This document shows positions 1-64,000 of a stretch of 64,000 nt of DNA, one piece after another (the first letter of the stretch is position 1; the number at the start of each line of letters is the position of its first letter). The stretch covers positions 795,241 through 859,240 of the forward strand of contig NZ_LR027848.1 of the NCBI RefSeq assembly GCF_900607235.1, in the 5' to 3' direction. The notes below the pieces were generated by a model that searched no databases, was not told the DNA's origin, and was given only the letters and a program-made list of their open reading frames with translations. The DNA comes from Olivibacter jilunii (GTDB lineage: Bacteria; Bacteroidota; Bacteroidia; Sphingobacteriales; Sphingobacteriaceae). A program made the position numbers and the translations under genes.

Positions 1-725
1 CTTGTTGCCAGATCAGCACTACCTGCCATGCGATCAACCCGAATACTGCCGCCAGAGGTTTTTGCCAGTAGTTCGCCACTAATATCATTGGCTCCTATAC
101 TTCCACCGCTGGTCCGCGCATCAATTTTTCCTTTTAAATTACTCAATTTGATGGAACCGCCTGATGTATGTAGTAGCAGATTCCCCGTAACATCATCTGC
201 ATTAATACTTCCGCCACTGGTTTTTAGGTTTACATTGTTTTTTACATGAGCTACTTTGATACTGCCGCCGGAAGTTGCTCCTTCGATATAACCATTAATG
301 CCATTAAGGGAAAGGCTACCACCACTGGTTTTCAACTTTGCTGATGCTGCTTTAGGCACATAAGCTTTGAACGAAATGGATACCGACTTCTTCCAGTTTT
401 TAAACCCGCTTTTTGGTCTGGCAATTGCGATGAGTTGCCCGTTATTGGAACTAATTTGTAAGTCGTAACTGTCTTTTAGCCGTTGCTCGATTTCTTCTTT
501 GCTTAGGCGATTATTTCCGTTATTACCTTGCACAAATACTTCAAGACGAGCTTCGGAGTCATTTACACCTTCAACCGTTAAACTACCGCCGGAAGTTTGT
601 AGATCTACCGAGCGGATATTTTCACTTCGCAATGATTTCGTTAAATAGGGCGAAGGAGTATCTTGTGCCGATGCCAAAAAATAGCTGCTATAAATGGCAA
701 TGAAAAAAAGAGTAAGCTTATTCAT
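1..725 (-). CDS. DUF4097-like putative adhesin, partial (3' end outside window)
   Basis: The frame starts at the ATG whose complement is 723-725 and runs off the left edge, so the C-terminus is missing. The first 20 or so residues form a signal peptide ending near SAQD. The rest is a repetitive beta-rich protein in which TSGGS recurs every 20 or so residues (TSGGSLTV, TSGGSLSL, TSGGSIKV, TSGGSINA and so on). This is the pattern of the DUF4097/putative auto-transporter adhesin fold, a right-handed parallel beta-helix in related families. It lies 131 bp downstream of an FtsX-type permease on the same strand, as the last visible gene of the efflux cluster. The adhesin role is a family name only; an export or cell-surface location is inferred from the signal peptide. 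Confidence 0.75.
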   Translation of the reverse strand, partial: MNKLTLFFIAIYSSYFLASAQDTPSPYLTKSLRSENIRSVDLQTSGGSLTVEGVNDSEARLEVFVQGNNGNNRLSKEEIEQRLKDSYDLQISSNNGQLIAIARPKSGFKNWKKSVSISFKAYVPKAASAKLKTSGGSLSLNGINGYIEGATSGGSIKVAHVKNNVNLKTSGGSINADDVTGNLLLHTSGGSIKLSNLKGKIDARTSGGSIGANDISGELLAKTSGGSIRVDRMAGSADLAT

Positions 726-772
726 GATTTTTTTTCTAAAAGACGCAAATCGAAATTAAATGTTGCATGGCG

Positions 773-807
773 GTTAGCTGTGAGATTTTTGCTGTCAGCA
801 ATCTGTT
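773..807. repeat. short heptamer-phased intergenic repeat
   Basis: Between the adhesin start and the first permease stop, units GTTAGCT, GTGAGAT, TTTTGCT, GTCAGCA, ATCTGTT follow each other in 7-bp phase. It is a weak member of the GCT/AGC-type family seen elsewhere in the window. Confidence 0.4.
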
Positions 808-855
808 TTTAATTAAACAGAAAACCGATATCAGATGGCTGCTAGCTTCTAAAAG

Positions 856-3300
856 CTATTCATCCCGCAAACTATTTACCGGATTAGCTGCGGCTGCTTT
901 GAACGTTTGCACACTCAATAATAAAACTGCTAACAAAAGCATTCCCAATCCACTCACTAGAAAAACCCACCAGCCGACAGGCGTTTTATAGGCAAAATTG
1001 TCAAGCCACCGATGCGCGGCCCACCAAGCTAAAGGAGAAGCGACAATAAAAGCGATAAGGATGAGTTTGATAAAATCCTTCGCCAATAGGCTAATAAGTT
1101 GAACAATAGATGCTCCCAACACTTTGCGAATGCCTACTTCCTTTGTTCGACTGTTTGTGGTATAAAGCACCAAACCTAACAGGCCCAAACAACTAATTAA
1201 AATAGTTAAACCTGTTGCCCAGTTTAACAGGGATGCGGTAGCTTGCTCTTTCTCATAAAACTTCTTAATACTGTCTTCCATAAATTCATAATTAAATTCC
1301 CCGTCGGGATAGTTCTCCTTAAAAAGTTCTTCCATATCGGAAATTGTTTTCTGCCAGTTCATTTCACCGGAATGGGCGGATCGAAGTTTTACGTGAAAAA
1401 TATCTCCCCAGCGGTTTTGAAAAATGAGCGGTGCTAATTGTGCGTGCAAATTCTGCGTATGAAAATTCTTCACAATGCCAACAATAGGAACTTCTTTGTC
1501 ATTGTATTTAAGGAATTGACCTAAAGCTTCTCCCGGTTGCCGAAAACCGATCTCTTTTGCGAATTGTTCATTAACCACAATTTCTGTTAACGAGTCGCTC
1601 GCAATCGCATTTCGCCCGGCAATGATTGGAATATTATATAGATCAAGAAAGTCATCGTCACCCCATCTAACATGAACAGTCGGTTTTAACTCTTCTTTCC
1701 CGTTGAAATAGCTAACATTGGCAAAGGCTCCGCCCGCTGTAGCTGGTGCAAGAAATCCATTGCTAACAGATGCAATACCCGGAATTGCCTGTAAGCGTTG
1801 CTTGAATTGCATGCGGTGGGTGGCGATGGTATCTCTGGGGGTGCGAAAAGTAAGAATGGCTTCTTTGGCAAAACCCATATCTGCATGGAGTACGAAATAA
1901 ATCTGTTTACTGATAATCAAGGTAGATATAACAAAAAATTGCGCAATAACAAATTGAGAGACGGTTAACCCTTTTCGTAACAGCGCTTGTCTTGACTGCC
2001 CCAAGCTGACTAGTTGCTGGTTCTTCAAAACCTGTATCGGATTATAACCGGATAGAACAAAGGCTGGATATAACCCGGCAAGGACGCTAACTAATAAAAC
2101 AATGAGTAGAACGGAAAACAACATGCTTGGATAACCTAAGAATGAGAAGGTGAGGCCTTCCGGTATAAAGGCAGAAAAGGCCTGTAGTAACAGCGGTATA
2201 ATGATAATGGAAAGGACGGTAGCAAATGTTGTCAGAAAAAAAGTTTCTCCTAAGAATTGAACGACCAGTTGTTTTTTGTTTCCGCCGATCGATTTCCTAA
2301 TACCAACTTCCTTGGCGCGTGTTGATGCTTGTGCCGTGCTTAAGTTAACATAATTGATACACCCCAAAAGCAATAAAAAGCCCGCAATGGCGATTAAGCC
2401 ATACAAAGTGGGTTTATGAGCGATTCGGATATCCATTCCCTGATAGCGCTCATCAAAATGTATGGTAGATAAGGGCTGTAACGCTAAATGAAGTTCGGAA
2501 AAAAAATGCTCTTTTTTGGAATGCTTTGCGAGTATCGTGTTTAGTCCTTGCTCTATTTGGGATGGCTGAGCCTGTGGCGATATTTTAACAAGTAAATTTG
2601 AGTAACCCATCCAATCGTCCCAAACGTTTAACATGAGGTCGTCTTTCAATGACGTTTTCTCTAATGTGGGTAGTGATATAAACTCCTTACTTCGAAAATC
2701 GGTAATTTTTTCTAAATCATCTACAACTCCACTCACACTCACTTCTATATCCCTATACCTTAGGGTACTTCCTGGCACATCCTGCAAATCCTTTTTGGGA
2801 AAATAAATCCCGGCCCTACTCTTGGTAAGTACTACTTGAAAAGGTTGTGTCAAGGCAATGGTAGGATTACCGACTAACCACTTATACCCCATTAAGGCTA
2901 GATAGTCAGAATTAGTAAAAATAATGCTTTCTTGTTTTTTAAAAGTCTTTTTGTTGACGCTTCCTGCCGGCACTTCAACATCTGCTTTTGCATCACCGGG
3001 AAAACTATAAATGGGAATTACTTGCTCAATACCCGTTATTTCTCCTTGAGCTGCCTGAGCCAAAGAGGCGGGTACAGCGGCAGAATGTCCCTCAAAGCCA
3101 TCTCGTTTTGTGTCTAATACAATTCGATAGATCCGATCTTTATCCAGCTGAAATTGATCGAAACTAAACTCATAATGAACAATCATGGCGATGACTAAGG
3201 ATGAGCTGATACCTATCGCTAATCCAACGATGTTAACGAGGGAGAAAAATTTGTGTCTCCATAAATTCCGCCAGGTAGAAACAAAATAGTTTTGTAACAT
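856..3300 (-). CDS. FtsX/MacB-type ABC transporter permease 1
   Basis: This 814-residue inner-membrane permease has the duplicated layout of this subfamily: an N-terminal membrane helix (about 20-42), a MacB-like periplasmic domain, three helices of a first FtsX domain (about 300-440), a second periplasmic domain, and a second FtsX domain (about 690-800). The coupling-helix motif EVGIRK occurs twice (near 335 and 720), followed by SIGG and VLGA. The C-terminus NPVNSLRDE is typical. It has no ATPase domain and presumably uses the ATPase encoded upstream (8756-9436). Such machines move lipoproteins, peptides or toxic compounds by mechanotransmission; the substrate here is unknown. Two paralogues lie directly upstream. 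Confidence 0.93.
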   Translation of the reverse strand: MLQNYFVSTWRNLWRHKFFSLVNIVGLAIGISSSLVIAMIVHYEFSFDQFQLDKDRIYRIVLDTKRDGFEGHSAAVPASLAQAAQGEITGIEQVIPIYSFPGDAKADVEVPAGSVNKKTFKKQESIIFTNSDYLALMGYKWLVGNPTIALTQPFQVVLTKSRAGIYFPKKDLQDVPGSTLRYRDIEVSVSGVVDDLEKITDFRSKEFISLPTLEKTSLKDDLMLNVWDDWMGYSNLLVKISPQAQPSQIEQGLNTILAKHSKKEHFFSELHLALQPLSTIHFDERYQGMDIRIAHKPTLYGLIAIAGFLLLLGCINYVNLSTAQASTRAKEVGIRKSIGGNKKQLVVQFLGETFFLTTFATVLSIIIIPLLLQAFSAFIPEGLTFSFLGYPSMLFSVLLIVLLVSVLAGLYPAFVLSGYNPIQVLKNQQLVSLGQSRQALLRKGLTVSQFVIAQFFVISTLIISKQIYFVLHADMGFAKEAILTFRTPRDTIATHRMQFKQRLQAIPGIASVSNGFLAPATAGGAFANVSYFNGKEELKPTVHVRWGDDDFLDLYNIPIIAGRNAIASDSLTEIVVNEQFAKEIGFRQPGEALGQFLKYNDKEVPIVGIVKNFHTQNLHAQLAPLIFQNRWGDIFHVKLRSAHSGEMNWQKTISDMEELFKENYPDGEFNYEFMEDSIKKFYEKEQATASLLNWATGLTILISCLGLLGLVLYTTNSRTKEVGIRKVLGASIVQLISLLAKDFIKLILIAFIVASPLAWWAAHRWLDNFAYKTPVGWWVFLVSGLGMLLLAVLLLSVQTFKAAAANPVNSLRDE

Positions 3301-3340
3301 AATGTTAGCTTTTAAGGTGTTTCAGCGATTCATCAAATAA

Positions 3341-3557
3341 CCAATAACGAATAACCAATAACGAGTAACCAATAACCAATAACCAATAACCAATAACGAA
3401 TAACTGATTACCAATAACGAGTAACCAATAACGAATAACCAATAACGAGTAACCAATAACCAATAACCAATAACCAATAACGAATAACTGATTACCAATA
3501 ACGAGTAACCAATAACGAATAACCAATAACCAATAACTGATTACCAATAACCAACAC
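3341..3557. repeat. CCAATAA heptanucleotide tandem array with 84-bp higher-order unit
   Basis: Thirty heptamers follow without a phase break from 3341 to 3550, then a partial unit. Unit types are CCAATAA (most common), CGAATAA, CGAGTAA and CTGATTA. Units 5-16 and 17-28 have the same order except for the last unit, giving a 12-unit (84 bp) higher-order repeat. The array fills the gap between permease 1 and permease 2. An open frame of 80 codons crosses it on the minus strand only because 21 bp (three units) keeps frame and the repeat lacks stops there. Confidence 0.95.
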
Positions 3558-3561
3558 CAAG

Positions 3562-5946
3562 TTACTCATTGCGTAATGACTCAACAGGGTTGGTCAATGC
3601 TGCGCGTATAGTTTGCGACCCAATAACGATCAAGGCAATACCAATGGCAATGCTTCCCGCCAATATAAAAATCCAGATATTGATGGTGGTTTGATATTCA
3701 AAATCATCCAACCATTTATCCATTAAAAACCACATCAATGGAGACGCAACAAGCAAAGCGATTATTACTAATTTCAAGAAATCAAAAGATAACAACTTTA
3801 CGATGGTTGATATATTGGCCCCTAAAACTTTCCGTATGCCGATTTCCCGATATCGCTGTGTGGTATGATAGGACACCAAACCTAACAAGCCCAAGCAGGA
3901 AATAAAAATAGCGAGCATTGCGAAATTGAAAAATAAATTACCGAATCGATTTTCTGAACGATATTGCCTATCAAAAAATTCGTCAGCAAAAAAGTATTCA
4001 AAAGGACGATTCGGAATAATCTCCTGCCATTTTTTTTCAATTGACTTCAAGGCCGTGTTTATATGTTGGCCATCTATTTTGAGTGATACCATACCGCCTC
4101 CGTTTCCTTGCCCATAACGCATGCTGAGGGGCTCTATTTTCGACTGTAGGGATTTAAAATGGAAATCTTTGATCACTCCGATGATTTTACCTTCGCTTCC
4201 CCATTGAGAATATTTTTTACCAATGGCGTCCGCTGGTTTTGCATAACCGAAGAGTTTAACGGCACTTTCATTTAAAATCATAGCTTGCGCAGTATCTGTT
4301 CCAAAGTCGGGCGAAAACATGCGGCCGGCCACCAGTTCAATTTTATATAGGGGAAGGTAATTATAGTCTACAAAATAGACCGGGAGGTTTGCGATCTGCA
4401 TATCGCCTTGCTTGTTCTCAATTTCAGAATAAGCCACCGGGTTCCCACCACCCGGGACCGATCTGGATACAGCGCTAGCTAATACGCCAGGCACGCTGGT
4501 TATTGCGTCCTTTAAGATTCTGCTCTTGGCATCTCCGTTTGTTTGCAAAACCAATACTTGTTCTTTATTGAAGCCCAGATTTTGATTTCGCATAAATGCA
4601 AGTTGACGGTTTACAATCAAGGTGCCTGCAATCAGCGCAATGGAAACCACAAACTGTACCACAACTAAGGTTTTTCTCAATAGTAAACCTTTTGTGTTAG
4701 ACGAAAATTTACCTTTTAACACGGTTACGGGTTTAAAAGAGGATAATACAAGCGCTGGATAAATACCTGCAAGTAACCCGATTAAGCAGGCTAACAAAAA
4801 TAAAACGAGGATGTACACGGGATGGAGAAATATACCTCCACTAATTTCCTTGCCCGCAAGAAAATTAAAATAGGGAATCAAGACCAGACAGAGTAAAATG
4901 GAAATTATAAAAGCTAATAAACAGATTAATACGGATTCACTGATAAATTGCCGGGTAACCTGTATGCGATAGGCACCAACCACTTTTCTGATTCCTACTT
5001 CTTTGGCTCTTTCAACCGCTCTGGCTGTGGAAAGGTTAATAAAATTAATGCAGGCAATAAGTAGGATGAATAGCGCTACAATAGCAAAAACATAAACATT
5101 GTTGATATTGCCGTTTTCAAAACCACCTCGTTTTGAATAAAGATAAACGTCTTTAAGAGGCTCTAAAAAGAGGGTGTAATGCATCTTGGACTGATCCATT
5201 TCCTTACCGACACGGTTAGTTAAAAAAGCGGGAAATTTAGCGGTTAATAAGGAAGGATCAGTATTCGGTTTAAGAAGTAAATAAGAAGTGAAACCAAAAT
5301 TACCCCATTGCTCATCAAATTTAAAATTAGCCATTTTAATCAGGGTGACCATAGAAACAAACACGTCTCCTTTAAACTGCGAATTTTCAGGAATATCTTT
5401 CATCACACCTGTAACTTTGCTGTTGAAACCTTCATCGGTCAGTAGCAAACTTTTACCGATTGGATTTTCCTTTCCAAAATATTTTTTGGCTGCCGATTCG
5501 GATAGAACCACGCTAAAAGGCTCTTTTAATGCCGTTTCCGGGCTTCCTGCTAGTAGCGGAAAATCAAATAGTTGGAAAAGGGAGGAGTCAGCAAAGAATA
5601 CGGCGCTTTCCTGATATTTGATATTATCTTTGCGTATTAACAAACTATTGGGCAGTAAACGCACGTAGTTTTCGATCTCCGGAAGATCTTTAGCGGCATA
5701 CATTGCCATGGGGCCTGACGTGATATTCGCATTGATGGTTTCTGTGGGTGTCTTGACATCGCACACCAAGCGATAAATGCAATCAGCTTTTTCATGATAC
5801 CGGTCGTAACTTCGTTCGAAATTGACGTAAAGCGCAATAAGAAAGCAGGCCGTCATCCCAACTGCCAAGCCACAAATGTTGATAATGGAAAAAGCTTTGG
5901 TTTTCCAGATATTCCGCCAGGCGATTTTTAAATAGTTTTTTATCAT
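3562..5946 (-). CDS. FtsX/MacB-type ABC transporter permease 2
   Basis: This 794-residue permease has the same two-FtsX layout as its neighbours: N-terminal helix (about 20-42), MacB-type periplasmic domain, first FtsX bundle (about 280-430), second periplasmic part, second FtsX bundle (about 670-780). Coupling motifs are RAKEVGIRKVVGA and RYREIGIRKVLGA, and the C-terminus is NPVESLRNE. It starts MIKNYLKIAWRN, the short amphipathic start typical of the subfamily. It is a clear paralogue of the flanking permeases but not a near-identical copy, so the duplication is old. Predicted partner is the shared ATPase at 8756-9436; the substrate is unknown. Confidence 0.93.
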   Translation of the reverse strand: MIKNYLKIAWRNIWKTKAFSIINICGLAVGMTACFLIALYVNFERSYDRYHEKADCIYRLVCDVKTPTETINANITSGPMAMYAAKDLPEIENYVRLLPNSLLIRKDNIKYQESAVFFADSSLFQLFDFPLLAGSPETALKEPFSVVLSESAAKKYFGKENPIGKSLLLTDEGFNSKVTGVMKDIPENSQFKGDVFVSMVTLIKMANFKFDEQWGNFGFTSYLLLKPNTDPSLLTAKFPAFLTNRVGKEMDQSKMHYTLFLEPLKDVYLYSKRGGFENGNINNVYVFAIVALFILLIACINFINLSTARAVERAKEVGIRKVVGAYRIQVTRQFISESVLICLLAFIISILLCLVLIPYFNFLAGKEISGGIFLHPVYILVLFLLACLIGLLAGIYPALVLSSFKPVTVLKGKFSSNTKGLLLRKTLVVVQFVVSIALIAGTLIVNRQLAFMRNQNLGFNKEQVLVLQTNGDAKSRILKDAITSVPGVLASAVSRSVPGGGNPVAYSEIENKQGDMQIANLPVYFVDYNYLPLYKIELVAGRMFSPDFGTDTAQAMILNESAVKLFGYAKPADAIGKKYSQWGSEGKIIGVIKDFHFKSLQSKIEPLSMRYGQGNGGGMVSLKIDGQHINTALKSIEKKWQEIIPNRPFEYFFADEFFDRQYRSENRFGNLFFNFAMLAIFISCLGLLGLVSYHTTQRYREIGIRKVLGANISTIVKLLSFDFLKLVIIALLVASPLMWFLMDKWLDDFEYQTTINIWIFILAGSIAIGIALIVIGSQTIRAALTNPVESLRNE

Positions 5947-5952
5947 GATTTT

Positions 5953-6001
5953 TAGCGTTTAGCTGCCAGCTATCAGGCATAAGCCGTTAGCGCTATAAGC
6001 A
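5953..6001. repeat. AGC-type heptamer-phased intergenic repeat
   Basis: Units TAGCGTT, TAGCTGC, CAGCTAT, CAGGCAT, AAGCCGT, TAGCGCT, ATAAGCA run in perfect 7-bp phase directly upstream of the permease 2 start codon. Confidence 0.6.
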
Positions 6002-6032
6002 GTGATCGAATCTATTTTGTCGTTACTTAGAG

Positions 6033-6152
6033 TTACTGCTCAATTAAAATGACAGCGCTTAAACTAACGGATAGCCCCACTATGTTAATAACAGCATAGC
6101 TTTTGTTGTTAAACAAATTTCTAAATACAGTTTTAAGATAATTCTTAAGCAT
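6033..6152 (-). pseudogene. N-terminal remnant of a fourth FtsX/MacB-type permease
   Basis: Read on the minus strand, an ATG at 6152 opens a 39-codon frame ending in TAA at 6033-6035. The peptide starts MLKNYLKTVFRNLFNNKSYA and continues VINIVGLSVSLSAVILIEQ. This matches the first 36 or so residues of the adjacent permease 3 (MLKNYFKSAFRSLAKSKLYA, then AINIIGLSVSLAASVLLL), including the start of the membrane helix, and then stops. The remaining 740 or so codons are absent: the next 75 bp lead straight into permease 2. It is best read as the stump of a permease gene deleted between paralogues. A functional 39-residue peptide cannot be excluded but is less likely. Confidence 0.8.
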
Positions 6153-6186
6153 AGCTCATTAGCTTTTAGGTGTTAGTATTCAGCCC
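6152..6186. repeat. heptamer-phased repeat abutting the permease remnant
   Basis: Units TAGCTCA, TTAGCTT, TTAGGTG, TTAGTAT, TCAGCCC begin at the first base of the remnant start codon. A weaker 7-bp-phased stretch continues at about 6246-6322 up to the permease 3 stop codon. Confidence 0.5.
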
Positions 6187-6323
6187 CTTGATCTCGATCT
6201 TATCTGTCAAAGGGCCAAAACTTTGTTGTCAGCGTTGTTAATTGACTTATAACGTATAACTGCTGCCTACCGCAAGCAGATAAAACGTATAACTTCAGGA
6301 AAACAGCTAAAAGCCGCAACTCA

Positions 6324-8675
6324 TTACTCCGTTCGAATTGCCTTTATCGGATTGTTTTTTGCCGCTTTTAACGATTGTCCGCAAACGGTAAGTCCAGCGA
6401 TGGCAAAAGCTATAAGTCCTGCGGCAATGAAAACCCAACCTTGAATCTCCGTACGATACACATAATTCTCTAACCATTTACTCATCATCCACCAAGCGAT
6501 TGGAAACGACAGGATGAACGATATGCCGACCAGCTTCATGAAATCTTTTGATATCAATAAAATTATGTTGCTTACGCTGGCTCCTAAAGTTTTACGGATA
6601 CCGATTTCCTTAAACTTGGTTTCGGCTGTATAGGTTACCAAGCCAAATAAACCTAGACAAGAAAGTAGAATCGCAATGCCCGCAAAGATGTTGAATAGCC
6701 TGCCTGCGCGCATATCGCTTTTATACATATTGTCAAAAGCCTCATCCATGAATTGGTAGTTGAAATCATAATCGGCATTGTATTTCTTCCATAAAGTTTC
6801 TATCGCTGCAATCGCCTGTTGTGCTTGTTGTGGCTTTATCTTAACATACATCGCTTGCCAACCCCAGTTCTCGTTCATAAAAATGAGACAGGGCTCAATG
6901 GCAGTTCGCATATTTTTGAAATGAAAATCTTTGACAACCCCTGCAATAATGCCAGGCTTGTCATGGAAACTAATGGTTTTTCCCACAGGATTTTCTATGT
7001 TCATCTGGGCGATCGCCTGTTCGTTTAAGATGTAATAACCGCTATCTGCAGGTGTTCCCGAGAAGCCTTTTCCTTCAACCAACCTCATGTTCAATACCTG
7101 TAGGAAATTTCGATCGGCGGAGATCTGATTGATCATAAAATTGCCCATATTATCGGGTTTCCCTTCCCATACAATGTCCCCGGTAGCGCTTGCGAGATCA
7201 ATAACGCCTTGGCTTGATACCGTTACGCCTAAAATGCTTGGATTGTTTTCCAACTCGCTCCGAACAGCAGCGTAATGCTTTCCGAAATTATAGGCACCGA
7301 AGGTTAAAATATTCTCTTTGTCATACCCTAAGTTTTTATTCTGTATAAAGGAAAGCTGTTTTGCAATAACAATCGTAGAAACAATGAGGACAACGGAGCA
7401 GGTGAATTGCAATACAACTAATACTTTGCGGAAAGAGCCACTGCTACCCAATCGAGGCAAAAGGCCCTTAAGTCCTAAAGCAGGATTAAATCGTGATAGT
7501 GTTATTGCGGGATAGATTCCGGCCATTAGTAATACTAATATCAAGGCAGCACCAAATAATGCCCAAACGCGGCTATCAAATAAGCTAAAGCTCATTTCCT
7601 TTCCCGACAACTGGTTGTAGATAGGCATGGCTAAAAAGCTGAACAACCAGGAAAGGAGCATGGAGATTAGAAAAACAACCAGTGATTCGGTTAAGAACTG
7701 TAAAAACAGATGCGTACGATTGGCGCCTACTACTTTCCTTACACTTACTTCTTTGCTTCGCCTAGCAGACCTTGCTGTAACAAGGTTTACATAATTGATA
7801 CAGGCAATTAATAAAATTACGAGGGCAATTAAGGTAAATATTTTAACTTGGCGCATGCCTTGTTCGTCTCCTTTGGGATCATAAAGATGAATTTTATGTA
7901 AGGGCTGCATTAAATAGACAAGGTCTTTAAAGAAATCGCTCGACTGGTTTTTTTTATGAAGAGCGGCTAGTTGTAGCCCAACTTCTTTTGCGTTTACTTC
8001 GGATTTTAGAAGAAAATAGGTGTCGTAGCCAAAATTTCCCCAATCGGCGTTGATTGGATTGCTCTCGCGACCTTCATTTAATTGATCAAATGGAATGAAA
8101 AAATCATTACGTATGCTCGAATTTTTCGGTATATCCTCAATAACACCCGAAACCCGAAAGCTGATACCCTCAAGCGCTTTTACCACTTTGCCAACAGCTT
8201 CTTCTTTGCCGAAAATTTTTTCGGCTAGCGACTTGCTTAGGACAATAGAATGTTTATCGGGAAAAGGTTGTTTTTCGTTTCCTGCAATCAATGGAAAGTC
8301 AAATATGGAAAAGAAGCTGGGATCGACATAGTAGACGCTTTCTTTGAATTTCTTACCTTTGTAATCCACTAAGGTTTCCTGCCAAGTATTGATTCTACAG
8401 GCGTCTTCTACGGCGGGCAATTCATTTTTTCCGAAAACAGCCAAAGGAGCAGAGGTACTCCATATTTTCGTCATTTCCTTGTCAATGGCGCCCGATGCCC
8501 TGAAAATTCGGTCACCTTTGCTGTGCATCTGATCGAAACTTAGCTCATCCCAAACCCATAATAAAAGTAATACAGAAGCCGCTAGACTTACCGATAGGCC
8601 AATAATATTAATGGCCGCATAAAGCTTGCTTTTCGCCAAGCTTCTGAAAGCGCTTTTAAAGTAATTCTTTAGCAT
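6324..8675 (-). CDS. FtsX/MacB-type ABC transporter permease 3
   Basis: This 783-residue member of the same permease family has an N-terminal helix near residues 20-40, a MacB-like periplasmic domain to about 270, FtsX bundle 1 (about 280-420), a second soluble part, and FtsX bundle 2 (about 660-770). Coupling motifs are RSKEVSVRKVVGA and KFKEIGIRKTLGA; the C-terminus is NPIKAIRTE. It is the permease nearest the ATPase gene (80 bp gap) and so the most direct partner. Its N-terminus is the closest visible match to the remnant at 6033-6152. Confidence 0.93.
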   Translation of the reverse strand: MLKNYFKSAFRSLAKSKLYAAINIIGLSVSLAASVLLLLWVWDELSFDQMHSKGDRIFRASGAIDKEMTKIWSTSAPLAVFGKNELPAVEDACRINTWQETLVDYKGKKFKESVYYVDPSFFSIFDFPLIAGNEKQPFPDKHSIVLSKSLAEKIFGKEEAVGKVVKALEGISFRVSGVIEDIPKNSSIRNDFFIPFDQLNEGRESNPINADWGNFGYDTYFLLKSEVNAKEVGLQLAALHKKNQSSDFFKDLVYLMQPLHKIHLYDPKGDEQGMRQVKIFTLIALVILLIACINYVNLVTARSARRSKEVSVRKVVGANRTHLFLQFLTESLVVFLISMLLSWLFSFLAMPIYNQLSGKEMSFSLFDSRVWALFGAALILVLLMAGIYPAITLSRFNPALGLKGLLPRLGSSGSFRKVLVVLQFTCSVVLIVSTIVIAKQLSFIQNKNLGYDKENILTFGAYNFGKHYAAVRSELENNPSILGVTVSSQGVIDLASATGDIVWEGKPDNMGNFMINQISADRNFLQVLNMRLVEGKGFSGTPADSGYYILNEQAIAQMNIENPVGKTISFHDKPGIIAGVVKDFHFKNMRTAIEPCLIFMNENWGWQAMYVKIKPQQAQQAIAAIETLWKKYNADYDFNYQFMDEAFDNMYKSDMRAGRLFNIFAGIAILLSCLGLFGLVTYTAETKFKEIGIRKTLGASVSNIILLISKDFMKLVGISFILSFPIAWWMMSKWLENYVYRTEIQGWVFIAAGLIAFAIAGLTVCGQSLKAAKNNPIKAIRTE

Positions 8676-8755
8676 AGCTATTCCTTTTAATCAGATTTCA
8701 GCCCGTCAACTTTAATTTAGCCCTAATTGCTAGGGTCTAAAGCCGAAACCCTACT

Positions 8756-9436
8756 TTACGCCACCGTAGTCATCACAACTTGCCCGTCCAGCATTCGGAT
8801 AATGCGATCGCTATAACGCGCATCATGTTCGCTGTGGGTAACCATTACAATGGTAGTCCCTTGTTCGTTTAATTCAGTAAGCAGCTGCATTACCTCATTA
8901 CCGTTATTTGAATCCAGGTTACCTGTCGGCTCATCCGCGAGGATAAGCTTAGGATTATTAACCACCGCTCGGGCAACGGCAACCCGTTGCTGTTGACCGC
9001 CGGAAAGTTGCTGTGGAAAGTGGTTTCTACGGTGCATAATCTGTACCTTCTCAAGCACCTCTTCCACTCGTTTTTTGCGTTCGGCGGCCGGCACTTTCGT
9101 ATAAATCAGCGGGAGCTCTACGTTTTCAAATACAGTTAGCTCGTCAATCAAGTTGAAACTTTGGAAAACGAAACCAATATTGTGTTTACGCAAGTCTGAA
9201 CGTTTCCGCTCGTTAAAGTGGGCCACCTCTATATCATTGAATTTATAACTGCCTTCGTCTAGATCATCTAAAAGGCCTATAATATTCAACAATGTGGATT
9301 TACCACATCCTGAAGGACCCATCACTGCTACAAACTCACCCTTTTGTACTTCTATACTTAGGTTGTTGAGCGCTACCGTTTCCACTTCCTCAGTACGGTA
9401 GAATTTTTGAAGTTCAGTTATTTTGATCATGGTCAT
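8756..9436 (-). CDS. ABC transporter ATP-binding protein, LolD/MacB family
   Basis: This complete 226-residue ATPase has Walker A GPSGCGKST (about 41-49), Q-loop FVFQSFNL, signature LSGGQQQRVAVARA, Walker B LILADEPTGNLD, and the switch histidine in MVTHSEHD. The FNLIDELTVFENVELPL segment after the Q-loop is typical of the LolD/MacB group that pairs with FtsX-type permeases. Two start codons lie two codons apart (9436 and 9430); the first is kept. It is the only ATPase in a cluster with three intact permeases, so it probably serves several of them. Confidence 0.95.
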   Translation of the reverse strand: MTMIKITELQKFYRTEEVETVALNNLSIEVQKGEFVAVMGPSGCGKSTLLNIIGLLDDLDEGSYKFNDIEVAHFNERKRSDLRKHNIGFVFQSFNLIDELTVFENVELPLIYTKVPAAERKKRVEEVLEKVQIMHRRNHFPQQLSGGQQQRVAVARAVVNNPKLILADEPTGNLDSNNGNEVMQLLTELNEQGTTIVMVTHSEHDARYSDRIIRMLDGQVVMTTVA

Positions 9437-9437
9437 T

Positions 9438-9472
9438 TAGCTATAAGCAATCGGAAATCAGCTTTCAGTTTC
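9438..9472. repeat. heptamer-phased intergenic repeat
   Basis: Units TAGCTAT, AAGCAAT, CGGAAAT, CAGCTTT, CAGTTTC lie directly upstream of the ATPase start codon, in 7-bp phase. Confidence 0.5.
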
Positions 9473-9563
9473 CTTTTTTGTGTTAGAATTTTTAAACCAC
9501 ACCAACTGCCTTTTATTTATTATTTTTATATTTAAACCTCTGTTTTTAATCTGAATTTCTTTT

Positions 9564-9911
9564 ATGCGCGACTTTACCACGCTAGATTTTTGGCTTCGTA
9601 GTCATAAGTTGACGTTAAAAATTTATCATCTGACCAATCGCTTTCCTAAAGAAGAGCTCTTTGGTCTAACTTCTCAAATGAGAAGATCCGCATTATCGAT
9701 TCCTTCCAATATTGCTGAAGGCTGCGGGCGAAATTCAAATAATGAATTAAAACGTTTCCTCACAATAGCAAGCGGTTCCGTTTCCGAGTTACAATATCAA
9801 CTCATTTTATGTAAAGAACTAAAACTTTTAGATACAAATACCTCTGTAGAACTAAATAATGAAATCATCATCATCAGAAAATTAATCCACAGTTATGTTT
9901 CGAAATTATAA
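9564..9911 (+). CDS. four helix bundle protein (S23/23S rRNA intervening-sequence type)
   Basis: This 115-residue all-helical protein carries the family hallmarks: [40 protein letters not shown], then a long C-terminal helix pair. Relatives were first seen encoded within 23S rRNA intervening sequences and are now found as stand-alone genes in many Bacteroidota. Their function is not established. It stands alone on the plus strand inside a minus-strand transport cluster, between the HlyD adaptor and the ATPase, and both flanks carry heptamer repeats, which suggests a later insertion. Confidence 0.88.
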
Positions 9912-9946
9912 CATAAGCCGATAGCCGACAGCTGAAAACCGATAGC
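9912..9946. repeat. heptamer-phased repeat between convergent stops
   Basis: Units CATAAGC, CGATAGC, CGACAGC, TGAAAAC, CGATAGC start one base after the four-helix gene stop codon and end at the first base of the HlyD stop codon, so the whole intergenic gap is repeat. Confidence 0.65.
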
Positions 9947-11196
9947 TATTTTACCACCAACTCCTGCACCTTATCATACGTTTCGTAACTGGAAGTTACC
10001 ACCTTTTCGCCGGGTTTCAAACCTTGAATCACTTCATAATAATCTGGGTTCTGTCTTCCTAATTGCACATCAGCGCGGTAAGCTGTTTTGCCGTCCGAGC
10101 TCAACTTAAATACCCAGTTTCCGCCTGTTTGTTGATAAAATCCGCCTTTTGGTAACAACACTGCTTTTGTTTCATCACTTAAAGCTAAACGTATTTGCAA
10201 CGTTTGTCCACGTCTGATGCCTTTTGGCGTTTCACCATCAAATTCCATATCCACTTGAAATCTGCCGTTAGCGACCTGTGTATAGACCTTTTTAACACGT
10301 AACTTATAGGTTTTACCCGACAAGGTGAATTCACCATCTAAATCTGGATAAATACGTGAAATATAATGCTCATCAATATCAGCTTTTACCTTAAAGCCAC
10401 TCAGCACATCTAATTGGCCAAATCGATCGCCCGGATTCTTCTTTTGTCCAATTTCTGCATCAAAAGCTGTTAATTGGCCATCTATCGGCGCCCTAACAAT
10501 CAAATCGCCTACTTTACGACGCATTAAGTCAAGCGCACTGCGTGTCCGTTCATAGGTTTCACGGCTTTCTCTTAATGATTGCTGCGTCCGGATAGAGTCC
10601 GTGTGCAGGTTTTCTCTACTCAATTTCATGCGTTCAACCTGATACGTATATTCGTTACGCGCTTTTTCAAACTCTTGTCGACCAATTGCTTTTTGGTCGT
10701 ATAAATGTTTCTTTAGATTAAATTCTCGGGTTGCTTCCTTAAAGCCGTTTTCTACCTCTGCCATTTGGTTGCGCGTAGCGATAGACGCTTGTTGCGCGTT
10801 TGTTTGAGATATCTGCGATTGCGTTAGCAAGTTTAATACCTGTGTTTCCTGGTTGACCAAGCTCAATTCCAAATCCGTGTTCGATAAACGCATAATGGGA
10901 TCGCCTTTTTTCATGATGGCACCGTCTTCGACAAATTTCTCCTCTACGCGTCCCCCTTCGGATGCATCTAGATAAATAGTACTGATTGGCATGACCATAC
11001 CGTTTACGGGGATAAACTCGCGGAACGGACCTTCGGATACTTCTGATATAGTTATTCTTTCTGCGTCAACATTTAATTTTGATTTTCCCGAGGTAAAATA
11101 ATAGCTAGAGAAAATCAAGGCACCAATGCCCACAATCCCTGCAACGGTAGCTATCCGCTTATTATTCCATTTCTTTTTTGGTAGTGCTCTGTCCAT
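9946..11196 (-). CDS. HlyD-family efflux periplasmic adaptor subunit
   Basis: This 416-residue membrane-fusion protein has an N-terminal membrane anchor (about 18-36), a split lipoyl/barrel-sandwich domain (VNGMVMPISTIYLDASEGG near 65 and DLIVRAPIDGQLTAF near 230), a long helical hairpin between them (about 105-225), and C-terminal beta-barrel domains. It would bridge the inner-membrane permease and an outer-membrane channel; no TolC-like gene is in the window. It heads the minus-strand cluster that includes the ATPase and permeases, and is divergent from the sigma-54-type regulator gene, which probably controls it. Confidence 0.92.
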   Translation of the reverse strand: MDRALPKKKWNNKRIATVAGIVGIGALIFSSYYFTSGKSKLNVDAERITISEVSEGPFREFIPVNGMVMPISTIYLDASEGGRVEEKFVEDGAIMKKGDPIMRLSNTDLELSLVNQETQVLNLLTQSQISQTNAQQASIATRNQMAEVENGFKEATREFNLKKHLYDQKAIGRQEFEKARNEYTYQVERMKLSRENLHTDSIRTQQSLRESRETYERTRSALDLMRRKVGDLIVRAPIDGQLTAFDAEIGQKKNPGDRFGQLDVLSGFKVKADIDEHYISRIYPDLDGEFTLSGKTYKLRVKKVYTQVANGRFQVDMEFDGETPKGIRRGQTLQIRLALSDETKAVLLPKGGFYQQTGGNWVFKLSSDGKTAYRADVQLGRQNPDYYEVIQGLKPGEKVVTSSYETYDKVQELVVK

Positions 11197-11248
11197 TTTT
11201 ATTCTTTATGCGGCAAGAAAATATCCTTTTTGCTCGTTTAACAACTAT

Positions 11249-11262
11249 ACAAGCTTGTGCCA
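11249..11262 (-). promoter_or_regulatory. possible sigma-54 (-24/-12) promoter for the HlyD cluster
   Basis: The minus strand reads TGGCACAAGCTTGT. The -24 half matches TGGCAC exactly. The -12 half is TTGT instead of TTGC and the spacer is one base short of the consensus. Transcription would start near 11238, giving a leader of about 40 bases. The neighbouring NtrC-type activator supports the idea; the imperfect -12 half weakens it. Confidence 0.4.
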
Positions 11263-11328
11263 TAAAAATAGGCTGCTAATAATCAGCTTTTTACGTGTTT
11301 TTTCGGTTTTGGTACTGTCCGATATCGT

Positions 11329-11367
11329 ACACTTTATGTGCGCTTGCGTACAGCATATATAAAGTGT
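11329..11367. promoter_or_regulatory. dyad, candidate enhancer (UAS) for the NtrC-type regulator
   Basis: ACACTTTA at 11329-11336 is mirrored by TAAAGTGT at 11360-11367, with an inner partial dyad TGTGCGC/GCGTACA. The centre lies about 110 bp upstream of the predicted sigma-54 start site, the usual distance for an enhancer-binding site. Confidence 0.4.
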
Positions 11368-11436
11368 TTTGTAACATTTTTTCTGATAATCAGTCTTTTA
11401 ATAATAATGGTATAGTTATATCTTTACATGAACCAG

Positions 11437-11464
11437 TTGTCTGCTTTCAGCCGTTAGCTATCAG
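11437..11464. repeat. heptamer-phased intergenic repeat
   Basis: Units TTGTCTG, CTTTCAG, CCGTTAG, CTATCAG lie in 7-bp phase within the divergent regulatory gap. Confidence 0.45.
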
Positions 11465-11543
11465 ACTAAATATTACAGAAAAAAGATACATAATATATAT
11501 ATTATAAATCAACACAGTTTGACGCCCCTGCATACCGCTTGTT

Positions 11544-11599
11544 TGCTAAAAGCGTACGAGTCTGATTGCTGAAAGCTGATTACCGAAAGCTAAAATAAC
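11544..11599. repeat. heptamer array forming the leader of the regulator gene
   Basis: Eight units (TGCTAAA, AGCGTAC, GAGTCTG, ATTGCTG, AAAGCTG, ATTACCG, AAAGCTA, AAATAAC) run in exact 7-bp phase and end at the base before the ATG at 11600. Confidence 0.65.
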
Positions 11600-12943
11600 A
11601 TGAAACACGCCAGAATACTAATTATTGACGATGATCCTGATGTATTAACGGCAGTCAAATTGCTGTTAAAAAGAGAAGTCAGTGAAGTGATTGCAGATAA
11701 AAACCCCGAGAATATTCCTGCCATCCTGTCGAGACAGCCTATTGATTTGGTACTACTTGATATGAACTTCAAGAGTGCTATCAATACCGGTAATGAAGGG
11801 TTGTATTGGTTAAATCGGGTTAAGTCGCTCCGTCCGGAGCTGCCTGTTATAATGATCACCGCCTATGGTGCTATTGATTTAGCGGTTACATCATTAAAGC
11901 AGGGAGCTACCGATTTCATCGTAAAGCCATGGCAGAATGAACATTTGCTACAAGTAATCGGAGATATCTTAAATAAAAAACCGGGCAAAAAGAAGTCGGA
12001 AACACCACAAGTTGCGCAAAGTGACATTATAGGTGAATCGGAAGTAATGAAAAACCTGATGCATAAAATCACGAAAATTGCACCAACAGATGCCAATATT
12101 CTTATCCTGGGTGAAAATGGAACAGGGAAAGATGTGATTGCAGACATGATACATCGTGAGTCTAGGCGGGTTTTAATGCCTTATGTAAAAGTTGATGTTG
12201 GCGCTTTGACGGATACACTCTTTGAAAGTGAACTTTTTGGCCATAAAAAGGGCGCTTTTACAGATGCAAGGGAAGATCGCGTAGGACGCTTCGAAGCAGC
12301 TGATAAAGGGACTTTATTTTTAGATGAAATCGGAAACATTTCTTTACAGCAGCAGGCAAAATTATTAAGTGTGCTTCAAAATAGACAAGTTATTCCACTG
12401 GGAAGTAATACACCAATTCCTGTTGATATACGTTTATTGTGTGCTACTAATGTGCCGCTAGTGGCATTGGCTAACGAAAGTCGCTTCCGAAAAGACTTAA
12501 TCTACCGCATCAATACCGTGGAAGTGCAAGTACCCCCTTTGCGGGAAAGGGGAAACGACATCTTACTTTTGGCTCGCCATTTTATGAAAAAGTATGCTTC
12601 TAAATATGCAAAGCAGTTTCCCGACTTGGATAAACGTGCAGAAGACAAGCTTCTAAATTATCATTATCCGGGGAATGTTCGCGAGTTACAGTATAGCATT
12701 GAGCGGGCAATTATTATGTCAGACGGTGAGACATTAAACGCAGAAGACATTATATTCTCTCCAATTGAGCAGGCCGGCGGCCAGGCAAAAATAGAGCATG
12801 ATGCCTATAATTTAAGTGAAATGGAGAAAAATGCGATCATGAAGGTAATCGAAAAACACAATGGTAACATTAGCAAAGCCTCGCAGGAATTAGGACTAAC
12901 ACGTACGGCTCTTTATAGAAGATTAAGCAAGTATAATATCTAA
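11600..12943 (+). CDS. sigma-54-dependent response regulator, NtrC family
   Basis: This 447-residue protein has three domains. A receiver domain (1-125) shows the acidic pair in IIDDDPD and phospho-acceptor Asp in LVLLDMNF. An AAA+ domain (about 145-370) has Walker A GENGTGKD, Walker B GTLFLDEIGN and arginine finger ESRFRKDL. A Fis-type helix-turn-helix ends the protein (GNISKASQELGLTRTALYRR). The sigma-54 contact loop reads GAFTDA rather than the usual GAFTGA. Its stop overlaps the kinase start (TAATG at 12941-12945), so both are translated together. Divergent orientation to the HlyD cluster makes that cluster the likely target. Confidence 0.95.
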   Translation: MKHARILIIDDDPDVLTAVKLLLKREVSEVIADKNPENIPAILSRQPIDLVLLDMNFKSAINTGNEGLYWLNRVKSLRPELPVIMITAYGAIDLAVTSLKQGATDFIVKPWQNEHLLQVIGDILNKKPGKKKSETPQVAQSDIIGESEVMKNLMHKITKIAPTDANILILGENGTGKDVIADMIHRESRRVLMPYVKVDVGALTDTLFESELFGHKKGAFTDAREDRVGRFEAADKGTLFLDEIGNISLQQQAKLLSVLQNRQVIPLGSNTPIPVDIRLLCATNVPLVALANESRFRKDLIYRINTVEVQVPPLRERGNDILLLARHFMKKYASKYAKQFPDLDKRAEDKLLNYHYPGNVRELQYSIERAIIMSDGETLNAEDIIFSPIEQAGGQAKIEHDAYNLSEMEKNAIMKVIEKHNGNISKASQELGLTRTALYRRLSKYNI

Positions 12944-14262
12944 TGAACCGTTTGCGTCTTTTAATTACGTTTAGAGCGTTTTTACTTTTTCTTATCATTG
13001 GTCTGTTATGCTGGTTGCTTCTTACCGGTTATTACCTTTATGCATTGCTGGTTCTTCCGGTGTCCTTGTGGATGCTTAGTTTAAACTTTCGTTCGCAATT
13101 GCGCGCCTATAGAGAACTGGAAGAATTCGCAGAAGCGGCCCGCTATCGCGACTTTACCCGCTTCTTTCCCCTTCAGAATGCCGGACCTGAAATCAGGCCA
13201 CTTCGTGGTGCTTTTAATGAGATTAATGGTGTATTCAAAAAAATAAGTAGTGAACGCGAAACCCAATACCAATACCTGCAAACTATTTTAGAAGTAGTAA
13301 ACACCGCCATCCTTTCTTATGATGAGCGAACAGGAAAAGTCGTTTGGATGAATGAGGCTTTTAAAGAATTATTTAATATCCCTTATATCTCCGTTATTGA
13401 AGGATTGAACAAGCGTAATCCTGACCTATATCGGAAAGTAACGGAAGTGTCGTCAGATAAAGCGGACGTTTTTACGGTACCAACGCCAAAAGGCGTACTC
13501 AAACTTCAGTTTTCTACAAGTAGTTTTCAAACACCGGAAGGACATTATCGGTTATTAGCTTTCCAAAATATTAATGAGGCGTTAGATGAAACTGAATCGA
13601 GGGCTTGGCAAAAATTGTTAAGTGTTTTAACGCATGAGATCATGAATTCGATTGCGCCAATATCTTCCCTTGCTGATACCTTGAAAAACCGATTAGAAAC
13701 GTTACCAAACAGCGAAGAGCTTGATGATATACGCTTAGGTACCGAAACGATTAAAAGAAGAAGCGAGGGTTTGCTGAAATTTGCAAGTACTTATAGAAGC
13801 CTCAACAAAATTGCTCAGCCGGAATTAACAACCGTTTATGCCTCGGATTTGTTCGAAAACCTTTATCAATTAATGGAACCTTCGCTTATTCAGAAAAATA
13901 TTGAACTGGACATCATCCTGAAGGATCCCATCCTCCAATTATCCTTAGACGTCAATTTAATAGAACAGGTACTTATCAATTTGTTGTTAAATGCTATGGA
14001 GGCAGTAAAGGATATAGAGAAACCTTATATTAGCCTCTCCGCGCTAGCAAATAACGGTAGTCCACAGATTAAGGTGATGGATAATGGAAAGGGGATACCT
14101 AAAGATTTGCTGGAAAGCATTTTTGTTCCTTTCTTTACTACCCGTAAAAGCGGAAGTGGCGTTGGTTTAACACTCAGCAAACAGATTATGCTCATGCATA
14201 AGGGAAACATTAGCGTCCACTCGGAGGAAGGGAAAGGAAGTGTGTTTACATTGCAGTTTTAG
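12943..14262 (+). CDS. sensor histidine kinase (NtrY-like)
   Basis: This 439-residue kinase begins with two membrane helices (about 8-50) with almost no periplasmic loop, so it probably senses a membrane or cytoplasmic signal. A PAS-like domain follows (about 110-220, with ILEVVNTAILSYDE). The dimerisation histidine is in LTHEIMNSIAPISSLAD. The ATP-binding domain shows the N box INLLLNAMEAV, G1 VMDNGKGIP and G2 GSGVGLTLSKQI. It shares a TAATG junction with the upstream regulator and is its presumed partner. Confidence 0.94.
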   Translation: MNRLRLLITFRAFLLFLIIGLLCWLLLTGYYLYALLVLPVSLWMLSLNFRSQLRAYRELEEFAEAARYRDFTRFFPLQNAGPEIRPLRGAFNEINGVFKKISSERETQYQYLQTILEVVNTAILSYDERTGKVVWMNEAFKELFNIPYISVIEGLNKRNPDLYRKVTEVSSDKADVFTVPTPKGVLKLQFSTSSFQTPEGHYRLLAFQNINEALDETESRAWQKLLSVLTHEIMNSIAPISSLADTLKNRLETLPNSEELDDIRLGTETIKRRSEGLLKFASTYRSLNKIAQPELTTVYASDLFENLYQLMEPSLIQKNIELDIILKDPILQLSLDVNLIEQVLINLLLNAMEAVKDIEKPYISLSALANNGSPQIKVMDNGKGIPKDLLESIFVPFFTTRKSGSGVGLTLSKQIMLMHKGNISVHSEEGKGSVFTLQF

Positions 14263-14352
14263 TCGGCTGTCGGCTATGAGCAGTCAGTAATCGGATAAAA
14301 TTAAACAATGAAAATCGGCTGTCGCTGAAAGCTGATGGCCGAAAACTGAAGG
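14262..14352. repeat. GCT-type heptamer array between kinase and phosphatase genes
   Basis: Thirteen units in unbroken 7-bp phase (GTCGGCT, GTCGGCT, ATGAGCA, GTCAGTA, and on to CTGATGG, CCGAAAA, CTGAAGG) start at the last base of the kinase stop codon and fill all but a few bases of the gap to the next ATG at 14360. Confidence 0.7.
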
Positions 14353-14359
14353 CAAAAAA

Positions 14360-14797
14360 ATGAAAATACTCGTAGTTTGTTTGGGGAATATTTGTAGATC
14401 TCCACTAGCTCATGGAATATTAGCCCATTTAGCGAAAGAAAAAGGATTAGATTGGGAGATTGATTCGGCAGGAACGGGAGACTGGCATGTTGGAGAATGT
14501 CCGGATAGGAGATCGATAGCCATTGCAAAAAAATATGGCGTCGACATCAGCGGGCAGCGGGCTCGCCAATTTAATCGGATTGATTTTGAATGTTACGATA
14601 AGATTTTGGTGATGGATCGGAATAATCTGCGTGATGTATTGGCGATGGCTCATTCGCCGGCCGATCGCGCAAAAGTAAGCCTCTTCTTAGAAAATGATAT
14701 TGTGCAGGATCCGTACTATGATAACAACCTGTTTGATCCGGTCTATAAGATAATTGCAGCGCGTTGCGAAACCTTGCTAAAGGAGTTAGCCAGCTAA
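14360..14797 (+). CDS. low molecular weight protein-tyrosine phosphatase
   Basis: This 145-residue enzyme has the catalytic P-loop VCLGNICRSPLA (CX5R with Cys8, Arg14) at the N-terminus and the acid loop DPYYD near residue 117, which supplies the general acid Asp. Length is normal for the family. It dephosphorylates phosphotyrosine or low-molecular-weight phosphoesters; the partner kinase is not in the window. Its stop codon overlaps that of the convergent comB-like gene by four bases (14794-14797). Confidence 0.94.
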   Translation: MKILVVCLGNICRSPLAHGILAHLAKEKGLDWEIDSAGTGDWHVGECPDRRSIAIAKKYGVDISGQRARQFNRIDFECYDKILVMDRNNLRDVLAMAHSPADRAKVSLFLENDIVQDPYYDNNLFDPVYKIIAARCETLLKELAS

Positions 14798-15516
14798 CTT
14801 TCTAACACCACGAGTCGATCTCCTTTTAAAACCGGGATCGTATTCAGCAGATCAACCTGTAAGCAAAAGTCAATATCTTTTTGGATCCCTAAGTGCTGTA
14901 ATCGTTTACTATGGGCACTTTGAGCAAGAAAGTCGGCCAGGTCGTTTGCCGCGGCTAGATACAGATTTTCAGCAGCAATGGCTGCGTCATCTCCTTTTTG
15001 ATGGCTATCCTTCAGTTTGTTTATAACCGCACCGGCAAAGACCGTGTCTTCTAAGTTAAAATTATCTTTCCACCCGGCACATACTAATAGGACAGGATCA
15101 TCTTGTCGCCGTAACCAGTTACAAAGCGCGGTAAGATTCAAAAAAGATCCGATGACAACATTTTTGGCTTCTCGTGATAAGTGAATAGCCTTTGTACCGT
15201 TGGTAGTAGTCAATACAATGGTTCTGCCGTTGACTTTCTCGCTAACATAAGAAAACGGAGAATTGCCGAAATCAAAACCATCTACTACTTCACCATTTCG
15301 CTCGGCAGCAAGTAAATATCCATGGTCTTTATAAATAGCGCAAGTAGATACTTCCGCCACAGGAATAATCCCTTCAGCTCCGTTGGCCAATCCGTAGCAC
15401 ATAGAGGTAGTAGCTCTAAAAATATCGATCACCACCACAATGCTATTTCTGATGTCGTGTAAATGAATGAGCGCAGGGCTCAAGCAAACGTTTATTTCCT
15501 TAGTTTGGTCAAGCAA
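14794..15516 (-). CDS. comB: 2-phosphosulfolactate phosphatase family protein (ComB-like)
   Basis: The 240-residue product matches the ComB family throughout: an early VVVIDIFRATTSM segment, the ANGAEGIIPV loop, and the TTTNGTKAI signature. In methanogens ComB removes phosphate from 2-phosphosulfolactate in coenzyme M synthesis. Bacteroidota do not make coenzyme M, so the family assignment is firm but the physiological substrate (perhaps sulfolactate metabolism) is unknown. The ATG at 15516 gives a normal N-terminus. It is convergent with the phosphatase gene. Confidence 0.88.
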   Translation of the reverse strand: MLDQTKEINVCLSPALIHLHDIRNSIVVVIDIFRATTSMCYGLANGAEGIIPVAEVSTCAIYKDHGYLLAAERNGEVVDGFDFGNSPFSYVSEKVNGRTIVLTTTNGTKAIHLSREAKNVVIGSFLNLTALCNWLRRQDDPVLLVCAGWKDNFNLEDTVFAGAVINKLKDSHQKGDDAAIAAENLYLAAANDLADFLAQSAHSKRLQHLGIQKDIDFCLQVDLLNTIPVLKGDRLVVLES

Positions 15517-15553
15517 AATATAAATGTTTTTTTCGGATGATGTAAATGACAGC

Positions 15554-16633
15554 TTATTTAATAAAAGGGGGCTTACTTACCACAGCCTTTACTTTTTTAT
15601 CTCTTATTTTGACGTAAATTTCAGTTCCTTCTTTGCTATATTCCTTACTTAGATAACCTAATCCGATTGATTTTTGAAGCGTTGGAGATTGGGTGCCGGA
15701 AGTAACATGCCCAATTGGTTGGTCGTTTTCATTAACAAGTTCGTAGCCATGTCTTGGAATGCCGCGCTCAATCATTTCAAATCCAACTAATTTACGCTGT
15801 ATTCCTTCTTCTTTTTGTTTTTTTAAGTTTTCAGCATTTACAAAGTCCTTTGTAAATTTGGTTACCCATCCCAAACCCGCTTCGAGTGGTGAAGTGGTAT
15901 CATCGATATCATTTCCATATAAACAGAAACCCATTTCAAGACGTAGCGTATCGCGTGCCCCTAAACCAATTGGCTTGATTCCAAAAGGCTTACCGGCGTT
16001 CATAATAGCCTCCCACACTTCTTTCGCATGTTCATTGTCAACATAAATTTCGAATCCTCCGGCACCGGTATATCCTGTAGCGGAAATTAACACATTATCT
16101 ATGCCGGCAAATACACCTTTTTTAAAGGTATAATATTCCATTTCTCCCAAATCTAGGCTTGTTAGGCTCTGCAATGCTTCTGTCGCTTTAGGGCCTTGTA
16201 CTGCGAACAGGGAAGTTTTATCAGAAATGTCTTTCATTTCAACACCAAAGGTGTTGTATTTTGAAATCCAGTCCCAATCCTTTTGTATATTAGAGGCATT
16301 TACGACGAGTAAATACGTTTTTGCGTCTATACGATAAACCAGAAAATCATCGACAATACCTCCTGTTTCGTTGGGTATACAGGCATATTGAATTTTCCCA
16401 TCAAAAAGCTTTGACGCATCATTGGAACTTATTTTCTGTACTAATTCCAATGCTCTTTCTCCTTTTAATATGAACTCGCCCATATGGCTTACATCGAACA
16501 CGCCTACACCGGTACGAACCGTTTGATGTTCATCATTGATACCCGTATATTGTACGGGCATGTTGTAGCCTGCAAAGGGTACCATCTTAGCACCGAGCGC
16601 TATGTGTAAATCCGTGAGGGCGGTAGTTTTCAT
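15554..16633 (-). CDS. gcvT: aminomethyltransferase (glycine cleavage system T protein)
   Basis: The 359-residue protein has standard GcvT length and motifs: N-terminal [31 protein letters not shown], the folate-binding region [26 protein letters not shown], and a C-terminal domain with [10 protein letters not shown]. It transfers the aminomethyl carbon from lipoylated GcvH to tetrahydrofolate, releasing ammonia. gcvH and gcvP are not in the window; glyA, also one-carbon metabolism, lies at 51.8 kb. A good -7/-33 promoter pair lies just upstream. Confidence 0.97.
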
Positions 16634-16667
16634 GTTAGAACAAATTAAAAAATCAAAAAATGCTGCG

Positions 16668-16698
16668 CAAACTTATACAAAATAAGGGTACTTGCAAA
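16668..16698 (-). promoter_or_regulatory. Bacteroidota-type promoter for gcvT
   Basis: The minus strand carries TTTG (16698-16695), a 19-base spacer and TAAGTTTG (16675-16668), matching the TTTG/TAnnTTTG consensus. The start site would be about 16663, 30 bases before the ATG at 16633. Confidence 0.6.
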
Positions 16699-16725
16699 AA
16701 CTTGTTTTGTTATGCAGGGATTTAG

Positions 16726-17300
16726 CTTTAAAAAAAGAACTTTTTTCTTAATCAGCTTTTTCTTGATAAAAAGCTGACCAAAACCGAAGAACGAAGTGAT
16801 GAGTTCATGAACACTTTTGAAAGTAAACAAGAGTGAATAAATCAAGGCTATGGATGCTACCTTGCACCTGATGGCAAAGCATCACTGGCGCGGATTGGAG
16901 CCGTTTCACTTCTTCAATCCGCTTGGGTACTACAATATGAACATATGTACAAATGCTTTGCTGCTCGTTGCGTCGGTATCCTCCAAGGCCATTCTTCTCA
17001 CGCACAGGGCTGTATTTAGGGCTGAAAATAAATACGTTCGGTTAAGAGTAAAATCCCTACGTTCTGCTAAAGTATCGCCTAGGAAATTTGCGGTTTGCAC
17101 GTTGATGCACTACCTCTTGTAGCAAAGTTCCAAGCGATGAGTCTTTGGTTACTTTTTTCATCATTTGTTAGTTTTCAATGGCATTCAAGCTACTTCGTGG
17201 TCTGCGGAAGAAAGTGACAAAAAAAGGTTCTTTTAATATAAACACCTTCATCTATATGTTAAAGACGAAATCAACCAACTGGAGTTCATCGAAGGTAACG
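16726..17300. repeat. interspersed structured element, copy A
   Basis: This non-coding stretch of about 575 bp between gcvT and rnhB recurs at 54047-54536 in the same orientation. The best-conserved 192 bp (16850-17041 against 54129-54320) aligns without gaps; a hand count gives 37 differences, about 81% identity. Further shared blocks are GCACTACC at 17107-17114, CTTTTAATATAAACACCTT near 17231, and CGAAGGTAA near 17290. Hairpins at 17074-17138 and 17144-17227 have equivalents in copy B with different but still complementary stems. Edges are approximate. An open frame on the minus strand spans the core in both copies, but substitutions are spread evenly over codon positions, which argues against a protein. 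Confidence 0.8.
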
Positions 17301-17332
17301 CCTGTTTTGTTATGAAGGCGCTCCATAAGCAA

Positions 17333-17935
17333 TTAAACAAAAGAAAGACTTAACTGAGGATCTGTAATCCTGAAGGTTTTACGATGGTGTGGGGTTAAGC
17401 CATACTTCAGAACGGCATCCCGATGCCTTTTTGTGGGGTAGCCCTTGTTTTTTAACCAGTCGTATTCAGGATGCTCGTTGGCTAAATTGTCCATATAATC
17501 ATCGCGATAGGTTTTTGCCAAAATGGAAGCGGCGGCTATTGAAAGATACTTTCCATCACCTTTTATAACACACTGATGGGGAATATTTTGGTATCTTCTG
17601 AAACGATTTCCATCAACTAGAATATATTCGGCCTGCATTTTCAATGCATCTAAAGCTCGATGCATCGCAAGAAAAGAAGCGTTTAATATATTGATCTGAT
17701 CAATTTCTTCCGCGCTCGCACTCGCAACAGCAAAAGCAAGGGCTTCATTTTCTATCATTTCCCTCAAATCATAGCGCTGAGCTGCGGATAATATTTTCGA
17801 ATCATTCAGAATACCGTGCTTAAATGAGGAAGAAAAAATAACGGCTGCAGCGAAAACCGGGCCCGCCAGGCAACCTCTTCCAGCTTCATCGCATCCAGCT
17901 TCAATTAATTCATTTTGAAAGGTAGATAACAGCAT
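17333..17935 (-). CDS. rnhB: ribonuclease HII
   Basis: The product has the RNase HII core: EAGCDEAGRGCLAGPV with the first catalytic Asp-Glu pair, NDSKILSAAQR, LVDGN, and the C-terminal KTYRDDYMD and EYDWLKNKGYPTKRH motifs. It removes RNA from RNA-DNA hybrids and ribonucleotides misplaced in DNA. The frame extends to an ATG at 17962, but the ATG at 17935 (MLLSTFQNELIEAGCDEAG) gives the usual N-terminal length of about 200 residues. A TATCTTTG box at 17971-17978 would put the RNA start at about 17965, also favouring the inner ATG. Confidence 0.95.
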   Translation of the reverse strand: MLLSTFQNELIEAGCDEAGRGCLAGPVFAAAVIFSSSFKHGILNDSKILSAAQRYDLREMIENEALAFAVASASAEEIDQINILNASFLAMHRALDALKMQAEYILVDGNRFRRYQNIPHQCVIKGDGKYLSIAAASILAKTYRDDYMDNLANEHPEYDWLKNKGYPTKRHRDAVLKYGLTPHHRKTFRITDPQLSLSFV

Positions 17936-17988
17936 GTCTATGATACAATATTGATGGGGCACAAATGAAGCAAAGATAAGAATTTTTC

Positions 17989-18079
17989 TAGCTATTAGAT
18001 GTTAGCTGTTAGTGCATAAATTTGTGAAGGCGCTTGATTGGCTAGTGCCTAACGCCTAAAGGCTAATAGCTAGATTCTA
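17989..18079. repeat. heptamer array upstream of rnhB and the CBM9-like gene
   Basis: Thirteen units in 7-bp phase (TAGCTAT, TAGATGT, TAGCTGT, TAGTGCA, through GTGCCTA, ACGCCTA, AAGGCTA, ATAGCTA, GATTCTA) fill the divergent gap. The left half has TAGC units and the right half their complement-like GGCTA units, so the array is loosely inverted. Confidence 0.65.
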
Positions 18080-18152
18080 TATATTTTTTATGTTACAATT
18101 AAACCAAAAAAATGTGAACCAGTCAAAAAGCTGCTTTACTATACAAAAAAAC

Positions 18153-18920
18153 ATGGGATTTCAGAAGACAAACTTGTTGATCTGTACTTGTCTGTTGTTA
18201 AGTTTCTGTTCCGTATACGCGCAGAAGAAGAAATCCATAGTTCCTACGGCGATTGACTTTAGATCCGATATTCAGATAGATGGGGATTTATCGGAATGGG
18301 GAGACAGCTTGCGGAATTATTATGAGAAGCAAGACCTCCAATATGAGATAGCAAATGACGAGAAGCAGATATATGTGGCAATGCGTGTGAAAGATGGCAG
18401 TTGGCAGACGCAAGCCTTGCACCAAGGGTTTAGCTTCCTCGTAAATAAGGAGGGAAAGAAGAAGGAAGGGGCTTCGATTATTTTTCCAATTCCCGATCGT
18501 GAGTCTTTGAGAAGCTTGGCATCAAAAGATAAGGACGAGAAACCGGCCGATATACGGGAGGGGATTTTGAAAGCAGTACGAGCCATTTTCATTGTCGGAA
18601 TGGCGGATGTCGTGGATGGCCCCATCTCACTGGAAAATAACTATGGTATTAAAGCGACTGTGAAAATTGACAGTTCGGACGCGGTATGTTATGAGGCAGT
18701 TATTCCCTTCGAACGAATAGGATTGGAACAGGAAAGAGATAAGGAGGTAGCATTTAACATAAAAATAAATGGCATTATCATGCGTACAGTAGGAGGTGGG
18801 CAACCAATGGGACGATATGGTTATGGTGGATATGGATATTACGGTACTCAACCAAGTAGAAAGGAGACACAGCAAGAACCTGGGACGTGGATTATCTTAC
18901 CACTCGCTAAACCCAAATAA
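18153..18920 (+). CDS. secreted CBM9/DOMON-like domain protein
   Basis: The ATG at 18153 gives a 255-residue protein with a clear signal peptide (TNLLICTCLLLSFCSVYAQ). An in-frame ATG at 18090 would place 21 polar residues before the signal and is not preferred. The IQIDGDLSEWGD segment followed by YEIANDEKQIYVAMRVKD is characteristic of carbohydrate-binding module family 9-like domains. The C-terminus is glycine and tyrosine rich (GRYGYGGYGYYG). The outer-membrane barrel gene follows 39 bp later on the same strand, so the two are probably one operon. Substrate and role are unknown. Confidence 0.75.
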   Translation: MGFQKTNLLICTCLLLSFCSVYAQKKKSIVPTAIDFRSDIQIDGDLSEWGDSLRNYYEKQDLQYEIANDEKQIYVAMRVKDGSWQTQALHQGFSFLVNKEGKKKEGASIIFPIPDRESLRSLASKDKDEKPADIREGILKAVRAIFIVGMADVVDGPISLENNYGIKATVKIDSSDAVCYEAVIPFERIGLEQERDKEVAFNIKINGIIMRTVGGGQPMGRYGYGGYGYYGTQPSRKETQQEPGTWIILPLAKPK

Positions 18921-18959
18921 AATAGTCGTACAGATACTAAATATACAATCATTAATTAA

Positions 18960-21839
18960 ATGTGCTTAAAAAAAATCAACCAAATTGTTAGAAGTATTTT
19001 TCTTCTCTCCCTCTTCGGAATAAGTCTTTGTTCTTTTCAAGCGCAAGCACAGACAGGTAAAGTAGTTAACGGTGTGCTCAGGGATAGTACAGGGCTGAGT
19101 GTGATTGCTGCCTCCGTTAAACTGATGTCGCCGCAGGATACGCTTCAGGTGAGCAGCGACGTTGATGGAAAATTTAGCTTTAAAAATGTAAAGGCAAGCA
19201 GTTTCAATTTGCTGATTACCAGTTTGGGTTTTAGACCATTTAACAGAAGTTTTTCCTTCAATGGACAGCATTCGCTTGATTTACCCCCATTAGTTATGTC
19301 GTTCGAATCGAAACTTTTAGAGGTAGTAAATGTAACAGGAGGTACTTTAGTAACGATGAAAGAAGACACGGTGGAATACAATGCAAAAGATTACCGGGTG
19401 CGGCCAAACGCAATGACGGAAGAACTTATAAAGAAACTGGATGGAGTAGAAGTGGATAAAGATGGTAACGTGCAAGCGCAGGGTGAAAGTGTCACGCGGG
19501 TTAGAATTAATGGAAAAGACTTCTTTGGCGGGGATGTGAAAACAGCAACAAAAAATTTACCGGCTGATATCATTGAGAAAATACAAATCGTGGATGATTA
19601 TGGCGATCAGGCAAATCTAACCGGTAATAGAACAGGAGAGCCCGAGAAAATATTGAATATAACGATAGCGGAAGAAAACAATAACGGTAATTTCGGGCAG
19701 TTTGGTGCAGGGATGGGCACGAAGCCGGCGGGAGATAATGGATATCGATATCAGCTGGGAGGTATGTACAATTCATTTACCGGGTCACGCCAATTTTCTG
19801 TCTTGGTCAATGCAAATAATAATAACAACCAAGCTTTTGATTTCAATGCAAGAGGCAGTGGAGCCAGAAGGATGCCCGGAGGGGGAGGAAGAAGAATGGG
19901 AGGCGGTTTTGGCGGTCCGGGAGGTTTTGGTGGAGGAAGCAACGGCTTAACCGATTCGTATTCAGCGGGCTTCAACTATAGAAAAGATTTTAATGATAAA
20001 TGGACTACCTATGGCAACTATAGCTACAATCATAGTGATAATAACGTAATCAGTGCCAATTCCATTCAAGACTTTTTTCTTGATACAACGATTTTAAGAA
20101 ACACCAATGCTACCAGTAATGCGATCAGTAATAATCATCGATTCGACTGGAATGTAGAATATAAACCGAATGATAAATTATTTATCAAACTTTCGCCTAC
20201 ATTTAGCATTGGCAACAATAATACAGGAAGTTATGAATTTACCTATCAAAGTATAAATGATACACTTTCTAATAAAATCGAAAATATAAACCATGATAAA
20301 TCCTTTACACCAAATTATGGTGGTAGTGGCTTATTGAACTACAAGATAAACGATAGGGGTAGGAATATCTTTTTTAATTTTTCGCTAAATTCAGCCAGAA
20401 CAGAGCAAGACCTGGATAGAATTATCAATAATATTACTTTCAGCAGGGACTTAGACAGCGCTGCTATTTACCAAAGGCAGTTGGTAGATTTGAATAATAA
20501 GGGGTTCAATGGGGGTACGTCCGTCTCGTATATTGAACCGCTTACTGACAAGAGCAATTTAGAGTTTAGTTACGATTTTAATTTCGCAACTTACGATAAC
20601 GATCGGCAAGCGAACTCAATGGACGTGGAAGGAAATAGCATACCCAACCCATCCTTAAGCAATTTTTACGCGTATACCTTTTCAACTCATCGTGCCGGAG
20701 TTACCTATCGCTATAGAACAGATAAGTTCGTTTATCAATTAGGGGCTACCGTTTTACCTACCAGGCTAACAGGACATACAACCTTGGCTGGTCAAGATTT
20801 ATCGTTCGGACGAAACGGCTTTTACTTTGTTCCGGTAGCTCGTTTTGAATACAAAGCTTCACGAACCCGCTCATTAAATGTGGAATATCGGGGGAATGCA
20901 AGCGAGCCGACCTTCTCGCAATTACAACCAATAACGGATGTTTCAAATCCAAATTTTCCTACGACGGGTAATCCTAATCTAGCTGCGGAGTTCAACCACA
21001 CGCTAAATCTACGTTACCGTAACTTTGATTTCAAATCGGGTAATATTTTCTTCGCCGTATTGAATGCGAATGTTATCGAAGATAAAATTACGACTAATCG
21101 TATTACAACGATGGACGATAGTTTAGGAGTCGTTCAGGAAACGAGATACCTAAATACTGGCGGGAATTATAATGCCCGCGGTTTTTATCACTATGCGAAA
21201 CCCTTTAATAATCGTAAGTATGTAGTTTCCTTAAGAGGATCCGCCAATTTCAATAATAACATATCCTATGCAAATTCTGTGGAGAATGAGGCTAAGAATT
21301 GGGTATTAAATCAAGGGCTCAATGTGCAGATCAACCCTAAAGACTGGCTGGAAATTCGACCGGGAATAGACTTTACCTATAACACCACAAAAAACAGTTT
21401 ACAGAATCGGAGCAATCAGAATATAACGACTTGGGCCGCCTCTATGTATGGTAATATTTATATCACACCCACCTTATTATGGAACTTTGATGTAGCTAAA
21501 ACGAGTAACAATGGCTATGAAGGTAATGTTCAGGCCAATCCTTTAATTATCAATACGTTTATTGAGAAACAATTCTTTAAAAACAAAAACGGAATGTTGC
21601 GCCTGCAAGCCTTCGATTTGTTAAACGAACAGGTGAGTATATCGAGGTCTGTTACCGAAAATAGAATTTCGGATAGCAGAACAAATCGACTCGCTCGTTA
21701 TTTTATGCTATCTTTTACGTATCGCTTTCAAAAATTTGCAGGTAGAACGGGAGCTATGCCAGATGATAATGGCCCTGGACGTTGGGAAAGAGGTGGTCGG
21801 TCTATGAGTGGACCAGGGGGAAGGCCGGGTGGATTTTAA
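18960..21839 (+). CDS. outer membrane beta-barrel protein with carboxypeptidase-like plug (TonB-receptor relative)
   Basis: The 959-residue product has a signal peptide (to about residue 31, AQAQTG), a CarboxypepD_reg-like beta-sandwich (about 33-110), a plug-like region (about 120-230, with EELIKKLDGVEVDKDGNVQA) and a large beta-barrel domain of the OMP_b-brl_3 type. Gly/Arg-rich segments sit at an external loop (about 300-325, MPGGGGRRMGGGFGG) and at the extreme C-terminus, after the barrel. No SusD partner is present, so a typical glycan-uptake pair is unlikely; peptide, metal or other small-molecule uptake is possible. It follows the CBM9-like gene closely. Confidence 0.88.
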   Translation: MCLKKINQIVRSIFLLSLFGISLCSFQAQAQTGKVVNGVLRDSTGLSVIAASVKLMSPQDTLQVSSDVDGKFSFKNVKASSFNLLITSLGFRPFNRSFSFNGQHSLDLPPLVMSFESKLLEVVNVTGGTLVTMKEDTVEYNAKDYRVRPNAMTEELIKKLDGVEVDKDGNVQAQGESVTRVRINGKDFFGGDVKTATKNLPADIIEKIQIVDDYGDQANLTGNRTGEPEKILNITIAEENNNGNFGQFGAGMGTKPAGDNGYRYQLGGMYNSFTGSRQFSVLVNANNNNNQAFDFNARGSGARRMPGGGGRRMGGGFGGPGGFGGGSNGLTDSYSAGFNYRKDFNDKWTTYGNYSYNHSDNNVISANSIQDFFLDTTILRNTNATSNAISNNHRFDWNVEYKPNDKLFIKLSPTFSIGNNNTGSYEFTYQSINDTLSNKIENINHDKSFTPNYGGSGLLNYKINDRGRNIFFNFSLNSARTEQDLDRIINNITFSRDLDSAAIYQRQLVDLNNKGFNGGTSVSYIEPLTDKSNLEFSYDFNFATYDNDRQANSMDVEGNSIPNPSLSNFYAYTFSTHRAGVTYRYRTDKFVYQLGATVLPTRLTGHTTLAGQDLSFGRNGFYFVPVARFEYKASRTRSLNVEYRGNASEPTFSQLQPITDVSNPNFPTTGNPNLAAEFNHTLNLRYRNFDFKSGNIFFAVLNANVIEDKITTNRITTMDDSLGVVQETRYLNTGGNYNARGFYHYAKPFNNRKYVVSLRGSANFNNNISYANSVENEAKNWVLNQGLNVQINPKDWLEIRPGIDFTYNTTKNSLQNRSNQNITTWAASMYGNIYITPTLLWNFDVAKTSNNGYEGNVQANPLIINTFIEKQFFKNKNGMLRLQAFDLLNEQVSISRSVTENRISDSRTNRLARYFMLSFTYRFQKFAGRTGAMPDDNGPGRWERGGRSMSGPGGRPGGF

Positions 21840-21874
21840 TATACCCACAATTTTATCTAAGTTTGTCCACCACA

Positions 21875-23107
21875 ATGGATCATCACATCATTCATTTATC
21901 GAACGGTATCCGCGTTCTTTTGAAGCCTGCAGATACGGTTGTATCCCATGCCTGTATTTTAGTCAACGCAGGAACACGCGATGAACGTCCTGAACAATAC
22001 GGAATGGCTCACTTTATCGAGCACTTGTTGTTTAAACGCACGGAAAGACGAAATACAAATCAGATTCTGAATCGCCTTGAGCTCGTAGGGGCAGACCTTA
22101 ATGCATACACAACCAAGGAATATACGTGCGTGCACGCATCCTTTTTAAAGGAACATTTGTCGCGCGTACTAGATCTTTTTGAAGATATTATTTTCCACTC
22201 CGTGTTTCCTGAATCAGAGATGGAAAAAGAGAAAAGCGTAATCCTGGACGAAATAGCATCTTACCAAGACAGCCCTGAGGACGCTATCGCAGACGATTTT
22301 GAAGATATGTTGTTCGATCAGCATGCTTTGGGCCATAATATCTTAGGAACCAGCGAATCACTGAAGGCGATAACCAGACAGGATATTTTCCAATTCTTGA
22401 AAGAAAATTATTGTACTGATCAAATTGTTTTAGCAATAACCGGGCAATATGATTGGAAGAAAATAAAAAAATTAACAGAAGGCATATTAAGCAATATTCC
22501 CGCAAATCTTTCTGCACGGGAGAGAAATATGACAATTAATTATAAGCCAATACAACGAAAAATTGTGAAACCAATTGTACAGGCGCACGTGAGTTTAGGA
22601 AATGTAGCCTATTCTTTACACGATGATCGTAAGGTTGGCTTAATGGTATTAAACAATTTGCTCGGCGGAATGGGAATGAGTTCTAGGTTGAATCTCCAAA
22701 TCCGTGAAAAATATGGAATAGCTTACACCATTGAATCCAATTATACACCATACACGGATACCGGAATATTTTCCATTTACTATGGTACAGATGGAGACAA
22801 GGCCCATCAGGCTCAAAGGCTAGTCAATAAAGAGCTTAAAAAGCTACGCGATACCAAACTGGGAAGCTTACAACTCCATCAGGCTAAGCAAAAGTTTATC
22901 GGCCAGATTGCTTTAGGGGAGGAGAATCGGATGGGAGTGCTTATTTCGATGGCAAAAAATTTGCTAGACTATGGCAAGGTAAACACGCTGGAAGAAGTAG
23001 TAGAGCAAATAAATAGGGTGAGTGCGGAAGAGCTTCTGGCAATTGCAAATGAAGTATTCGAAGACGCAAAACTTAGTGAGCTCGACTTTATCCCGGAGCA
23101 GGAATAG
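21875..23107 (+). CDS. M16 family zinc peptidase (insulinase/MPP-like)
   Basis: The ATG at 21875 gives 410 residues beginning MDHHIIHLSNGIRVLLKP, the normal start of this family. An upstream in-frame ATG at 21782 lies inside the barrel gene and is not credible. The inverted zinc motif HFIEH occurs in MAHFIEHLLFKRTERRN, and the downstream glutamate lies in EKSVILDEIASYQDSPEDAI. It is a single-copy M16B peptidase of the type that acts on small peptides or signal-like fragments. It is followed by peptide deformylase on the same strand. Confidence 0.93.
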   Translation: MDHHIIHLSNGIRVLLKPADTVVSHACILVNAGTRDERPEQYGMAHFIEHLLFKRTERRNTNQILNRLELVGADLNAYTTKEYTCVHASFLKEHLSRVLDLFEDIIFHSVFPESEMEKEKSVILDEIASYQDSPEDAIADDFEDMLFDQHALGHNILGTSESLKAITRQDIFQFLKENYCTDQIVLAITGQYDWKKIKKLTEGILSNIPANLSARERNMTINYKPIQRKIVKPIVQAHVSLGNVAYSLHDDRKVGLMVLNNLLGGMGMSSRLNLQIREKYGIAYTIESNYTPYTDTGIFSIYYGTDGDKAHQAQRLVNKELKKLRDTKLGSLQLHQAKQKFIGQIALGEENRMGVLISMAKNLLDYGKVNTLEEVVEQINRVSAEELLAIANEVFEDAKLSELDFIPEQE

Positions 23108-23163
23108 CTATATAGTGGCCTTTTACGTTTTGACTTTTGACTTTTTAATTTTTACTTTGCAAC

Positions 23164-23736
23164 ATGAAGTTACCCATAGTAGCATACGGAGATCCGGTAT
23201 TAAAACGAAAAGCTATCGATATAGATAAAGATTATCCTGAACTGGAGAATCTAATAGCAAATATGTTCGAAACGATGTATGCTGCCCATGGTGTTGGTAT
23301 AGCTGCACCGCAAGTCGGGCTTTCTATCCGACTCTTTGTCGTGGATGCGTCTCCTTTTGCAGAAGATGATGCCCCTGAATTGAAAGATTTTAAAAAAGTG
23401 TTCATAAATGCGCATATCGAAGAAGAAGAGGGAGAGAAGTGGGAGTTCAATGAAGGTTGCTTAAGTATCCCTGATATTAGAGAAGATGTAAGTAGGCACT
23501 CCATTATACATATAAGGTATTTTGATGAAAATTGGGTAGAACACCGTGAAAAATATGATGGCCTTGCCGCCAGGGTTATTCAGCACGAGTACGACCATAT
23601 TGAAGGTAAACTGTTCACTGATAGATTAAGCGTATTGCGTAAGGCGATGTTGAAGTCTAAACTGGACGCCATTTCAAAGGGCCATGTAAAAGTGGATTAC
23701 AAAATGAAGTTTCCTGCTCTTAAAAAGAAACGCTAA
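23164..23736 (+). CDS. def: peptide deformylase
   Basis: The 190-residue enzyme has all three family motifs: GVGIAAPQVG, EGCLSIP with the metal-ligand Cys, and QHEYDHIEG with the HExxH-like metal site. It removes the formyl group from the N-terminal methionine of new proteins. The ATG at 23164 fits the usual MKLPIVAYGDPVLK start. The next gene is convergent and only two bases away. Confidence 0.97.
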   Translation: MKLPIVAYGDPVLKRKAIDIDKDYPELENLIANMFETMYAAHGVGIAAPQVGLSIRLFVVDASPFAEDDAPELKDFKKVFINAHIEEEEGEKWEFNEGCLSIPDIREDVSRHSIIHIRYFDENWVEHREKYDGLAARVIQHEYDHIEGKLFTDRLSVLRKAMLKSKLDAISKGHVKVDYKMKFPALKKKR

Positions 23737-23738
23737 AC

Positions 23739-24341
23739 TTATCCGCCAATGATGGGCAAAGAAAGTTTGTAGCGTACAGAAATGATTCGGATAATAAAAA
23801 TAAGCGAAGCACTTAGGAAAGCATTGAGGTTGTCGTCCATACCAAAACTTGATAAGACAATAAATGAAATAGCGCCCGATAGACAGGCGGTGGCATAAAT
23901 TTCCCGCCTAAAGATAAGTGGTGTTTCATTCATTAAAGTGTCGCGCGTTACCCCACCCATTACCGCGGAAAACATACCCAATACAATAGCTGCGATCTCG
24001 CTGCTGTCTGCAGCAAGTGATTTCTGCAGACCGACAATGGTAAAAAAGCTGATACCCAAGGCATCAAACATAAACAAGGTCCTTCTCAGTTTACCAAGGT
24101 ATCGGTGCGTTGTGATGGCGATAATAACACCAATCAAAATAGCTAGAAGGTAGTTTCCGTCATCTACCCAAACGGGGCGTGTGTTCAAGAAAATATCCCG
24201 TAAACTACCGCCGCCAATAGCAGTGACAAAACCGGTAAAGGCAGCACCAAAGATATCTATCTTGTGATCAGCTGCCGTCATCGCTCCGGAAATAGCAAAG
24301 ACTAATGCACCGATTAAGTCTATCTGATAAAGTAAGTCCAC
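23739..24341 (-). CDS. trimeric intracellular cation channel (TRIC/UPF0126) family membrane protein
   Basis: This 200-residue protein has about seven hydrophobic segments and an internal duplication: GALVFAISGAMTAADHK in the first half matches ALGISFFTIVGLQKSLA in the second, each followed by a GGGxxRD-type motif (GGGSLRDIFL and GGVTRDTLMN). This is the UPF0126/TRIC layout; bacterial members are potassium-permeable channels, though substrate varies. It is the last gene of the hflX-rbfA-aat run. Confidence 0.92.
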   Translation of the reverse strand: MDLLYQIDLIGALVFAISGAMTAADHKIDIFGAAFTGFVTAIGGGSLRDIFLNTRPVWVDDGNYLLAILIGVIIAITTHRYLGKLRRTLFMFDALGISFFTIVGLQKSLAADSSEIAAIVLGMFSAVMGGVTRDTLMNETPLIFRREIYATACLSGAISFIVLSSFGMDDNLNAFLSASLIFIIRIISVRYKLSLPIIGG

Positions 24342-24381
24342 AAAGGCTATGTTTCTTTATTACTAAACTAGCTTTTAAATA

Positions 24382-25023
24382 CTAAGTTTGCAATAGCTGA
24401 TAATAGCTTTTCGCCGGAATTACTTTTGCTCCCATGGATCGGAGATGCTCGCTTTCGATCTGGCAGTCTATGAGTTCAAACCGATTGGAGGTGCAAAGTT
24501 CAATTAAGGCTAACTTACTGGCATTCGGTGCTAATGAAAACATGCTTTCGCCGCAAAAAACATGGTTTCTTTTTCCGCAGATAACCCCATATAAGCCGCC
24601 TACTAATTGTTCCTTTTTCCACACTTCCACTGACATGGCAAAGCCCTCTTGGTGCAAGTTAATATAGGCCGTTTGCATATCTTCCGTAATCCAGGTTCCC
24701 TGTTGGCCCTTTCTGGGGCTCAATGCACAGTGACGAATAACCTGTGCGAAAGCTGAATTATAAGTAATCCGATAGCTATTGCTGCGCAGTTCCTTACGCA
24801 TGCTTTTGCTGATTCTTAAATCTTGTGGCAATAGTATAAAACGATTGGGGGGTGCATACCATAATATAGGTGTGCTTTCATCATACCAAGGGAAGATCCC
24901 TTGTGCATAAGCACATCGAAGGCGTTCTGTTTTAAGGTCGCCTCCGATTGCAAGTAAGCCATCCTCCTCGGCTAATAAGGGATCCGGAAACCAAAAATCC
25001 TCCTCGTTAAGTTGAAAAAGCAT
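24382..25023 (-). CDS. aat: leucyl/phenylalanyl-tRNA-protein transferase
   Basis: The 213-residue protein starts MLFQLNEEDFWFPDPLLAEEDGLLAIGGDL and contains GIFPWYDESTPILWYAPPNR and GGLYGVICGKRNHVFCGESMFS, the diagnostic Aat motifs. It adds Leu or Phe to N-terminal Lys or Arg of proteins, marking them for ClpS/ClpAP degradation. It is transcribed with rbfA and hflX (gaps under 30 bp). Confidence 0.97.
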   Translation of the reverse strand: MLFQLNEEDFWFPDPLLAEEDGLLAIGGDLKTERLRCAYAQGIFPWYDESTPILWYAPPNRFILLPQDLRISKSMRKELRSNSYRITYNSAFAQVIRHCALSPRKGQQGTWITEDMQTAYINLHQEGFAMSVEVWKKEQLVGGLYGVICGKRNHVFCGESMFSLAPNASKLALIELCTSNRFELIDCQIESEHLRSMGAKVIPAKSYYQLLQT

Positions 25024-25041
25024 GTTTAGCTAATAGCTGGC

Positions 25042-25416
25042 CTAATCCTCTTGTCTCGGTTCTTTACTTATTTTTTCAAAAAGCTTATCCATCCGTTCCA
25101 CATATTCGTTTGTATCATCTACAAAAAATTCAAGTTGAGGAACAATGCGAGCTTGGTTCTTAATACGACCTCCTAATTTATATCGGATTTCACCGGCATG
25201 ACTTTTTATGTTCGCAATCGCCTCTTGCACGTTTTTCGCATTGAGGAAACTCAGGTAGATGCGAGCAATGGCCAAGTCGGGTGTCACCCTTACTCGTGTC
25301 ACTGTCACCAGTGTATCAGGAGCCCATACCATCCCTTCCCTTTGAAATATATCAGCCAAATCTTGCTGGATTACACTAGCAAAACGTTGTTGTCTTTTAC
25401 TCTCTGTTGATGCCAT
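25042..25416 (-). CDS. rbfA: ribosome-binding factor A
   Basis: The 124-residue KH-type protein has RQQRFASVIQQDLADIFQRE at the N-terminus, VTVTRVRVTPDLAIARIYLSF in the middle, and RIVPQLEFFVDDTNEYVERM near the end, all typical of RbfA. It assists late maturation of the 30S subunit. It lies between hflX and aat with short gaps on both sides. A brief heptamer-like stretch (TAGCTAA, TAGCTGG) sits just after its stop. Confidence 0.95.
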   Translation of the reverse strand: MASTESKRQQRFASVIQQDLADIFQREGMVWAPDTLVTVTRVRVTPDLAIARIYLSFLNAKNVQEAIANIKSHAGEIRYKLGGRIKNQARIVPQLEFFVDDTNEYVERMDKLFEKISKEPRQED

Positions 25417-25440
25417 GTTTTCAATTTCTTTTATGAATGA

Positions 25441-26643
25441 TTAATATAACAAATTATTGTACGGGTAGCGGGCTGTATGAATTTTGATTACCTTGTCGTA
25501 TAAGAGCTGTCGGAATTCTTCAACGTTCTTTTTTTCTGTGGCAGAAATGAAAACGGCAGGGCTGCTGTGTTTAGCCATCCAACTGTTCTTAAAATCGTCA
25601 ATAGTGATGTTTTTCTTCGCCTGCTCATCGCCGTTATCATCACGCGCTACTTCGGCAGGTTTGTAAGCGTCAATTTTGTTAAAAACGGTAATCACCGGTT
25701 TGTCTATTGCACCTAAATCTTTTAATGTCTCATTTACGGTATTAATGTGATCTTCAAAGTTCGGATGTGAGATATCAACCACGTGGACCAAAATATCAGC
25801 TTCACGAACTTCATCCAAGGTTGATTTGAAGCACTCCACTAAGTGATGTGGAAGTTTTCTGATAAATCCAACGGTATCAGATAGCAGAAATGGCAAGTTG
25901 TCGATAACAACCTTCCGAACAGTGGTATCCAGTGTGGCAAATAATTTATTCTCTGCAAAGACTTCCGATTTTGAGATCATATTCATGATCGTCGATTTGC
26001 CGACGTTCGTGTAACCAACTAATGCAACGCGAATTAGTTCACCTCTATTTTTCCGTTGGGTTTCATTTTGCTTATCAATCTGCTTTAGCTTTTCTTTTAA
26101 TAAAGAGATCTTGTTTAAAATCATCCGACGGTCACTCTCAATCTGGGTTTCACCGGGTCCTCTCATTCCGATACCACCTTTCTGACGTTCCAGGTGGGTC
26201 CACATTCGCGTCAGACGAGGAAGTAAATACTGCAATTGAGCGAGTTCGACTTGTGTCTTTGCCTGCGCCGTTTTTGCGCGGTTAGCAAATATGTCTAGTA
26301 TGAGATTGCTCCGATCCAGTATTTTAATCTTCAGTTCATTCTCGATGTTTCTTAGCTGAGAAGGGCTTAGTTCGTCATCAAATACAACTATATCTGCTTC
26401 CTCCGCGTTTACATATGCTTTAATTTCGTCTAATTTTCCACTGCCTACAAATGTAGCTCTGTCCGGCTTTTGCATCCGTTGTGTAAAAGTATTGATGGTC
26501 TCGCCTCCTGCGGTTTCGACAAGAAAAGCGAGTTCCTCGAGATATTCTTTTTCCTGATCTTCCGTTTCATTGGGTGTTATGATCCCCACTAAAACAGCCC
26601 GCTCAGGCTTTATTGCTGTGTCGTATATTTTTCTTATCGCCAT
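25441..26643 (-). CDS. hflX: ribosome-associated GTPase HflX
   Basis: The 400-residue protein has the N-terminal HflX domain (VGSGKLDEI, VFDDELSPSQLRNIE), the linker with RLWTHL-like segment RMWTHLERQKGGIGMRGPGE, and a GTPase domain with G1 GYTNVGKST, G3 DTVGF and G4 NKID. HflX splits stalled ribosomes and binds the 50S subunit. The ATG at 26643 gives a normal start. It leads the operon hflX-rbfA-aat-TRIC. Confidence 0.97.
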   Translation of the reverse strand: MAIRKIYDTAIKPERAVLVGIITPNETEDQEKEYLEELAFLVETAGGETINTFTQRMQKPDRATFVGSGKLDEIKAYVNAEEADIVVFDDELSPSQLRNIENELKIKILDRSNLILDIFANRAKTAQAKTQVELAQLQYLLPRLTRMWTHLERQKGGIGMRGPGETQIESDRRMILNKISLLKEKLKQIDKQNETQRKNRGELIRVALVGYTNVGKSTIMNMISKSEVFAENKLFATLDTTVRKVVIDNLPFLLSDTVGFIRKLPHHLVECFKSTLDEVREADILVHVVDISHPNFEDHINTVNETLKDLGAIDKPVITVFNKIDAYKPAEVARDDNGDEQAKKNITIDDFKNSWMAKHSSPAVFISATEKKNVEEFRQLLYDKVIKIHTARYPYNNLLY

Positions 26644-26948
26644 AGTGTTCTTATGGAATTAAAATTACTAATAATAGTTCTATAACTTATGTTTATACGC
26701 AATTTTAACAATACATATAAACGTTCTTTCTTCATTGCTTATGAAAGAATCGTGCCTGAAACATGGATGAATACGTTGAAATGATTTTTATCAGTAGGTG
26801 AAACCCATACCTATCAAAATACCGCATTTGCGCCCAGGTTCTTTTGGCAGCGATAATATGATATGGAAGGGATTACATAACTGATACTTATTATAGGGTG
26901 AAATGATTTAATGGTACAAAGATACGACTTTTGCTTTAAAAATACATG
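26644..26948. other. 305-bp gap between hflX and recG
   Basis: No coding region or heptamer array is seen. A TATCTTTG box on the minus strand (26917-26924) has no clear -33 partner; if used, it would give hflX a leader of about 265 bases. A short inverted repeat (AGGTgaaaccatACCT-like) lies near 26813. Confidence 0.4.
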
Positions 26949-29060
26949 TTATGAAATTTTATCCCAACTTATTCCTTTACTTTGCACCAGAAGGTGATCG
27001 CGAAGTAACCGATTTTTCGGGTCTTCAAGCTTCGGATCTTGTTTAAAGATATGAATCACTAGATTTCTCGCTTCTTGCAGCAAAACCTGATCAGTGCTTA
27101 AATCGGCTAGTTTAAGATCTAATATACCACTTTGTTGTGTGCCGGCAATATCTCCCGGGCCTCTCAGCTTAAGATCGGTTTCTGCTATCTCGAAACCATC
27201 GTTCGTTTTAACCATAGTACTTAGCCTGAGTTTACCCTCTGTACTTAGTTTGTTGGAAGACATCAGGATACAAAAGGACTGCTCTCCGCCTCGACCAACC
27301 CGACCACGTAGCTGATGCAATTGTGATAAGCCAAATCGCTCTGCATTTTCAATAATCATGACGGTAGCATTCGGCACGTTTACGCCAACTTCTATTACAG
27401 TAGTGGCAACCATAATCTGTGTTTCTCCTTTTACGAAACGCTGCATCTCAAAATCTTTATCTTTAGCCGGCATCTTTCCGTGGACAATGCTGATTTTGTA
27501 TGTTGGAAGAGGAAATTCACGAGCTAGGTTTTCAATTCCTGCCTCCAAGTGCATTAGATCCAGTTTTTCGCTTTCTTTGATTAATGGATACACGACATAT
27601 ACCTGTCGTCCTTTAGCAATTTCATCCCGCATGAAACCAAACATCCTTAATCGGCTACTTTCGAATAAATGAAGCGTTTTGATGGGCTTCCTACCGGCGG
27701 GGAGCTCATCAATCACAGATACATCCAAATCCCCATAGAGCGTCATGGCCAAGGTACGAGGTATAGGAGTCGCCGTCATAACAAGCATGTGCGGAGGTGT
27801 TTGATTTTTGCGCCATAATTTGGCCCTTTGTTCAACACCAAATCGATGCTGTTCGTCAATTACGACAAGCCCTAAATTCTTAAATTGTACGGTATCTTCA
27901 ATAAGCGCATGGGTACCAACCAATATGTCTAAAGATCCGTCTAGTAGGTTTTCGTGAAGAATTTTCCGCTCCTTTTTAGGCGTCGATCCACTTAACAGTT
28001 TAATGGAAACAGGTAAGTCGCCAATTAAAGAAATTAAACCGTTAAAATGTTGTTGAGCAAGAATCTCGGTAGGGGCCATCATACAAGCCTGACAGCCGTT
28101 GTCGACAGCCAACAACATAGTCATGAGTGCTACCACCGTTTTTCCACTGCCCACATCTCCTTGTAAGAGGCGATTCATTTGCGCTCCCGTATGCGTGTCA
28201 TGCCGAATTTCTTTAATTACCCTTTTCTGTGCGTTTGTTAGCGGAAATGGTAGGTGCTCTTGATAGAAGGCGTTGAAATTACTTCCAACTTTATCGAATA
28301 TATGGCCTTTGAACTTATGGGTCTGAAGCAGCTTGTTTTTTAACAATTTCAATTGTATAAAGAATAGTTCTTCAAACTTTAAACGTCTTTCAGCTGCCTT
28401 TAATTCCTCTACACTGGACGGGAAATGAATATGGGTGATCGCTTCTGCTTTTGAGATCAAATGCTGTTCTTTTAGCAGGTAAGATGGCAGGTTTTCCTCC
28501 ATTTTTTTTGAAGCCCAAGCAACTAGCCCTTCTTGCAGTCGTTGAATCCCCTTTGTATCTAAAAAGGATTGCTTGAGTTTTTCGGTTGACCGATAAACGG
28601 GTTGTAAACTTGGATTACCCACGTTTTTATTAGCCGCATTATATAGCTCCATCTCCGGGTGCGTCATAGACAATTGGCCATTAAAAAGGGTAGGTTTCCC
28701 AAATATAACATATACCGATCCGATTTTCAGACTCTTTTCCAGCCAACGGATGCTCTGAAACCAGACAAGCTCCATTAGTCCGGTTTCATCTTTAAATTGC
28801 GCAACCAGTCGTTTTCCTCTTTTCTGTCCTATCTGTTCTACGGCGGTTAATCTACCGAGAATTTGGACTGATGGCATGTCCGGATGTAGATCCTTTATCT
28901 TATAATATTTCGTTCGGTCGATATAACGGAAAGGGTAATAGTGTACAAGATCGCCAAAAGTATATATTGCCAGTTCCTTTTTGAGCAAATCTGCCTTTTG
29001 TGGACCGACACCTTTTAAGTATTCTATTGGTGTATGTAAACCATATTCAATCACAGGCAT
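26949..29060 (-). CDS. recG: ATP-dependent DNA helicase RecG
   Basis: This superfamily 2 helicase has an N-terminal wedge/OB region (PIEYLKGVGPQKADLLKKEL, YPFRYIDRTKY), Walker A LLQGDVGSGKTVVAL, DEQH box VIDEQHRFG, motif III VMTATPIPRTLAM and motif VI QLRGRVGRGG. It reverses replication forks and resolves D-loops and R-loops. The frame begins at 29099, but the ATG at 29060 gives the expected N-terminus and avoids overlapping ridA; 703 residues is typical. Confidence 0.96.
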   Translation of the reverse strand: MPVIEYGLHTPIEYLKGVGPQKADLLKKELAIYTFGDLVHYYPFRYIDRTKYYKIKDLHPDMPSVQILGRLTAVEQIGQKRGKRLVAQFKDETGLMELVWFQSIRWLEKSLKIGSVYVIFGKPTLFNGQLSMTHPEMELYNAANKNVGNPSLQPVYRSTEKLKQSFLDTKGIQRLQEGLVAWASKKMEENLPSYLLKEQHLISKAEAITHIHFPSSVEELKAAERRLKFEELFFIQLKLLKNKLLQTHKFKGHIFDKVGSNFNAFYQEHLPFPLTNAQKRVIKEIRHDTHTGAQMNRLLQGDVGSGKTVVALMTMLLAVDNGCQACMMAPTEILAQQHFNGLISLIGDLPVSIKLLSGSTPKKERKILHENLLDGSLDILVGTHALIEDTVQFKNLGLVVIDEQHRFGVEQRAKLWRKNQTPPHMLVMTATPIPRTLAMTLYGDLDVSVIDELPAGRKPIKTLHLFESSRLRMFGFMRDEIAKGRQVYVVYPLIKESEKLDLMHLEAGIENLAREFPLPTYKISIVHGKMPAKDKDFEMQRFVKGETQIMVATTVIEVGVNVPNATVMIIENAERFGLSQLHQLRGRVGRGGEQSFCILMSSNKLSTEGKLRLSTMVKTNDGFEIAETDLKLRGPGDIAGTQQSGILDLKLADLSTDQVLLQEARNLVIHIFKQDPKLEDPKNRLLRDHLLVQSKGISWDKIS

Positions 29061-29077
29061 CCGTACCGACTTTGCAA

Positions 29078-29470
29078 CTAGGCTTTCCAGGCAATACAAG
29101 AAATTTCAACATCCACTCCTTTAGGGAGCCCTTTTACGGCAATCGTTTCCCGTGCCGGGGCATTCTCCGTAAAGTATTCACCATAAACTTCATTTACTAT
29201 ATTGAAGTTAGCCATATCTGTTAGGAAAATACTCGTTTTAACCACATCTGCAAAAGAGTAACCCGCTTCCTGCAGAATAGCATGTAGATTTTCCAGCACT
29301 TGTTTGGTTTGTCCTGCGATACTGTCTAGAACTAAATTGCCCGATTCGGGAGATAAGGCTATTTGGCCGGATATATAGAGTGTATTGCCTGCTTTAACCG
29401 CTTGATTGTACGGACCAATGGGGGCAGGGGCGTTGTTTGTATTAATGATTTCTTTCATTTGATCTAGCAT
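29078..29470 (-). CDS. ridA: RidA family enamine/imine deaminase
   Basis: The product of up to 130 residues has NNAPAPIGPYNQAVKAGNTLYISGQIAL at the N-terminus and EISCIAWKA at the end, both diagnostic. RidA hydrolyses reactive 2-aminoacrylate and related enamines. Two starts are possible: 29470, which overlaps the stop of the upstream small gene as TAATG, and 29458, which gives the more usual MKEIINTNNAP start. The TAATG junction, also used by two other gene pairs here, tips the choice to 29470. Confidence 0.93.
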   Translation of the reverse strand: MLDQMKEIINTNNAPAPIGPYNQAVKAGNTLYISGQIALSPESGNLVLDSIAGQTKQVLENLHAILQEAGYSFADVVKTSIFLTDMANFNIVNEVYGEYFTENAPARETIAVKGLPKGVDVEISCIAWKA

Positions 29471-29616
29471 TAATTGAGGAAAAACCAGTCGATCAATTTA
29501 TATAGAACTCCAAGTAGAAAGAGAACAATAGCTATTTTATTGATAGCATGCATTACCTTCAAATTGAAACTCTTTTTGGAGTTATTCTCTTGGTTCTTCT
29601 TTGGGAAAAAGTACAT
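29470..29616 (-). CDS. small membrane protein, 48 residues
   Basis: The minus strand has an ATG at 29616 and a TAA at 29470-29472, giving 48 residues: a charged start (MYFFPKKNQENNSKKSFNLK), then one hydrophobic helix (KIAIVLFLLGVLYKLIDWFF). An in-frame TAA three codons upstream of the ATG makes this the only ATG start for the longest version. The stop overlaps the ridA start (TAATG), suggesting coupled translation. I recognise no named family with confidence. The plus-strand frame over the same bases has no comparable organisation. Confidence 0.6.
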   Translation of the reverse strand: MYFFPKKNQENNSKKSFNLKVMHAINKIAIVLFLLGVLYKLIDWFFLN

Positions 29617-29655
29617 GTTACGAAATTAACCCAGATCGATGAGAATTCAAAGAAA

Positions 29656-29684
29656 AAACCCTCGGAACATTGTCCCGAGGGTTT
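29656..29684 (-). terminator. rho-independent terminator of ompA
   Basis: A 10-bp stem AAACCCTCGG/CCGAGGGTTT with an 8-9-base loop is followed, on the minus strand, by a T run. It lies 28 bp after the ompA stop. Confidence 0.88.
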
Positions 29685-29711
29685 CTATAATAACCTGCTT
29701 AATAGACAGGA

Positions 29712-31085
29712 TTATTTTTTGAATTGTACGTTACGGTTCAACTGACGACCTTCTTCAGTAGCATTAGATGCAACTGGTTTAGTTTCGCCGTTACTTACCA
29801 CATTGATTTGTGATGCAGCAACACCAGAGTTAACTAAGTAATTTTTAACAGAGTTAGCACGGTCTAAACCTAACTGGTAGTTGTACTCAGTTGTTCCTTC
29901 TTCAGAAGCATTACCTTCTAAAGTAAGTGTAGCACCGCTAGCACGTAAGTCAGAAGATACTTGATCTAAAGTTGGGTAAGAGCTGGTTTTCAATACAGAG
30001 CTATCGAATTCAAACTGGATGTTAGAATAAGAACCAGTTGAAAGAGCTGTTGTATCAGGCTCAGGGAATTTAATTGGACATCCTGATCCATCAACTTGCG
30101 TACCGGCAGGAGTGTTAGGGCATTTGTCGAATTTATCGGCAACACCATCACCATCTGAGTCAGTGCTTAACGCTTGAACAGTTGATTCAAGAGCGCTTAC
30201 ACGTTGTTTCAACGCATCAACTTCGTTTCTCAATTCCGGATCTTTCAACTCATCGTAAAGAGTAGCTACCGGATTAGCCCAAGTCAAATCTTGTTTGTCT
30301 TTGCTTCCTAATGAGAACTCTAAACCAGCATGAGTATAAGAGAATTTGTCGTTGCTGGTTCTGCCTTGTACTGGCCCAAATAAATATTTGGTATCAACAA
30401 AGTTCATGGTATAACCTAAATCCAAAGCTACGCGATCAGATAACTTGAATTTCAAACCTAAACCAACTGGAACAAATGCTTCACGAGTGTAATCTTTGTC
30501 TCCTTGGAATTCGCGGTCGCCAGCGCTTTCACCCCAGTTACCTTTGTTATCCCATGCAGTACCGGTTCCGTCATTGTTAGAGTACATTACTGGGTTGAAA
30601 GCCATCAATCCGTAACCTACACTTGCATAGAAATTAACCGAATTTTCTCTTCTTAGGAAATCGATTGTAGCAAATTGGAATACACCATTTAAGCTAACAG
30701 CATATTGTACATCAGTTTCTGCTGATTGATACTGTTGTCCATTCCAAGCATTTGTTGTTGCAAATGGTTCAGCATTATGTGTGAAAATACGTCCTCTGTT
30801 AGCATCTAATTGCAAACCGAACCAGCTCGAGAATTGCTTACGTACGTTAATTCCGTAATATTCTCTAACAGGCGCTTCAAATAGTCCCACTTTGTTACCA
30901 AAAGCGTTAGATCCTCCAATCAATACATTTGGAGTGGTTATACCGCCATTGATACCAATGGACCAAGTTCTGTATTGGCTTCTTCCGCCAAATACTTTAG
31001 CATCTTGTGCTTGAGCTGCCCCAGTGAAACCTAAGGCGGCAATCAAAGAGCAAGTAACTGCTTTTTTGATTGTAGAATAGTTCAT
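29712..31085 (-). CDS. OmpA family outer membrane protein
   Basis: The 457-residue protein has a signal peptide ending AAQAQD, an N-terminal beta-barrel (about 35-265), a calcium-binding thrombospondin type-3-like linker (about 310-340, DSDGDGVADKFDKCPNTPAG), and a C-terminal OmpA peptidoglycan-binding domain with LTLEGNASEEGTTEYNYQLG and a conserved arginine in EEGRQLNRNVQF. It anchors the outer membrane to peptidoglycan and is usually very abundant. Its promoter (31134-31166) and terminator fit a single-gene transcript. Confidence 0.95.
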   Translation of the reverse strand: MNYSTIKKAVTCSLIAALGFTGAAQAQDAKVFGGRSQYRTWSIGINGGITTPNVLIGGSNAFGNKVGLFEAPVREYYGINVRKQFSSWFGLQLDANRGRIFTHNAEPFATTNAWNGQQYQSAETDVQYAVSLNGVFQFATIDFLRRENSVNFYASVGYGLMAFNPVMYSNNDGTGTAWDNKGNWGESAGDREFQGDKDYTREAFVPVGLGLKFKLSDRVALDLGYTMNFVDTKYLFGPVQGRTSNDKFSYTHAGLEFSLGSKDKQDLTWANPVATLYDELKDPELRNEVDALKQRVSALESTVQALSTDSDGDGVADKFDKCPNTPAGTQVDGSGCPIKFPEPDTTALSTGSYSNIQFEFDSSVLKTSSYPTLDQVSSDLRASGATLTLEGNASEEGTTEYNYQLGLDRANSVKNYLVNSGVAASQINVVSNGETKPVASNATEEGRQLNRNVQFKK

Positions 31086-31133
31086 ACTTCGTTCTTTTAA
31101 AGGTTAAACAGTTTTAATTGTATAATTTGTATA

Positions 31134-31166
31134 CAAAAATAGTTATTAGTTTTATTCATGCAACAA
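31134..31166 (-). promoter_or_regulatory. Bacteroidota-type promoter for ompA
   Basis: On the minus strand, TTGTTG (31166-31161) is followed after 19 bases by TATTTTTG (31141-31134). This predicts a start near 31129 and a leader of about 44 bases. Confidence 0.65.
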
Positions 31167-31179
31167 TAGCAAATACTAT

Positions 31180-31219
31180 TCCAAAAAAAAAGACGGGCTC
31201 AATTTGTTGTTGTTAGCCC
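31180..31219 (-). terminator. hairpin with T run upstream of ompA
   Basis: On the minus strand, GGGCT and AGCCC enclose a 15-base AC-rich loop and are followed by GTC and nine T residues. It would end transcription from the small membrane protein gene (31392-31586) or from a small RNA starting in between. The 306-bp gap 31086-31391 holds no other gene. Confidence 0.55.
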
Positions 31220-31391
31220 TTTTTGAATATATATTGCACCATTTGTTGTTGTATAAACGCTTGTTTTAAAGAGTCTTGCGGCTGCCACGGCTTGTTTAGA
31301 TAATTATAGACAAACTGAAAAATGGCCGAAAAAAAATAGCAAAAAAATGTCTACTATTGCTACAATATTGACTCAAATATAGTACAAAAAC

Positions 31392-31586
31392 TCATTTTTT
31401 GCCGTTTCTGATCAATTCTTTCACCCTTTTAGCGAGTTTAATCTTCAAGTATATAAGAGCCGCGATTCCCAAAACGCTCACCGCCATGATGCTATACTGT
31501 TTACCATTATAAGATGCAATGGTACAATACGCAAGTACAAGAATCCCAATATTTAGAAAAATATTATAAAGAATTTGTTTCCCCAT
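31392..31586 (-). CDS. small two-helix membrane protein (possibly DUF6358)
   Basis: The 64-residue protein has two hydrophobic helices (about 5-23 and 30-48) and a basic C-terminus (KIKLAKRVKELIRNGKK). It follows the rhodanese gene after six bases on the same strand, so the two are co-transcribed. The length and pattern resemble the DUF6358 small proteins of Sphingobacteriaceae, an assignment from memory that a profile search should settle. No function can be given. Confidence 0.65.
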   Translation of the reverse strand: MGKQILYNIFLNIGILVLAYCTIASYNGKQYSIMAVSVLGIAALIYLKIKLAKRVKELIRNGKK

Positions 31587-31592
31587 TTTTGT

Positions 31593-31907
31593 TTAATATA
31601 CCTCCATATCCGGCTCAAAGGTGTCACGCCAGGCGAGAATGCCGCCTTCTAAGTTAGAAAGATTTGTATATCCCTCTTTTTCTAGCATTAGAATAGCCTG
31701 GGCGCTTCTCTTTCCGCTTCTGCAATGCACTACAACGGGTTTATCCTTGCTGATTTTATCTTTCTCGATTAAGACTTGAGCAAGTGGAATATTTTCGCCT
31801 TTCAGATTGGATGTTTCATATTCGAACTCCTCACGTACATCTATCAGTTGAAAATCTTCATTCCGATCAATCTTCTCCTTTAGCTCCTCGACGGTTATTT
31901 CTTTCAT
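31593..31907 (-). CDS. single-domain rhodanese-like protein
   Basis: The 104-residue product is one rhodanese domain: LIDVREEFEYETSNLKGENIPL at the N-terminal side and the active-site loop VVHCRSGKRSAQAI with the catalytic cysteine and the CRSGKR six-residue loop of single-domain sulfurtransferases. It probably transfers sulfane sulfur in a thiol or sulfur-carrier pathway. It is co-transcribed with the small membrane protein. Confidence 0.93.
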   Translation of the reverse strand: MKEITVEELKEKIDRNEDFQLIDVREEFEYETSNLKGENIPLAQVLIEKDKISKDKPVVVHCRSGKRSAQAILMLEKEGYTNLSNLEGGILAWRDTFEPDMEVY

Positions 31908-32104
31908 GATCTATCTTTTTAAGAATTAATACTTGTAATCGTCAAAGCTAGGGAATTTGTTTAACTTTATTACCAAACTTAGTTAAACTTTCTTGTATAC
32001 AGGAATCGGTCTACCGGTAATTTGCTTGCCTATGATATTGATCGATCTAATGACAAGTGACATTTAGGTAATTTACTAAGGAGATTAAAATTATTGCAAT
32101 ATTT

Positions 32105-33430
32105 ATGTATAAAACAACAACCCCTTTGAATAAGCTTTCCTTCGTTCTCTTTTTAGTGTTGGGAGCTTGCGCCAGTCAGAAGAAAGAGCGTATTGTTAGT
32201 GTCGATCAACAAGAGGTCCATCGAATTATTTCGACGTTAGCAGATGATCGATTGAAAGGCAGGGCCGTGTTTACTCCTGAAATAGAGGAAGCCGCAACTT
32301 TTATTGAAGGGGAATTCAAAAAGGCAGGGCTACAGCCATTGAAGGCAAATGAAAATGACTTTTTACAGCGCTTTCAGGCCACTCAAATAAAACCTTCTCT
32401 TTGTGAGATTTTGTTAGACGGAAAGGAGCTGGACAGTGACGCCGGTTTTGTTCTAAGCGACCAGGCGGGTCTTAACTGGAATACCGATCCGGAAGTGCGG
32501 ATTTTGTCCATAAGTGCCAGCGACAACTTTCGAAAGAAATATAAGGAGATTTCACAGCAAGATATCAATGCCATCGTTTGTGTTGACGAGAGTTTTGTAA
32601 AGGAATTTAATTATTTGAAACAGCATGCTGATAACGGGAGAATCTTATTAAATACCGATCAGAAGAAAAAAGGTTCACTTGTTTTTGTACTAAGCAAGGA
32701 ACAGCCTAAGTCCTTTCGAATTAACTATACGGGTACGGTGGAGAATAAGGGACTCGCTAATGTAGTTGGTGTGCTGCCCGGGAGATCAAAACCCAACGAG
32801 TTTGTTATCTTCTCAGGGCATTATGATCACATCGGTATCCTAAAACCGATTGACCGGGATTCTATTGCAAATGGAGCCGACGATGATGCATCGGGAGTCA
32901 CCGCGGTAATCAGTTTGGCAAATATTTTTGCCAAGCAAAAAGATAATGAACGAACATTGATCTTCGCTGCTTTTACAGCTGAGGAATCGGGTGGTTATGG
33001 CTCACAATATTTTTCTAAACAGCTTAATCCGGATCATGTTGTGGCCATGATAAATATTGAGATGATTGGAAAGGATGCTAAGTTTGGGGCTAATTCCATG
33101 TATCTCACCGGCTTTGAGAAATCCGATTTGGGTAAGATTCTCCAGAGAAATGTGAAGGGGACGGGTTTTTCTTTTTATCCGGACCCTTATCCTGAACAGA
33201 ACCTTTTTTATAGAAGTGATAACGCGACCTTGGCAGCGCTCGGCGTTCCCGCACATACAGTTTCTACGGTTCAAATAGATAAGGATAATTACTATCACAC
33301 CGTGAAAGATGAATTAGAAACTTTAGATATTAAGAACATTGTTTCCTCTATTAATGCTGTTGCGTTAGGTGCGAGATCAATTATAGCAGGAAAGGAAACG
33401 CCCACGAGGCTGGAGCCGTTAAAGAATTAA
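32105..33430 (+). CDS. M28 family metallopeptidase, lipoprotein
   Basis: The 441-residue protein has a lipoprotein signal with lipobox LGAC (cysteine near residue 21), so it is lipid-anchored. The peptidase domain contains GHYDHIG (first His-Asp ligand set), NGADDDASGVTAVI (bridging Asp), AAFTAEESGGYGSQYF (catalytic Glu and Glu ligand) and the later Asp and His ligands around MINIEMIG and YHTVKDE. These are the co-catalytic zinc sites of M28 aminopeptidases. A protease-associated insert lies in between. Its stop overlaps the convergent stop at 33427-33429. Confidence 0.92.
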   Translation: MYKTTTPLNKLSFVLFLVLGACASQKKERIVSVDQQEVHRIISTLADDRLKGRAVFTPEIEEAATFIEGEFKKAGLQPLKANENDFLQRFQATQIKPSLCEILLDGKELDSDAGFVLSDQAGLNWNTDPEVRILSISASDNFRKKYKEISQQDINAIVCVDESFVKEFNYLKQHADNGRILLNTDQKKKGSLVFVLSKEQPKSFRINYTGTVENKGLANVVGVLPGRSKPNEFVIFSGHYDHIGILKPIDRDSIANGADDDASGVTAVISLANIFAKQKDNERTLIFAAFTAEESGGYGSQYFSKQLNPDHVVAMINIEMIGKDAKFGANSMYLTGFEKSDLGKILQRNVKGTGFSFYPDPYPEQNLFYRSDNATLAALGVPAHTVSTVQIDKDNYYHTVKDELETLDIKNIVSSINAVALGARSIIAGKETPTRLEPLKN

Positions 33431-33996
33431 AGATCTTCTGCTATGAGCAGGTAGTCGGTTTGGAAATGAATTTCAAAGAAGCCGTCTGCTATGGTCTTGT
33501 ATGCCTGATCGTGTTTTTTTTCCAACCCCTCTGTATGGAAAATAGCATCGCTGGCAAGTATGTAGACGTTTTCGCTCGCTGCCTTCCACTTTTTGAAACC
33601 AGATTTAATCGCGAAGATTTTCTGCTTACCGTTGATAAAAACCAGGTTGATAAGAGAAGCGAATTGTTGGAATAGATCCATCGAAAAGTCTTGTGAGATG
33701 ATATTGACTGCATGATACCCTTTTTCAACAAGATAATTTAATGCGTCTTTTTTAAAAGAGGAAGGGTTTCCGAAAAGCATGGTAACTCCATCTTGTTCGA
33801 TCCTGTGCTCGTCATTTGTAATGACAACATCGATATGAATGTCGTTTCTCGATAGCCATTGCGCACTGTCTTTATTAGCGATAACTGTTGGTGCCCATTC
33901 CAATAACTGTCCAAGAAGTTCATAGCTTAGATCGGAAAAAAATTCCACTATTAAGGCAGGTTCCTGCTTCTCTTTTACTATATGGTGGGAGGACAT
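33427..33996 (-). CDS. thiamine pyrophosphokinase-like protein, probably not catalytic
   Basis: The 189-residue product starts MSSHHIVKEKQEPALIVEF and has SYELLGQLLEWAPTVIANKD, as I recall from the N-termini of Bacteroidota thiamine pyrophosphokinases. The kinase motif expected after the first strand (a GDFDS-type acidic motif) is replaced here by DVVITNDEH, and the later TDLEKA and RxDHTLxN motifs are not visible. It is read as a divergent paralogue that has lost the active site. Confidence in the family link is moderate; a fold search would settle it. Confidence 0.5.
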   Translation of the reverse strand: MSSHHIVKEKQEPALIVEFFSDLSYELLGQLLEWAPTVIANKDSAQWLSRNDIHIDVVITNDEHRIEQDGVTMLFGNPSSFKKDALNYLVEKGYHAVNIISQDFSMDLFQQFASLINLVFINGKQKIFAIKSGFKKWKAASENVYILASDAIFHTEGLEKKHDQAYKTIADGFFEIHFQTDYLLIAEDL

Positions 33997-34047
33997 ATTA
34001 GTGGAATTAAAAAGTTCTATGTTTGGGAAGGATGATAAGACCGTTTT

Positions 34048-34082
34048 AAAGTCCGTAGAGATTATTTCACGCTACGGACTTT
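34048..34082 (-). terminator. hairpin terminator downstream of alkaline phosphatase
   Basis: An 11-bp stem AAGTCCGTAG/CTACGGACTT lies within ten bases of the phosphatase stop. The T run after it on the minus strand is short (TTTAAAAC), and the plus-strand side also has T residues, so it may work in both directions. Confidence 0.65.
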
Positions 34083-34090
34083 TATAATAT

Positions 34091-35749
34091 CTATTGATTT
34101 AGCACTTCTACAATCGGACTGCCTATACTTCCATTTGGCTCTTGAATATGTAAGAGACCAGCCACTGTAGCAGCGATATCTGTCATTTCAGTAATACGAT
34201 TGGTTGCGCCGTGTTTGATTCCCCAACCCATCCATACCAAGGGTATATGCGAGTCGTAAGGATTCCAGTTGCCATGGGTCGTACCGGTAGACTTGGCTGA
34301 TCCGCTATACCATTGTGGCTCAAGGACAATTTGAATCGCGCCGCTCCGCTTATAGTTATAACCGTTAATAATGCGTTCTTTTATTCGCGATGGTATAGCG
34401 GCTTCTGATACCTTGTCCATTTCTGCTACAAAAGCAACGCCCTCTAAATTCCGTAGGTATTTTACCGCTTCGTCACAAATTGCTTGCCGATCAAGATTTC
34501 TTTCATTGATAAGCGTGTTATTTAAATGAACCTGATAATTTGATAAGCTGATAACCAATTTGTCCGTATTAAACTTCGCTTTTAACTGTTCATTCAATCC
34601 TTGCTGTGCTGTTTTGGAATTGAAATACCCGCCATTACCTTGTTGGTCCATGAAGTACTGAGGATTATGGGCGGCACCATGGTCGGCCGTTAAAAATACA
34701 GTATATTGCCCTTGTCCAACGGTTTTGTCGAGGTAACTAAAGAAGTCTTCCAAATCTTTATCAAGACGGAGGTAGTTGTCTTCAACCTCTATTGAATTTA
34801 CAGCGAATTGATGGCCTATTTTATCGGGAGATGATATGCTGATTGCTAAAAAATCAGTAAAACCGCCGGGATTGTTTCCCAATTCTTCATTGCTAATAGC
34901 GGCTTTTGCCAAATCGAGTGTCAACGTATTTCCATAAGGTGTCGTAGCAACCAAGCCTATTCCATTTTCTTTAAGCAGTTGAGACGTTTTAACAGGGAAA
35001 GTTGGTGATTGAGTACCTTTAAACTTTCCTTCATACGGATTATTGTCTTCAATGCTCTGTTTATAGGTTTCAATAGGGTATAACGTATTCCAGTCTTGTT
35101 TTAAATACTTTTCCGCAAGTTTTTGTTTGTTGAAATCTTTCACCCATTTAGGCAAGTCAGTCATATAGTATGAGCTACTGATCCAGTCGCCACTATTATC
35201 AAACCAATAAGCAGCATCAGCAAAATGGCCGGCTGGTAAAATAGCACCTCGATCTTTTATAGCAATTCCAATCACCTTAGAACGGAAATTGGAGGCTAAT
35301 TTAAGTTCATCCGTTATGGTGGATGCCAGTAGGTTCCTTGGCGACATCTTGCCAGCTGCATTACCAACGGCTGTTCCTAATGGGATAACCGTTTCATCTT
35401 CCGTGCAATACATGCTTTTTCCTGTAGCTTGTATGATAAAGTCGTTCCCGGCAATTCCGTGGATAGCAGGTGTTGTACCGGTGTAAACCGAGCTGTGTCC
35501 GATGGCGGTAACGGTCGGGATATAATTAATATAGGTGTTTTCGCAGGAAAAACCGTTGTTTAACATGCGTTTAAAGCCGCCTTCACCATAGCGGTCGTAA
35601 TATCGATATAAGTAATCCCAGCGCATTTGGTCCACCATAATCCCTACTACCAATTTAGGTCGATCTACTTCTTTGGATGTTTTTTGTTGGGCTTGCGCAC
35701 TGTATAAGCTGATACAACAGCATAAAATTAAGAGTCGTTTAAATATCAT
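34091..35749 (-). CDS. pafA: PafA-type alkaline phosphatase
   Basis: The 552-residue exported enzyme has a signal peptide (to about residue 21) and the alkaline-phosphatase superfamily metal sites: VVGIMVDQMRWDY (first Asp ligand), the nucleophile threonine in YIPTVTAIGHSSVYTGTTPA, DKIGHQF (metal ligands), TADHGAAHNP, and THGNWNPYDSHIPLVW. A threonine nucleophile with this length matches the phosphate-irrepressible PafA subfamily known from Elizabethkingia. It releases phosphate from organic monoesters in the periplasm. Confidence 0.92.
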   Translation of the reverse strand: MIFKRLLILCCCISLYSAQAQQKTSKEVDRPKLVVGIMVDQMRWDYLYRYYDRYGEGGFKRMLNNGFSCENTYINYIPTVTAIGHSSVYTGTTPAIHGIAGNDFIIQATGKSMYCTEDETVIPLGTAVGNAAGKMSPRNLLASTITDELKLASNFRSKVIGIAIKDRGAILPAGHFADAAYWFDNSGDWISSSYYMTDLPKWVKDFNKQKLAEKYLKQDWNTLYPIETYKQSIEDNNPYEGKFKGTQSPTFPVKTSQLLKENGIGLVATTPYGNTLTLDLAKAAISNEELGNNPGGFTDFLAISISSPDKIGHQFAVNSIEVEDNYLRLDKDLEDFFSYLDKTVGQGQYTVFLTADHGAAHNPQYFMDQQGNGGYFNSKTAQQGLNEQLKAKFNTDKLVISLSNYQVHLNNTLINERNLDRQAICDEAVKYLRNLEGVAFVAEMDKVSEAAIPSRIKERIINGYNYKRSGAIQIVLEPQWYSGSAKSTGTTHGNWNPYDSHIPLVWMGWGIKHGATNRITEMTDIAATVAGLLHIQEPNGSIGSPIVEVLNQ

Positions 35750-35891
35750 ATTTCAATTACTGTTTGTTTGCCGCCAAAATCGTAAATAAAGTTTTGAATT
35801 AACAACTTTGCGTGTGATTTTTCTGTTATACTAGGTTCGAAAGAATGATAAAGGGATCGGTCCCGACCGGCAGGCTCATCATCGCTAAATG

Positions 35892-35929
35892 AAAAAAGGC
35901 ATCTGCCTGTTTAGGAGATGCCTTTTTTC
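35892..35929 (-). terminator. rho-independent terminator of the pyruvate dehydrogenase E2 gene
   Basis: A perfect 13-bp stem (AAAAAAGGCATCT/AGATGCCTTTTTT) with an 11-base loop lies 13 bp after the E2 stop. T runs flank both sides, so it can act in either direction. Confidence 0.9.
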
Positions 35930-35941
35930 TATTTGAATTTT

Positions 35942-37582
35942 TTAAACTAATAACCGAACGGGTTCTTCTAGCAGTGATTTAACAGTTTGCAAGAAAGCGG
36001 CCCCTGTAGCACCGTCTACTACACGGTGGTCACAGCTTAAAGTAATCTTCATGATGTTACCTGGGACAACCGCACCGTTTTTAACCACCGGTACCTGTTG
36101 TATGCCGCCAATGGCTAATATACAAGAGTCAGGTGGATTAATGATGGCGGTAAATTCGTCGACGCCGAACATACCCAGATTAGAAACCGTAAAGGTAGAG
36201 CCTTCCCAGTCTTTCGGCTGTAGTTTTTTGGCTTTAGCACGTTGTGCAAAATCTTTCACTTCAGCCGATATATGTGATAATGTCTTTCCATCAGCGAAAC
36301 GGACCACAGGAACTAATAAGCCTTCGTCCACCGCAATAGCGACACCAATATTAACGTGCTCATTATAGCGAATTTTATCGCCCAACCAAGAAGAGTTAAC
36401 ATTAGGATGTTGTTTTAGCGCAACGGCAACAGCTTTGATGACTAAATCGTTGAAAGACACCTTAACAGGAGCAACTTCGTTGATTTTATTCCGTGCGGAA
36501 ATAGCGCTATCCATGTCAACTTTCACTGTTACATAGAAATGTGGAGCAGTAAATAAGCTTTCCGAAAGACGTTTAGCAATCGTTTTACGCATTTGAGTCA
36601 CAGGCTTTTCGGTAAACCGCTCTTCTCCGATAAATTGCGGAATAGTAACAGACTTACTTTCGGCGCTTGGAGCAGCAGCCGGTGCTTCAGTCTTTTGTTT
36701 AGCAGCAGGCGTGAAGGATTCGACATCCTTTTTGATGATACGGCCATTCTCTGCCGAACCTTTCAGTTCATTTAAATCAATACCTTTTTCTTTCGCAATT
36801 TTTCGCGCTAAAGGAGAAGCTTTAACTCGGGACGAGTCAGAAGAAGTAACTTCTTTGCTTTCCGCTTGGCTTGGCTCGTTTGCTGCGCTAGTTGACGCTT
36901 CTTCTTTTTTAGGAGCTTCTTGTTTCTTCGGTTTACTGCTTTTCTGTTTAAGCAAAGGCGTTACATCGGTACCTTCTTTTCCTACAATGGCAATAATATC
37001 ATTAACTTTTGCTGCCTGACCTTTTTCTACTCCGATGTACAGTAAGGTGCCTTCAGCATAAGCAGTAACTTCCATGGTTGCTTTGTCCGTTTCTACGTCG
37101 GCAATTACATCATCACTTTTAATCTTGTCGCCAACCTTGAAATGCCATTCTGCAATTACGCCTTCGGTCATTGTATCACTCAGCAATGGCATAGTGATTA
37201 CCGTTGCACCTAATGATTCAGCACTTACTTCTTCACCTTCATCTTCTGTTTCTTCCTGTGCCGGAGCCTCTTCTTCTTTTTTATCTTCTTTAGTTGAAGG
37301 CGAAGCGCCGCCATTACCATTAAGTAATGCCTGATAATCTTCTCCTTCTTCTCCTAATACGGCAATTACAGCATCGATAGGAACTGCTTCGCCTTCCTTA
37401 GGACCTATATATAATAGTGTGCCTTCCTGATAGGATTCAAAATCCATGGTAGCCTTATCGGTTTCAACCTCAGCAATTAAATCTCCTGAGCTAACCTTAT
37501 CGCCTACCTTTTTATGCCATTTTGCAATTACACCTTCTGTCATGGTGTCGCTCATTTTAGGCATTCGAACTACTTCAGCCAT
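35942..37582 (-). CDS. pdhC: pyruvate dehydrogenase complex dihydrolipoamide acetyltransferase (E2)
   Basis: The 546-residue E2 has two lipoyl domains (about 1-78 and 125-205), each with the lipoylated lysine in VETDKATM, separated by acidic and Lys/Glu/Ala-rich linkers. A peripheral-subunit-binding domain follows (about 260-300, ASPLARKIAKEKGIDLNEL), then the catalytic core with DHRVVDGATGA near the end. It transfers the acetyl group to CoA. Together with E1-alpha upstream it forms a two-gene unit; E1-beta and E3 are not in the window. Confidence 0.96.
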   Translation of the reverse strand: MAEVVRMPKMSDTMTEGVIAKWHKKVGDKVSSGDLIAEVETDKATMDFESYQEGTLLYIGPKEGEAVPIDAVIAVLGEEGEDYQALLNGNGGASPSTKEDKKEEEAPAQEETEDEGEEVSAESLGATVITMPLLSDTMTEGVIAEWHFKVGDKIKSDDVIADVETDKATMEVTAYAEGTLLYIGVEKGQAAKVNDIIAIVGKEGTDVTPLLKQKSSKPKKQEAPKKEEASTSAANEPSQAESKEVTSSDSSRVKASPLARKIAKEKGIDLNELKGSAENGRIIKKDVESFTPAAKQKTEAPAAAPSAESKSVTIPQFIGEERFTEKPVTQMRKTIAKRLSESLFTAPHFYVTVKVDMDSAISARNKINEVAPVKVSFNDLVIKAVAVALKQHPNVNSSWLGDKIRYNEHVNIGVAIAVDEGLLVPVVRFADGKTLSHISAEVKDFAQRAKAKKLQPKDWEGSTFTVSNLGMFGVDEFTAIINPPDSCILAIGGIQQVPVVKNGAVVPGNIMKITLSCDHRVVDGATGAAFLQTVKSLLEEPVRLLV

Positions 37583-37633
37583 AATATTATCTGGGGTTTT
37601 TTATCTATTTAAATTATTAAGATTGCACTCTTG

Positions 37634-38629
37634 TTAATCCATAATATATGGATAATCGTTCTGCACATACACGTCTGTATATAGCTCTTCCGGGTTTGGA
37701 TACTCAGACTCCTCAGCAAATTTAACCGCTTCATCAACAATACGTTTTACTTCGGCTTCCTCCTGATCAAACCATTGCTCATCGGCATACTTATTCTCTA
37801 TAATGGCGTGCTTAACCGCGGCAATTGGATCGCGCTCTTTATATTGTTCTAATTCTTCTTTTGTACGGTATTTGGCAGGATCCGACATAGAGTGTCCCTT
37901 ATAACGATAGGTGCGAATCTCCAAAAACGTTGGTCCTTCCCCTTTTCTGGCACGCTGAACGGCTTCGTCCATTGCATTATGAACTGCTACAACGTCCATA
38001 CCATCAACCGGAGCGCTTGGCATATCAAAGCCTAAGCCCATTTTATAAATGTCAATCATGTTAGTCGTCCGCTTAACGGAAGTACCCATCGCATAACCGT
38101 TATTTTCGCAAACGAAGATTACCGGAAGCTTCCAAAGCATTGCCATATTAAAGGTCTCGTTTAAAGACCCTTGTCTTACAGCTCCGTCTCCCATGTAACA
38201 AACGCAAACATTATCTGTACCATTGTATTTTTCGGCAAAAGCAAGACCTGCACCTAATGGTATTTGTCCTCCTACGATACCATGGCCCCCCGCGAAATTG
38301 TTTTCCTTATCAAAAAAGTGCATTGATCCACCCTTTCCTTTCGAACAACCCGTTACTTTCCCGAATAACTCTGCCATAGCCGCATTGGCGCTCATGCCTT
38401 TGGCAAGGGCATGGGCATGGTCACGATAAGCAGTGATCATGGAGTCCTCTTTACGAAGAACTGACATGGCACCTGCAACAACGGCTTCCTGTCCAATATA
38501 TAAATGGCAAAAGCCTCTTATTTTTTGTTGACCGTAAAGTTGACCTGCTTTTTCCTCAAACTTACGCATAAGTAACATCGACTTATACCACTCTAGATAT
38601 GTTTCTTTTGTTATTGGTGTTGAACTCAT
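37634..38629 (-). CDS. pdhA: pyruvate dehydrogenase E1 component, alpha subunit
   Basis: The 331-residue protein has GFCHLYIGQEAVVAGA, GKGGSMHFFD, the thiamine diphosphate motif GDGAVRQGSLNETFNMA, the phosphorylation-loop-like region RYKGHSMSDPAKYRT, and the usual length of a separate alpha subunit. It decarboxylates pyruvate with thiamine diphosphate, together with a beta subunit encoded elsewhere. It lies 51 bp upstream of the E2 gene. A TAGATTTG box (38664-38671) and a weaker TCTG at -33 form its promoter. Confidence 0.96.
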   Translation of the reverse strand: MSSTPITKETYLEWYKSMLLMRKFEEKAGQLYGQQKIRGFCHLYIGQEAVVAGAMSVLRKEDSMITAYRDHAHALAKGMSANAAMAELFGKVTGCSKGKGGSMHFFDKENNFAGGHGIVGGQIPLGAGLAFAEKYNGTDNVCVCYMGDGAVRQGSLNETFNMAMLWKLPVIFVCENNGYAMGTSVKRTTNMIDIYKMGLGFDMPSAPVDGMDVVAVHNAMDEAVQRARKGEGPTFLEIRTYRYKGHSMSDPAKYRTKEELEQYKERDPIAAVKHAIIENKYADEQWFDQEEAEVKRIVDEAVKFAEESEYPNPEELYTDVYVQNDYPYIMD

Positions 38630-39016
38630 CGCTTTATGTTCGTGTACTTAATTTACTGGAAGGCAAATCTAATCAATTGTTGCGATATTCACAGAATGTA
38701 CGTGAGAGAAAGTGAATTATTATTTGTTTTTCTCCTCCTTTTTTTATTCGCCTGTATGGTATATAGTACACATGTCAAAAAAATGTTAAAATTGTGTTTG
38801 CTTTTTTTGACAAAATAAAAGTTTTCATTTAGATTTGCGACACACCTGTTTTAGTGCATGGATAAACTTTTACATTAAAAAACAACATTGTTAACCTTAA
38901 ACGGATAGTCAATCAAGCCAATGGGGGATAAGAATGACCTTCCTGTAAGTAAATTAACGCAGATGAAGACTGCATGTGCTCATGCAAGCTTCATTAACTG
39001 GAAAAATTTTATTCAA
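38630..39016. promoter_or_regulatory. divergent promoter region, pdhA and NlpC/P60 gene
   Basis: The 387-bp gap carries TAGATTTG on the minus strand at 38664-38671 (pdhA) and TTTG (38806-38809), 20 bases, TAGATTTG (38830-38837) on the plus strand. The plus transcript would have a leader of about 170 bases containing a small hairpin TGCATG-TGCT-CATGCA at 38970-38985. An ATG at 38921 in frame with the peptidase is not favoured. Confidence 0.6.
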
Positions 39017-39595
39017 ATGAAAAAAACGCTTTTGGTAGTATGCATACTGCTAGGTGCTCTGTCACTAAACCTTCAGGCCCAAACCTTAACTGAAAAAAAT
39101 AATTCACCCGAAGATCCGGATAATTTAGCCAAAGAGTATTTCTCCCAAATAATGGGGATTGCTGCTTCAGCAACCACCAATACAAAGCTTTATCAGTTTG
39201 TTTATGATTGGATTGGCACACCCTATCGATTAGGAGGTAAAACAAAAAAGGGCATTGATTGTTCCAAGTTTGCCTACGAGCTATACGAAAAGGTGTTTAA
39301 TACGTCGATCGGAAATAATTCAAGAAATATTTATACACAAGTTGATCCCATCAACAAAAATGAACTGAAGCCCGGCGACCTGGTGTTCTTCAAAATAAGA
39401 AGTAGAAGTATTACACATGTTGGCGTTTATTTGGGTGACAGGAAATTTGCGCACGCTTCTACCAGCAGAGGCGTTATGATTAGCAATCTTGATGAAGCTT
39501 ATTGGAAGCGCTATTATTTCAATGGCGGCCGTATGAGCTTGAAAGCACAGAATGAGAATGCGTCGGAAGAGGAAGACGTTCTTCATTTAAATTAG
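39017..39595 (+). CDS. C40 family (NlpC/P60) peptidase
   Basis: The ATG at 39017 gives 192 residues with a signal peptide (MKKTLLVVCILLGALSLNLQA). An in-frame ATG at 38921 would add 32 polar residues before the signal and is rejected. The NlpC/P60 domain shows the catalytic cysteine in GIDCSKFAYELY, then GDLVFFKIRSRSITHVGVYLG with the catalytic histidine and FAHASTSRGVMI. Such enzymes cut peptide stems of peptidoglycan, usually at gamma-D-Glu-diaminopimelate. Confidence 0.93.
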   Translation: MKKTLLVVCILLGALSLNLQAQTLTEKNNSPEDPDNLAKEYFSQIMGIAASATTNTKLYQFVYDWIGTPYRLGGKTKKGIDCSKFAYELYEKVFNTSIGNNSRNIYTQVDPINKNELKPGDLVFFKIRSRSITHVGVYLGDRKFAHASTSRGVMISNLDEAYWKRYYFNGGRMSLKAQNENASEEEDVLHLN

Positions 39596-39783
39596 CAATC
39601 GATTTTTCTAGAATCAGTCGGCTTGGCCTAATTCCACTGTTAGTAGTTTTCTATTTAGTGATTGCTCATTGGCTTATCACCTCAATTAGCCAAACGCGAG
39701 TTGGTGAGTGATGAACAAATGCGCATATCCATCCCTTTTACCTTAAAAAAAAATTTACTACTTTTATGCACAGGAATAATGCT

Positions 39784-40299
39784 ATGGCAAGCGAAAAAAT
39801 ATTGATTTTAGACAAGGACCAGATTCAGAAAAAAATTACAAGAATTGCTTATCAGATTTTAGAAGATAACTTTGAAGAAAAAGAGATTGTTCTAGCGGGT
39901 GTTGCCGAAAGAGGATATGTTTTGGCCCGTCGCTTAAAAGAAGAACTAGCAAAAATTTCATTGGCGGTCGATGTCAAGCTTATCAACATTTCATTAAATA
40001 AAGTCAGTTCTACCCTGCAAGCAGAAACCGATATTTCGGTAAGTGAGGCGAAAGATAAAGTGGTAATATTGGTGGACGATGTATTGAATAGTGGGCGGAC
40101 TTTAGCCTATGGTTTGGGTGTTTTTTTGAATGTTCCCTTAAAGAAGCTGAGAACGGCGGTTCTAATTGATAGAAGCCATCATAAATTCCCTGTTATAAGC
40201 GACTTCTCCGGGCACAAATTATCTACCATTCTTAATGAGCATGTTTCTGTGACACTCGAAGGTTTTGAAAACGAACAGGACGCTGCGTACCTGCATTAG
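39784..40299 (+). CDS. phosphoribosyltransferase family protein (PyrR-like)
   Basis: The 171-residue protein (ATG at 39784; an ATG six codons earlier is possible) has the PRPP motif VVILVDDVLNSGRTLAYG and the flexible-loop and hood features of type I phosphoribosyltransferases. AGVAERGYVLARRL and VLIDRSHHKFP match the PyrR-like subgroup. PyrR proteins have uracil phosphoribosyltransferase activity and regulate pyr genes in Firmicutes; no pyr operon or attenuator is seen here, so a salvage role is more likely. Confidence 0.85.
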   Translation: MASEKILILDKDQIQKKITRIAYQILEDNFEEKEIVLAGVAERGYVLARRLKEELAKISLAVDVKLINISLNKVSSTLQAETDISVSEAKDKVVILVDDVLNSGRTLAYGLGVFLNVPLKKLRTAVLIDRSHHKFPVISDFSGHKLSTILNEHVSVTLEGFENEQDAAYLH

Positions 40300-40378
40300 A
40301 TGAGTGCCCTCGGTAGGCTTCCGCCAGCAGTTGAAGGACCCTGGCGTCAACCCTTAATGCATAAGCAATATTTTATTT

Positions 40379-41791
40379 TTAAAGGCTATTGATCTTTAAA
40401 GTCATCCCTGGTTTGATAGATGAGCCATTTAAATTGTTCATTGCTTTTATATTATTGACAGTGGCTCCTCTGTATTTTTGGGCGATTCCGGAAAGTGTAT
40501 CTCCTCTTTTAACTTTATAGGTTACGTAATTAACGGATTTTCTTTCCAAGCTCGTTTTTTTCCCTGCTGCATAACCCGGTTCGGAGATCTTTAAACGCTG
40601 TCCCGGAACAATGGCATTTCTCCTCAACCTATTCCAAACCTTCAAGTCCTGTACCTCGACTTGATATTTATTGGCAATTGAGCTTAAGCTTTCACCTCTT
40701 CTTACGCGATGATAAATAGCTTTTCTATCGGTGTTAGATGCTGTAATAACTTTTGCAGGAGCATCGGTCGGTGTATTTAAAGCTGCATACAAGCTGGCAT
40801 AAGCGGTTTTATCTACCGCAGGGACGACTAAACGCTTCGGAGCCTCCGGTGTACCATTGATGATGCTCTTTTTATAGGCCGGATTTAGCGTGATCAATTG
40901 GTTCAGGTCGAGGTTTAACGCCTCTGCAATGCCTGATAATGGAATAAACTTATCGATCAAAATGACGTCGGTACCTTTCTCCGCTGTAAGGGCAGATCCG
41001 CTCCCGGAGGGTGTTGCAATTCCTAATACTTCATAGTTGTTTAGCACGAAGGTCATGGCAATAAAAGCGGGCACATAATTACGTGTTTCCTGGGGAAGAT
41101 ATTTTCGCACGGTCCAAAAATCAGGTTTTTCAATACCTGAGCGTTGTATCGCTCTGGCTACATTTCCTTTTCCGCAATTATAGGATGCTATTGCAAGTTG
41201 CCAATCGCCAAATTCGTTGTAAGCATCTTTTAGATAAGCCGCCGCTGCATAAGTCGCGGCATAGGGGTCTTTCCGTTCATCAACGTAGTTGTCTATATTT
41301 AAATTAAACGCTTTTGCCGTAGCAAACATAAATTGCCAAGGACCGGTTGCGCCCACCCTTGAGACCGCATGTGGATTTAAAGCTGATTCAATGATAGATA
41401 AATACTTTATTTCCTGTGGCAAATCCGTCTCTGCAAATACTTTCTCGTAAATGGGAAAATAGTACTGCGCTAACTCAAGCATTTTAGAAAGATGGTTTTT
41501 ATAGCGCGGTGCCGTATAAGCATCTATATAAGATTGGACATAGCTATTGTACGTTAAGGGGATTACCTTTTGCAAAGTGTCCAGTTGCTTTTTTATATTT
41601 TGAGGGGCGAGATACCAGGAGAGATCGTGAGGGTGGGAATTTTTCCTGAGTGTAGAATCTTCGCTAGATAGAACATTCGAAGAGGCACTTAATTTCGAAG
41701 GTTCGTCGGTATCTTTGCTTGTTGTTGCCTGCGTCAATTGAACGCAAAATAGCATACCTACGGCAAATGCCGAAAATCTTTTCAATATCAT
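40379..41791 (-). CDS. lytic transglycosylase with LysM repeats (MltD-like)
   Basis: The 470-residue exported protein has a signal peptide, a helical N-terminal part, an SLT domain (about 115-240) with the catalytic glutamate in IIESALNPHAVSRVGATGPWQFM, a degenerate LysM-like segment (about 280-330), and two clear C-terminal LysM repeats (YHRVRRGESLSSIANKY and YKVKRGDTLSGIAQKY). It cuts the glycan strands of peptidoglycan with formation of 1,6-anhydromuramic acid. It ends the minus-strand envelope cluster. Confidence 0.92.
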   Translation of the reverse strand: MILKRFSAFAVGMLFCVQLTQATTSKDTDEPSKLSASSNVLSSEDSTLRKNSHPHDLSWYLAPQNIKKQLDTLQKVIPLTYNSYVQSYIDAYTAPRYKNHLSKMLELAQYYFPIYEKVFAETDLPQEIKYLSIIESALNPHAVSRVGATGPWQFMFATAKAFNLNIDNYVDERKDPYAATYAAAAYLKDAYNEFGDWQLAIASYNCGKGNVARAIQRSGIEKPDFWTVRKYLPQETRNYVPAFIAMTFVLNNYEVLGIATPSGSGSALTAEKGTDVILIDKFIPLSGIAEALNLDLNQLITLNPAYKKSIINGTPEAPKRLVVPAVDKTAYASLYAALNTPTDAPAKVITASNTDRKAIYHRVRRGESLSSIANKYQVEVQDLKVWNRLRRNAIVPGQRLKISEPGYAAGKKTSLERKSVNYVTYKVKRGDTLSGIAQKYRGATVNNIKAMNNLNGSSIKPGMTLKINSL

Positions 41792-41852
41792 GTCTTATAT
41801 TTAAGGCTGTTGATTATCAAATCAGTTCATTATTGCTAAATACGTTAACATA

Positions 41853-41871
41853 TTTTGAGCCACGCTCAAAA
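41853..41871. promoter_or_regulatory. perfect 8-bp palindrome upstream of the transglycosylase
   Basis: TTTTGAGC-CAC-GCTCAAAA lies about 60 bp upstream of the transglycosylase start and downstream of the tatA terminator. It may be an operator or a leader hairpin. Confidence 0.35.
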
Positions 41872-41952
41872 GAGGTTTGATAATAATTTCTTAAACAACG
41901 TTTTAATCAGCTCACTTAGTATAGTAAGTTGATTTTTTTTTGAAATAATAAT

Positions 41953-41992
41953 AAAAAAAGCTGCTGCAACATGCTATATGTTACAACAGCTT
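41953..41992 (-). terminator. rho-independent terminator of tatA
   Basis: On the minus strand, AAGCTGTTGTAACAT and ATGTTGCAGCAGCTT form a 15-bp stem (two G-T pairs) followed by a T run. It lies about 20 bp after the tatA stop. Confidence 0.85.
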
Positions 41993-42013
41993 ATCCTTTA
42001 TAAGAATGAGGGA

Positions 42014-42202
42014 TTATTGTTTTTCCTCTTTAACTTCATCTTTCGTGGTTCCGGCTTGGCCCTCTTTAAATTCTCTCACACCGCGTCCTAATCCACGCAT
42101 CAACTCAGGAATTTTCTTTCCACCAAATAATAATAACAAAGCAAGAACGATAATTGCTATTTCAGGCCCACCAATACCCAGTAACAAAATTGTGTTTAAC
42201 AT
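42014..42202 (-). CDS. tatA: twin-arginine translocase subunit, TatA/E family
   Basis: The 62-residue protein has the single N-terminal membrane helix ([20 protein letters not shown]), the [23 protein letters not shown] amphipathic hinge, and a charged tail. These are the standard TatA/E features. It forms the pore of the twin-arginine export pathway with TatC, which is not in the window. It is transcribed with its own terminator inside the envelope cluster. Confidence 0.95.
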
Positions 42203-42354
42203 AACTCAATATTTAAAATCTTTATTCAATGACTACATTGTAGTTTTTATTCTTTCCTCAATATACGTAATCGTCTTACGTCCAGTTTACAAACTTATGT
42301 AAAAATGCTTAGATAAACAATTTTTTATCGTTTATCATTTCACCACTTGTATGG

Positions 42355-43644
42355 CTAATTTCCCGCTAACCAACTACTTGGGTTGATAGGCGAAGTTCCT
42401 TGCCACAGTTCAAAGTGTAAATCGGAAGTTCCTTCCGTCGCATCTACAGCTACTGTGCCAATTGTTTGTTTTACAGAAACCTTCTGATTTCTGGAAACAC
42501 TGACCGTTTTCATGTTTTGATAGACAGTGAAGTAATTACCATGACGTATAATAACAGTATATTGATTTTGGAGTTGCACGATTGATGTTACAACACCATC
42601 AAATACGGCCCGTACGGCGGCACCTGCTGCTGTACGAATGGTTAAGCCGTTACTATTAACTTTAACACCTTTTCCATAAGTATATTGTCCGTAACCTTGC
42701 GTTACCGATCCGGAAGCTACCGGCCAGGGGAGTCGCCCACGATTACCTGTGAAATCTGCTGCTAATTTAGCCGCCTCTGGTGTTGACAAGAGCGCCTCTT
42801 TGTCGGTTTTTCTAGCGGTTGGCTCCGGAGCCTTCGCATTAGGGTTTTTCTTCGCCAACTCTGCTGCTCGTCGTCTTTCTTCTTCTTCTGCCTTTCGCCG
42901 AGCTTCTTCGATCTCTCTTCGGATAGCCGCCTGTATGGCACGTGCTAAACGCGCATCTTCCTGCTGCTTCTTATTCAGCTCTTGCTTATATTCTTTTTCC
43001 TTCTTGGTAAGATCGTTAAGCACTTTTGATTTAACAGATTTTTGGCCGTCGAGCGCTTGCTTCTCTTTTTCCTGGTCGCTCAGAAGTACTACTTTCTCCT
43101 TTTTATTACTCGCCAATTCGGCAATTTTTTGCTCAATACTTTTCTGCGTTTCCTCTATCTCCTTTGCTTGTTTTTTCCGGGAATCGCTGAATTGCTGAAG
43201 GTATTTAAGGCGCTTATACGCTTGATTAAAGTCGTTAGAAGCAAAAATGAACATCAATTTATTGTAAGCGCTCGAGTTGCGAAACGCAAACTGTACCATG
43301 GACGCATATCCTTTTTTGAGCTTCGCCAATTCATTCTGCAAGGAGCGGATCGTATTGGTATTTTTGGCTATCTGGCTCTCTATTAAATTGACTTCGCTAT
43401 TAATCGTTTTGATTTTTTTCACCCGTAGGTTGATTTGGGCGTTAAGGGCATTTACCTGTTTGAGCGATAATGACTTGTCTTTTGATGTAGAACGTAAAGT
43501 TTGATTCAATAATTCTATTTCACGTGTAAGGGCCTCCCGCTGCTTTTTCAACTGTGCGCTCGACTGTGCCCAACTAGATAGGCCTATCCCCATAAATAAC
43601 AGCAAACAGCATATTGACTTTATCCGAATCATTCTCTTCTTCAA
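42355..43644 (-). CDS. EnvC-like murein hydrolase activator with degenerate LytM domain
   Basis: The 429-residue exported protein has a signal peptide (to about residue 26), a long coiled coil (about 28-260) with a Glu/Arg-rich stretch, and a C-terminal M23/LytM domain. The usual HxGxD metal-binding motif reads VNSNGLTIR here, while only the second site DLHFELW is kept. Loss of zinc ligands is characteristic of EnvC, which activates amidases rather than cutting peptidoglycan. It follows DUF4292 and TPR genes in a conserved-looking cell-envelope run. Confidence 0.88.
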   Translation of the reverse strand: MKKRMIRIKSICCLLLFMGIGLSSWAQSSAQLKKQREALTREIELLNQTLRSTSKDKSLSLKQVNALNAQINLRVKKIKTINSEVNLIESQIAKNTNTIRSLQNELAKLKKGYASMVQFAFRNSSAYNKLMFIFASNDFNQAYKRLKYLQQFSDSRKKQAKEIEETQKSIEQKIAELASNKKEKVVLLSDQEKEKQALDGQKSVKSKVLNDLTKKEKEYKQELNKKQQEDARLARAIQAAIRREIEEARRKAEEEERRRAAELAKKNPNAKAPEPTARKTDKEALLSTPEAAKLAADFTGNRGRLPWPVASGSVTQGYGQYTYGKGVKVNSNGLTIRTAAGAAVRAVFDGVVTSIVQLQNQYTVIIRHGNYFTVYQNMKTVSVSRNQKVSVKQTIGTVAVDATEGTSDLHFELWQGTSPINPSSWLAGN

Positions 43645-43738
43645 ATCATTGATGATGTATTACATTACATCGTTATTTTAACGTATTTATTGCCAACGAA
43701 AGTACTAAAATATTTTTATCTCGATAAACATTTGTTGA

Positions 43739-44545
43739 TTAACGTATTCCACTTAAGGGCTTATATTTTGACGGAATAGTGAATGGCATCTCTACGGCCT
43801 CATTCAAAGCAATACGATTGTACTTTAGCTGTAATTCCAGTTTTACAGCGGATGAATTAGCGGTTAAACGAATATCCTTAGGTACCGGATGTTTGCCTAT
43901 TAATGCAAAATCAGAATAATCCGTATTTACTTGGTGTTCCTGATTGTAAGTGCTTAAACTACAATTAGTGACCCTGAAATTGTCATCTGTTCTTACTAAG
44001 AAATTTAAATCATTTTTAAAGCCACTTAGTAAATAACCTAAATCTCCTTTTTTTGCCTCGTTCGAATAAGTCAACGCTTGATCAATCATATTGCCTACCA
44101 TCATAGCCTGTAGATTACCATAAGTAATCTCTTCGGAGGCAAATTGATGTAAAAAGGCAAAGGGTTCGTCGATGTAGGTTCCGTTGATACGATTCATCAT
44201 TCGAAAGCGGGTCGGCGTGATTAATACGCGAGCAGCCTCGATTCCAAAGACGGTGGTAATAGATATCCATATCGCTTCCTGGTTTTTTATCTTGATATTT
44301 AAGGTTGCATCATAGTTGTCTTTATTGATGGCAACGGCCGATTTTGCTTTAGCACTGAAGGTGTTGAAGCTCAATTGATTGTCAAGGATACCATTCACCA
44401 ATACCCGATTATCCAAGGTGATCCGACTTTCTTCTTTGGTTGCGTCGACTATTACTTTTTTGCTTTTGCAAGCGACGATCAGCAAGCTAGCCGATAAAAC
44501 CGTCAAAATGGATAGCTTTCGCAAATTTGAATGGTTAAAAGGCAT
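43739..44545 (-). CDS. DUF4292 lipoprotein
   Basis: The 268-residue protein has a lipoprotein signal with LIVACKSKK (cysteine near residue 26). The rest is the DUF4292 domain, a beta-rich family limited to Bacteroidota and related in fold to LolA/LolB-type lipid-binding proteins. A role in outer-membrane lipid or lipoprotein handling is inference. Its ATG overlaps the TPR gene stop (TAATG at 44543-44547), so the two are translationally coupled. Confidence 0.85.
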   Translation of the reverse strand: MPFNHSNLRKLSILTVLSASLLIVACKSKKVIVDATKEESRITLDNRVLVNGILDNQLSFNTFSAKAKSAVAINKDNYDATLNIKIKNQEAIWISITTVFGIEAARVLITPTRFRMMNRINGTYIDEPFAFLHQFASEEITYGNLQAMMVGNMIDQALTYSNEAKKGDLGYLLSGFKNDLNFLVRTDDNFRVTNCSLSTYNQEHQVNTDYSDFALIGKHPVPKDIRLTANSSAVKLELQLKYNRIALNEAVEMPFTIPSKYKPLSGIR

Positions 44546-46257
44546 TACTCAATATACTTTTTAGCATCGATCTTTTTAGTTAAAAGCTCCACATTTTCCC
44601 CCGTAGTTTCCCCGGTGGCTTTTGCTTCCTTCCATTTGGAAACGGCTTTTTCGATGTTACCCAGTTTAAACAATATATCACCATAATGTTCAAGGAGCGC
44701 AAAGGACTTTTCCCCTGAATTGGTGATTGCTTTTTCGATCCATTTTAAAGCTTCAGCGTAATTGCCTTGTTGAAACAGCACCCACGCGTACGTGTCTTGA
44801 AACGTCGGATTATTAGGCTCTAATTCGTTTGACTTTCTCGACATCTTAGCGGCCGCTTCTAAATTGGTTTTTCGAAGCGATAAATAGTAGGCGTAATTAT
44901 TAAGCGTTCCCACGTTGTTGCTATCAATGGCAAGCGCCTCCTCATAGGCTTGATCGGACTCTGCAAACATATCCAAGGCGTGATAGGTGTCACCTAAGCT
45001 GCTATATACTTGCGTAAGCAACGGGGTGTTTTTCTCGTCAACATAATTAAGCGCGGCTTCAAAACAACTTCTTGCATCCGTATATTTCTTCTCCATAAAG
45101 AAAGCATGCCCCGAAAAAAACTGAGTTAAAGGCTGTTGCGGAAACAATGCAGAGGCTTTATAAGCATGTGCCAAAGCCTCTTTTTGCATACCTAAGCTGA
45201 GCTCTATCTGTAATAGTTGCTCCCAAATGGTATTCACCCGGCTGTTGATATCGATCGCTTTGAGATATTGTTCCCGAGCTTCCTTCAGTTGTTTTTGTTG
45301 GGCTAATATATCTCCATATAAAGCAAAAGCACGTGCATCCGTTGGATAGCTTATCGTTAATGTATTCGCTAAATCGCGAACGATAGGTGCCATTTCATTA
45401 CTCTTCGGGTCAGACATGAGACTGATCAATAGGCGCATTTTCCCTTCGAAATCCATCCGTTCACTGGCAAAAGCCATTCGAAGCTCCCGAGTGGATTTTT
45501 CCTCATCTTTCAAATTGTGATAGGCATCCGCTTTACTTAAAGAAATGTAAGGATCGCCGGGGATACGTGCATGTCCTTCGTCCAAGACCTTAATAGCTTC
45601 CTTGGGCTTGTTAAGCTTTAAGTATAAGTTGGCTAAGAGTAGATATCCTTTTGTACTATCCGGTTCCTTTTCGATAATAGAGGTGACTTCTTCGATGGCC
45701 TTTTTGGGTTGTTTTTGTTTTAAGTATATCTCCTGCCGCGCAATAATGATGTTATCATCCTTTCCGAACTTTTGCTCTATTTCATGGTAAGCCTGTAGTG
45801 ATTTGTCAAGCTCATTATTAAGGAAAAGGGCGTAAGCACGATCATAGAAGTACTCTTTCTTTTCGGGTTTGATGCGAATCAGCTGGTCAAAAATAGGAGG
45901 GAGGGAGTTAAAATCCTCCATCCGTTTGTAAATGTCTGCCAACAAAACCCAATACCACTCATTATCTGGCTTTAGTGTTGTTGCTTTTTTTGCATGGATG
46001 GCAGCGTCACCTAGATTTTTATCTTCCAACTCTAATCGGGCTAATTCGAAATAAGCAGCATCGTTGCTGTCGTCTAGCTTTAACAACTTGTGAAGTGTAG
46101 TTTGCGCTAGGTCAATATCTCCTCGGGCCTTTTCGTTGAGCGCCTGGTAATATAAATCCTTTACCTGACTGCTGTCTGTCGCTGTTTGCGCAAGTACCTG
46201 TTGTCCACTTATTAATAAAAGGCATATAAACCAGTATATTTTATTCTTTAAAATCAT
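44545..46257 (-). CDS. exported tetratricopeptide repeat protein
   Basis: The 570-residue protein has a signal peptide ending near VLAQT and about ten TPR units, recognisable by repeats such as DAAYFELARLELEDKNLGDA and AYFLSG-type A-G-x-Y helices up to GKSFALLEHYGDILFKLGNI. TPR proteins scaffold protein complexes, here presumably at the cell envelope in the periplasm. It shares a TAATG junction with the DUF4292 gene and is conserved next to it in other Bacteroidota as far as I know. Confidence 0.88.
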   Translation of the reverse strand: MILKNKIYWFICLLLISGQQVLAQTATDSSQVKDLYYQALNEKARGDIDLAQTTLHKLLKLDDSNDAAYFELARLELEDKNLGDAAIHAKKATTLKPDNEWYWVLLADIYKRMEDFNSLPPIFDQLIRIKPEKKEYFYDRAYALFLNNELDKSLQAYHEIEQKFGKDDNIIIARQEIYLKQKQPKKAIEEVTSIIEKEPDSTKGYLLLANLYLKLNKPKEAIKVLDEGHARIPGDPYISLSKADAYHNLKDEEKSTRELRMAFASERMDFEGKMRLLISLMSDPKSNEMAPIVRDLANTLTISYPTDARAFALYGDILAQQKQLKEAREQYLKAIDINSRVNTIWEQLLQIELSLGMQKEALAHAYKASALFPQQPLTQFFSGHAFFMEKKYTDARSCFEAALNYVDEKNTPLLTQVYSSLGDTYHALDMFAESDQAYEEALAIDSNNVGTLNNYAYYLSLRKTNLEAAAKMSRKSNELEPNNPTFQDTYAWVLFQQGNYAEALKWIEKAITNSGEKSFALLEHYGDILFKLGNIEKAVSKWKEAKATGETTGENVELLTKKIDAKKYIE

Positions 46258-46371
46258 CTTACAATTGTTGTTTTAAATCGTACTCGTTTCACAATAGTCG
46301 GCCAAGTAGGGAAGTGCCTATATCCGGACTTCTCCTTTCATCGCTTTAACGCTATCGCAAAGGTTGGGCCA

Positions 46372-47871
46372 TTATCTTCGCTTATAGCCTAATAATTGTT
46401 TAAGCTGTGGCCCCTCTTTTAAGTATATACCGATTAAGAAGAGCAAAAGCAATCCGTTACCGATTATTAGGTTCCTTCCAAATACGTAGAAAGATAACCA
46501 ACTCAAAATAATTGCACATACAATATACGTCAAATTTTTAAATGTATGATAGGGAATTGGGTAATTTTTTTGTCCTAAAACATAAGAAAGAATCATCATG
46601 CAGGCATAGGTTATCATCGTAATCCAAGCTGACGCGATAAAGCCGTAAGAGGGAATAAAAACCAAATTCAACACAATAGTAACAATAGCTCCGGTACCTG
46701 AAATATAAAGACCATATTTTGTTTGATCAGATAATTTATACCAAATAGATAAACTCATATATACACCTAAGAAAATATATCCTAGTAAAAGGATTGGAAC
46801 AATTGATAATCCTTTCCAATTTTCCATACTTGTTGTAAGAGAGGACCCGGCTATAAAATATTTTAAAATCTCAATATTGGCTACTAAACCAAACATGCCT
46901 ATTGCCATGGCAATAACGAAATAATCCATAATGATGGCATAAGTTTGACCTGAATTTTTTTCTTTTGCTTGACTAAAGAAAAACGGCTCGGCACCTAAGC
47001 GAAATGCCTGGATGAAAATACTCAAAAATACGGCTAGTTTTGCCGACAATCCGTAGATACCGACTTGCGTTTCGGCGATATCATCCGGTAATAATTGTCC
47101 TAAAAATACTTTATCAAGGTTTTCATTTATAATAAATGAAAAGTTGGCAATCAAAATAGGGAAACTATAAGAAAACATTTCTCGCGCTAACGGGCCATTG
47201 AATCGTAATTTCAGTTTGAGCAATTCCGGGATCATGAGTAATAGTGTGACCGCGCTAGCGATTAGATTGGATAGGAAGACATAACCAACCCATTGGGGAT
47301 GATACCAAGTAGAAAAGTATGGAGCAATGGATAGATCTGTCTTAATGGCCCAAGGAATGAAAACGATAAAAAATAAATTAGAGGATACAAAAATGAAAAT
47401 GTTAAATAACTTAATCATTCCATATCTTAGCGGGCGTCCGTCTGCTCTGATTTTTGCGAACGGAATAACAGCGATAGCATCTAATACTAAGATAAGTGCA
47501 AAATACGTGATATACCTCGATAGATCTGGGTCCGATATATTCATAAAGTGCGCTATTTCCTGCTTAAAAAGCAGCACTAGGAGAAGGAAACATAAACTGA
47601 TAGCAAGAATTATCAGAAAGGTATTATTGTAAACAGCCTGCTTATTATCCTCTTTTTTTTGAATGTAGCGGAAAAAAGTGGTTTCCATTCCAAAGGCAAG
47701 TAATGCGTTCAATAGCGAAGCATAACTATACATCGTGGTAAAAATCCCGAAGACGGCTGTGGATAGTTTTCTTGAAAATAAAGGTGTAAGGATAAAATTG
47801 ACTAAACGAGCTATAATCGTACTTAAACCATAGATCATGGTTTGCCCGGCAAATTTTCGTAGTGTAGACAA
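46372..47871 (-). CDS. polysaccharide flippase (Wzx/MOP superfamily)
   Basis: The 499-residue membrane protein has about 14 helices and the N-terminal FAGQTMIYGLSTIIARLVNFIL segment of lipid-linked oligosaccharide flippases. It starts at TTG (47871-47869): an in-frame stop lies upstream and no ATG intervenes, while the next ATG (residue 12) would cut into the conserved N-terminus. It would move lipid-linked polysaccharide units across the inner membrane. It is the first gene of the envelope cluster. Confidence 0.9.
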   Translation of the reverse strand: MSTLRKFAGQTMIYGLSTIIARLVNFILTPLFSRKLSTAVFGIFTTMYSYASLLNALLAFGMETTFFRYIQKKEDNKQAVYNNTFLIILAISLCFLLLVLLFKQEIAHFMNISDPDLSRYITYFALILVLDAIAVIPFAKIRADGRPLRYGMIKLFNIFIFVSSNLFFIVFIPWAIKTDLSIAPYFSTWYHPQWVGYVFLSNLIASAVTLLLMIPELLKLKLRFNGPLAREMFSYSFPILIANFSFIINENLDKVFLGQLLPDDIAETQVGIYGLSAKLAVFLSIFIQAFRLGAEPFFFSQAKEKNSGQTYAIIMDYFVIAMAIGMFGLVANIEILKYFIAGSSLTTSMENWKGLSIVPILLLGYIFLGVYMSLSIWYKLSDQTKYGLYISGTGAIVTIVLNLVFIPSYGFIASAWITMITYACMMILSYVLGQKNYPIPYHTFKNLTYIVCAIILSWLSFYVFGRNLIIGNGLLLLFLIGIYLKEGPQLKQLLGYKRR

Positions 47872-47892
47872 TTTTTGTTGACAGTTAAAATG

Positions 47893-48171
47893 TTAACGCT
47901 TAAGAATTTCGAAATTGTTATAGTTTTTCAGTTCACCTGAATTAATTTCAACTTTTTCGACAACAGCATGTTCCGGTCCCTCATGGCACCACTCTAAGAA
48001 ATTCTCCAATCCGAAATCATCTCCTTCTGCTTCTATATAAACACTTCCGTCGGGTAAATTCTTGACAAAGCCGGTGACTTTTAACTGATTGGCAACGGCT
48101 TTAGTTGCTGCTCTGAAAAAGACTCCCTGTACTTTTCCGAAAACGGTAATATTTAAATGCTTCATTGGCAC
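47893..48171 (-). CDS. acylphosphatase
   Basis: The 92-residue protein has the signature VFGKVQGVFFRAATKAVANQL with the catalytic arginine, then GFVKNLPDGSVYIEAEG with the catalytic asparagine. Length is normal. It hydrolyses acyl phosphates such as acetyl phosphate. Confidence 0.95.
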   Translation of the reverse strand: MPMKHLNITVFGKVQGVFFRAATKAVANQLKVTGFVKNLPDGSVYIEAEGDDFGLENFLEWCHEGPEHAVVEKVEINSGELKNYNNFEILKR

Positions 48172-48292
48172 TGATACTTCTTAAGGACAGTCGAAACTGT
48201 ATGTTACAAATGTGCAATTTTTTTGTAAATCAACTTGTCTCTTTTCCATAGGATTAATTATGCCGAATAGCAATTAACAGAAAATGAATGCT

Positions 48293-49468
48293 TTAGATTA
48301 AGGGCGTAACGGTTGAGTTTTCGCTCAGTTTTAGCCCTTGCGCGTGACTGATGAGGTTAAGGCCAGGTTTTTTGCCCTTTTCTAGACTGCCGTATTGGTG
48401 ATCAATACCTAAGTATTTGGCGCCATTAAGCGTTGCCCACTTTAAGGTATCCTCAAGTTTTAAATGCGGGAAATGAGCGTGCAGTGTTAAAAGCTCCGAT
48501 AAAATGCATAACTTATCGTTAGAAGCTAAACTGTCTGTGCCTAGCGTAATGGGACTGTCCTGATTCAGAAATAGGTCGATTTTTGGCAGCCTGTTTTCGA
48601 TATACAGATTGGCATTAGGGCATAGACACCAGGTCACGTTTCCTGCAAAACGATCCACAAAAAAAATATCTTTCATGTTTGTGTACGTGTTATGAACAAA
48701 CATAACGGGTTGCCGCTTTGGTAATAGAGGAACGATGGTTTGAATAGAATCCCTGGCTTGCGCCTTGAAGAAGCCAATATCTCGGTTTAACTTTCGATAA
48801 AAATCAATAAATTGCCCTGACTTATAGCGATAAAGCTTGTTCTCCTCTTCGCTTTCCTGATTGTGGATACTGAGCAGATTGGTTTCGGGTTTATGAAGTT
48901 GTTTTAAAAACCTGAAAATTTCTTTACATACCGAATAAGGGGCATGCGGTGTGATGGAGGACGGTAGCCCGTCGAATGATTCACAGAGCGCTAAGCCATC
49001 TCTAAACACTTCTTGCGCTTTTTCCGGTTCAAAGCACAGAATTTCTATAAAGGTATGGTAATAAAGGCTGCTTTTCTCCTTTGTTTCTTTTGAAATAGCA
49101 AGGTTTGCAATATCACCAACCGCCACAATACCATTCCTTTTCATTTCCGAGTCGGCAGATTGCATGGCCTTTACAACTTCCTTCTCGTTTGCATTCCGTT
49201 GCCCAATAACAGCTTCGATGAAAGGAATTAGCCCAGTGCCTTTGGCGAATTTACCCTTCAGATGGGAAAGTTCTAAATGACAGTGCGTGTTGATAAATCC
49301 CGGAGTAATAATACCCTTATGTTTCGTAATGGTTTTATCCGATATTTCTTTTGCTCCTGATTCATAAACACCTATAATTTCACCGTTCTCGTCCACCCCA
49401 ATGATACCATTATGAATGGGTTTTGCAGAAACGGGAAGAATATAGTCTGCCGAGTAATAATTTACCAT
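48293..49468 (-). CDS. metal-dependent amidohydrolase (deaminase type)
   Basis: The 391-residue protein has the HxH metal motif in GFINTHCHLELSHLKGKF, a histidine in SITPHAPYSV, and a late aspartate in TLGTDSLASND, all typical of the TRZ/ATZ-SsnA branch of amidohydrolases. Substrates in this group include S-adenosylhomocysteine, guanine, and aminodeoxyfutalosine. The NTHCHLELS start resembles aminodeoxyfutalosine deaminases, but no other menaquinone genes are present, so the substrate is left open. Confidence 0.85.
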   Translation of the reverse strand: MVNYYSADYILPVSAKPIHNGIIGVDENGEIIGVYESGAKEISDKTITKHKGIITPGFINTHCHLELSHLKGKFAKGTGLIPFIEAVIGQRNANEKEVVKAMQSADSEMKRNGIVAVGDIANLAISKETKEKSSLYYHTFIEILCFEPEKAQEVFRDGLALCESFDGLPSSITPHAPYSVCKEIFRFLKQLHKPETNLLSIHNQESEEENKLYRYKSGQFIDFYRKLNRDIGFFKAQARDSIQTIVPLLPKRQPVMFVHNTYTNMKDIFFVDRFAGNVTWCLCPNANLYIENRLPKIDLFLNQDSPITLGTDSLASNDKLCILSELLTLHAHFPHLKLEDTLKWATLNGAKYLGIDHQYGSLEKGKKPGLNLISHAQGLKLSENSTVTPLI

Positions 49469-49600
49469 GACATCTGAGGTTCACTAAAAATATGAAGAAT
49501 TCGTCTACTTTTTTTAATAATTACGGGCAATGTTAGCAAAAAATATGAAACTAACGAAATTTGTTTCACGCTTTAACACACTTGTATAACAAAGGATTAT

Positions 49601-49631
49601 ATGTTTTTGTGTTAAAAAAGCGGTATATTTG
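49601..49631 (+). promoter_or_regulatory. Bacteroidota-type promoter for rlmN
   Basis: A TTTTTG element near 49602-49607 is followed by TATATTTG at 49624-49631. Transcription would start about 10 bases before the rlmN ATG at 49645, giving a very short leader. Confidence 0.6.
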
Positions 49632-49644
49632 CACCGTGAAAAAC

Positions 49645-50700
49645 ATGGGAAAGAAAGTAGATATCAGATCGTTAAGCCTTGAACAGTTGAAGGAAAGTTT
49701 ACTCGCTTTAGGCGAGCAAAGTTTTCGTGCAAAGCAAATTTTTGAGTGGTTATGGATGAAGTCGTGCGTAGATTTCGATAATATGACCAATCTTAGCAAA
49801 AAGTTACGCGATTCGCTGAAAGAGAATTTTATAATCAACGCTGTTCGCATCGATAAATCCCAATACAGTGCTGATAAAACCATAAAGAGCACGTTTAAGC
49901 TTTTTGACAATAATATTATTGAAGGTGTTTTAATCCCTACTCCCGACCGGATGACTGCCTGCGTCAGCTCCCAGGTGGGTTGCAGTTTAACATGCAAATT
50001 CTGTGCAACGGGGTATATGGATAGAAAGCGGAACTTAAATGCAGACGAAATTTACGATCAAGTTGTTTTAATCAATAAACAGGCAGAAGAAAACTATTCG
50101 ATCCCCCTAAGTAATATTGTTTATATGGGAATGGGTGAGCCGCTACTTAATTATGCCAATGTTTTAAAATCTATCGAACGGATTACAGCTCCTGATGGAC
50201 TGAATATGGCAGCAAAAAGGATAACTGTTTCAACTGCCGGAATAGCCAAAATGATTAAGAAGTTGGGAGACGATCAAGTGAAATTTAATTTAGCCCTCTC
50301 CCTTCATGCAGCGAATGACGCAAAAAGAAATGAAATCATGCCGATTAATGAGCAGAATTCGTTAAAGGCATTGGCCGAAGCGCTAAAATATTATTTTGCC
50401 AAGACAAAAAATCCCGTTACTTACGAATATATCGTTTTTAACAATTTTAACGACGAATTGGAAGATGCAGCAGAATTGGCGTCCTTCTGCAAACACCTGC
50501 CTTGTAAAGTTAACATCATTGAATATAATCCCATCGCCTTTGCAGATTTCGAGAATGCGGAAGGGGATAAAATTGATCGCTTTGCGGCGTTTCTTAGAAA
50601 AAGAGGTATAACCACCAATGTCAGAAGAAGCCGGGGCAAAGACATTGACGCTGCATGTGGACAGTTAGCTGTTAAAGAAAAACAAGAACAATTGATGTAA
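49645..50700 (+). CDS. rlmN: 23S rRNA (adenine(2503)-C(2))-methyltransferase
   Basis: The radical-SAM enzyme has its cluster cysteines in VGCSLTCKFCATGYMDR (CxxxCxxC) and the methyl-carrier cysteine in RGKDIDAACGQL near the C-terminus. The frame extends upstream to 49561, but the ATG at 49645 (MGKKVDIRSLSLEQLKESL) gives the expected 351 residues and lies just downstream of the promoter box. It methylates A2503 in 23S rRNA and A37 in some tRNAs. Confidence 0.97.
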   Translation: MGKKVDIRSLSLEQLKESLLALGEQSFRAKQIFEWLWMKSCVDFDNMTNLSKKLRDSLKENFIINAVRIDKSQYSADKTIKSTFKLFDNNIIEGVLIPTPDRMTACVSSQVGCSLTCKFCATGYMDRKRNLNADEIYDQVVLINKQAEENYSIPLSNIVYMGMGEPLLNYANVLKSIERITAPDGLNMAAKRITVSTAGIAKMIKKLGDDQVKFNLALSLHAANDAKRNEIMPINEQNSLKALAEALKYYFAKTKNPVTYEYIVFNNFNDELEDAAELASFCKHLPCKVNIIEYNPIAFADFENAEGDKIDRFAAFLRKRGITTNVRRSRGKDIDAACGQLAVKEKQEQLM

Positions 50701-50845
50701 GCTTAAAGCTTCGAGAGAAAGTTTTAACTAACCGATGGCCAAAGCTGATACGATCATGTATTAATAGCTGCGCATACAAAATAGTAAGGTTGTCAAAGCG
50801 GGAAGCCAAGTGCGATTGATGGTCTTATGGCATTAATTATAGCCT

Positions 50846-51535
50846 ATGATGATCCGGTATTTTCAAGCCCTTGTCTCATTACTATATCCCGAATTATGTG
50901 CGGGCTGTAAGCGATCGCTGTATGAACATGAATCGCTTATTTGCACCCATTGTCTCTATCATTTACCAATTACAAATTTCCATCTCGATCCGGCAAATGC
51001 TGCAAGCAAACAATTGTGGGGTCGGGTTCCGTTACAGGCGGTTTCTTCTTATCTTTATTATGTAAAAGGATCCACTGTTCAAAACATACTGCACCATTTA
51101 AAGTACTTCAATAAACCGGAAATAGGAAATATGCTGGGTAAACGGTATGGCGAACTGTTATACTGCTCCACTTTTCGGCATGTTGATCTCATCGTTCCGG
51201 TACCTTTGCATCCTAAAAAGCTAAAGAAAAGAGGATACAATCAAAGTGAGTTTTTTGCAAAAGGACTGAGCGAAAGCTTTAAAGTTCCGATAGAAACAGG
51301 AAATCTAATTCGACATACTCGCACAGAATCACAAACAACAAAAAGACGTTATGAACGTTACGAGAACATGAAAGAAATATTTGAAGTACTTAAACCTCAA
51401 ACCTTTCAAGACAAACATATCTTGCTGGTGGATGATGTGCTAACAACAGGTGCTACCATTGAAGCCTGCGCTTATAAACTCTTGGAAATAGCTGGTGTAC
51501 GTGTTAGTGTAGTGACGCTAGCCTATACCAAATAA
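50846..51535 (+). CDS. comF: ComF family phosphoribosyltransferase-like protein
   Basis: The 229-residue protein has an N-terminal zinc-finger-like Cys pair set (LCAGCKRSLY and ICTHCLYHLP) and a C-terminal phosphoribosyltransferase domain with VPVPLHPKKLKKRGYNQSE and ILLVDDVLTTGATIEAC. ComF proteins take part in DNA uptake during transformation in several bacteria. No other competence gene is in view, so the role here is inferred from family. Confidence 0.92.
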   Translation: MMIRYFQALVSLLYPELCAGCKRSLYEHESLICTHCLYHLPITNFHLDPANAASKQLWGRVPLQAVSSYLYYVKGSTVQNILHHLKYFNKPEIGNMLGKRYGELLYCSTFRHVDLIVPVPLHPKKLKKRGYNQSEFFAKGLSESFKVPIETGNLIRHTRTESQTTKRRYERYENMKEIFEVLKPQTFQDKHILLVDDVLTTGATIEACAYKLLEIAGVRVSVVTLAYTK

Positions 51536-51607
51536 ACGTGATGGAGTTCTTCGGTCTATCATTAGAATAACATTATACTTTCTTCGTATTAACCATACTA
51601 TTAATAA

Positions 51608-51671
51608 GGGGTTGAAAAAGGGTTGATAAGGAGTTAACAAAGGGTTAGTAAAGGTTTTATCTAGGTTAATC
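51608..51671. repeat. 11-bp-periodic GGGTT repeat
   Basis: GGTT/AGTT cores recur at 51610, 51621, 51632, 51643, 51653 and 51664, that is at steps of 11, 11, 11, 10 and 11 bp, each followed by an A-rich tail (for example GGGTTGAAAAA). The step is close to one helical turn. It lies between comF and the glyA terminator. Confidence 0.6.
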
Positions 51672-51755
51672 CCCCACTAATTCTTTATTATTACTAAATG
51701 AATACTTATTTAATGGTAAGATATGTATTGATTAATGTCGAAGTTAAGCCAACAA

Positions 51756-51784
51756 AAACGGGCATTCACATTGAATGCCCGTTT
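51756..51784 (-). terminator. rho-independent terminator of glyA
   Basis: A perfect 13-bp stem AAACGGGCATTCA/TGAATGCCCGTTT with a three-base loop, followed on the minus strand by a T-rich stretch, lies about 30 bp past the glyA stop. Confidence 0.92.
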
Positions 51785-51813
51785 GTTAATTTTACGACAG
51801 ATGATCTTACTGT

Positions 51814-53085
51814 CTATTTATATAAAGGAAATTTTGCCATTAATTGAAGCACTTCTTCATGAACCGCATCAAGCACGGCTTCGTCTTCCGGCGCGTTAAT
51901 AACGCGATCAATGAATTCAACGATTTGTACCATTTCGGTTTCTTTCAGTCCTCTAGTTGTTATGGCCGCTGTTCCCATACGGATACCTGATGTAACAAAC
52001 GGTGATTTGTCATCAAACGGCACCATGTTTTTGTTCGTCGTAATACCGGCTTCGCCTAATGCAGCTTCCGCTGCTTTGCCGCTGATTCCTTTGTTTCTTA
52101 AGTCAATCAACATGGAGTGGTTATCTGTACCACCTGAAATAATTTGATAACCTTTGCTAACGAAGGCATCTGCCATTGCCGAAGCGTTTTTCTTTACTTG
52201 CAAGATATAACTCATATAATCGTCGCTTAGTGCTTCACCAAAAGCCACGGCTTTAGCGGCGATGATATGCTCTAAAGGACCGCCTTGCGTACCGGGAAAA
52301 ACAGCCATATCTAAAAGGGAAGACATCATTCTTATTTCACCTTTAGGAGTTTTTAAACCCCAAGGATTTTCAAAGTCTTTACCCATCATAATCATACCGC
52401 CGCGAGGTCCTCTCAGGGTTTTATGTGTCGTGGTCGTGACGATATGGCAATGCGGAAGTGGGTCCGTCAAGAGTCCACGAGCAATTAAACCGGCTGGATG
52501 TGAGATGTCAGCTACTACTAAAGCACCGATTTTATCAGCTACCTGACGAATAAAGGCATAATCCCAGTCGCGTGAATAAGCAGAAGCTCCAACAATAATT
52601 GCTTTTGGTTGTTCTCTTAACGCCGTTTCTTCTAAGGCTTTATAATCGATTAGGCCGGTTTCTTTGTCGACACCATAAAAATGAGCTTCATATAATTTAC
52701 CGGAAAAATTTACCGGGGAACCATGCGTCAGATGTCCTCCATGGGAAAGATCGAACCCTAAAATTTTATCGCCCGGTTTAAGTATCGCTAAAAATACGGC
52801 GGCATTGGCCTGCGCTCCCGAATGCGGTTGTACGTTAACCCATTCGGCATTGAAAAGCTGTTTTGCGCGGTCGATCGCTATTTGTTCAATTTCGTCAACT
52901 ACTTCGCAGCCACCATAATAACGCTTGCCCGGTAGTCCTTCTGCATATTTATTCGTTAATACAGAACCGGCTGCTTCCATGACCTGTTTGCTTACAAAAT
53001 TTTCTGAAGCGATTAACTCAATACCTTCTTCCTGGCGTTGTAATTCTTCATTAATCAGCTCAAATATGATGTTATCTCTTTCCAT
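51814..53085 (-). CDS. glyA: serine hydroxymethyltransferase
   Basis: The 423-residue enzyme has the PLP lysine in [15 protein letters not shown], the substrate-binding [14 protein letters not shown], and the C-terminal [15 protein letters not shown]. It interconverts serine and glycine with transfer of a one-carbon unit to tetrahydrofolate, the same pool used by GcvT at 16 kb. The ATG at 53085 is well placed; a TATCTTTG box lies at 53123-53130. Confidence 0.97.
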
Positions 53086-53169
53086 TAAATATTGATATAA
53101 GTATCAGTTTTAGATAGTTGCGCAAAGATAGGGAAAATGTAGAGAATTGATAAGTGCTTTGTGCATTTA

Positions 53170-53239
53170 TTAGCAGTTAGCTAGTTAACCACCGGCATTA
53201 CCCTTTAGGTCTTAAATCTTACACCATAAACCCTATAGC
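53170..53239. repeat. heptamer array ending at the scpA stop codon
   Basis: Ten units in 7-bp phase (TTAGCAG, TTAGCTA, GTTAACC, ACCGGCA, TTACCCT, TTAGGTC, TTAAATC, TTACACC, ATAAACC, CTATAGC) fill the stretch right up to the scpA stop codon at 53240; the phase even continues one unit into the gene. Confidence 0.65.
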
Positions 53240-53992
53240 TTACACCGCTTGTGCTTTCTCTTGTACCCAAAAATTGTTATATCCCAAACCTAATTGTATC
53301 TCGAGAATCTGCTGTTGAAGCATTTCCAGTATGGCTAAAAAGTTGTATACAAAATGAACCCTATTTTCAGAGTGCTGTTGAATGGCCTTAAAATCTAACT
53401 TTTGATTGATGGTTAATAGTGAGGCAATGGTTTTTTTCTGTTGTTCAATCGTATACGGATATTGTACAACAGTATGTTTTACTTCATTCGATTTGTTTAG
53501 ATACGCATTCATTAATCGATCATAAACTTTCATTAATTTATATAGATCGAATGAATTCAATTCTTCTCCCGGCTCCGCCTCATTGGCTGCAATTTTGAGA
53601 TTAAATGCAATGTTGCCACGCTTTTCAACCATGAAACGGTTATCTTCCAACGCTTTTAGATCTTCACAAACCGTTTTGAATTTTTTATATTCTATAAGTT
53701 TTTGTACAAGGTCTTTCTTGAGGTCAATTTCATTGCCGTCTTCATCTATTTCAGGCCGTGGTAATAGCATTTTGGCCTTAATCCGCATCAGGGTAGCAGC
53801 AACAAAGATAAATTCGCTCGCCAATTCCATGTTCAGGGCATTCATGTGGTGTATATAGCCCAAGAAATCATCTGTAATTTTAGCAATCGAAATTTCGTGT
53901 ATATTAAGTTCGTCCCGCTCAATGAAAAATAGCAAAAGGTCAAAAGGACCTTCGAATTGTGGAAGCTTTATCTCAAAACCCTCTGTTTGCAT
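53240..53992 (-). CDS. scpA: segregation and condensation protein A
   Basis: The 250-residue protein has FEGPFDLLLFFIERDELNIHEISIA, the diagnostic kleisin N-terminus, and a winged-helix-like C-terminus with VHFVYNFLAILEMLQQ. ScpA closes the Smc condensin ring with ScpB and is needed for chromosome segregation. The ATG at 53992 sits five bases after a TACCTTTG box (53998-54005), so the RNA may start at the ATG itself. Confidence 0.96.
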   Translation of the reverse strand: MQTEGFEIKLPQFEGPFDLLLFFIERDELNIHEISIAKITDDFLGYIHHMNALNMELASEFIFVAATLMRIKAKMLLPRPEIDEDGNEIDLKKDLVQKLIEYKKFKTVCEDLKALEDNRFMVEKRGNIAFNLKIAANEAEPGEELNSFDLYKLMKVYDRLMNAYLNKSNEVKHTVVQYPYTIEQQKKTIASLLTINQKLDFKAIQQHSENRVHFVYNFLAILEMLQQQILEIQLGLGYNNFWVQEKAQAV

Positions 53993-54046
53993 GGTTCCAA
54001 AGGTACGCTTTTATTAAATATAAATTGTAACGTAGAGTAAGTGCGT

Positions 54047-54536
54047 TTAAAAGGAACCTTTTTATTAATCTATTTTTTTAGTATCTGTTCTTTATGCTTG
54101 ATCATAAAGAACCAAACAATCAAGGCTTATGCAGGCTACCTTGCAGCTGATTGCAAAGTATCCATAGCGCGTATTGGAGCCGTTTCACTTCCTCAATCCG
54201 CTTGCATATTGCAAAATGAACAGTCGTGCAAATACTTTGCTGCTCGTTGCGTCGGTATCCTCCAAGGCCGTTTTTCCCAACACACTGGCTATATATAAGG
54301 CTAAAAACTAGTACGTTCGGTTAAAAGTAAAAGCCCATCGTTCTACTAAAGTGCCGCCTCCAAAATTTACAGTCAGCGCTGGGAGGCACTACCGTTCCTG
54401 TAAATTTTGAAGCGGCGAGCTTTCTTTGCTTCTTTTCTTTCGCGGAGAAAGAAAGAAGTTAAAATAAACGTTCTTTTAATATAAACACCTTTATGTTATA
54501 AGCGAAACCGACCAACGAGAATTCACCGAAGGTAAT
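54047..54536. repeat. interspersed structured element, copy B
   Basis: Second copy of the element at 16726-17300, same orientation, about 490 bp. The conserved core is 54129-54320. A hairpin at 54353-54416 has GCCGC/GCGGC and CAAAATTTACAG/CTGTAAATTTTG stems around a loop holding GCACTACC (54386-54393). A second hairpin (54425-54464) pairs CTTCTTTTCTTTC with GAAAGAAAGAAG. CTTTTAATATAAACACCTT at about 54473 and CGAAGGTAA near 54527 close the similarity. Confidence 0.8.
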
Positions 54537-54708
54537 CTCTGGTATTAGACTTAAAGATTGATTTAGACAAAAATGAAATGTATAGCTGAAAAACAAAGCG
54601 AGTAGTTGCTTGTTGGTGAAAAATGAGCGGAACTAGCGGAAAGCTGAGATGGAACAGATCAGGAACAAAAAAAGCAGTACATAGCTAAATTGAATATTTA
54701 TCCTTTAC

Positions 54709-54740
54709 TTTGTAAACGTTTTGTTATTACCGTAATTTTG
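54709..54740 (+). promoter_or_regulatory. Bacteroidota-type promoter for dxs
   Basis: TTTG (54709-54712), a 20-base spacer and TAATTTTG (54733-54740) precede dxs. The start would be about 54745-54747, which supports the ATG at 54802 rather than the upstream ATG at 54757. Confidence 0.55.
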
Positions 54741-54801
54741 TATTTACAGGCAGAGAATGAGGACTGATTGCAGGACAAATTCTTTCAGAACCTATTTTAA
54801 T

Positions 54802-56730
54802 ATGGATTTTGAACCAGGAACGTTGCTAAAAAACATAAATAGCCCCGCCGATTTAAAAAAGCTCAGTGAGTCGGATTTAGAGAATGTTTGTAAAGAGCTA
54901 CGTCAATATATTATTGATGTTGTATCTGTTTATGGCGGACATTTTGCCGCTAGTTTAGGGGTGGTGGAGTTGACGGTGGCGCTGCATTATGTACTCAATA
55001 CGCCCTATGACCAATTGGTTTGGGATGTCGGCCATCAAGCCTATGGACATAAAATCCTTACCGGAAGACGAGATGTGTTTCACACCAATCGCGTATATAA
55101 TGGTATCAGTGGGTTTCCTAAACGTAGTGAAAGTGAATATGATACCTTCGGCGTAGGGCATTCTTCCACTTCTATATCTGCTGCGTTAGGGATGGCGGTA
55201 GCTTCTCATTACAAGGGGGAAAATGATCGTCAGCACGTTGCGGTAATTGGTGACGGCTCTATGACAGCCGGTATGGCATTCGAAGCACTGAATCATGCCG
55301 GCATAGAGAAATCTAACTTGCTCGTCATTTTGAATGATAATTGCATGGCCATCGATCCAAATGTTGGTGCGCTAAAGGAATACTTAACGGATATTACAGT
55401 TTCAAAGCCTTATAACCGCTTTCGCGATGATATTGCTGCAGTTTTAAGTAAGATCTCCCAAATAGGGCCTGATGCGCTTGGTTTAGCCAAAAAGATAGAG
55501 AAGAGCGTTAAAGGGACTTTACTGAAAAATAGTAATCTTTTTGAATCATTAAAATTCAGATACTTCGGTCCGGTTGATGGGCACGATGTAAAACGCTTAG
55601 TTAAAATTATTGATGAACTTAGGGATATACCGGGGCCTAAACTTTTACATTGCATCACGGTAAAGGGAAAAGGTTTTGCCTTGGCGGAAAAAGATCAAAC
55701 TAAATGGCACGCGCCAGGCCTATTCGATAAAATTACAGGCGAAATCAAGAAAACAGTTAGCGACAAGCCTGTAGCACCAAAATATCAAGATGTTTTCGGT
55801 CACACCTTGGTTGAACTGGCCGAGAAAAACGAAAAAATCATGGGCATTACACCGGCAATGCCTTCGGGTTCTTCCATGAATATTATGATGAAGGCTATGC
55901 CCGATAGAGCGTTTGATGTAGGTATTGCCGAACAGCACGCGGTTACTTTTTCCGCCGGTTTGGCAACCCAAGGAATGGTGCCTTTTTGTAACATATATTC
56001 AACATTTATGCAGCGGGCCTATGATCAGGTGATACATGATGTGGCTTTGCAAAATCTAAATGTCGTTTTTTGTCTCGACCGGGCAGGTATTGCGGGTGCC
56101 GATGGTCCTACGCACCACGGTGCGTATGATTTGGCATATATGCGTTGTATACCAAATATGAAGGTAGCTGCGCCTATGAATGAGGAGGAGTTGCGCAATT
56201 TAATGTACACCGCACAAATCGAAGATATGGGGCCTTTTGTGATCCGTTATCCCCGCGGACAAGGTGTCGTGCCTGATTGGAGAAGGCCTTTTAAAGAAAT
56301 AACCATAGGGAAAGGACGAAAAATTTGTGACGGAGAAGATTTGGCGATATTAAGCATCGGGCATATCGGTAATGAGGTGGTAAAAGCTACCGTATCGCTT
56401 AACTCTGATGGGATTTTTCCTGCACATTACGATTTAAGATTTGTAAAGCCCTTGGATGAAGAGCTGCTGCATGAAGTGTTTCGAAAATTCAGTAAAGTAA
56501 TCACAGTAGAAGACGGATGTATACAAGGAGGCATGGGAAGTGCTGTGCTCGAATTTATGGCAGATCATGGTTATCAGTCGAAAGTCGTTCGTTTGGGAAT
56601 CCCCGATGAGTTTATCGAGCATGGCGAACAGAATCAGCTTTGGGCAGAGTGTGGTTATGATGCTCAACATATTATTTTGAACGCAAAGCAACTTTCCGAA
56701 GGTCGGAAAACCAATACCATGGCGGGGTAG
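54802..56730 (+). CDS. dxs: 1-deoxy-D-xylulose-5-phosphate synthase
   Basis: The 642-residue transketolase-like enzyme has [14 protein letters not shown] near the N-terminus, the thiamine diphosphate motif [18 protein letters not shown], the [15 protein letters not shown] segment, and [15 protein letters not shown]. It joins pyruvate and glyceraldehyde 3-phosphate in the first step of the MEP isoprenoid pathway. The ATG at 54802 ([18 protein letters not shown]) fits the family and the promoter position. Confidence 0.97.
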
Positions 56731-56737
56731 GGAATTA

Positions 56738-56779
56738 GTTAGTAGCTTATAGCCTTTAGGCATTAAGTAATGGCCATGG
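56738..56779. repeat. heptamer-phased repeat after dxs
   Basis: Units GTTAGTA, GCTTATA, GCCTTTA, GGCATTA, AGTAATG, GCCATGG in 7-bp phase start about eight bases after the dxs stop. Confidence 0.55.
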
Positions 56780-56817
56780 AACCACGAAAACGTTAATAAT
56801 AAAAACTGAAACTAATA

Positions 56818-56880
56818 AAGGGCTGATGGCCGATTTCTGAGAGCTGACCCGCTCTAAACCGACGCTAACAGCTAAAAACT
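56818..56880. repeat. heptamer array forming the aspS leader
   Basis: Nine units (AGGGCTG, ATGGCCG, ATTTCTG, AGAGCTG, ACCCGCT, CTAAACC, GACGCTA, ACAGCTA, AAAACTA) in 7-bp phase end four bases before the aspS ATG. Confidence 0.6.
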
Positions 56881-56884
56881 ATAT

Positions 56885-58636
56885 ATGTACAGAACACATA
56901 CTTGCGGACAGTTAACATTAGCAGATTTAGGAAAAAAAATTACATTATGCGGATGGGTACAAAAGTCGAGAGATCTGGGAGGCATGACCTTCATCGATAT
57001 GCGCGACCGATATGGCGTTACTCAACTGGCATTTAATGCTGATGACGATGAGGCCCTGCGTGCAAGGGCTCGGGAGTTGGGGAGAGAATATGTAATACAG
57101 GTAAAGGGAACGGTAATTGAGCGTTCCAGCAAAAACTTAAAGATCTCTACGGGAGAAATCGAAATAAAGGTAGCAGACTTGGCTGTACTGAATGCTGCGA
57201 AATTGCCACCATTTTTGATCGAAGATGAAACCGATGGCGGTGATGACCTTCGGATGAAATATCGTTATCTTGATTTACGACGTAATCCGGTACGCAATAA
57301 TTTGGTGCTACGACACCAAATGGCACAGGCTGTTCGCTCTTTTCTTGATCAACAAGGTTTTTTGGAAGTCGAAACACCGGTGCTTATTAAGTCTACCCCT
57401 GAAGGTGCGCGCGATTTCGTGGTGCCAAGCCGGATGAATGAGGGACAATTCTATGCCTTACCGCAGTCGCCACAAACGTTTAAGCAGCTGCTGATGGTGT
57501 CGGGTTTTGATCGCTATTTCCAGATTGTAAAATGTTTTCGAGATGAGGATTTAAGGGCCGACCGACAGCCTGAGTTCACCCAGATCGACTGCGAGATGGC
57601 TTTTGTAGAGCAAGAGGATATCTTGAATTTGTTTGAAGAGCTAATAAGTTACCTCTTTAAAAAAGTTAAAAATGTAGAAATTGGTAAGCTTCCGCGCATG
57701 ACCTATGCGGATGCTATGCGTTTATATGGTTCCGATAAACCCGATACACGCTTTGGGATGCAATTTGTAGAATTGAATCCGGTGTTGCAGGGCGCGGGTT
57801 TTCCGGTTTTTGACAATGCGGAATTAGTCGTTGGTATTAAAGCGGAAGGGTGTGCTTCTTATACCAGAAAACAAATTGATGCGCTCACCGATTTTGTAAA
57901 ACGGCCGCAAATAGGAGCTACGGGATTGGTTTATCTTCGATATAATGAGGATGGATCGTTAAAGTCTTCGGTAGACAAGTTTTTTAGCCAGGAGCAATTA
58001 CAGGCCTGGGCGAAAGCGATGGATGCTAATGTAGGGGATTTAATATTGGTAATGGCAGGAGATGCTGATAAAACGCGGAAACAGCTGAATGAGCTTCGTT
58101 TAGAATTGGGAAACCAGCTGGGACTTCGTGATAAGAATAAGTTTTCCGCCCTATGGGTTGTTGACTTTCCGTTATTGGAATGGGATGATGATACCAAGCG
58201 CTATCATGCGATGCATCATCCTTTTACTTCGCCAAAACCCGAGGATATAGCCTTACTGGATACTGCGCCTGGTGAAGTGCGGGCCAATGCCTATGATATG
58301 GTAATCAATGGAACAGAAGTAGGAGGCGGATCAATTCGTATCTTCGAAAAAGATTTACAGCAACTGATGTTCAAACATCTCGGTTTTACACAGGAAGAGG
58401 CGCAGACGCAATTTGGGTTCTTGATGGATGCATTTACTTATGGCGCACCTCCACATGGGGGCATTGCCTTTGGTTTTGATAGATTAGTTTCCATTTTTGC
58501 AGGCCTTGATTCTATCCGCGATGTTATTGCGTTTCCGAAAAATAATGCAGGAAGAGATGTAATGATCGATTCTCCAAGCAGTATTTCGCAGGAACAGCTT
58601 GATGAATTGAAGATAGAAATAAGCGCTAAGGCTTAG
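56885..58636 (+). CDS. aspS: aspartyl-tRNA synthetase
   Basis: The 583-residue class II synthetase has an N-terminal OB anticodon-binding domain ([24 protein letters not shown]), class II motif 2 ([23 protein letters not shown]), a bacterial-type GAD insertion (about 290-420), and motif 3 ([16 protein letters not shown]). It charges tRNA-Asp. Length matches bacterial AspRS. Confidence 0.97.
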
Positions 58637-58686
58637 GGTAAAAGGTATAGGGTACTTACACCGCTAACCCTATACCTAAAGACCTT
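58631..58686. repeat. heptamer array between aspS and ssb stops
   Basis: Units GCTTAGG, GTAAAAG, GTATAGG, GTACTTA, CACCGCT, AACCCTA, TACCTAA, AGACCTT run in 7-bp phase from inside the aspS stop codon to the ssb stop codon. The left half (GTATAGG) is the reverse complement of the right half (AACCCTA, TACCTAA type), so the array can fold into a hairpin and may act as a terminator for both convergent genes. Confidence 0.65.
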
Positions 58687-59128
58687 AAAAAGGTAGATCG
58701 TCATCCTTATTCTCATTGAAATCAACAGTGGTGGAATTTGGGTCACTGCTGTGGTCTGTATTGCTTGTTTTTTCGCCATTGCCGGGCGATTCAAAATCGC
58801 TTTTCCTTCCCAACATGGTGAAATTTTCTGCAACAATTTCGGTCGTATAACGTTTTACTCCTTCGCGATCCTCGTACGATCGGGTTCGCAATTTTCCTTC
58901 TATATAGACCAATTTCCCCTTTTGTAAATATTTAGCTGCAACATCTGCAAGACCCCTCCACATTACAATATTATGCCACTCGGTTTGTTCGACTTTTCTT
59001 CCATCTTTATTAAAGGTTTCCGATGTTGCCAAGGGAAAACTCGCAACAGATACATTGCCTTCTAAATGGCGAACCTCGGGATCCTTGCCTAAGTGTCCAA
59101 CCAGAATAACTTTGTTAATTCCTGACAT
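58685..59128 (-). CDS. ssb: single-stranded DNA-binding protein
   Basis: The 147-residue protein has an N-terminal OB fold (NKVILVGHLGKDPEVRHLEGN, KGKLVYIEGKLRTRSYEDREG), a flexible Asn/Ser-rich linker, and the acidic tip DDDLPF that recruits partner proteins. It lies 12 bp after mutY on the same strand, so the two repair genes are probably co-transcribed. Confidence 0.96.
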   Translation of the reverse strand: MSGINKVILVGHLGKDPEVRHLEGNVSVASFPLATSETFNKDGRKVEQTEWHNIVMWRGLADVAAKYLQKGKLVYIEGKLRTRSYEDREGVKRYTTEIVAENFTMLGRKSDFESPGNGEKTSNTDHSSDPNSTTVDFNENKDDDLPF

Positions 59129-59140
59129 AGCTTATAAGTG

Positions 59141-60199
59141 TTAGTTGTTGCAAATAATATGGTCTCTTAAAAATGTGAAAATTAATTTAGGTTTAGCTAA
59201 TGTATCTAAATCTTTTATAAAAACATAATTCCAGACCTTTTTTTTCGTCTTCAAGTGATTGAAATTTTTAATCTCTATGAAGGAAGCGTAAATATTCTGA
59301 TGACTAAGCACATGTTTCTTTGGCGTGCTGATTACTTCTAATTCGCAGTCGCTGCCAAACAACTGTCGGAAAATCGAGGTTTCCTTCAATTGTACCAAAT
59401 CTATCGCTATAGGATATTCTATTAATGGAAACTCATACATGTTCTCCCAAATATCTTTTGATCCTCGTTTTTGCATGGCAATCTTATCCTGATCTCTTAC
59501 TATGAAATAGTAAAAGTATCTGTCTCGTGATGCTTTTCCTTTTATTTTAACAGGTAAGAAATTTACTTTGTTTTCACGCAAGGCATAACAACCGATGCTA
59601 ATAGGGCAAACAGCACAGTTAGGCGACTGGGGTTTGCATTGGAGCGCCCCGAATTCCATGATCGCTTGGTTATAAACAGAAGCGTTGGCCTTGTCGAGCA
59701 TCTCTTCTGCGATTTTGCTGAACAGCTTTTTCCCTTTTCCTGTATTAATCGCTTCACTTATACCAAAGTATCTTGCCAATACACGGAATACATTTCCGTC
59801 TAAAACAGCCTTTGGTTCATTAGAAGAAAAGGAAGCAATTGCGGCGGCAGTATATTCGCCAATGCCAGGTAATTTTATTAGGGAGTTATATTCTTTTGGA
59901 AAAATGCCGTCATATTGTTGCATGATTGTTTGAGCGGCTTTATGCATATTTCTTGCTCTAGAGTAATATCCTAGGCCTTGCCACAATCGCAGGATCTCAC
60001 CTTCAGCTGCTTCAGCAAAGTCGCGAACCGTAGGATAGGCTGCAACAAAGCGGTTAAAGTAAGGAAGCCCTTGTTCCACACGTGTTTGTTGAAGGATGAT
60101 TTCCGAAAGCCAGATAATATAAGGGTCCGTGGTATTACGCCAAGGAAGATCTCGTTTATTTTGATGATACCACTGAATAATCTCTTGTGAAAATAACAT
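59141..60199 (-). CDS. mutY: A/G-specific adenine glycosylase
   Basis: The 352-residue enzyme has the helix-hairpin-helix LPGIGEYTAAAIASF with the following catalytic aspartate in VLDGNVFRV, the catalytic glutamate in LSEIILQQTRVE, the 4Fe-4S cluster loop CKPQSPNCAVCPISIGC (C-X6-C-X2-C-X5-C), and a C-terminal NUDIX-like domain. It removes adenine paired with 8-oxoguanine. A TACCTTTG box ends four bases before the ATG, so the mRNA could be leaderless. Confidence 0.96.
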   Translation of the reverse strand: MLFSQEIIQWYHQNKRDLPWRNTTDPYIIWLSEIILQQTRVEQGLPYFNRFVAAYPTVRDFAEAAEGEILRLWQGLGYYSRARNMHKAAQTIMQQYDGIFPKEYNSLIKLPGIGEYTAAAIASFSSNEPKAVLDGNVFRVLARYFGISEAINTGKGKKLFSKIAEEMLDKANASVYNQAIMEFGALQCKPQSPNCAVCPISIGCYALRENKVNFLPVKIKGKASRDRYFYYFIVRDQDKIAMQKRGSKDIWENMYEFPLIEYPIAIDLVQLKETSIFRQLFGSDCELEVISTPKKHVLSHQNIYASFIEIKNFNHLKTKKKVWNYVFIKDLDTLAKPKLIFTFLRDHIICNN

Positions 60200-60218
60200 G
60201 AGGCAAAGGTAGTAAATA

Positions 60219-60544
60219 GGTTTTAGGCATAAGGTATTAGGTATTAGGCATTAGGTATTAGGCATTAGAATGTCAAAGTTAACGGCTAACCACTAATCAG
60301 CTAACACCTAAAGGCTAACAGCTAGTTTTAAGTATTAAGTTGTAAGTAATAGGTATGACCCAGGTATTAGGCATTAGGGTTTAGGGTATAAGGTAGGAGG
60401 TGTAAGGTATTAGGCATTAGGTTTTAGGGGTTAGAACGTCAAAGCGAACTGCTAACCACTAATCCCTAACAGCTGACACCTAAAGGCTAACAGCTAACCC
60501 CTAAAGGCTAACCGCTACCACCTAACCGCTAATACCTTATAAAT
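60219..60544. repeat. large duplicated inverted heptamer array
   Basis: About 46 units of 7 bp fill most of the mutY-HU gap. Each of two copies (about 60219-60326 and 60363-60540) has a left arm of GGTATTA/GGCATTA units and a right arm of the complementary CTAACNN type (AACACCT, AAAGGCT, AACAGCT), around a shared centre TTAGAAYGTCAAAG followed by GCTAACCACTAATC. Each copy could fold into a long hairpin. Confidence 0.85.
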
Positions 60545-60615
60545 TAGCCGTATAGTTTAATTTTTTACCTTAAAGGCTTCGCTGACAGATATTTTACATA
60601 AAAATTAACGTTTTA

Positions 60616-60647
60616 TTTTTGTAAATCATTTAAAAGCAATACTTTTG
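60616..60647 (+). promoter_or_regulatory. Bacteroidota-type promoter for the HU gene
   Basis: TTTTTG (60616-60621), an 18-base spacer and TACTTTTG (60640-60647) form a good promoter. The leader would be about 55 bases. Confidence 0.65.
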
Positions 60648-60706
60648 CATCCCCAAATCGATTGATCGGGTGGTAGTTAAAGAACAAACAATTAGAAGAA
60701 TATAAC

Positions 60707-60991
60707 ATGACTAAAGCAGAAATTATCGCAGAGATTTCTAACAAGACAGGTTTAGAAAAAGTAGATGTACAGGAAACTGTTGAAGCATTTTTCAAAGTAG
60801 TAAAAGGAGCTATGGTGGGTGGCGAGAATGTTTACGTTAGAGGATTCGGTAGCTTCGTTGTAAAAAAGAGAGCTAAAAAAACTGCTCGTAACATTTCAAA
60901 AAACACAGCTATTATTATTCCGGAACACTTCGTTCCTAGCTTTAAACCAGCAAAAGTTTTTGTTGAGAAAGTAAAAAACGGCAATAAATAA
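60707..60991 (+). CDS. HU family DNA-binding protein
   Basis: The 94-residue protein matches HU/IHF throughout: MTKAEIIAEISNKTGLEKVDV at the N-terminus, the beta-arm lead VYVRGFGSFVVKKRAKKTARN, and PSFKPAKVFVEKV at the end. It bends and compacts DNA. It lies downstream of the largest heptamer array and 28 bp before the TPR gene. Confidence 0.96.
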   Translation: MTKAEIIAEISNKTGLEKVDVQETVEAFFKVVKGAMVGGENVYVRGFGSFVVKKRAKKTARNISKNTAIIIPEHFVPSFKPAKVFVEKVKNGNK

Positions 60992-61019
60992 TCTGCTTTA
61001 TTCGGATATATTAATAATC

Positions 61020-61862
61020 ATGCATAAAACGAAACAAATAATAGTCATTGCGCTTGTAGTAGTACTGATGGGAGTATTGATGGCGCAACCTATTAAGGGT
61101 TTGGTTAAGCGTGATAAAGCCGAACAAGAACAGCAAACAAATACAAGTACGGAGACCGAAGCTATCAATCTAGCTTCGGTCTCCAGTGTTGCAAAGCAAG
61201 GGCTGAACGCCTCTTTGGTAAAAGAGATTACCGATCTCGAAGCGGCTTTGTCGGCCAGTAGTGGAGAAGAGCGCATAAATTTATTAAAGAAATTAGCAGG
61301 TCATTGGGACGATCTTGCAAAACCTGCTCCCTTGGGTTTCTCATACGAGGAAATCGGTAAATTAGAATCTACATACGATAATTGGTTAAAAGCCGGAGAT
61401 GCCTTTACGGCTGCTTATGAAAATTTGCAGGATACACTTGTTGCTCCTGCATTAATAGAACACGCACAGCAGGCTTATCAAAAGGCGCTAGATTTAAATC
61501 CTAAAAGCTTAGACGCTAAAACCGGTTTGGGAACTGCCATTGTAAATAAAGGCGGGGCGCCTATGCAAGGTATTGCAATGTTAATGGAGGTTGTTAAAGA
61601 GGATCCTCAAAACCTAAAAGCAAATATGAGCTTAGGGATGTTCTCTATGCGCTCTCGTCAGTTTGATAAAGCCGTGAATCGATTTAAAACGGTAATTGAA
61701 ATTCAACCAAGTGCTGAAGCCTGGTTTTACCTGGCTACAAGTTATGAAAATATTGGCTTGAAGGCCGAAGCTATCAAAGCTTTTCAACAAAGCAAAGCTA
61801 TAGCGGCGGATCCAAGCTTATCGCAGTTCATAGACCGTAAGGTTGATGAATTGAGCAAGTAA
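61020..61862 (+). CDS. membrane-anchored tetratricopeptide repeat protein
   Basis: The 280-residue protein has an N-terminal hydrophobic helix (about 7-22) without a clear cleavage site, a Thr/Glu-rich spacer, a helical middle, and at least three TPR units in the second half (AYQKALDLNPKSLDAKTGLG, ANMSLGMFSMRSRQFDKAV, WFYLATSYENIGLKAEAI). It follows HU closely and precedes the COX24-type small protein. It probably acts as a periplasmic scaffold; no partner is evident. Confidence 0.85.
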   Translation: MHKTKQIIVIALVVVLMGVLMAQPIKGLVKRDKAEQEQQTNTSTETEAINLASVSSVAKQGLNASLVKEITDLEAALSASSGEERINLLKKLAGHWDDLAKPAPLGFSYEEIGKLESTYDNWLKAGDAFTAAYENLQDTLVAPALIEHAQQAYQKALDLNPKSLDAKTGLGTAIVNKGGAPMQGIAMLMEVVKEDPQNLKANMSLGMFSMRSRQFDKAVNRFKTVIEIQPSAEAWFYLATSYENIGLKAEAIKAFQQSKAIAADPSLSQFIDRKVDELSK

Positions 61863-61899
61863 TTAAAATAATTTATTAAAACATTTAAAAAATTAAGCT

Positions 61900-61989
61900 A
61901 TGCCAAGCGGAAAAAAAAGAAAAAGACATAAAATGGCTACTCATAAACGTAAGAAACGTTTAAGAAAAAACAGACATAAGAAAAAATAA
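61900..61989 (+). CDS. AURKAIP1/COX24-type small basic protein (29 residues)
   Basis: An ATG at 61900 opens 29 codons closed by TAA at 61987-61989. The product is almost all Lys, Arg and His (MPSGKKRKRHKMATHKRKKR, then LRKNRHKKK), matching the AURKAIP1/COX24 (DUF1713) domain. That domain is found in the mitochondrial ribosomal protein mS38 and the mycobacterial small-subunit protein bS22, so a ribosomal role is likely. It is too short for usual gene-length cut-offs. Confidence 0.9.
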   Translation: MPSGKKRKRHKMATHKRKKRLRKNRHKKK

Positions 61990-62015
61990 GCGCATCTAGG
62001 CGTGCCAGTATTCGG

Positions 62016-62070
62016 TAGCCTGCATCTCAAGACCTGAGGTGCAGGCTATTGTGATTGTTGGCTTTTTTTT
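62016..62070 (+). terminator. hairpin after the COX24-type gene
   Basis: A 13-bp stem TAGCCTGCATCTC/GAGGTGCAGGCTA (one G-T pair) with a 7-base loop is followed, 14 bases later, by a run of T residues starting at 62063. Confidence 0.65.
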
Positions 62071-62211
62071 TCATTCGTAGACGGGAATATCGTTTATGTA
62101 ATGTCTGTTTTTTTATTGAACAATCTTATGGTTTAACCGAAAGAATAAGGGTTTACCACCTGGATAGCTATCCATCACGCCCTTTGTATTCTTTCTAAAA
62201 GAAAGTAGCTG

Positions 62212-63765
62212 TTGGTAAAGGAATTAATAGTAGATTCTTCCCCGGAAACGGGGACAACTATTGCTTTACTACAGGATAAACAGCTTGTTGAGTTAAATAA
62301 AGAACAGGTAAATAATAATTATGCTGTTGGCGACATCTATTTGGGCAGAATAAAGAAAATAATGCCCGGGTTGAATGCTGCTTTTGTAGATGTAGGCTAC
62401 TCGAAGGATGCTTTTTTGCATTATTTGGATCTAGGGCCACAGGTACAGTCACTCATTAAGCTTACCAAGCTAGTAAAGAATGGCAGCTATAAAGATAAGC
62501 TGCTCAATAGTTTAAAACTAGAAAAGGATATCAATAAAGCAGGCAAAATTTCTGAGATCCTAAGTCGTAACATGTTGTTGCCGGTACAGATTGCAAAAGA
62601 GCCAATCTCAACCAAAGGGCCGCGTTTAAGTTCCGATTTATCCATCGCAGGAAGGTTTGTCGTTTTGGTACCTTTTTCTGACGCGGTTTCGATTTCGAAA
62701 AAAATTAAAAGTAACACCGAGCGAAACCGACTTAAAAAGATTGTTGAGGGAATCAAACCTCAGAATTTTGGCGTTATTATCCGTACCGTTTCGGAAGGAA
62801 AAGGAGTTGCTGAATTGGAGAAAGACCTCCGGGATTTAATCACCAAGTGGGAATCCTTCACGAAACGTCTTGCTTCTACTGATCCTGCGAAAAAAATATT
62901 GGGTGAAATGGATCGGACATCCACCATTTTGCGCGATATATTAACAGACGAGTTTTCTCATATCTATATCAATGATCCGATTATTTACGAGGAGACGAAG
63001 TCTTACATTCAGGAGATTTCTCCTGATTTGGAAAAGATAGTAAAGCTGTACAAACACAAGGATCCGATCTTTGAACACTTCGGTATAGAGAAACAGATTA
63101 AAGCCGCATTTGGTAAAATTGTTAATCTGCAGGGAGGGGCTTATTTGGTTATCGAACATACGGAAGCACTGCATGTTATTGACGTGAATAGCGGAAACCG
63201 AACGGCCAACAAAGAGAATCAGGAGGACAATGCCCTCTTGGTGAATAAGGAGGCCGCCAAAGAAATAGCCCGTCAGCTTCGTCTACGTGATATGGGAGGA
63301 ATCGTGGTTGTCGATTTTATCGATATGCACAAGCCAACCAACAGGAAGGAGTTGCACGACTATTTAAAGGAATGTATGGGCAACGATCGCGCTAAACATA
63401 CTATTCTCCCGCCAAGTAAATTTGGATTGGTGCAGATTACAAGGCAACGTGTTCGTCCTGAAATGACAGTGGTTACTAATGAGAAATGTCCGGCCTGTGG
63501 AGGTACCGGCGAAATTCGAGCCAGTATCGTATTAATGGATGATATTGAGAGTAATTTAAGTTATGTTTTAAACGAACAAAACGAGAAGAATATTACGCTC
63601 TGCGTTCACCCATATATTGAAGCCTTCATTAAGAAAGGCTTTATGTCCAGACGCTTGAAATGGTTTTTCCGGTACGGTAAATGGATCAAAGTAAAGGCTA
63701 TTTCGTCTTACTTTATGAATGAATTCCACTTCTTAAACGCCAAAGAAGAAGAAATAAAACTATAA
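62212..63765 (+). CDS. rng: ribonuclease E/G family endoribonuclease
   Basis: The 517-residue enzyme starts at TTG (62212). An in-frame TAG lies only two codons upstream and no ATG follows for about 50 codons, while VKELIVDSSPETGTTIALLQ is the expected N-terminus, so TTG is the real start. It has an S1 domain around residues 35-130, the catalytic RNase H-like region with VIDVNSGN and VVVDFIDM, and the zinc-link CPACGGTG. RNase G/E cuts single-stranded RNA in mRNA decay and rRNA maturation. Confidence 0.96.
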   Translation: MVKELIVDSSPETGTTIALLQDKQLVELNKEQVNNNYAVGDIYLGRIKKIMPGLNAAFVDVGYSKDAFLHYLDLGPQVQSLIKLTKLVKNGSYKDKLLNSLKLEKDINKAGKISEILSRNMLLPVQIAKEPISTKGPRLSSDLSIAGRFVVLVPFSDAVSISKKIKSNTERNRLKKIVEGIKPQNFGVIIRTVSEGKGVAELEKDLRDLITKWESFTKRLASTDPAKKILGEMDRTSTILRDILTDEFSHIYINDPIIYEETKSYIQEISPDLEKIVKLYKHKDPIFEHFGIEKQIKAAFGKIVNLQGGAYLVIEHTEALHVIDVNSGNRTANKENQEDNALLVNKEAAKEIARQLRLRDMGGIVVVDFIDMHKPTNRKELHDYLKECMGNDRAKHTILPPSKFGLVQITRQRVRPEMTVVTNEKCPACGGTGEIRASIVLMDDIESNLSYVLNEQNEKNITLCVHPYIEAFIKKGFMSRRLKWFFRYGKWIKVKAISSYFMNEFHFLNAKEEEIKL

Positions 63766-63800
63766 AGAAAAAGCCTTGCTGATTAGCAAGGCTTTTTCTT
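63764..63800 (+). terminator. rho-independent terminator of rng
   Basis: A near-perfect stem AAAGAAAAAGCCTTGCT/AGCAAGGCTTTTTCTTT with a short loop overlaps the end of the rng stop codon and carries a T run. Confidence 0.9.
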
Positions 63801-63808
63801 TATAGTTT

Positions 63809-63968
63809 TCAGCCGTCGGCTATCGGCTTCCAGCTAAATAATAAATATAAAGTTGACGGCTGAATGCTGATAGCCGAAAGCTAATAGCTATCTTTAATCC
63901 CTGCATTCGGTTTAATTGATTATTAACAAAAATAAAGCTGATAGCTAAAGCTGCCAGCTCACAGCTAA
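63809..63968. repeat. heptamer arrays between rng and radA
   Basis: Three 7-bp-phased blocks occur: 63809-63836 (TCAGCCG, TCGGCTA, TCGGCTT, CCAGCTA), 63853-63894 (TTGACGG, CTGAATG, CTGATAG, CCGAAAG, CTAATAG) and 63934-63968 (AAAGCTG, ATAGCTA, AAGCTGC, CAGCTCA, CAGCTAA). The last block ends two bases before the ATG of radA. Confidence 0.65.
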
Positions 63969-63970
63969 AT

Positions 63971-64000
63971 ATGGCAAAAGCGAAAACAGTATATTTCTGT
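63971..64000 (+). CDS. radA: start of DNA repair protein RadA, partial
   Basis: Only ten codons are in the window (MAKAKTVYFC). This is the common start of RadA, whose N-terminal zinc finger begins with the cysteine seen at residue 10. RadA is a RecA-like branch-migration ATPase. The call rests on ten residues and needs the next window. Confidence 0.55.
   Translation, partial: MAKAKTVYFC

Follow-up and report, generated by a model that had tools for sequence, protein, structure and literature searches.

Two intergenic stretches of Olivibacter jilunii as copies of a probable miniature transposon with ISAs1-type ends and a conserved pseudoknotted RNA

What are the two similar non-coding stretches that lie, in the same orientation, in the 64,000-nucleotide piece of the Olivibacter jilunii genome analysed here (the window; contig NZ_LR027848.1, positions 795,241 to 859,240)? 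Both are present as described in an earlier, sequence-only reading, and their best ungapped 192-bp alignment has 156 matches and 36 differences (81.3%). The earlier hand count of 37 differences gave the correct identity of 81%, but the best gap-free count is 36. When copy 2 was shuffled 20 times and every fourth start of copy 1 was tried, the maximum was 77 matches. The likeness is beyond chance, because a 591-bp query of copy 1 has 81 matches at E ≤ 0.001 in the organism's own genome (6.70 Mb in 21 contigs), at least 31 of which are more than 150 bp long and 72–100% identical. The proposal of a multi-copy family is thus upheld: the genome holds more than the two copies, and relatives were found in congeners and in other genera.

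The gaps are large, as had been noted: 699 bp between gcvT and rnhB for copy 1 and 764 bp between scpA and dxs for copy 2. The remark that no transposase lies nearby also agrees with our scan of the eight closest genes: a transposase domain was seen in none of them, and a single one is without any Pfam match. No open frame is kept through 30 copies from the same genome. The longest one over the core, of at most 93 codons, switches frame and strand among them, which rules out a protein-coding reading. The limits first proposed, 16726–17300 and 54047–54536, place both copies correctly and are in need of adjustment: copy 1 extends from 16715 to 17304, and in copy 2 the right end can be recognised near 54541, whereas the left end, at about 54044, is uncertain. 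The parts that we distinguish are as follows.

16705–16714, no strand assigned: left target-site duplication TTTTGTTATG of copy 1, identical at 10 of 10 positions to 17305–17314
16715–17304, minus (strand of the RNA, inferred): whole mobile element, copy 1, 590 bp; empty site in four congeners
16715–16722, plus: left terminal repeat CAGGGATT (end scan, letters checked)
16753–16776, minus: variable-stem hairpin of copy 1, with loop 16762–16767 (CTTGAT on the plus strand) complementary to 16841–16846, the 3' pseudoknot
16777–16840, no strand assigned: optional module CCGAAGAACG...GTGAATAA between the pseudoknot strands (by eye)
16841–16994, minus: conserved RNA core X1' (model R1) of copy 1, from the core alignment; related to the R2 RNAs
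17074–17141, minus: second stem-loop (Y1), with changes on both sides in six stem pairs; stem replaced in other copies
17148–17218, no strand assigned: outer hairpin GTTACTTT...AAAGTGAC, the loop of which contains an inserted module (by eye)
17297–17304, minus: right terminal repeat, AACGCCTG on the plus strand (end scan, letters checked)
17305–17314, no strand assigned: right target-site duplication TTTTGTTATG (end scan, letters checked)
54044–54541, minus: copy 2, with an uncertain left end and with AATCTCTG as its right end at 54534–54541
54087–54112, minus: pseudoknot hairpin of copy 2, GTTCTTTATG(CTTGAT)CATAAAGAAC, with loop 54097–54102 complementary to 54119–54124
54119–54273, minus: RNA core X1' of copy 2 (core alignment, locus L027)
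54274–54419, minus: remainder of copy 2, with a replaced Y1 stem at 54358–54372 and 54398–54412

By eye, the element is built of shells inverted on both sides of the core, in the order terminal arm, hairpin, optional module and core. The optional module is found in some copies only and in others is inverted and lies on the other side (by eye). The loop module of the outer hairpin occurs in both orientations (L004, L014 and L020 compared with L001), as if inverted between the stem arms, again by eye.

Comparison with four congeners (G001–G004) indicates that both copies are insertions. Between the matching pieces of gcvT and rnhB there are 7 (G003), 54 (G004), 143 (G002) and 143 (G001) bases, compared with 651–718 in the window; for scpA and dxs the figures are 94 (G003), 84 (G004), 360 (G002) and 170 (G001), compared with 631–806. 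Both junctions are therefore kept but free of the element in all four genomes. A BLAST comparison of both copies with the eight congener sites gave no match at E ≤ 0.01, so the longer scpA–dxs gap of G002 consists of other DNA. As the MAFFT alignment of copy 2 with the congener sites misplaced the left flank, the empty site of copy 2 is based on BLAST and gap lengths. Further empty sites were sought in 16 stretches of 20 kb from G004, which yielded one-sided matches only and no clean site.

Copy 1 ends in CAGGGATT and AACGCCTG and is flanked by the perfect 10-bp direct repeat TTTTGTTATG. A 16-nt direct repeat considered initially was trimmed to the 10 bp outside CAGGG...CCTG, since the letters beyond these are internal to the element at one end or due to chance at the other. 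A target duplication was also looked for at copy 2 and none was found. An end scan of the loci gave 46 candidate end pairs, many of them spurious. In nine elements from three genomes (L001, L018, L014, L029, L033, L041, L152, L158 and L160) the flanking 10-mers match at 10, 9, 8, 8, 8, 8, 8, 8 and 7 of 10 positions at offset 0, and at other offsets from −12 to +12 the match never exceeds 7 of 10, save for L080 (9 of 10 at −1). The other 37 of the 46 pairs, L080 among them, do not exceed 6 of 10 at offset 0, and many of these are false end calls; L016, L061 and L142 lack a duplication (0–4 of 10) in spite of good ends.

In G002 the CAGGG ends are shared and the bodies are different and shorter, which indicates that ends and cargo are separable. 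The elements concerned there (L142, L152/L154 and L160) are miniature inverted-repeat elements (MITEs) of 159–222 bp whose body, of the type GGATACGCCAC...GCGCATCC, is unrelated. We also note an outer shell, TGACTATCGGC...CCTAAAA, outside CAGGG in L008, L013, L023 (twice), L026 and L030, and directly beside the core in L118. In L030 an 11–12-bp direct repeat (TAAAAATTATA) lies outside this shell, which is possibly a second, nested transposon. In other genera of the family, L121–L124 have 43–48-bp matches to the terminal arm AGGGATTACCTTCGGTGAACTCCCGTTGGTCGGTTTCGC, adjoining other palindromic repeats.

The end signature of the element resembles that of the ISAs1 family, for which repeats of 14–22 bp starting with CAGGG and a 10-bp repeat are given in PMC11946415, and one member of which is listed with CAGGG ends and a 10-letter repeat in PMC6305408. 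The element has CAGGG terminal inverted repeats and a 10-bp duplication, and no transposase gene inside. The CAGGG start and the 10-bp target duplication are common to ISAs1 insertion sequences, the MITEs derived from them and the present element, which differs from the insertion sequences in being without a transposase gene and in having a conserved RNA as its body. The ISAs1 transposase (NF033564) is absent from the genome of the window and from G002–G004; it was found in G001 only, one of five genomes of the genus, as a 389-residue frame without a stop (381.6 bits) within a 1238-bp element whose CAGGG ends are 19/20 identical and which has a 10-bp duplication. The repeat of this element, CAGGGCAAACGCATTAAAA, has CAGGG and CGC in common with that of copy 1 while the rest differs, so that the two are only partly similar beyond CAGGG.

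No autonomous partner with a matching full terminal repeat was found in the genome of the window. Four DDE_Tnp_1 transposases are present there, and a script found ends for one of the four; these start with CACTGCCGTCC and CAGAGCTGTCC, not CAGGG, and the duplication is of 9 bp. We infer that ISAs1 was the source of the transposase. The mover is tentatively assigned by its signature, because no ISAs1 transposase was seen in the organism's own assembly, and it is either missing from this assembly or present but unrecognised. The earlier statement that no named family fits holds in so far as no Rfam family reaches its gathering score in the window, but the end signature does point to a known family as the likely source of the transposase. 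REP/BIME elements mobilized by RAYT proteins are like the present element in being dispersed intergenic hairpins in many copies; the element differs from them in its 10-bp duplications and its large multi-helix body, and REP/RAYT was ruled out on finding no match to the Y1 transposase (PF01797) in the genome.

The body of the element was examined with two models: R1 represents the core of the copy 1 type and R2 a second, related RNA type (L061, L025, L030 and others). In an alignment of 41 cores (A4), 98.6% of the cells are paired and five pairs have two-sided changes (one of 500 shuffles was as high). The covariation score is 0.073, compared with 0.057 ± 0.002 for shuffled alignments, none of 500 reaching it; the number of further pair types was reached by 55 of 500 shuffles and so does not stand out. 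The second type gave a stronger result. In 13 sequences (A5), which included two RNA copies from the 20-kb stretches of G004, 13 of 29 pairs have two-sided changes and the score is 0.406, compared with 0.188 when shuffled, with further pair types not above the shuffles (500 of 500 as high). A model search gave 54 matches, 50 of them distinct, and in the alignment of these (A6, fitted to the model) 21 of 29 pairs and 251 cells have two-sided changes, 96.0% of the cells are paired and the score is 0.463, compared with 0.169 ± 0.008 shuffled and at most 0.075 for slid versions. In the shuffle tests on the covariation scores of all three alignments, the compensatory changes exceed what column composition yields. 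The short helix P2, viewed by eye, is CACA/TGTG, CACG/CGTG, CATGG/CCATG, CTAG/CTAG or CCAG/CTGG depending on the copy.

The two RNA types appear to be homologous. L197 is one place at which both models find a match, with 43.8 and 43.4 bits, and R1 spans the second type at full length in L061 (E = 0.0026) and L128 (E = 0.012) and, below significance, in L133 (E = 0.21) and L118 (E = 0.35). In the reverse comparison R2 matches copy 1 at full length on the minus strand, but with an E value of 0.054, and copy 2 with 0.85. L025 and L030 contain RNAs of both types head to head. In L061, L118, L128 and L133 R1 matches the other strand weakly (E = 0.0035–0.082), which suggests the same arrangement there, although these loci are related and not independent.

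No credible match to a catalogued RNA was found for these structures. Rfam 15 has no family at its gathering score in the window, and in ten loci searched at E ≤ 2 every match is below the gathering score and none is credible; a known Rfam RNA was ruled out on this basis. The notable matches below threshold are mir-544 on the Y1 stem (E = 0.9–1.1) and a TPP riboswitch-like match outside the element, at L025:1965–2107, just downstream of a copy (43.8 bits; gathering score 54.3). Pedobacter belongs to the same bacterial family. The Pedo-repair RNA (RF01715) has been described as a candidate structured RNA from that genus (PMC2864571). It was not among the E ≤ 2 matches in the ten loci. Correia, RPE and ERIC elements are MITEs with secondary structure, small and non-coding with inverted ends. 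Compared with these families as generally known, the present element differs in having a fold that is kept by covariation across genera and that includes a pseudoknot.

The RNA ends at its 3' side in CUUGAU, which is followed by a hairpin whose stem varies freely (at least ten different stems) and whose loop is mostly AUCAAG. A hairpin was obtained for 71 of 72 RNA ends, and 53 of the 71 pair at five or more of six positions, although in several rows the script picked a hairpin elsewhere. The two strands of the pseudoknot change together: CUUGAC occurs with GUCAAG in L178, L180, L192, L202 and L208, CUUGAA with UUCAAG in L194 and CUUGG with CCAAG in L004, L011 and L028 (perhaps one event). Partner changes common to related copies may be single events. 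As exceptions, L033 and L044 are changed without compensation, and L007 and L017 have AUCAAA. The earlier reading left it as a mobile or structured family, and it is both: mobile by its empty sites, terminal repeats and 10-bp duplications, and structured by its covariation and pseudoknot.

Whether this fold acts as RNA bears on one rival explanation, in which it would act as single-stranded DNA during replication or transposition, the element being a transposon recognized through its hairpins, in the manner of IS200/IS605 or REP/BIME. Freely varying hairpin stems next to a conserved CTTGAT would suit such an element, and copy 1 by itself folds well as the plus strand, indeed better than as the minus strand (−90.4, z = −2.64, compared with −83.1, z = −1.49). 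Both strands can fold, because the pairing is mostly Watson–Crick. Changes in the pseudoknot are strand-neutral (four G.U and four A.C). In the second type, by contrast, all 50 sequences retain one U.G pair, and wobbles outnumber A.C mismatches by 37 to 16 (A6, whose alignment was fitted to its model; two consensus wobbles excluded), as they do by 21 to 10 in the copy 1 type (A4, helices 6 and 8 left out). The consensus energy of the copy 1 type also favours the minus strand (−48.7, compared with −35.5 for plus). The RNA is thus likely, though not proven, to lie on the minus strand in the window copies. With the Y1 transposase missing from the genome as noted above, and 10-bp duplications not being known from transposons of the IS200/IS605 or REP/BIME class, we consider the single-stranded DNA explanation unlikely.

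A second rival takes the RNA itself as the parasite, SINE-like or tandemly amplifying, with the CAGGG transposon as one vehicle among several. The distribution of the RNA is relevant here. In a DNA comparison over a sample of 60 genomes, the copy 1 core is found in its own genome and in three of the four congeners (weakly in G002), and in none of the remaining 55. One genome each of 84,980 species, a set that possibly does not include the window's own record, was scanned for an exact pattern of 31 bases in which one position was left free; three stretches matched, and they belong to Olivibacter domesticus DSM 18733 and Olivibacter sp. XZL3. Model R2 reaches further under stricter filters, to 13 of 201 genomes and 7 of 25 genera of the family and to 4 of 296 genomes of the phylum, two of these in other families. 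The RNA it describes is abundant in Olivibacter, with at least 14 in the genome of the window and at least 14 in G004, where close clusters of the second type are seen at C10 131–170 kb and 1204–1217 kb. At the RNAs of other genera that were looked at by eye, no CAGGG ends were seen, so the RNA probably predates the vehicle that now carries it. Such RNAs without recognisable CAGGG ends speak for the parasite explanation, as do tandem arrays: L202 (G000:C1:106500–109500) holds at 415–2078 five units of the second type, the last four at 362-bp spacing and, by eye, without CAGGG ends, and L192 (G000:C4:386000–397000) holds at 4976–6192 three equal-scoring units 531 bp apart, each beside short repeats of the TAGTTAAG type. 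Against it, the duplications of copy 1 sit exactly at CAGGG. We regard it as a possibility to be taken seriously, though a minority one. It appears very improbable that the element acts on the adjacent genes as a cis-regulatory RNA, a terminator or an insulator. The element is structured, and among 30 copies of the genome, with neighbouring genes taken from a simple ORF call, 12 lie in divergent, 17 in tandem and only 1 in convergent gaps; the excess in divergent gaps may in part come from the greater length of gaps there. Where the gap is a tandem one, the RNA has the direction of the genes nine times and the opposite direction eight times, and this even orientation speaks against a cis-regulator, as does the absence of both window copies from the same sites in four congeners.

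In our view, the most consistent interpretation, to which we would assign a probability of about 0.72, is that the element is a MITE with ISAs1-type ends, moved in trans and carrying a conserved pseudoknotted RNA. Each copy would be a non-autonomous DNA transposon of miniature size. The CAGGGATT... ends would be recognized by an ISAs1-type DDE transposase, provided in trans either today or formerly, which would insert the element between genes with a 10-bp duplication. The body of the element would be a conserved folded RNA, apparently two head to head in some copies; its helices have GGC/GCC closures, and at the 3' end CUUGAU pairs with the AUCAAG hairpin loop in an H-type pseudoknot. Mobility and covarying structure are established by the data above. 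The RNA would be transcribed, and its fold would help the element to spread, or to be tolerated by the host, and would not regulate neighbouring genes. A bolder idea, and rather a long shot, is a new class of mobile element in which a pseudoknotted RNA aids its own spread while the DNA ends are exchangeable between transposon families; the RNA could then be, for example, a guide or scaffold for some nuclease or transposase.

No description of the element was found in the open-licence papers searched. A covarying RNA with a 3' pseudoknot, for which the sequences scanned gave no match in Rfam 15 at curated scores, lies here in dozens of copies inside recently mobile DNA. It is a manageable system for finding out what an RNA fold is kept for in a small transposon, be it mobility, tolerance by the host or a role as a passenger gene.
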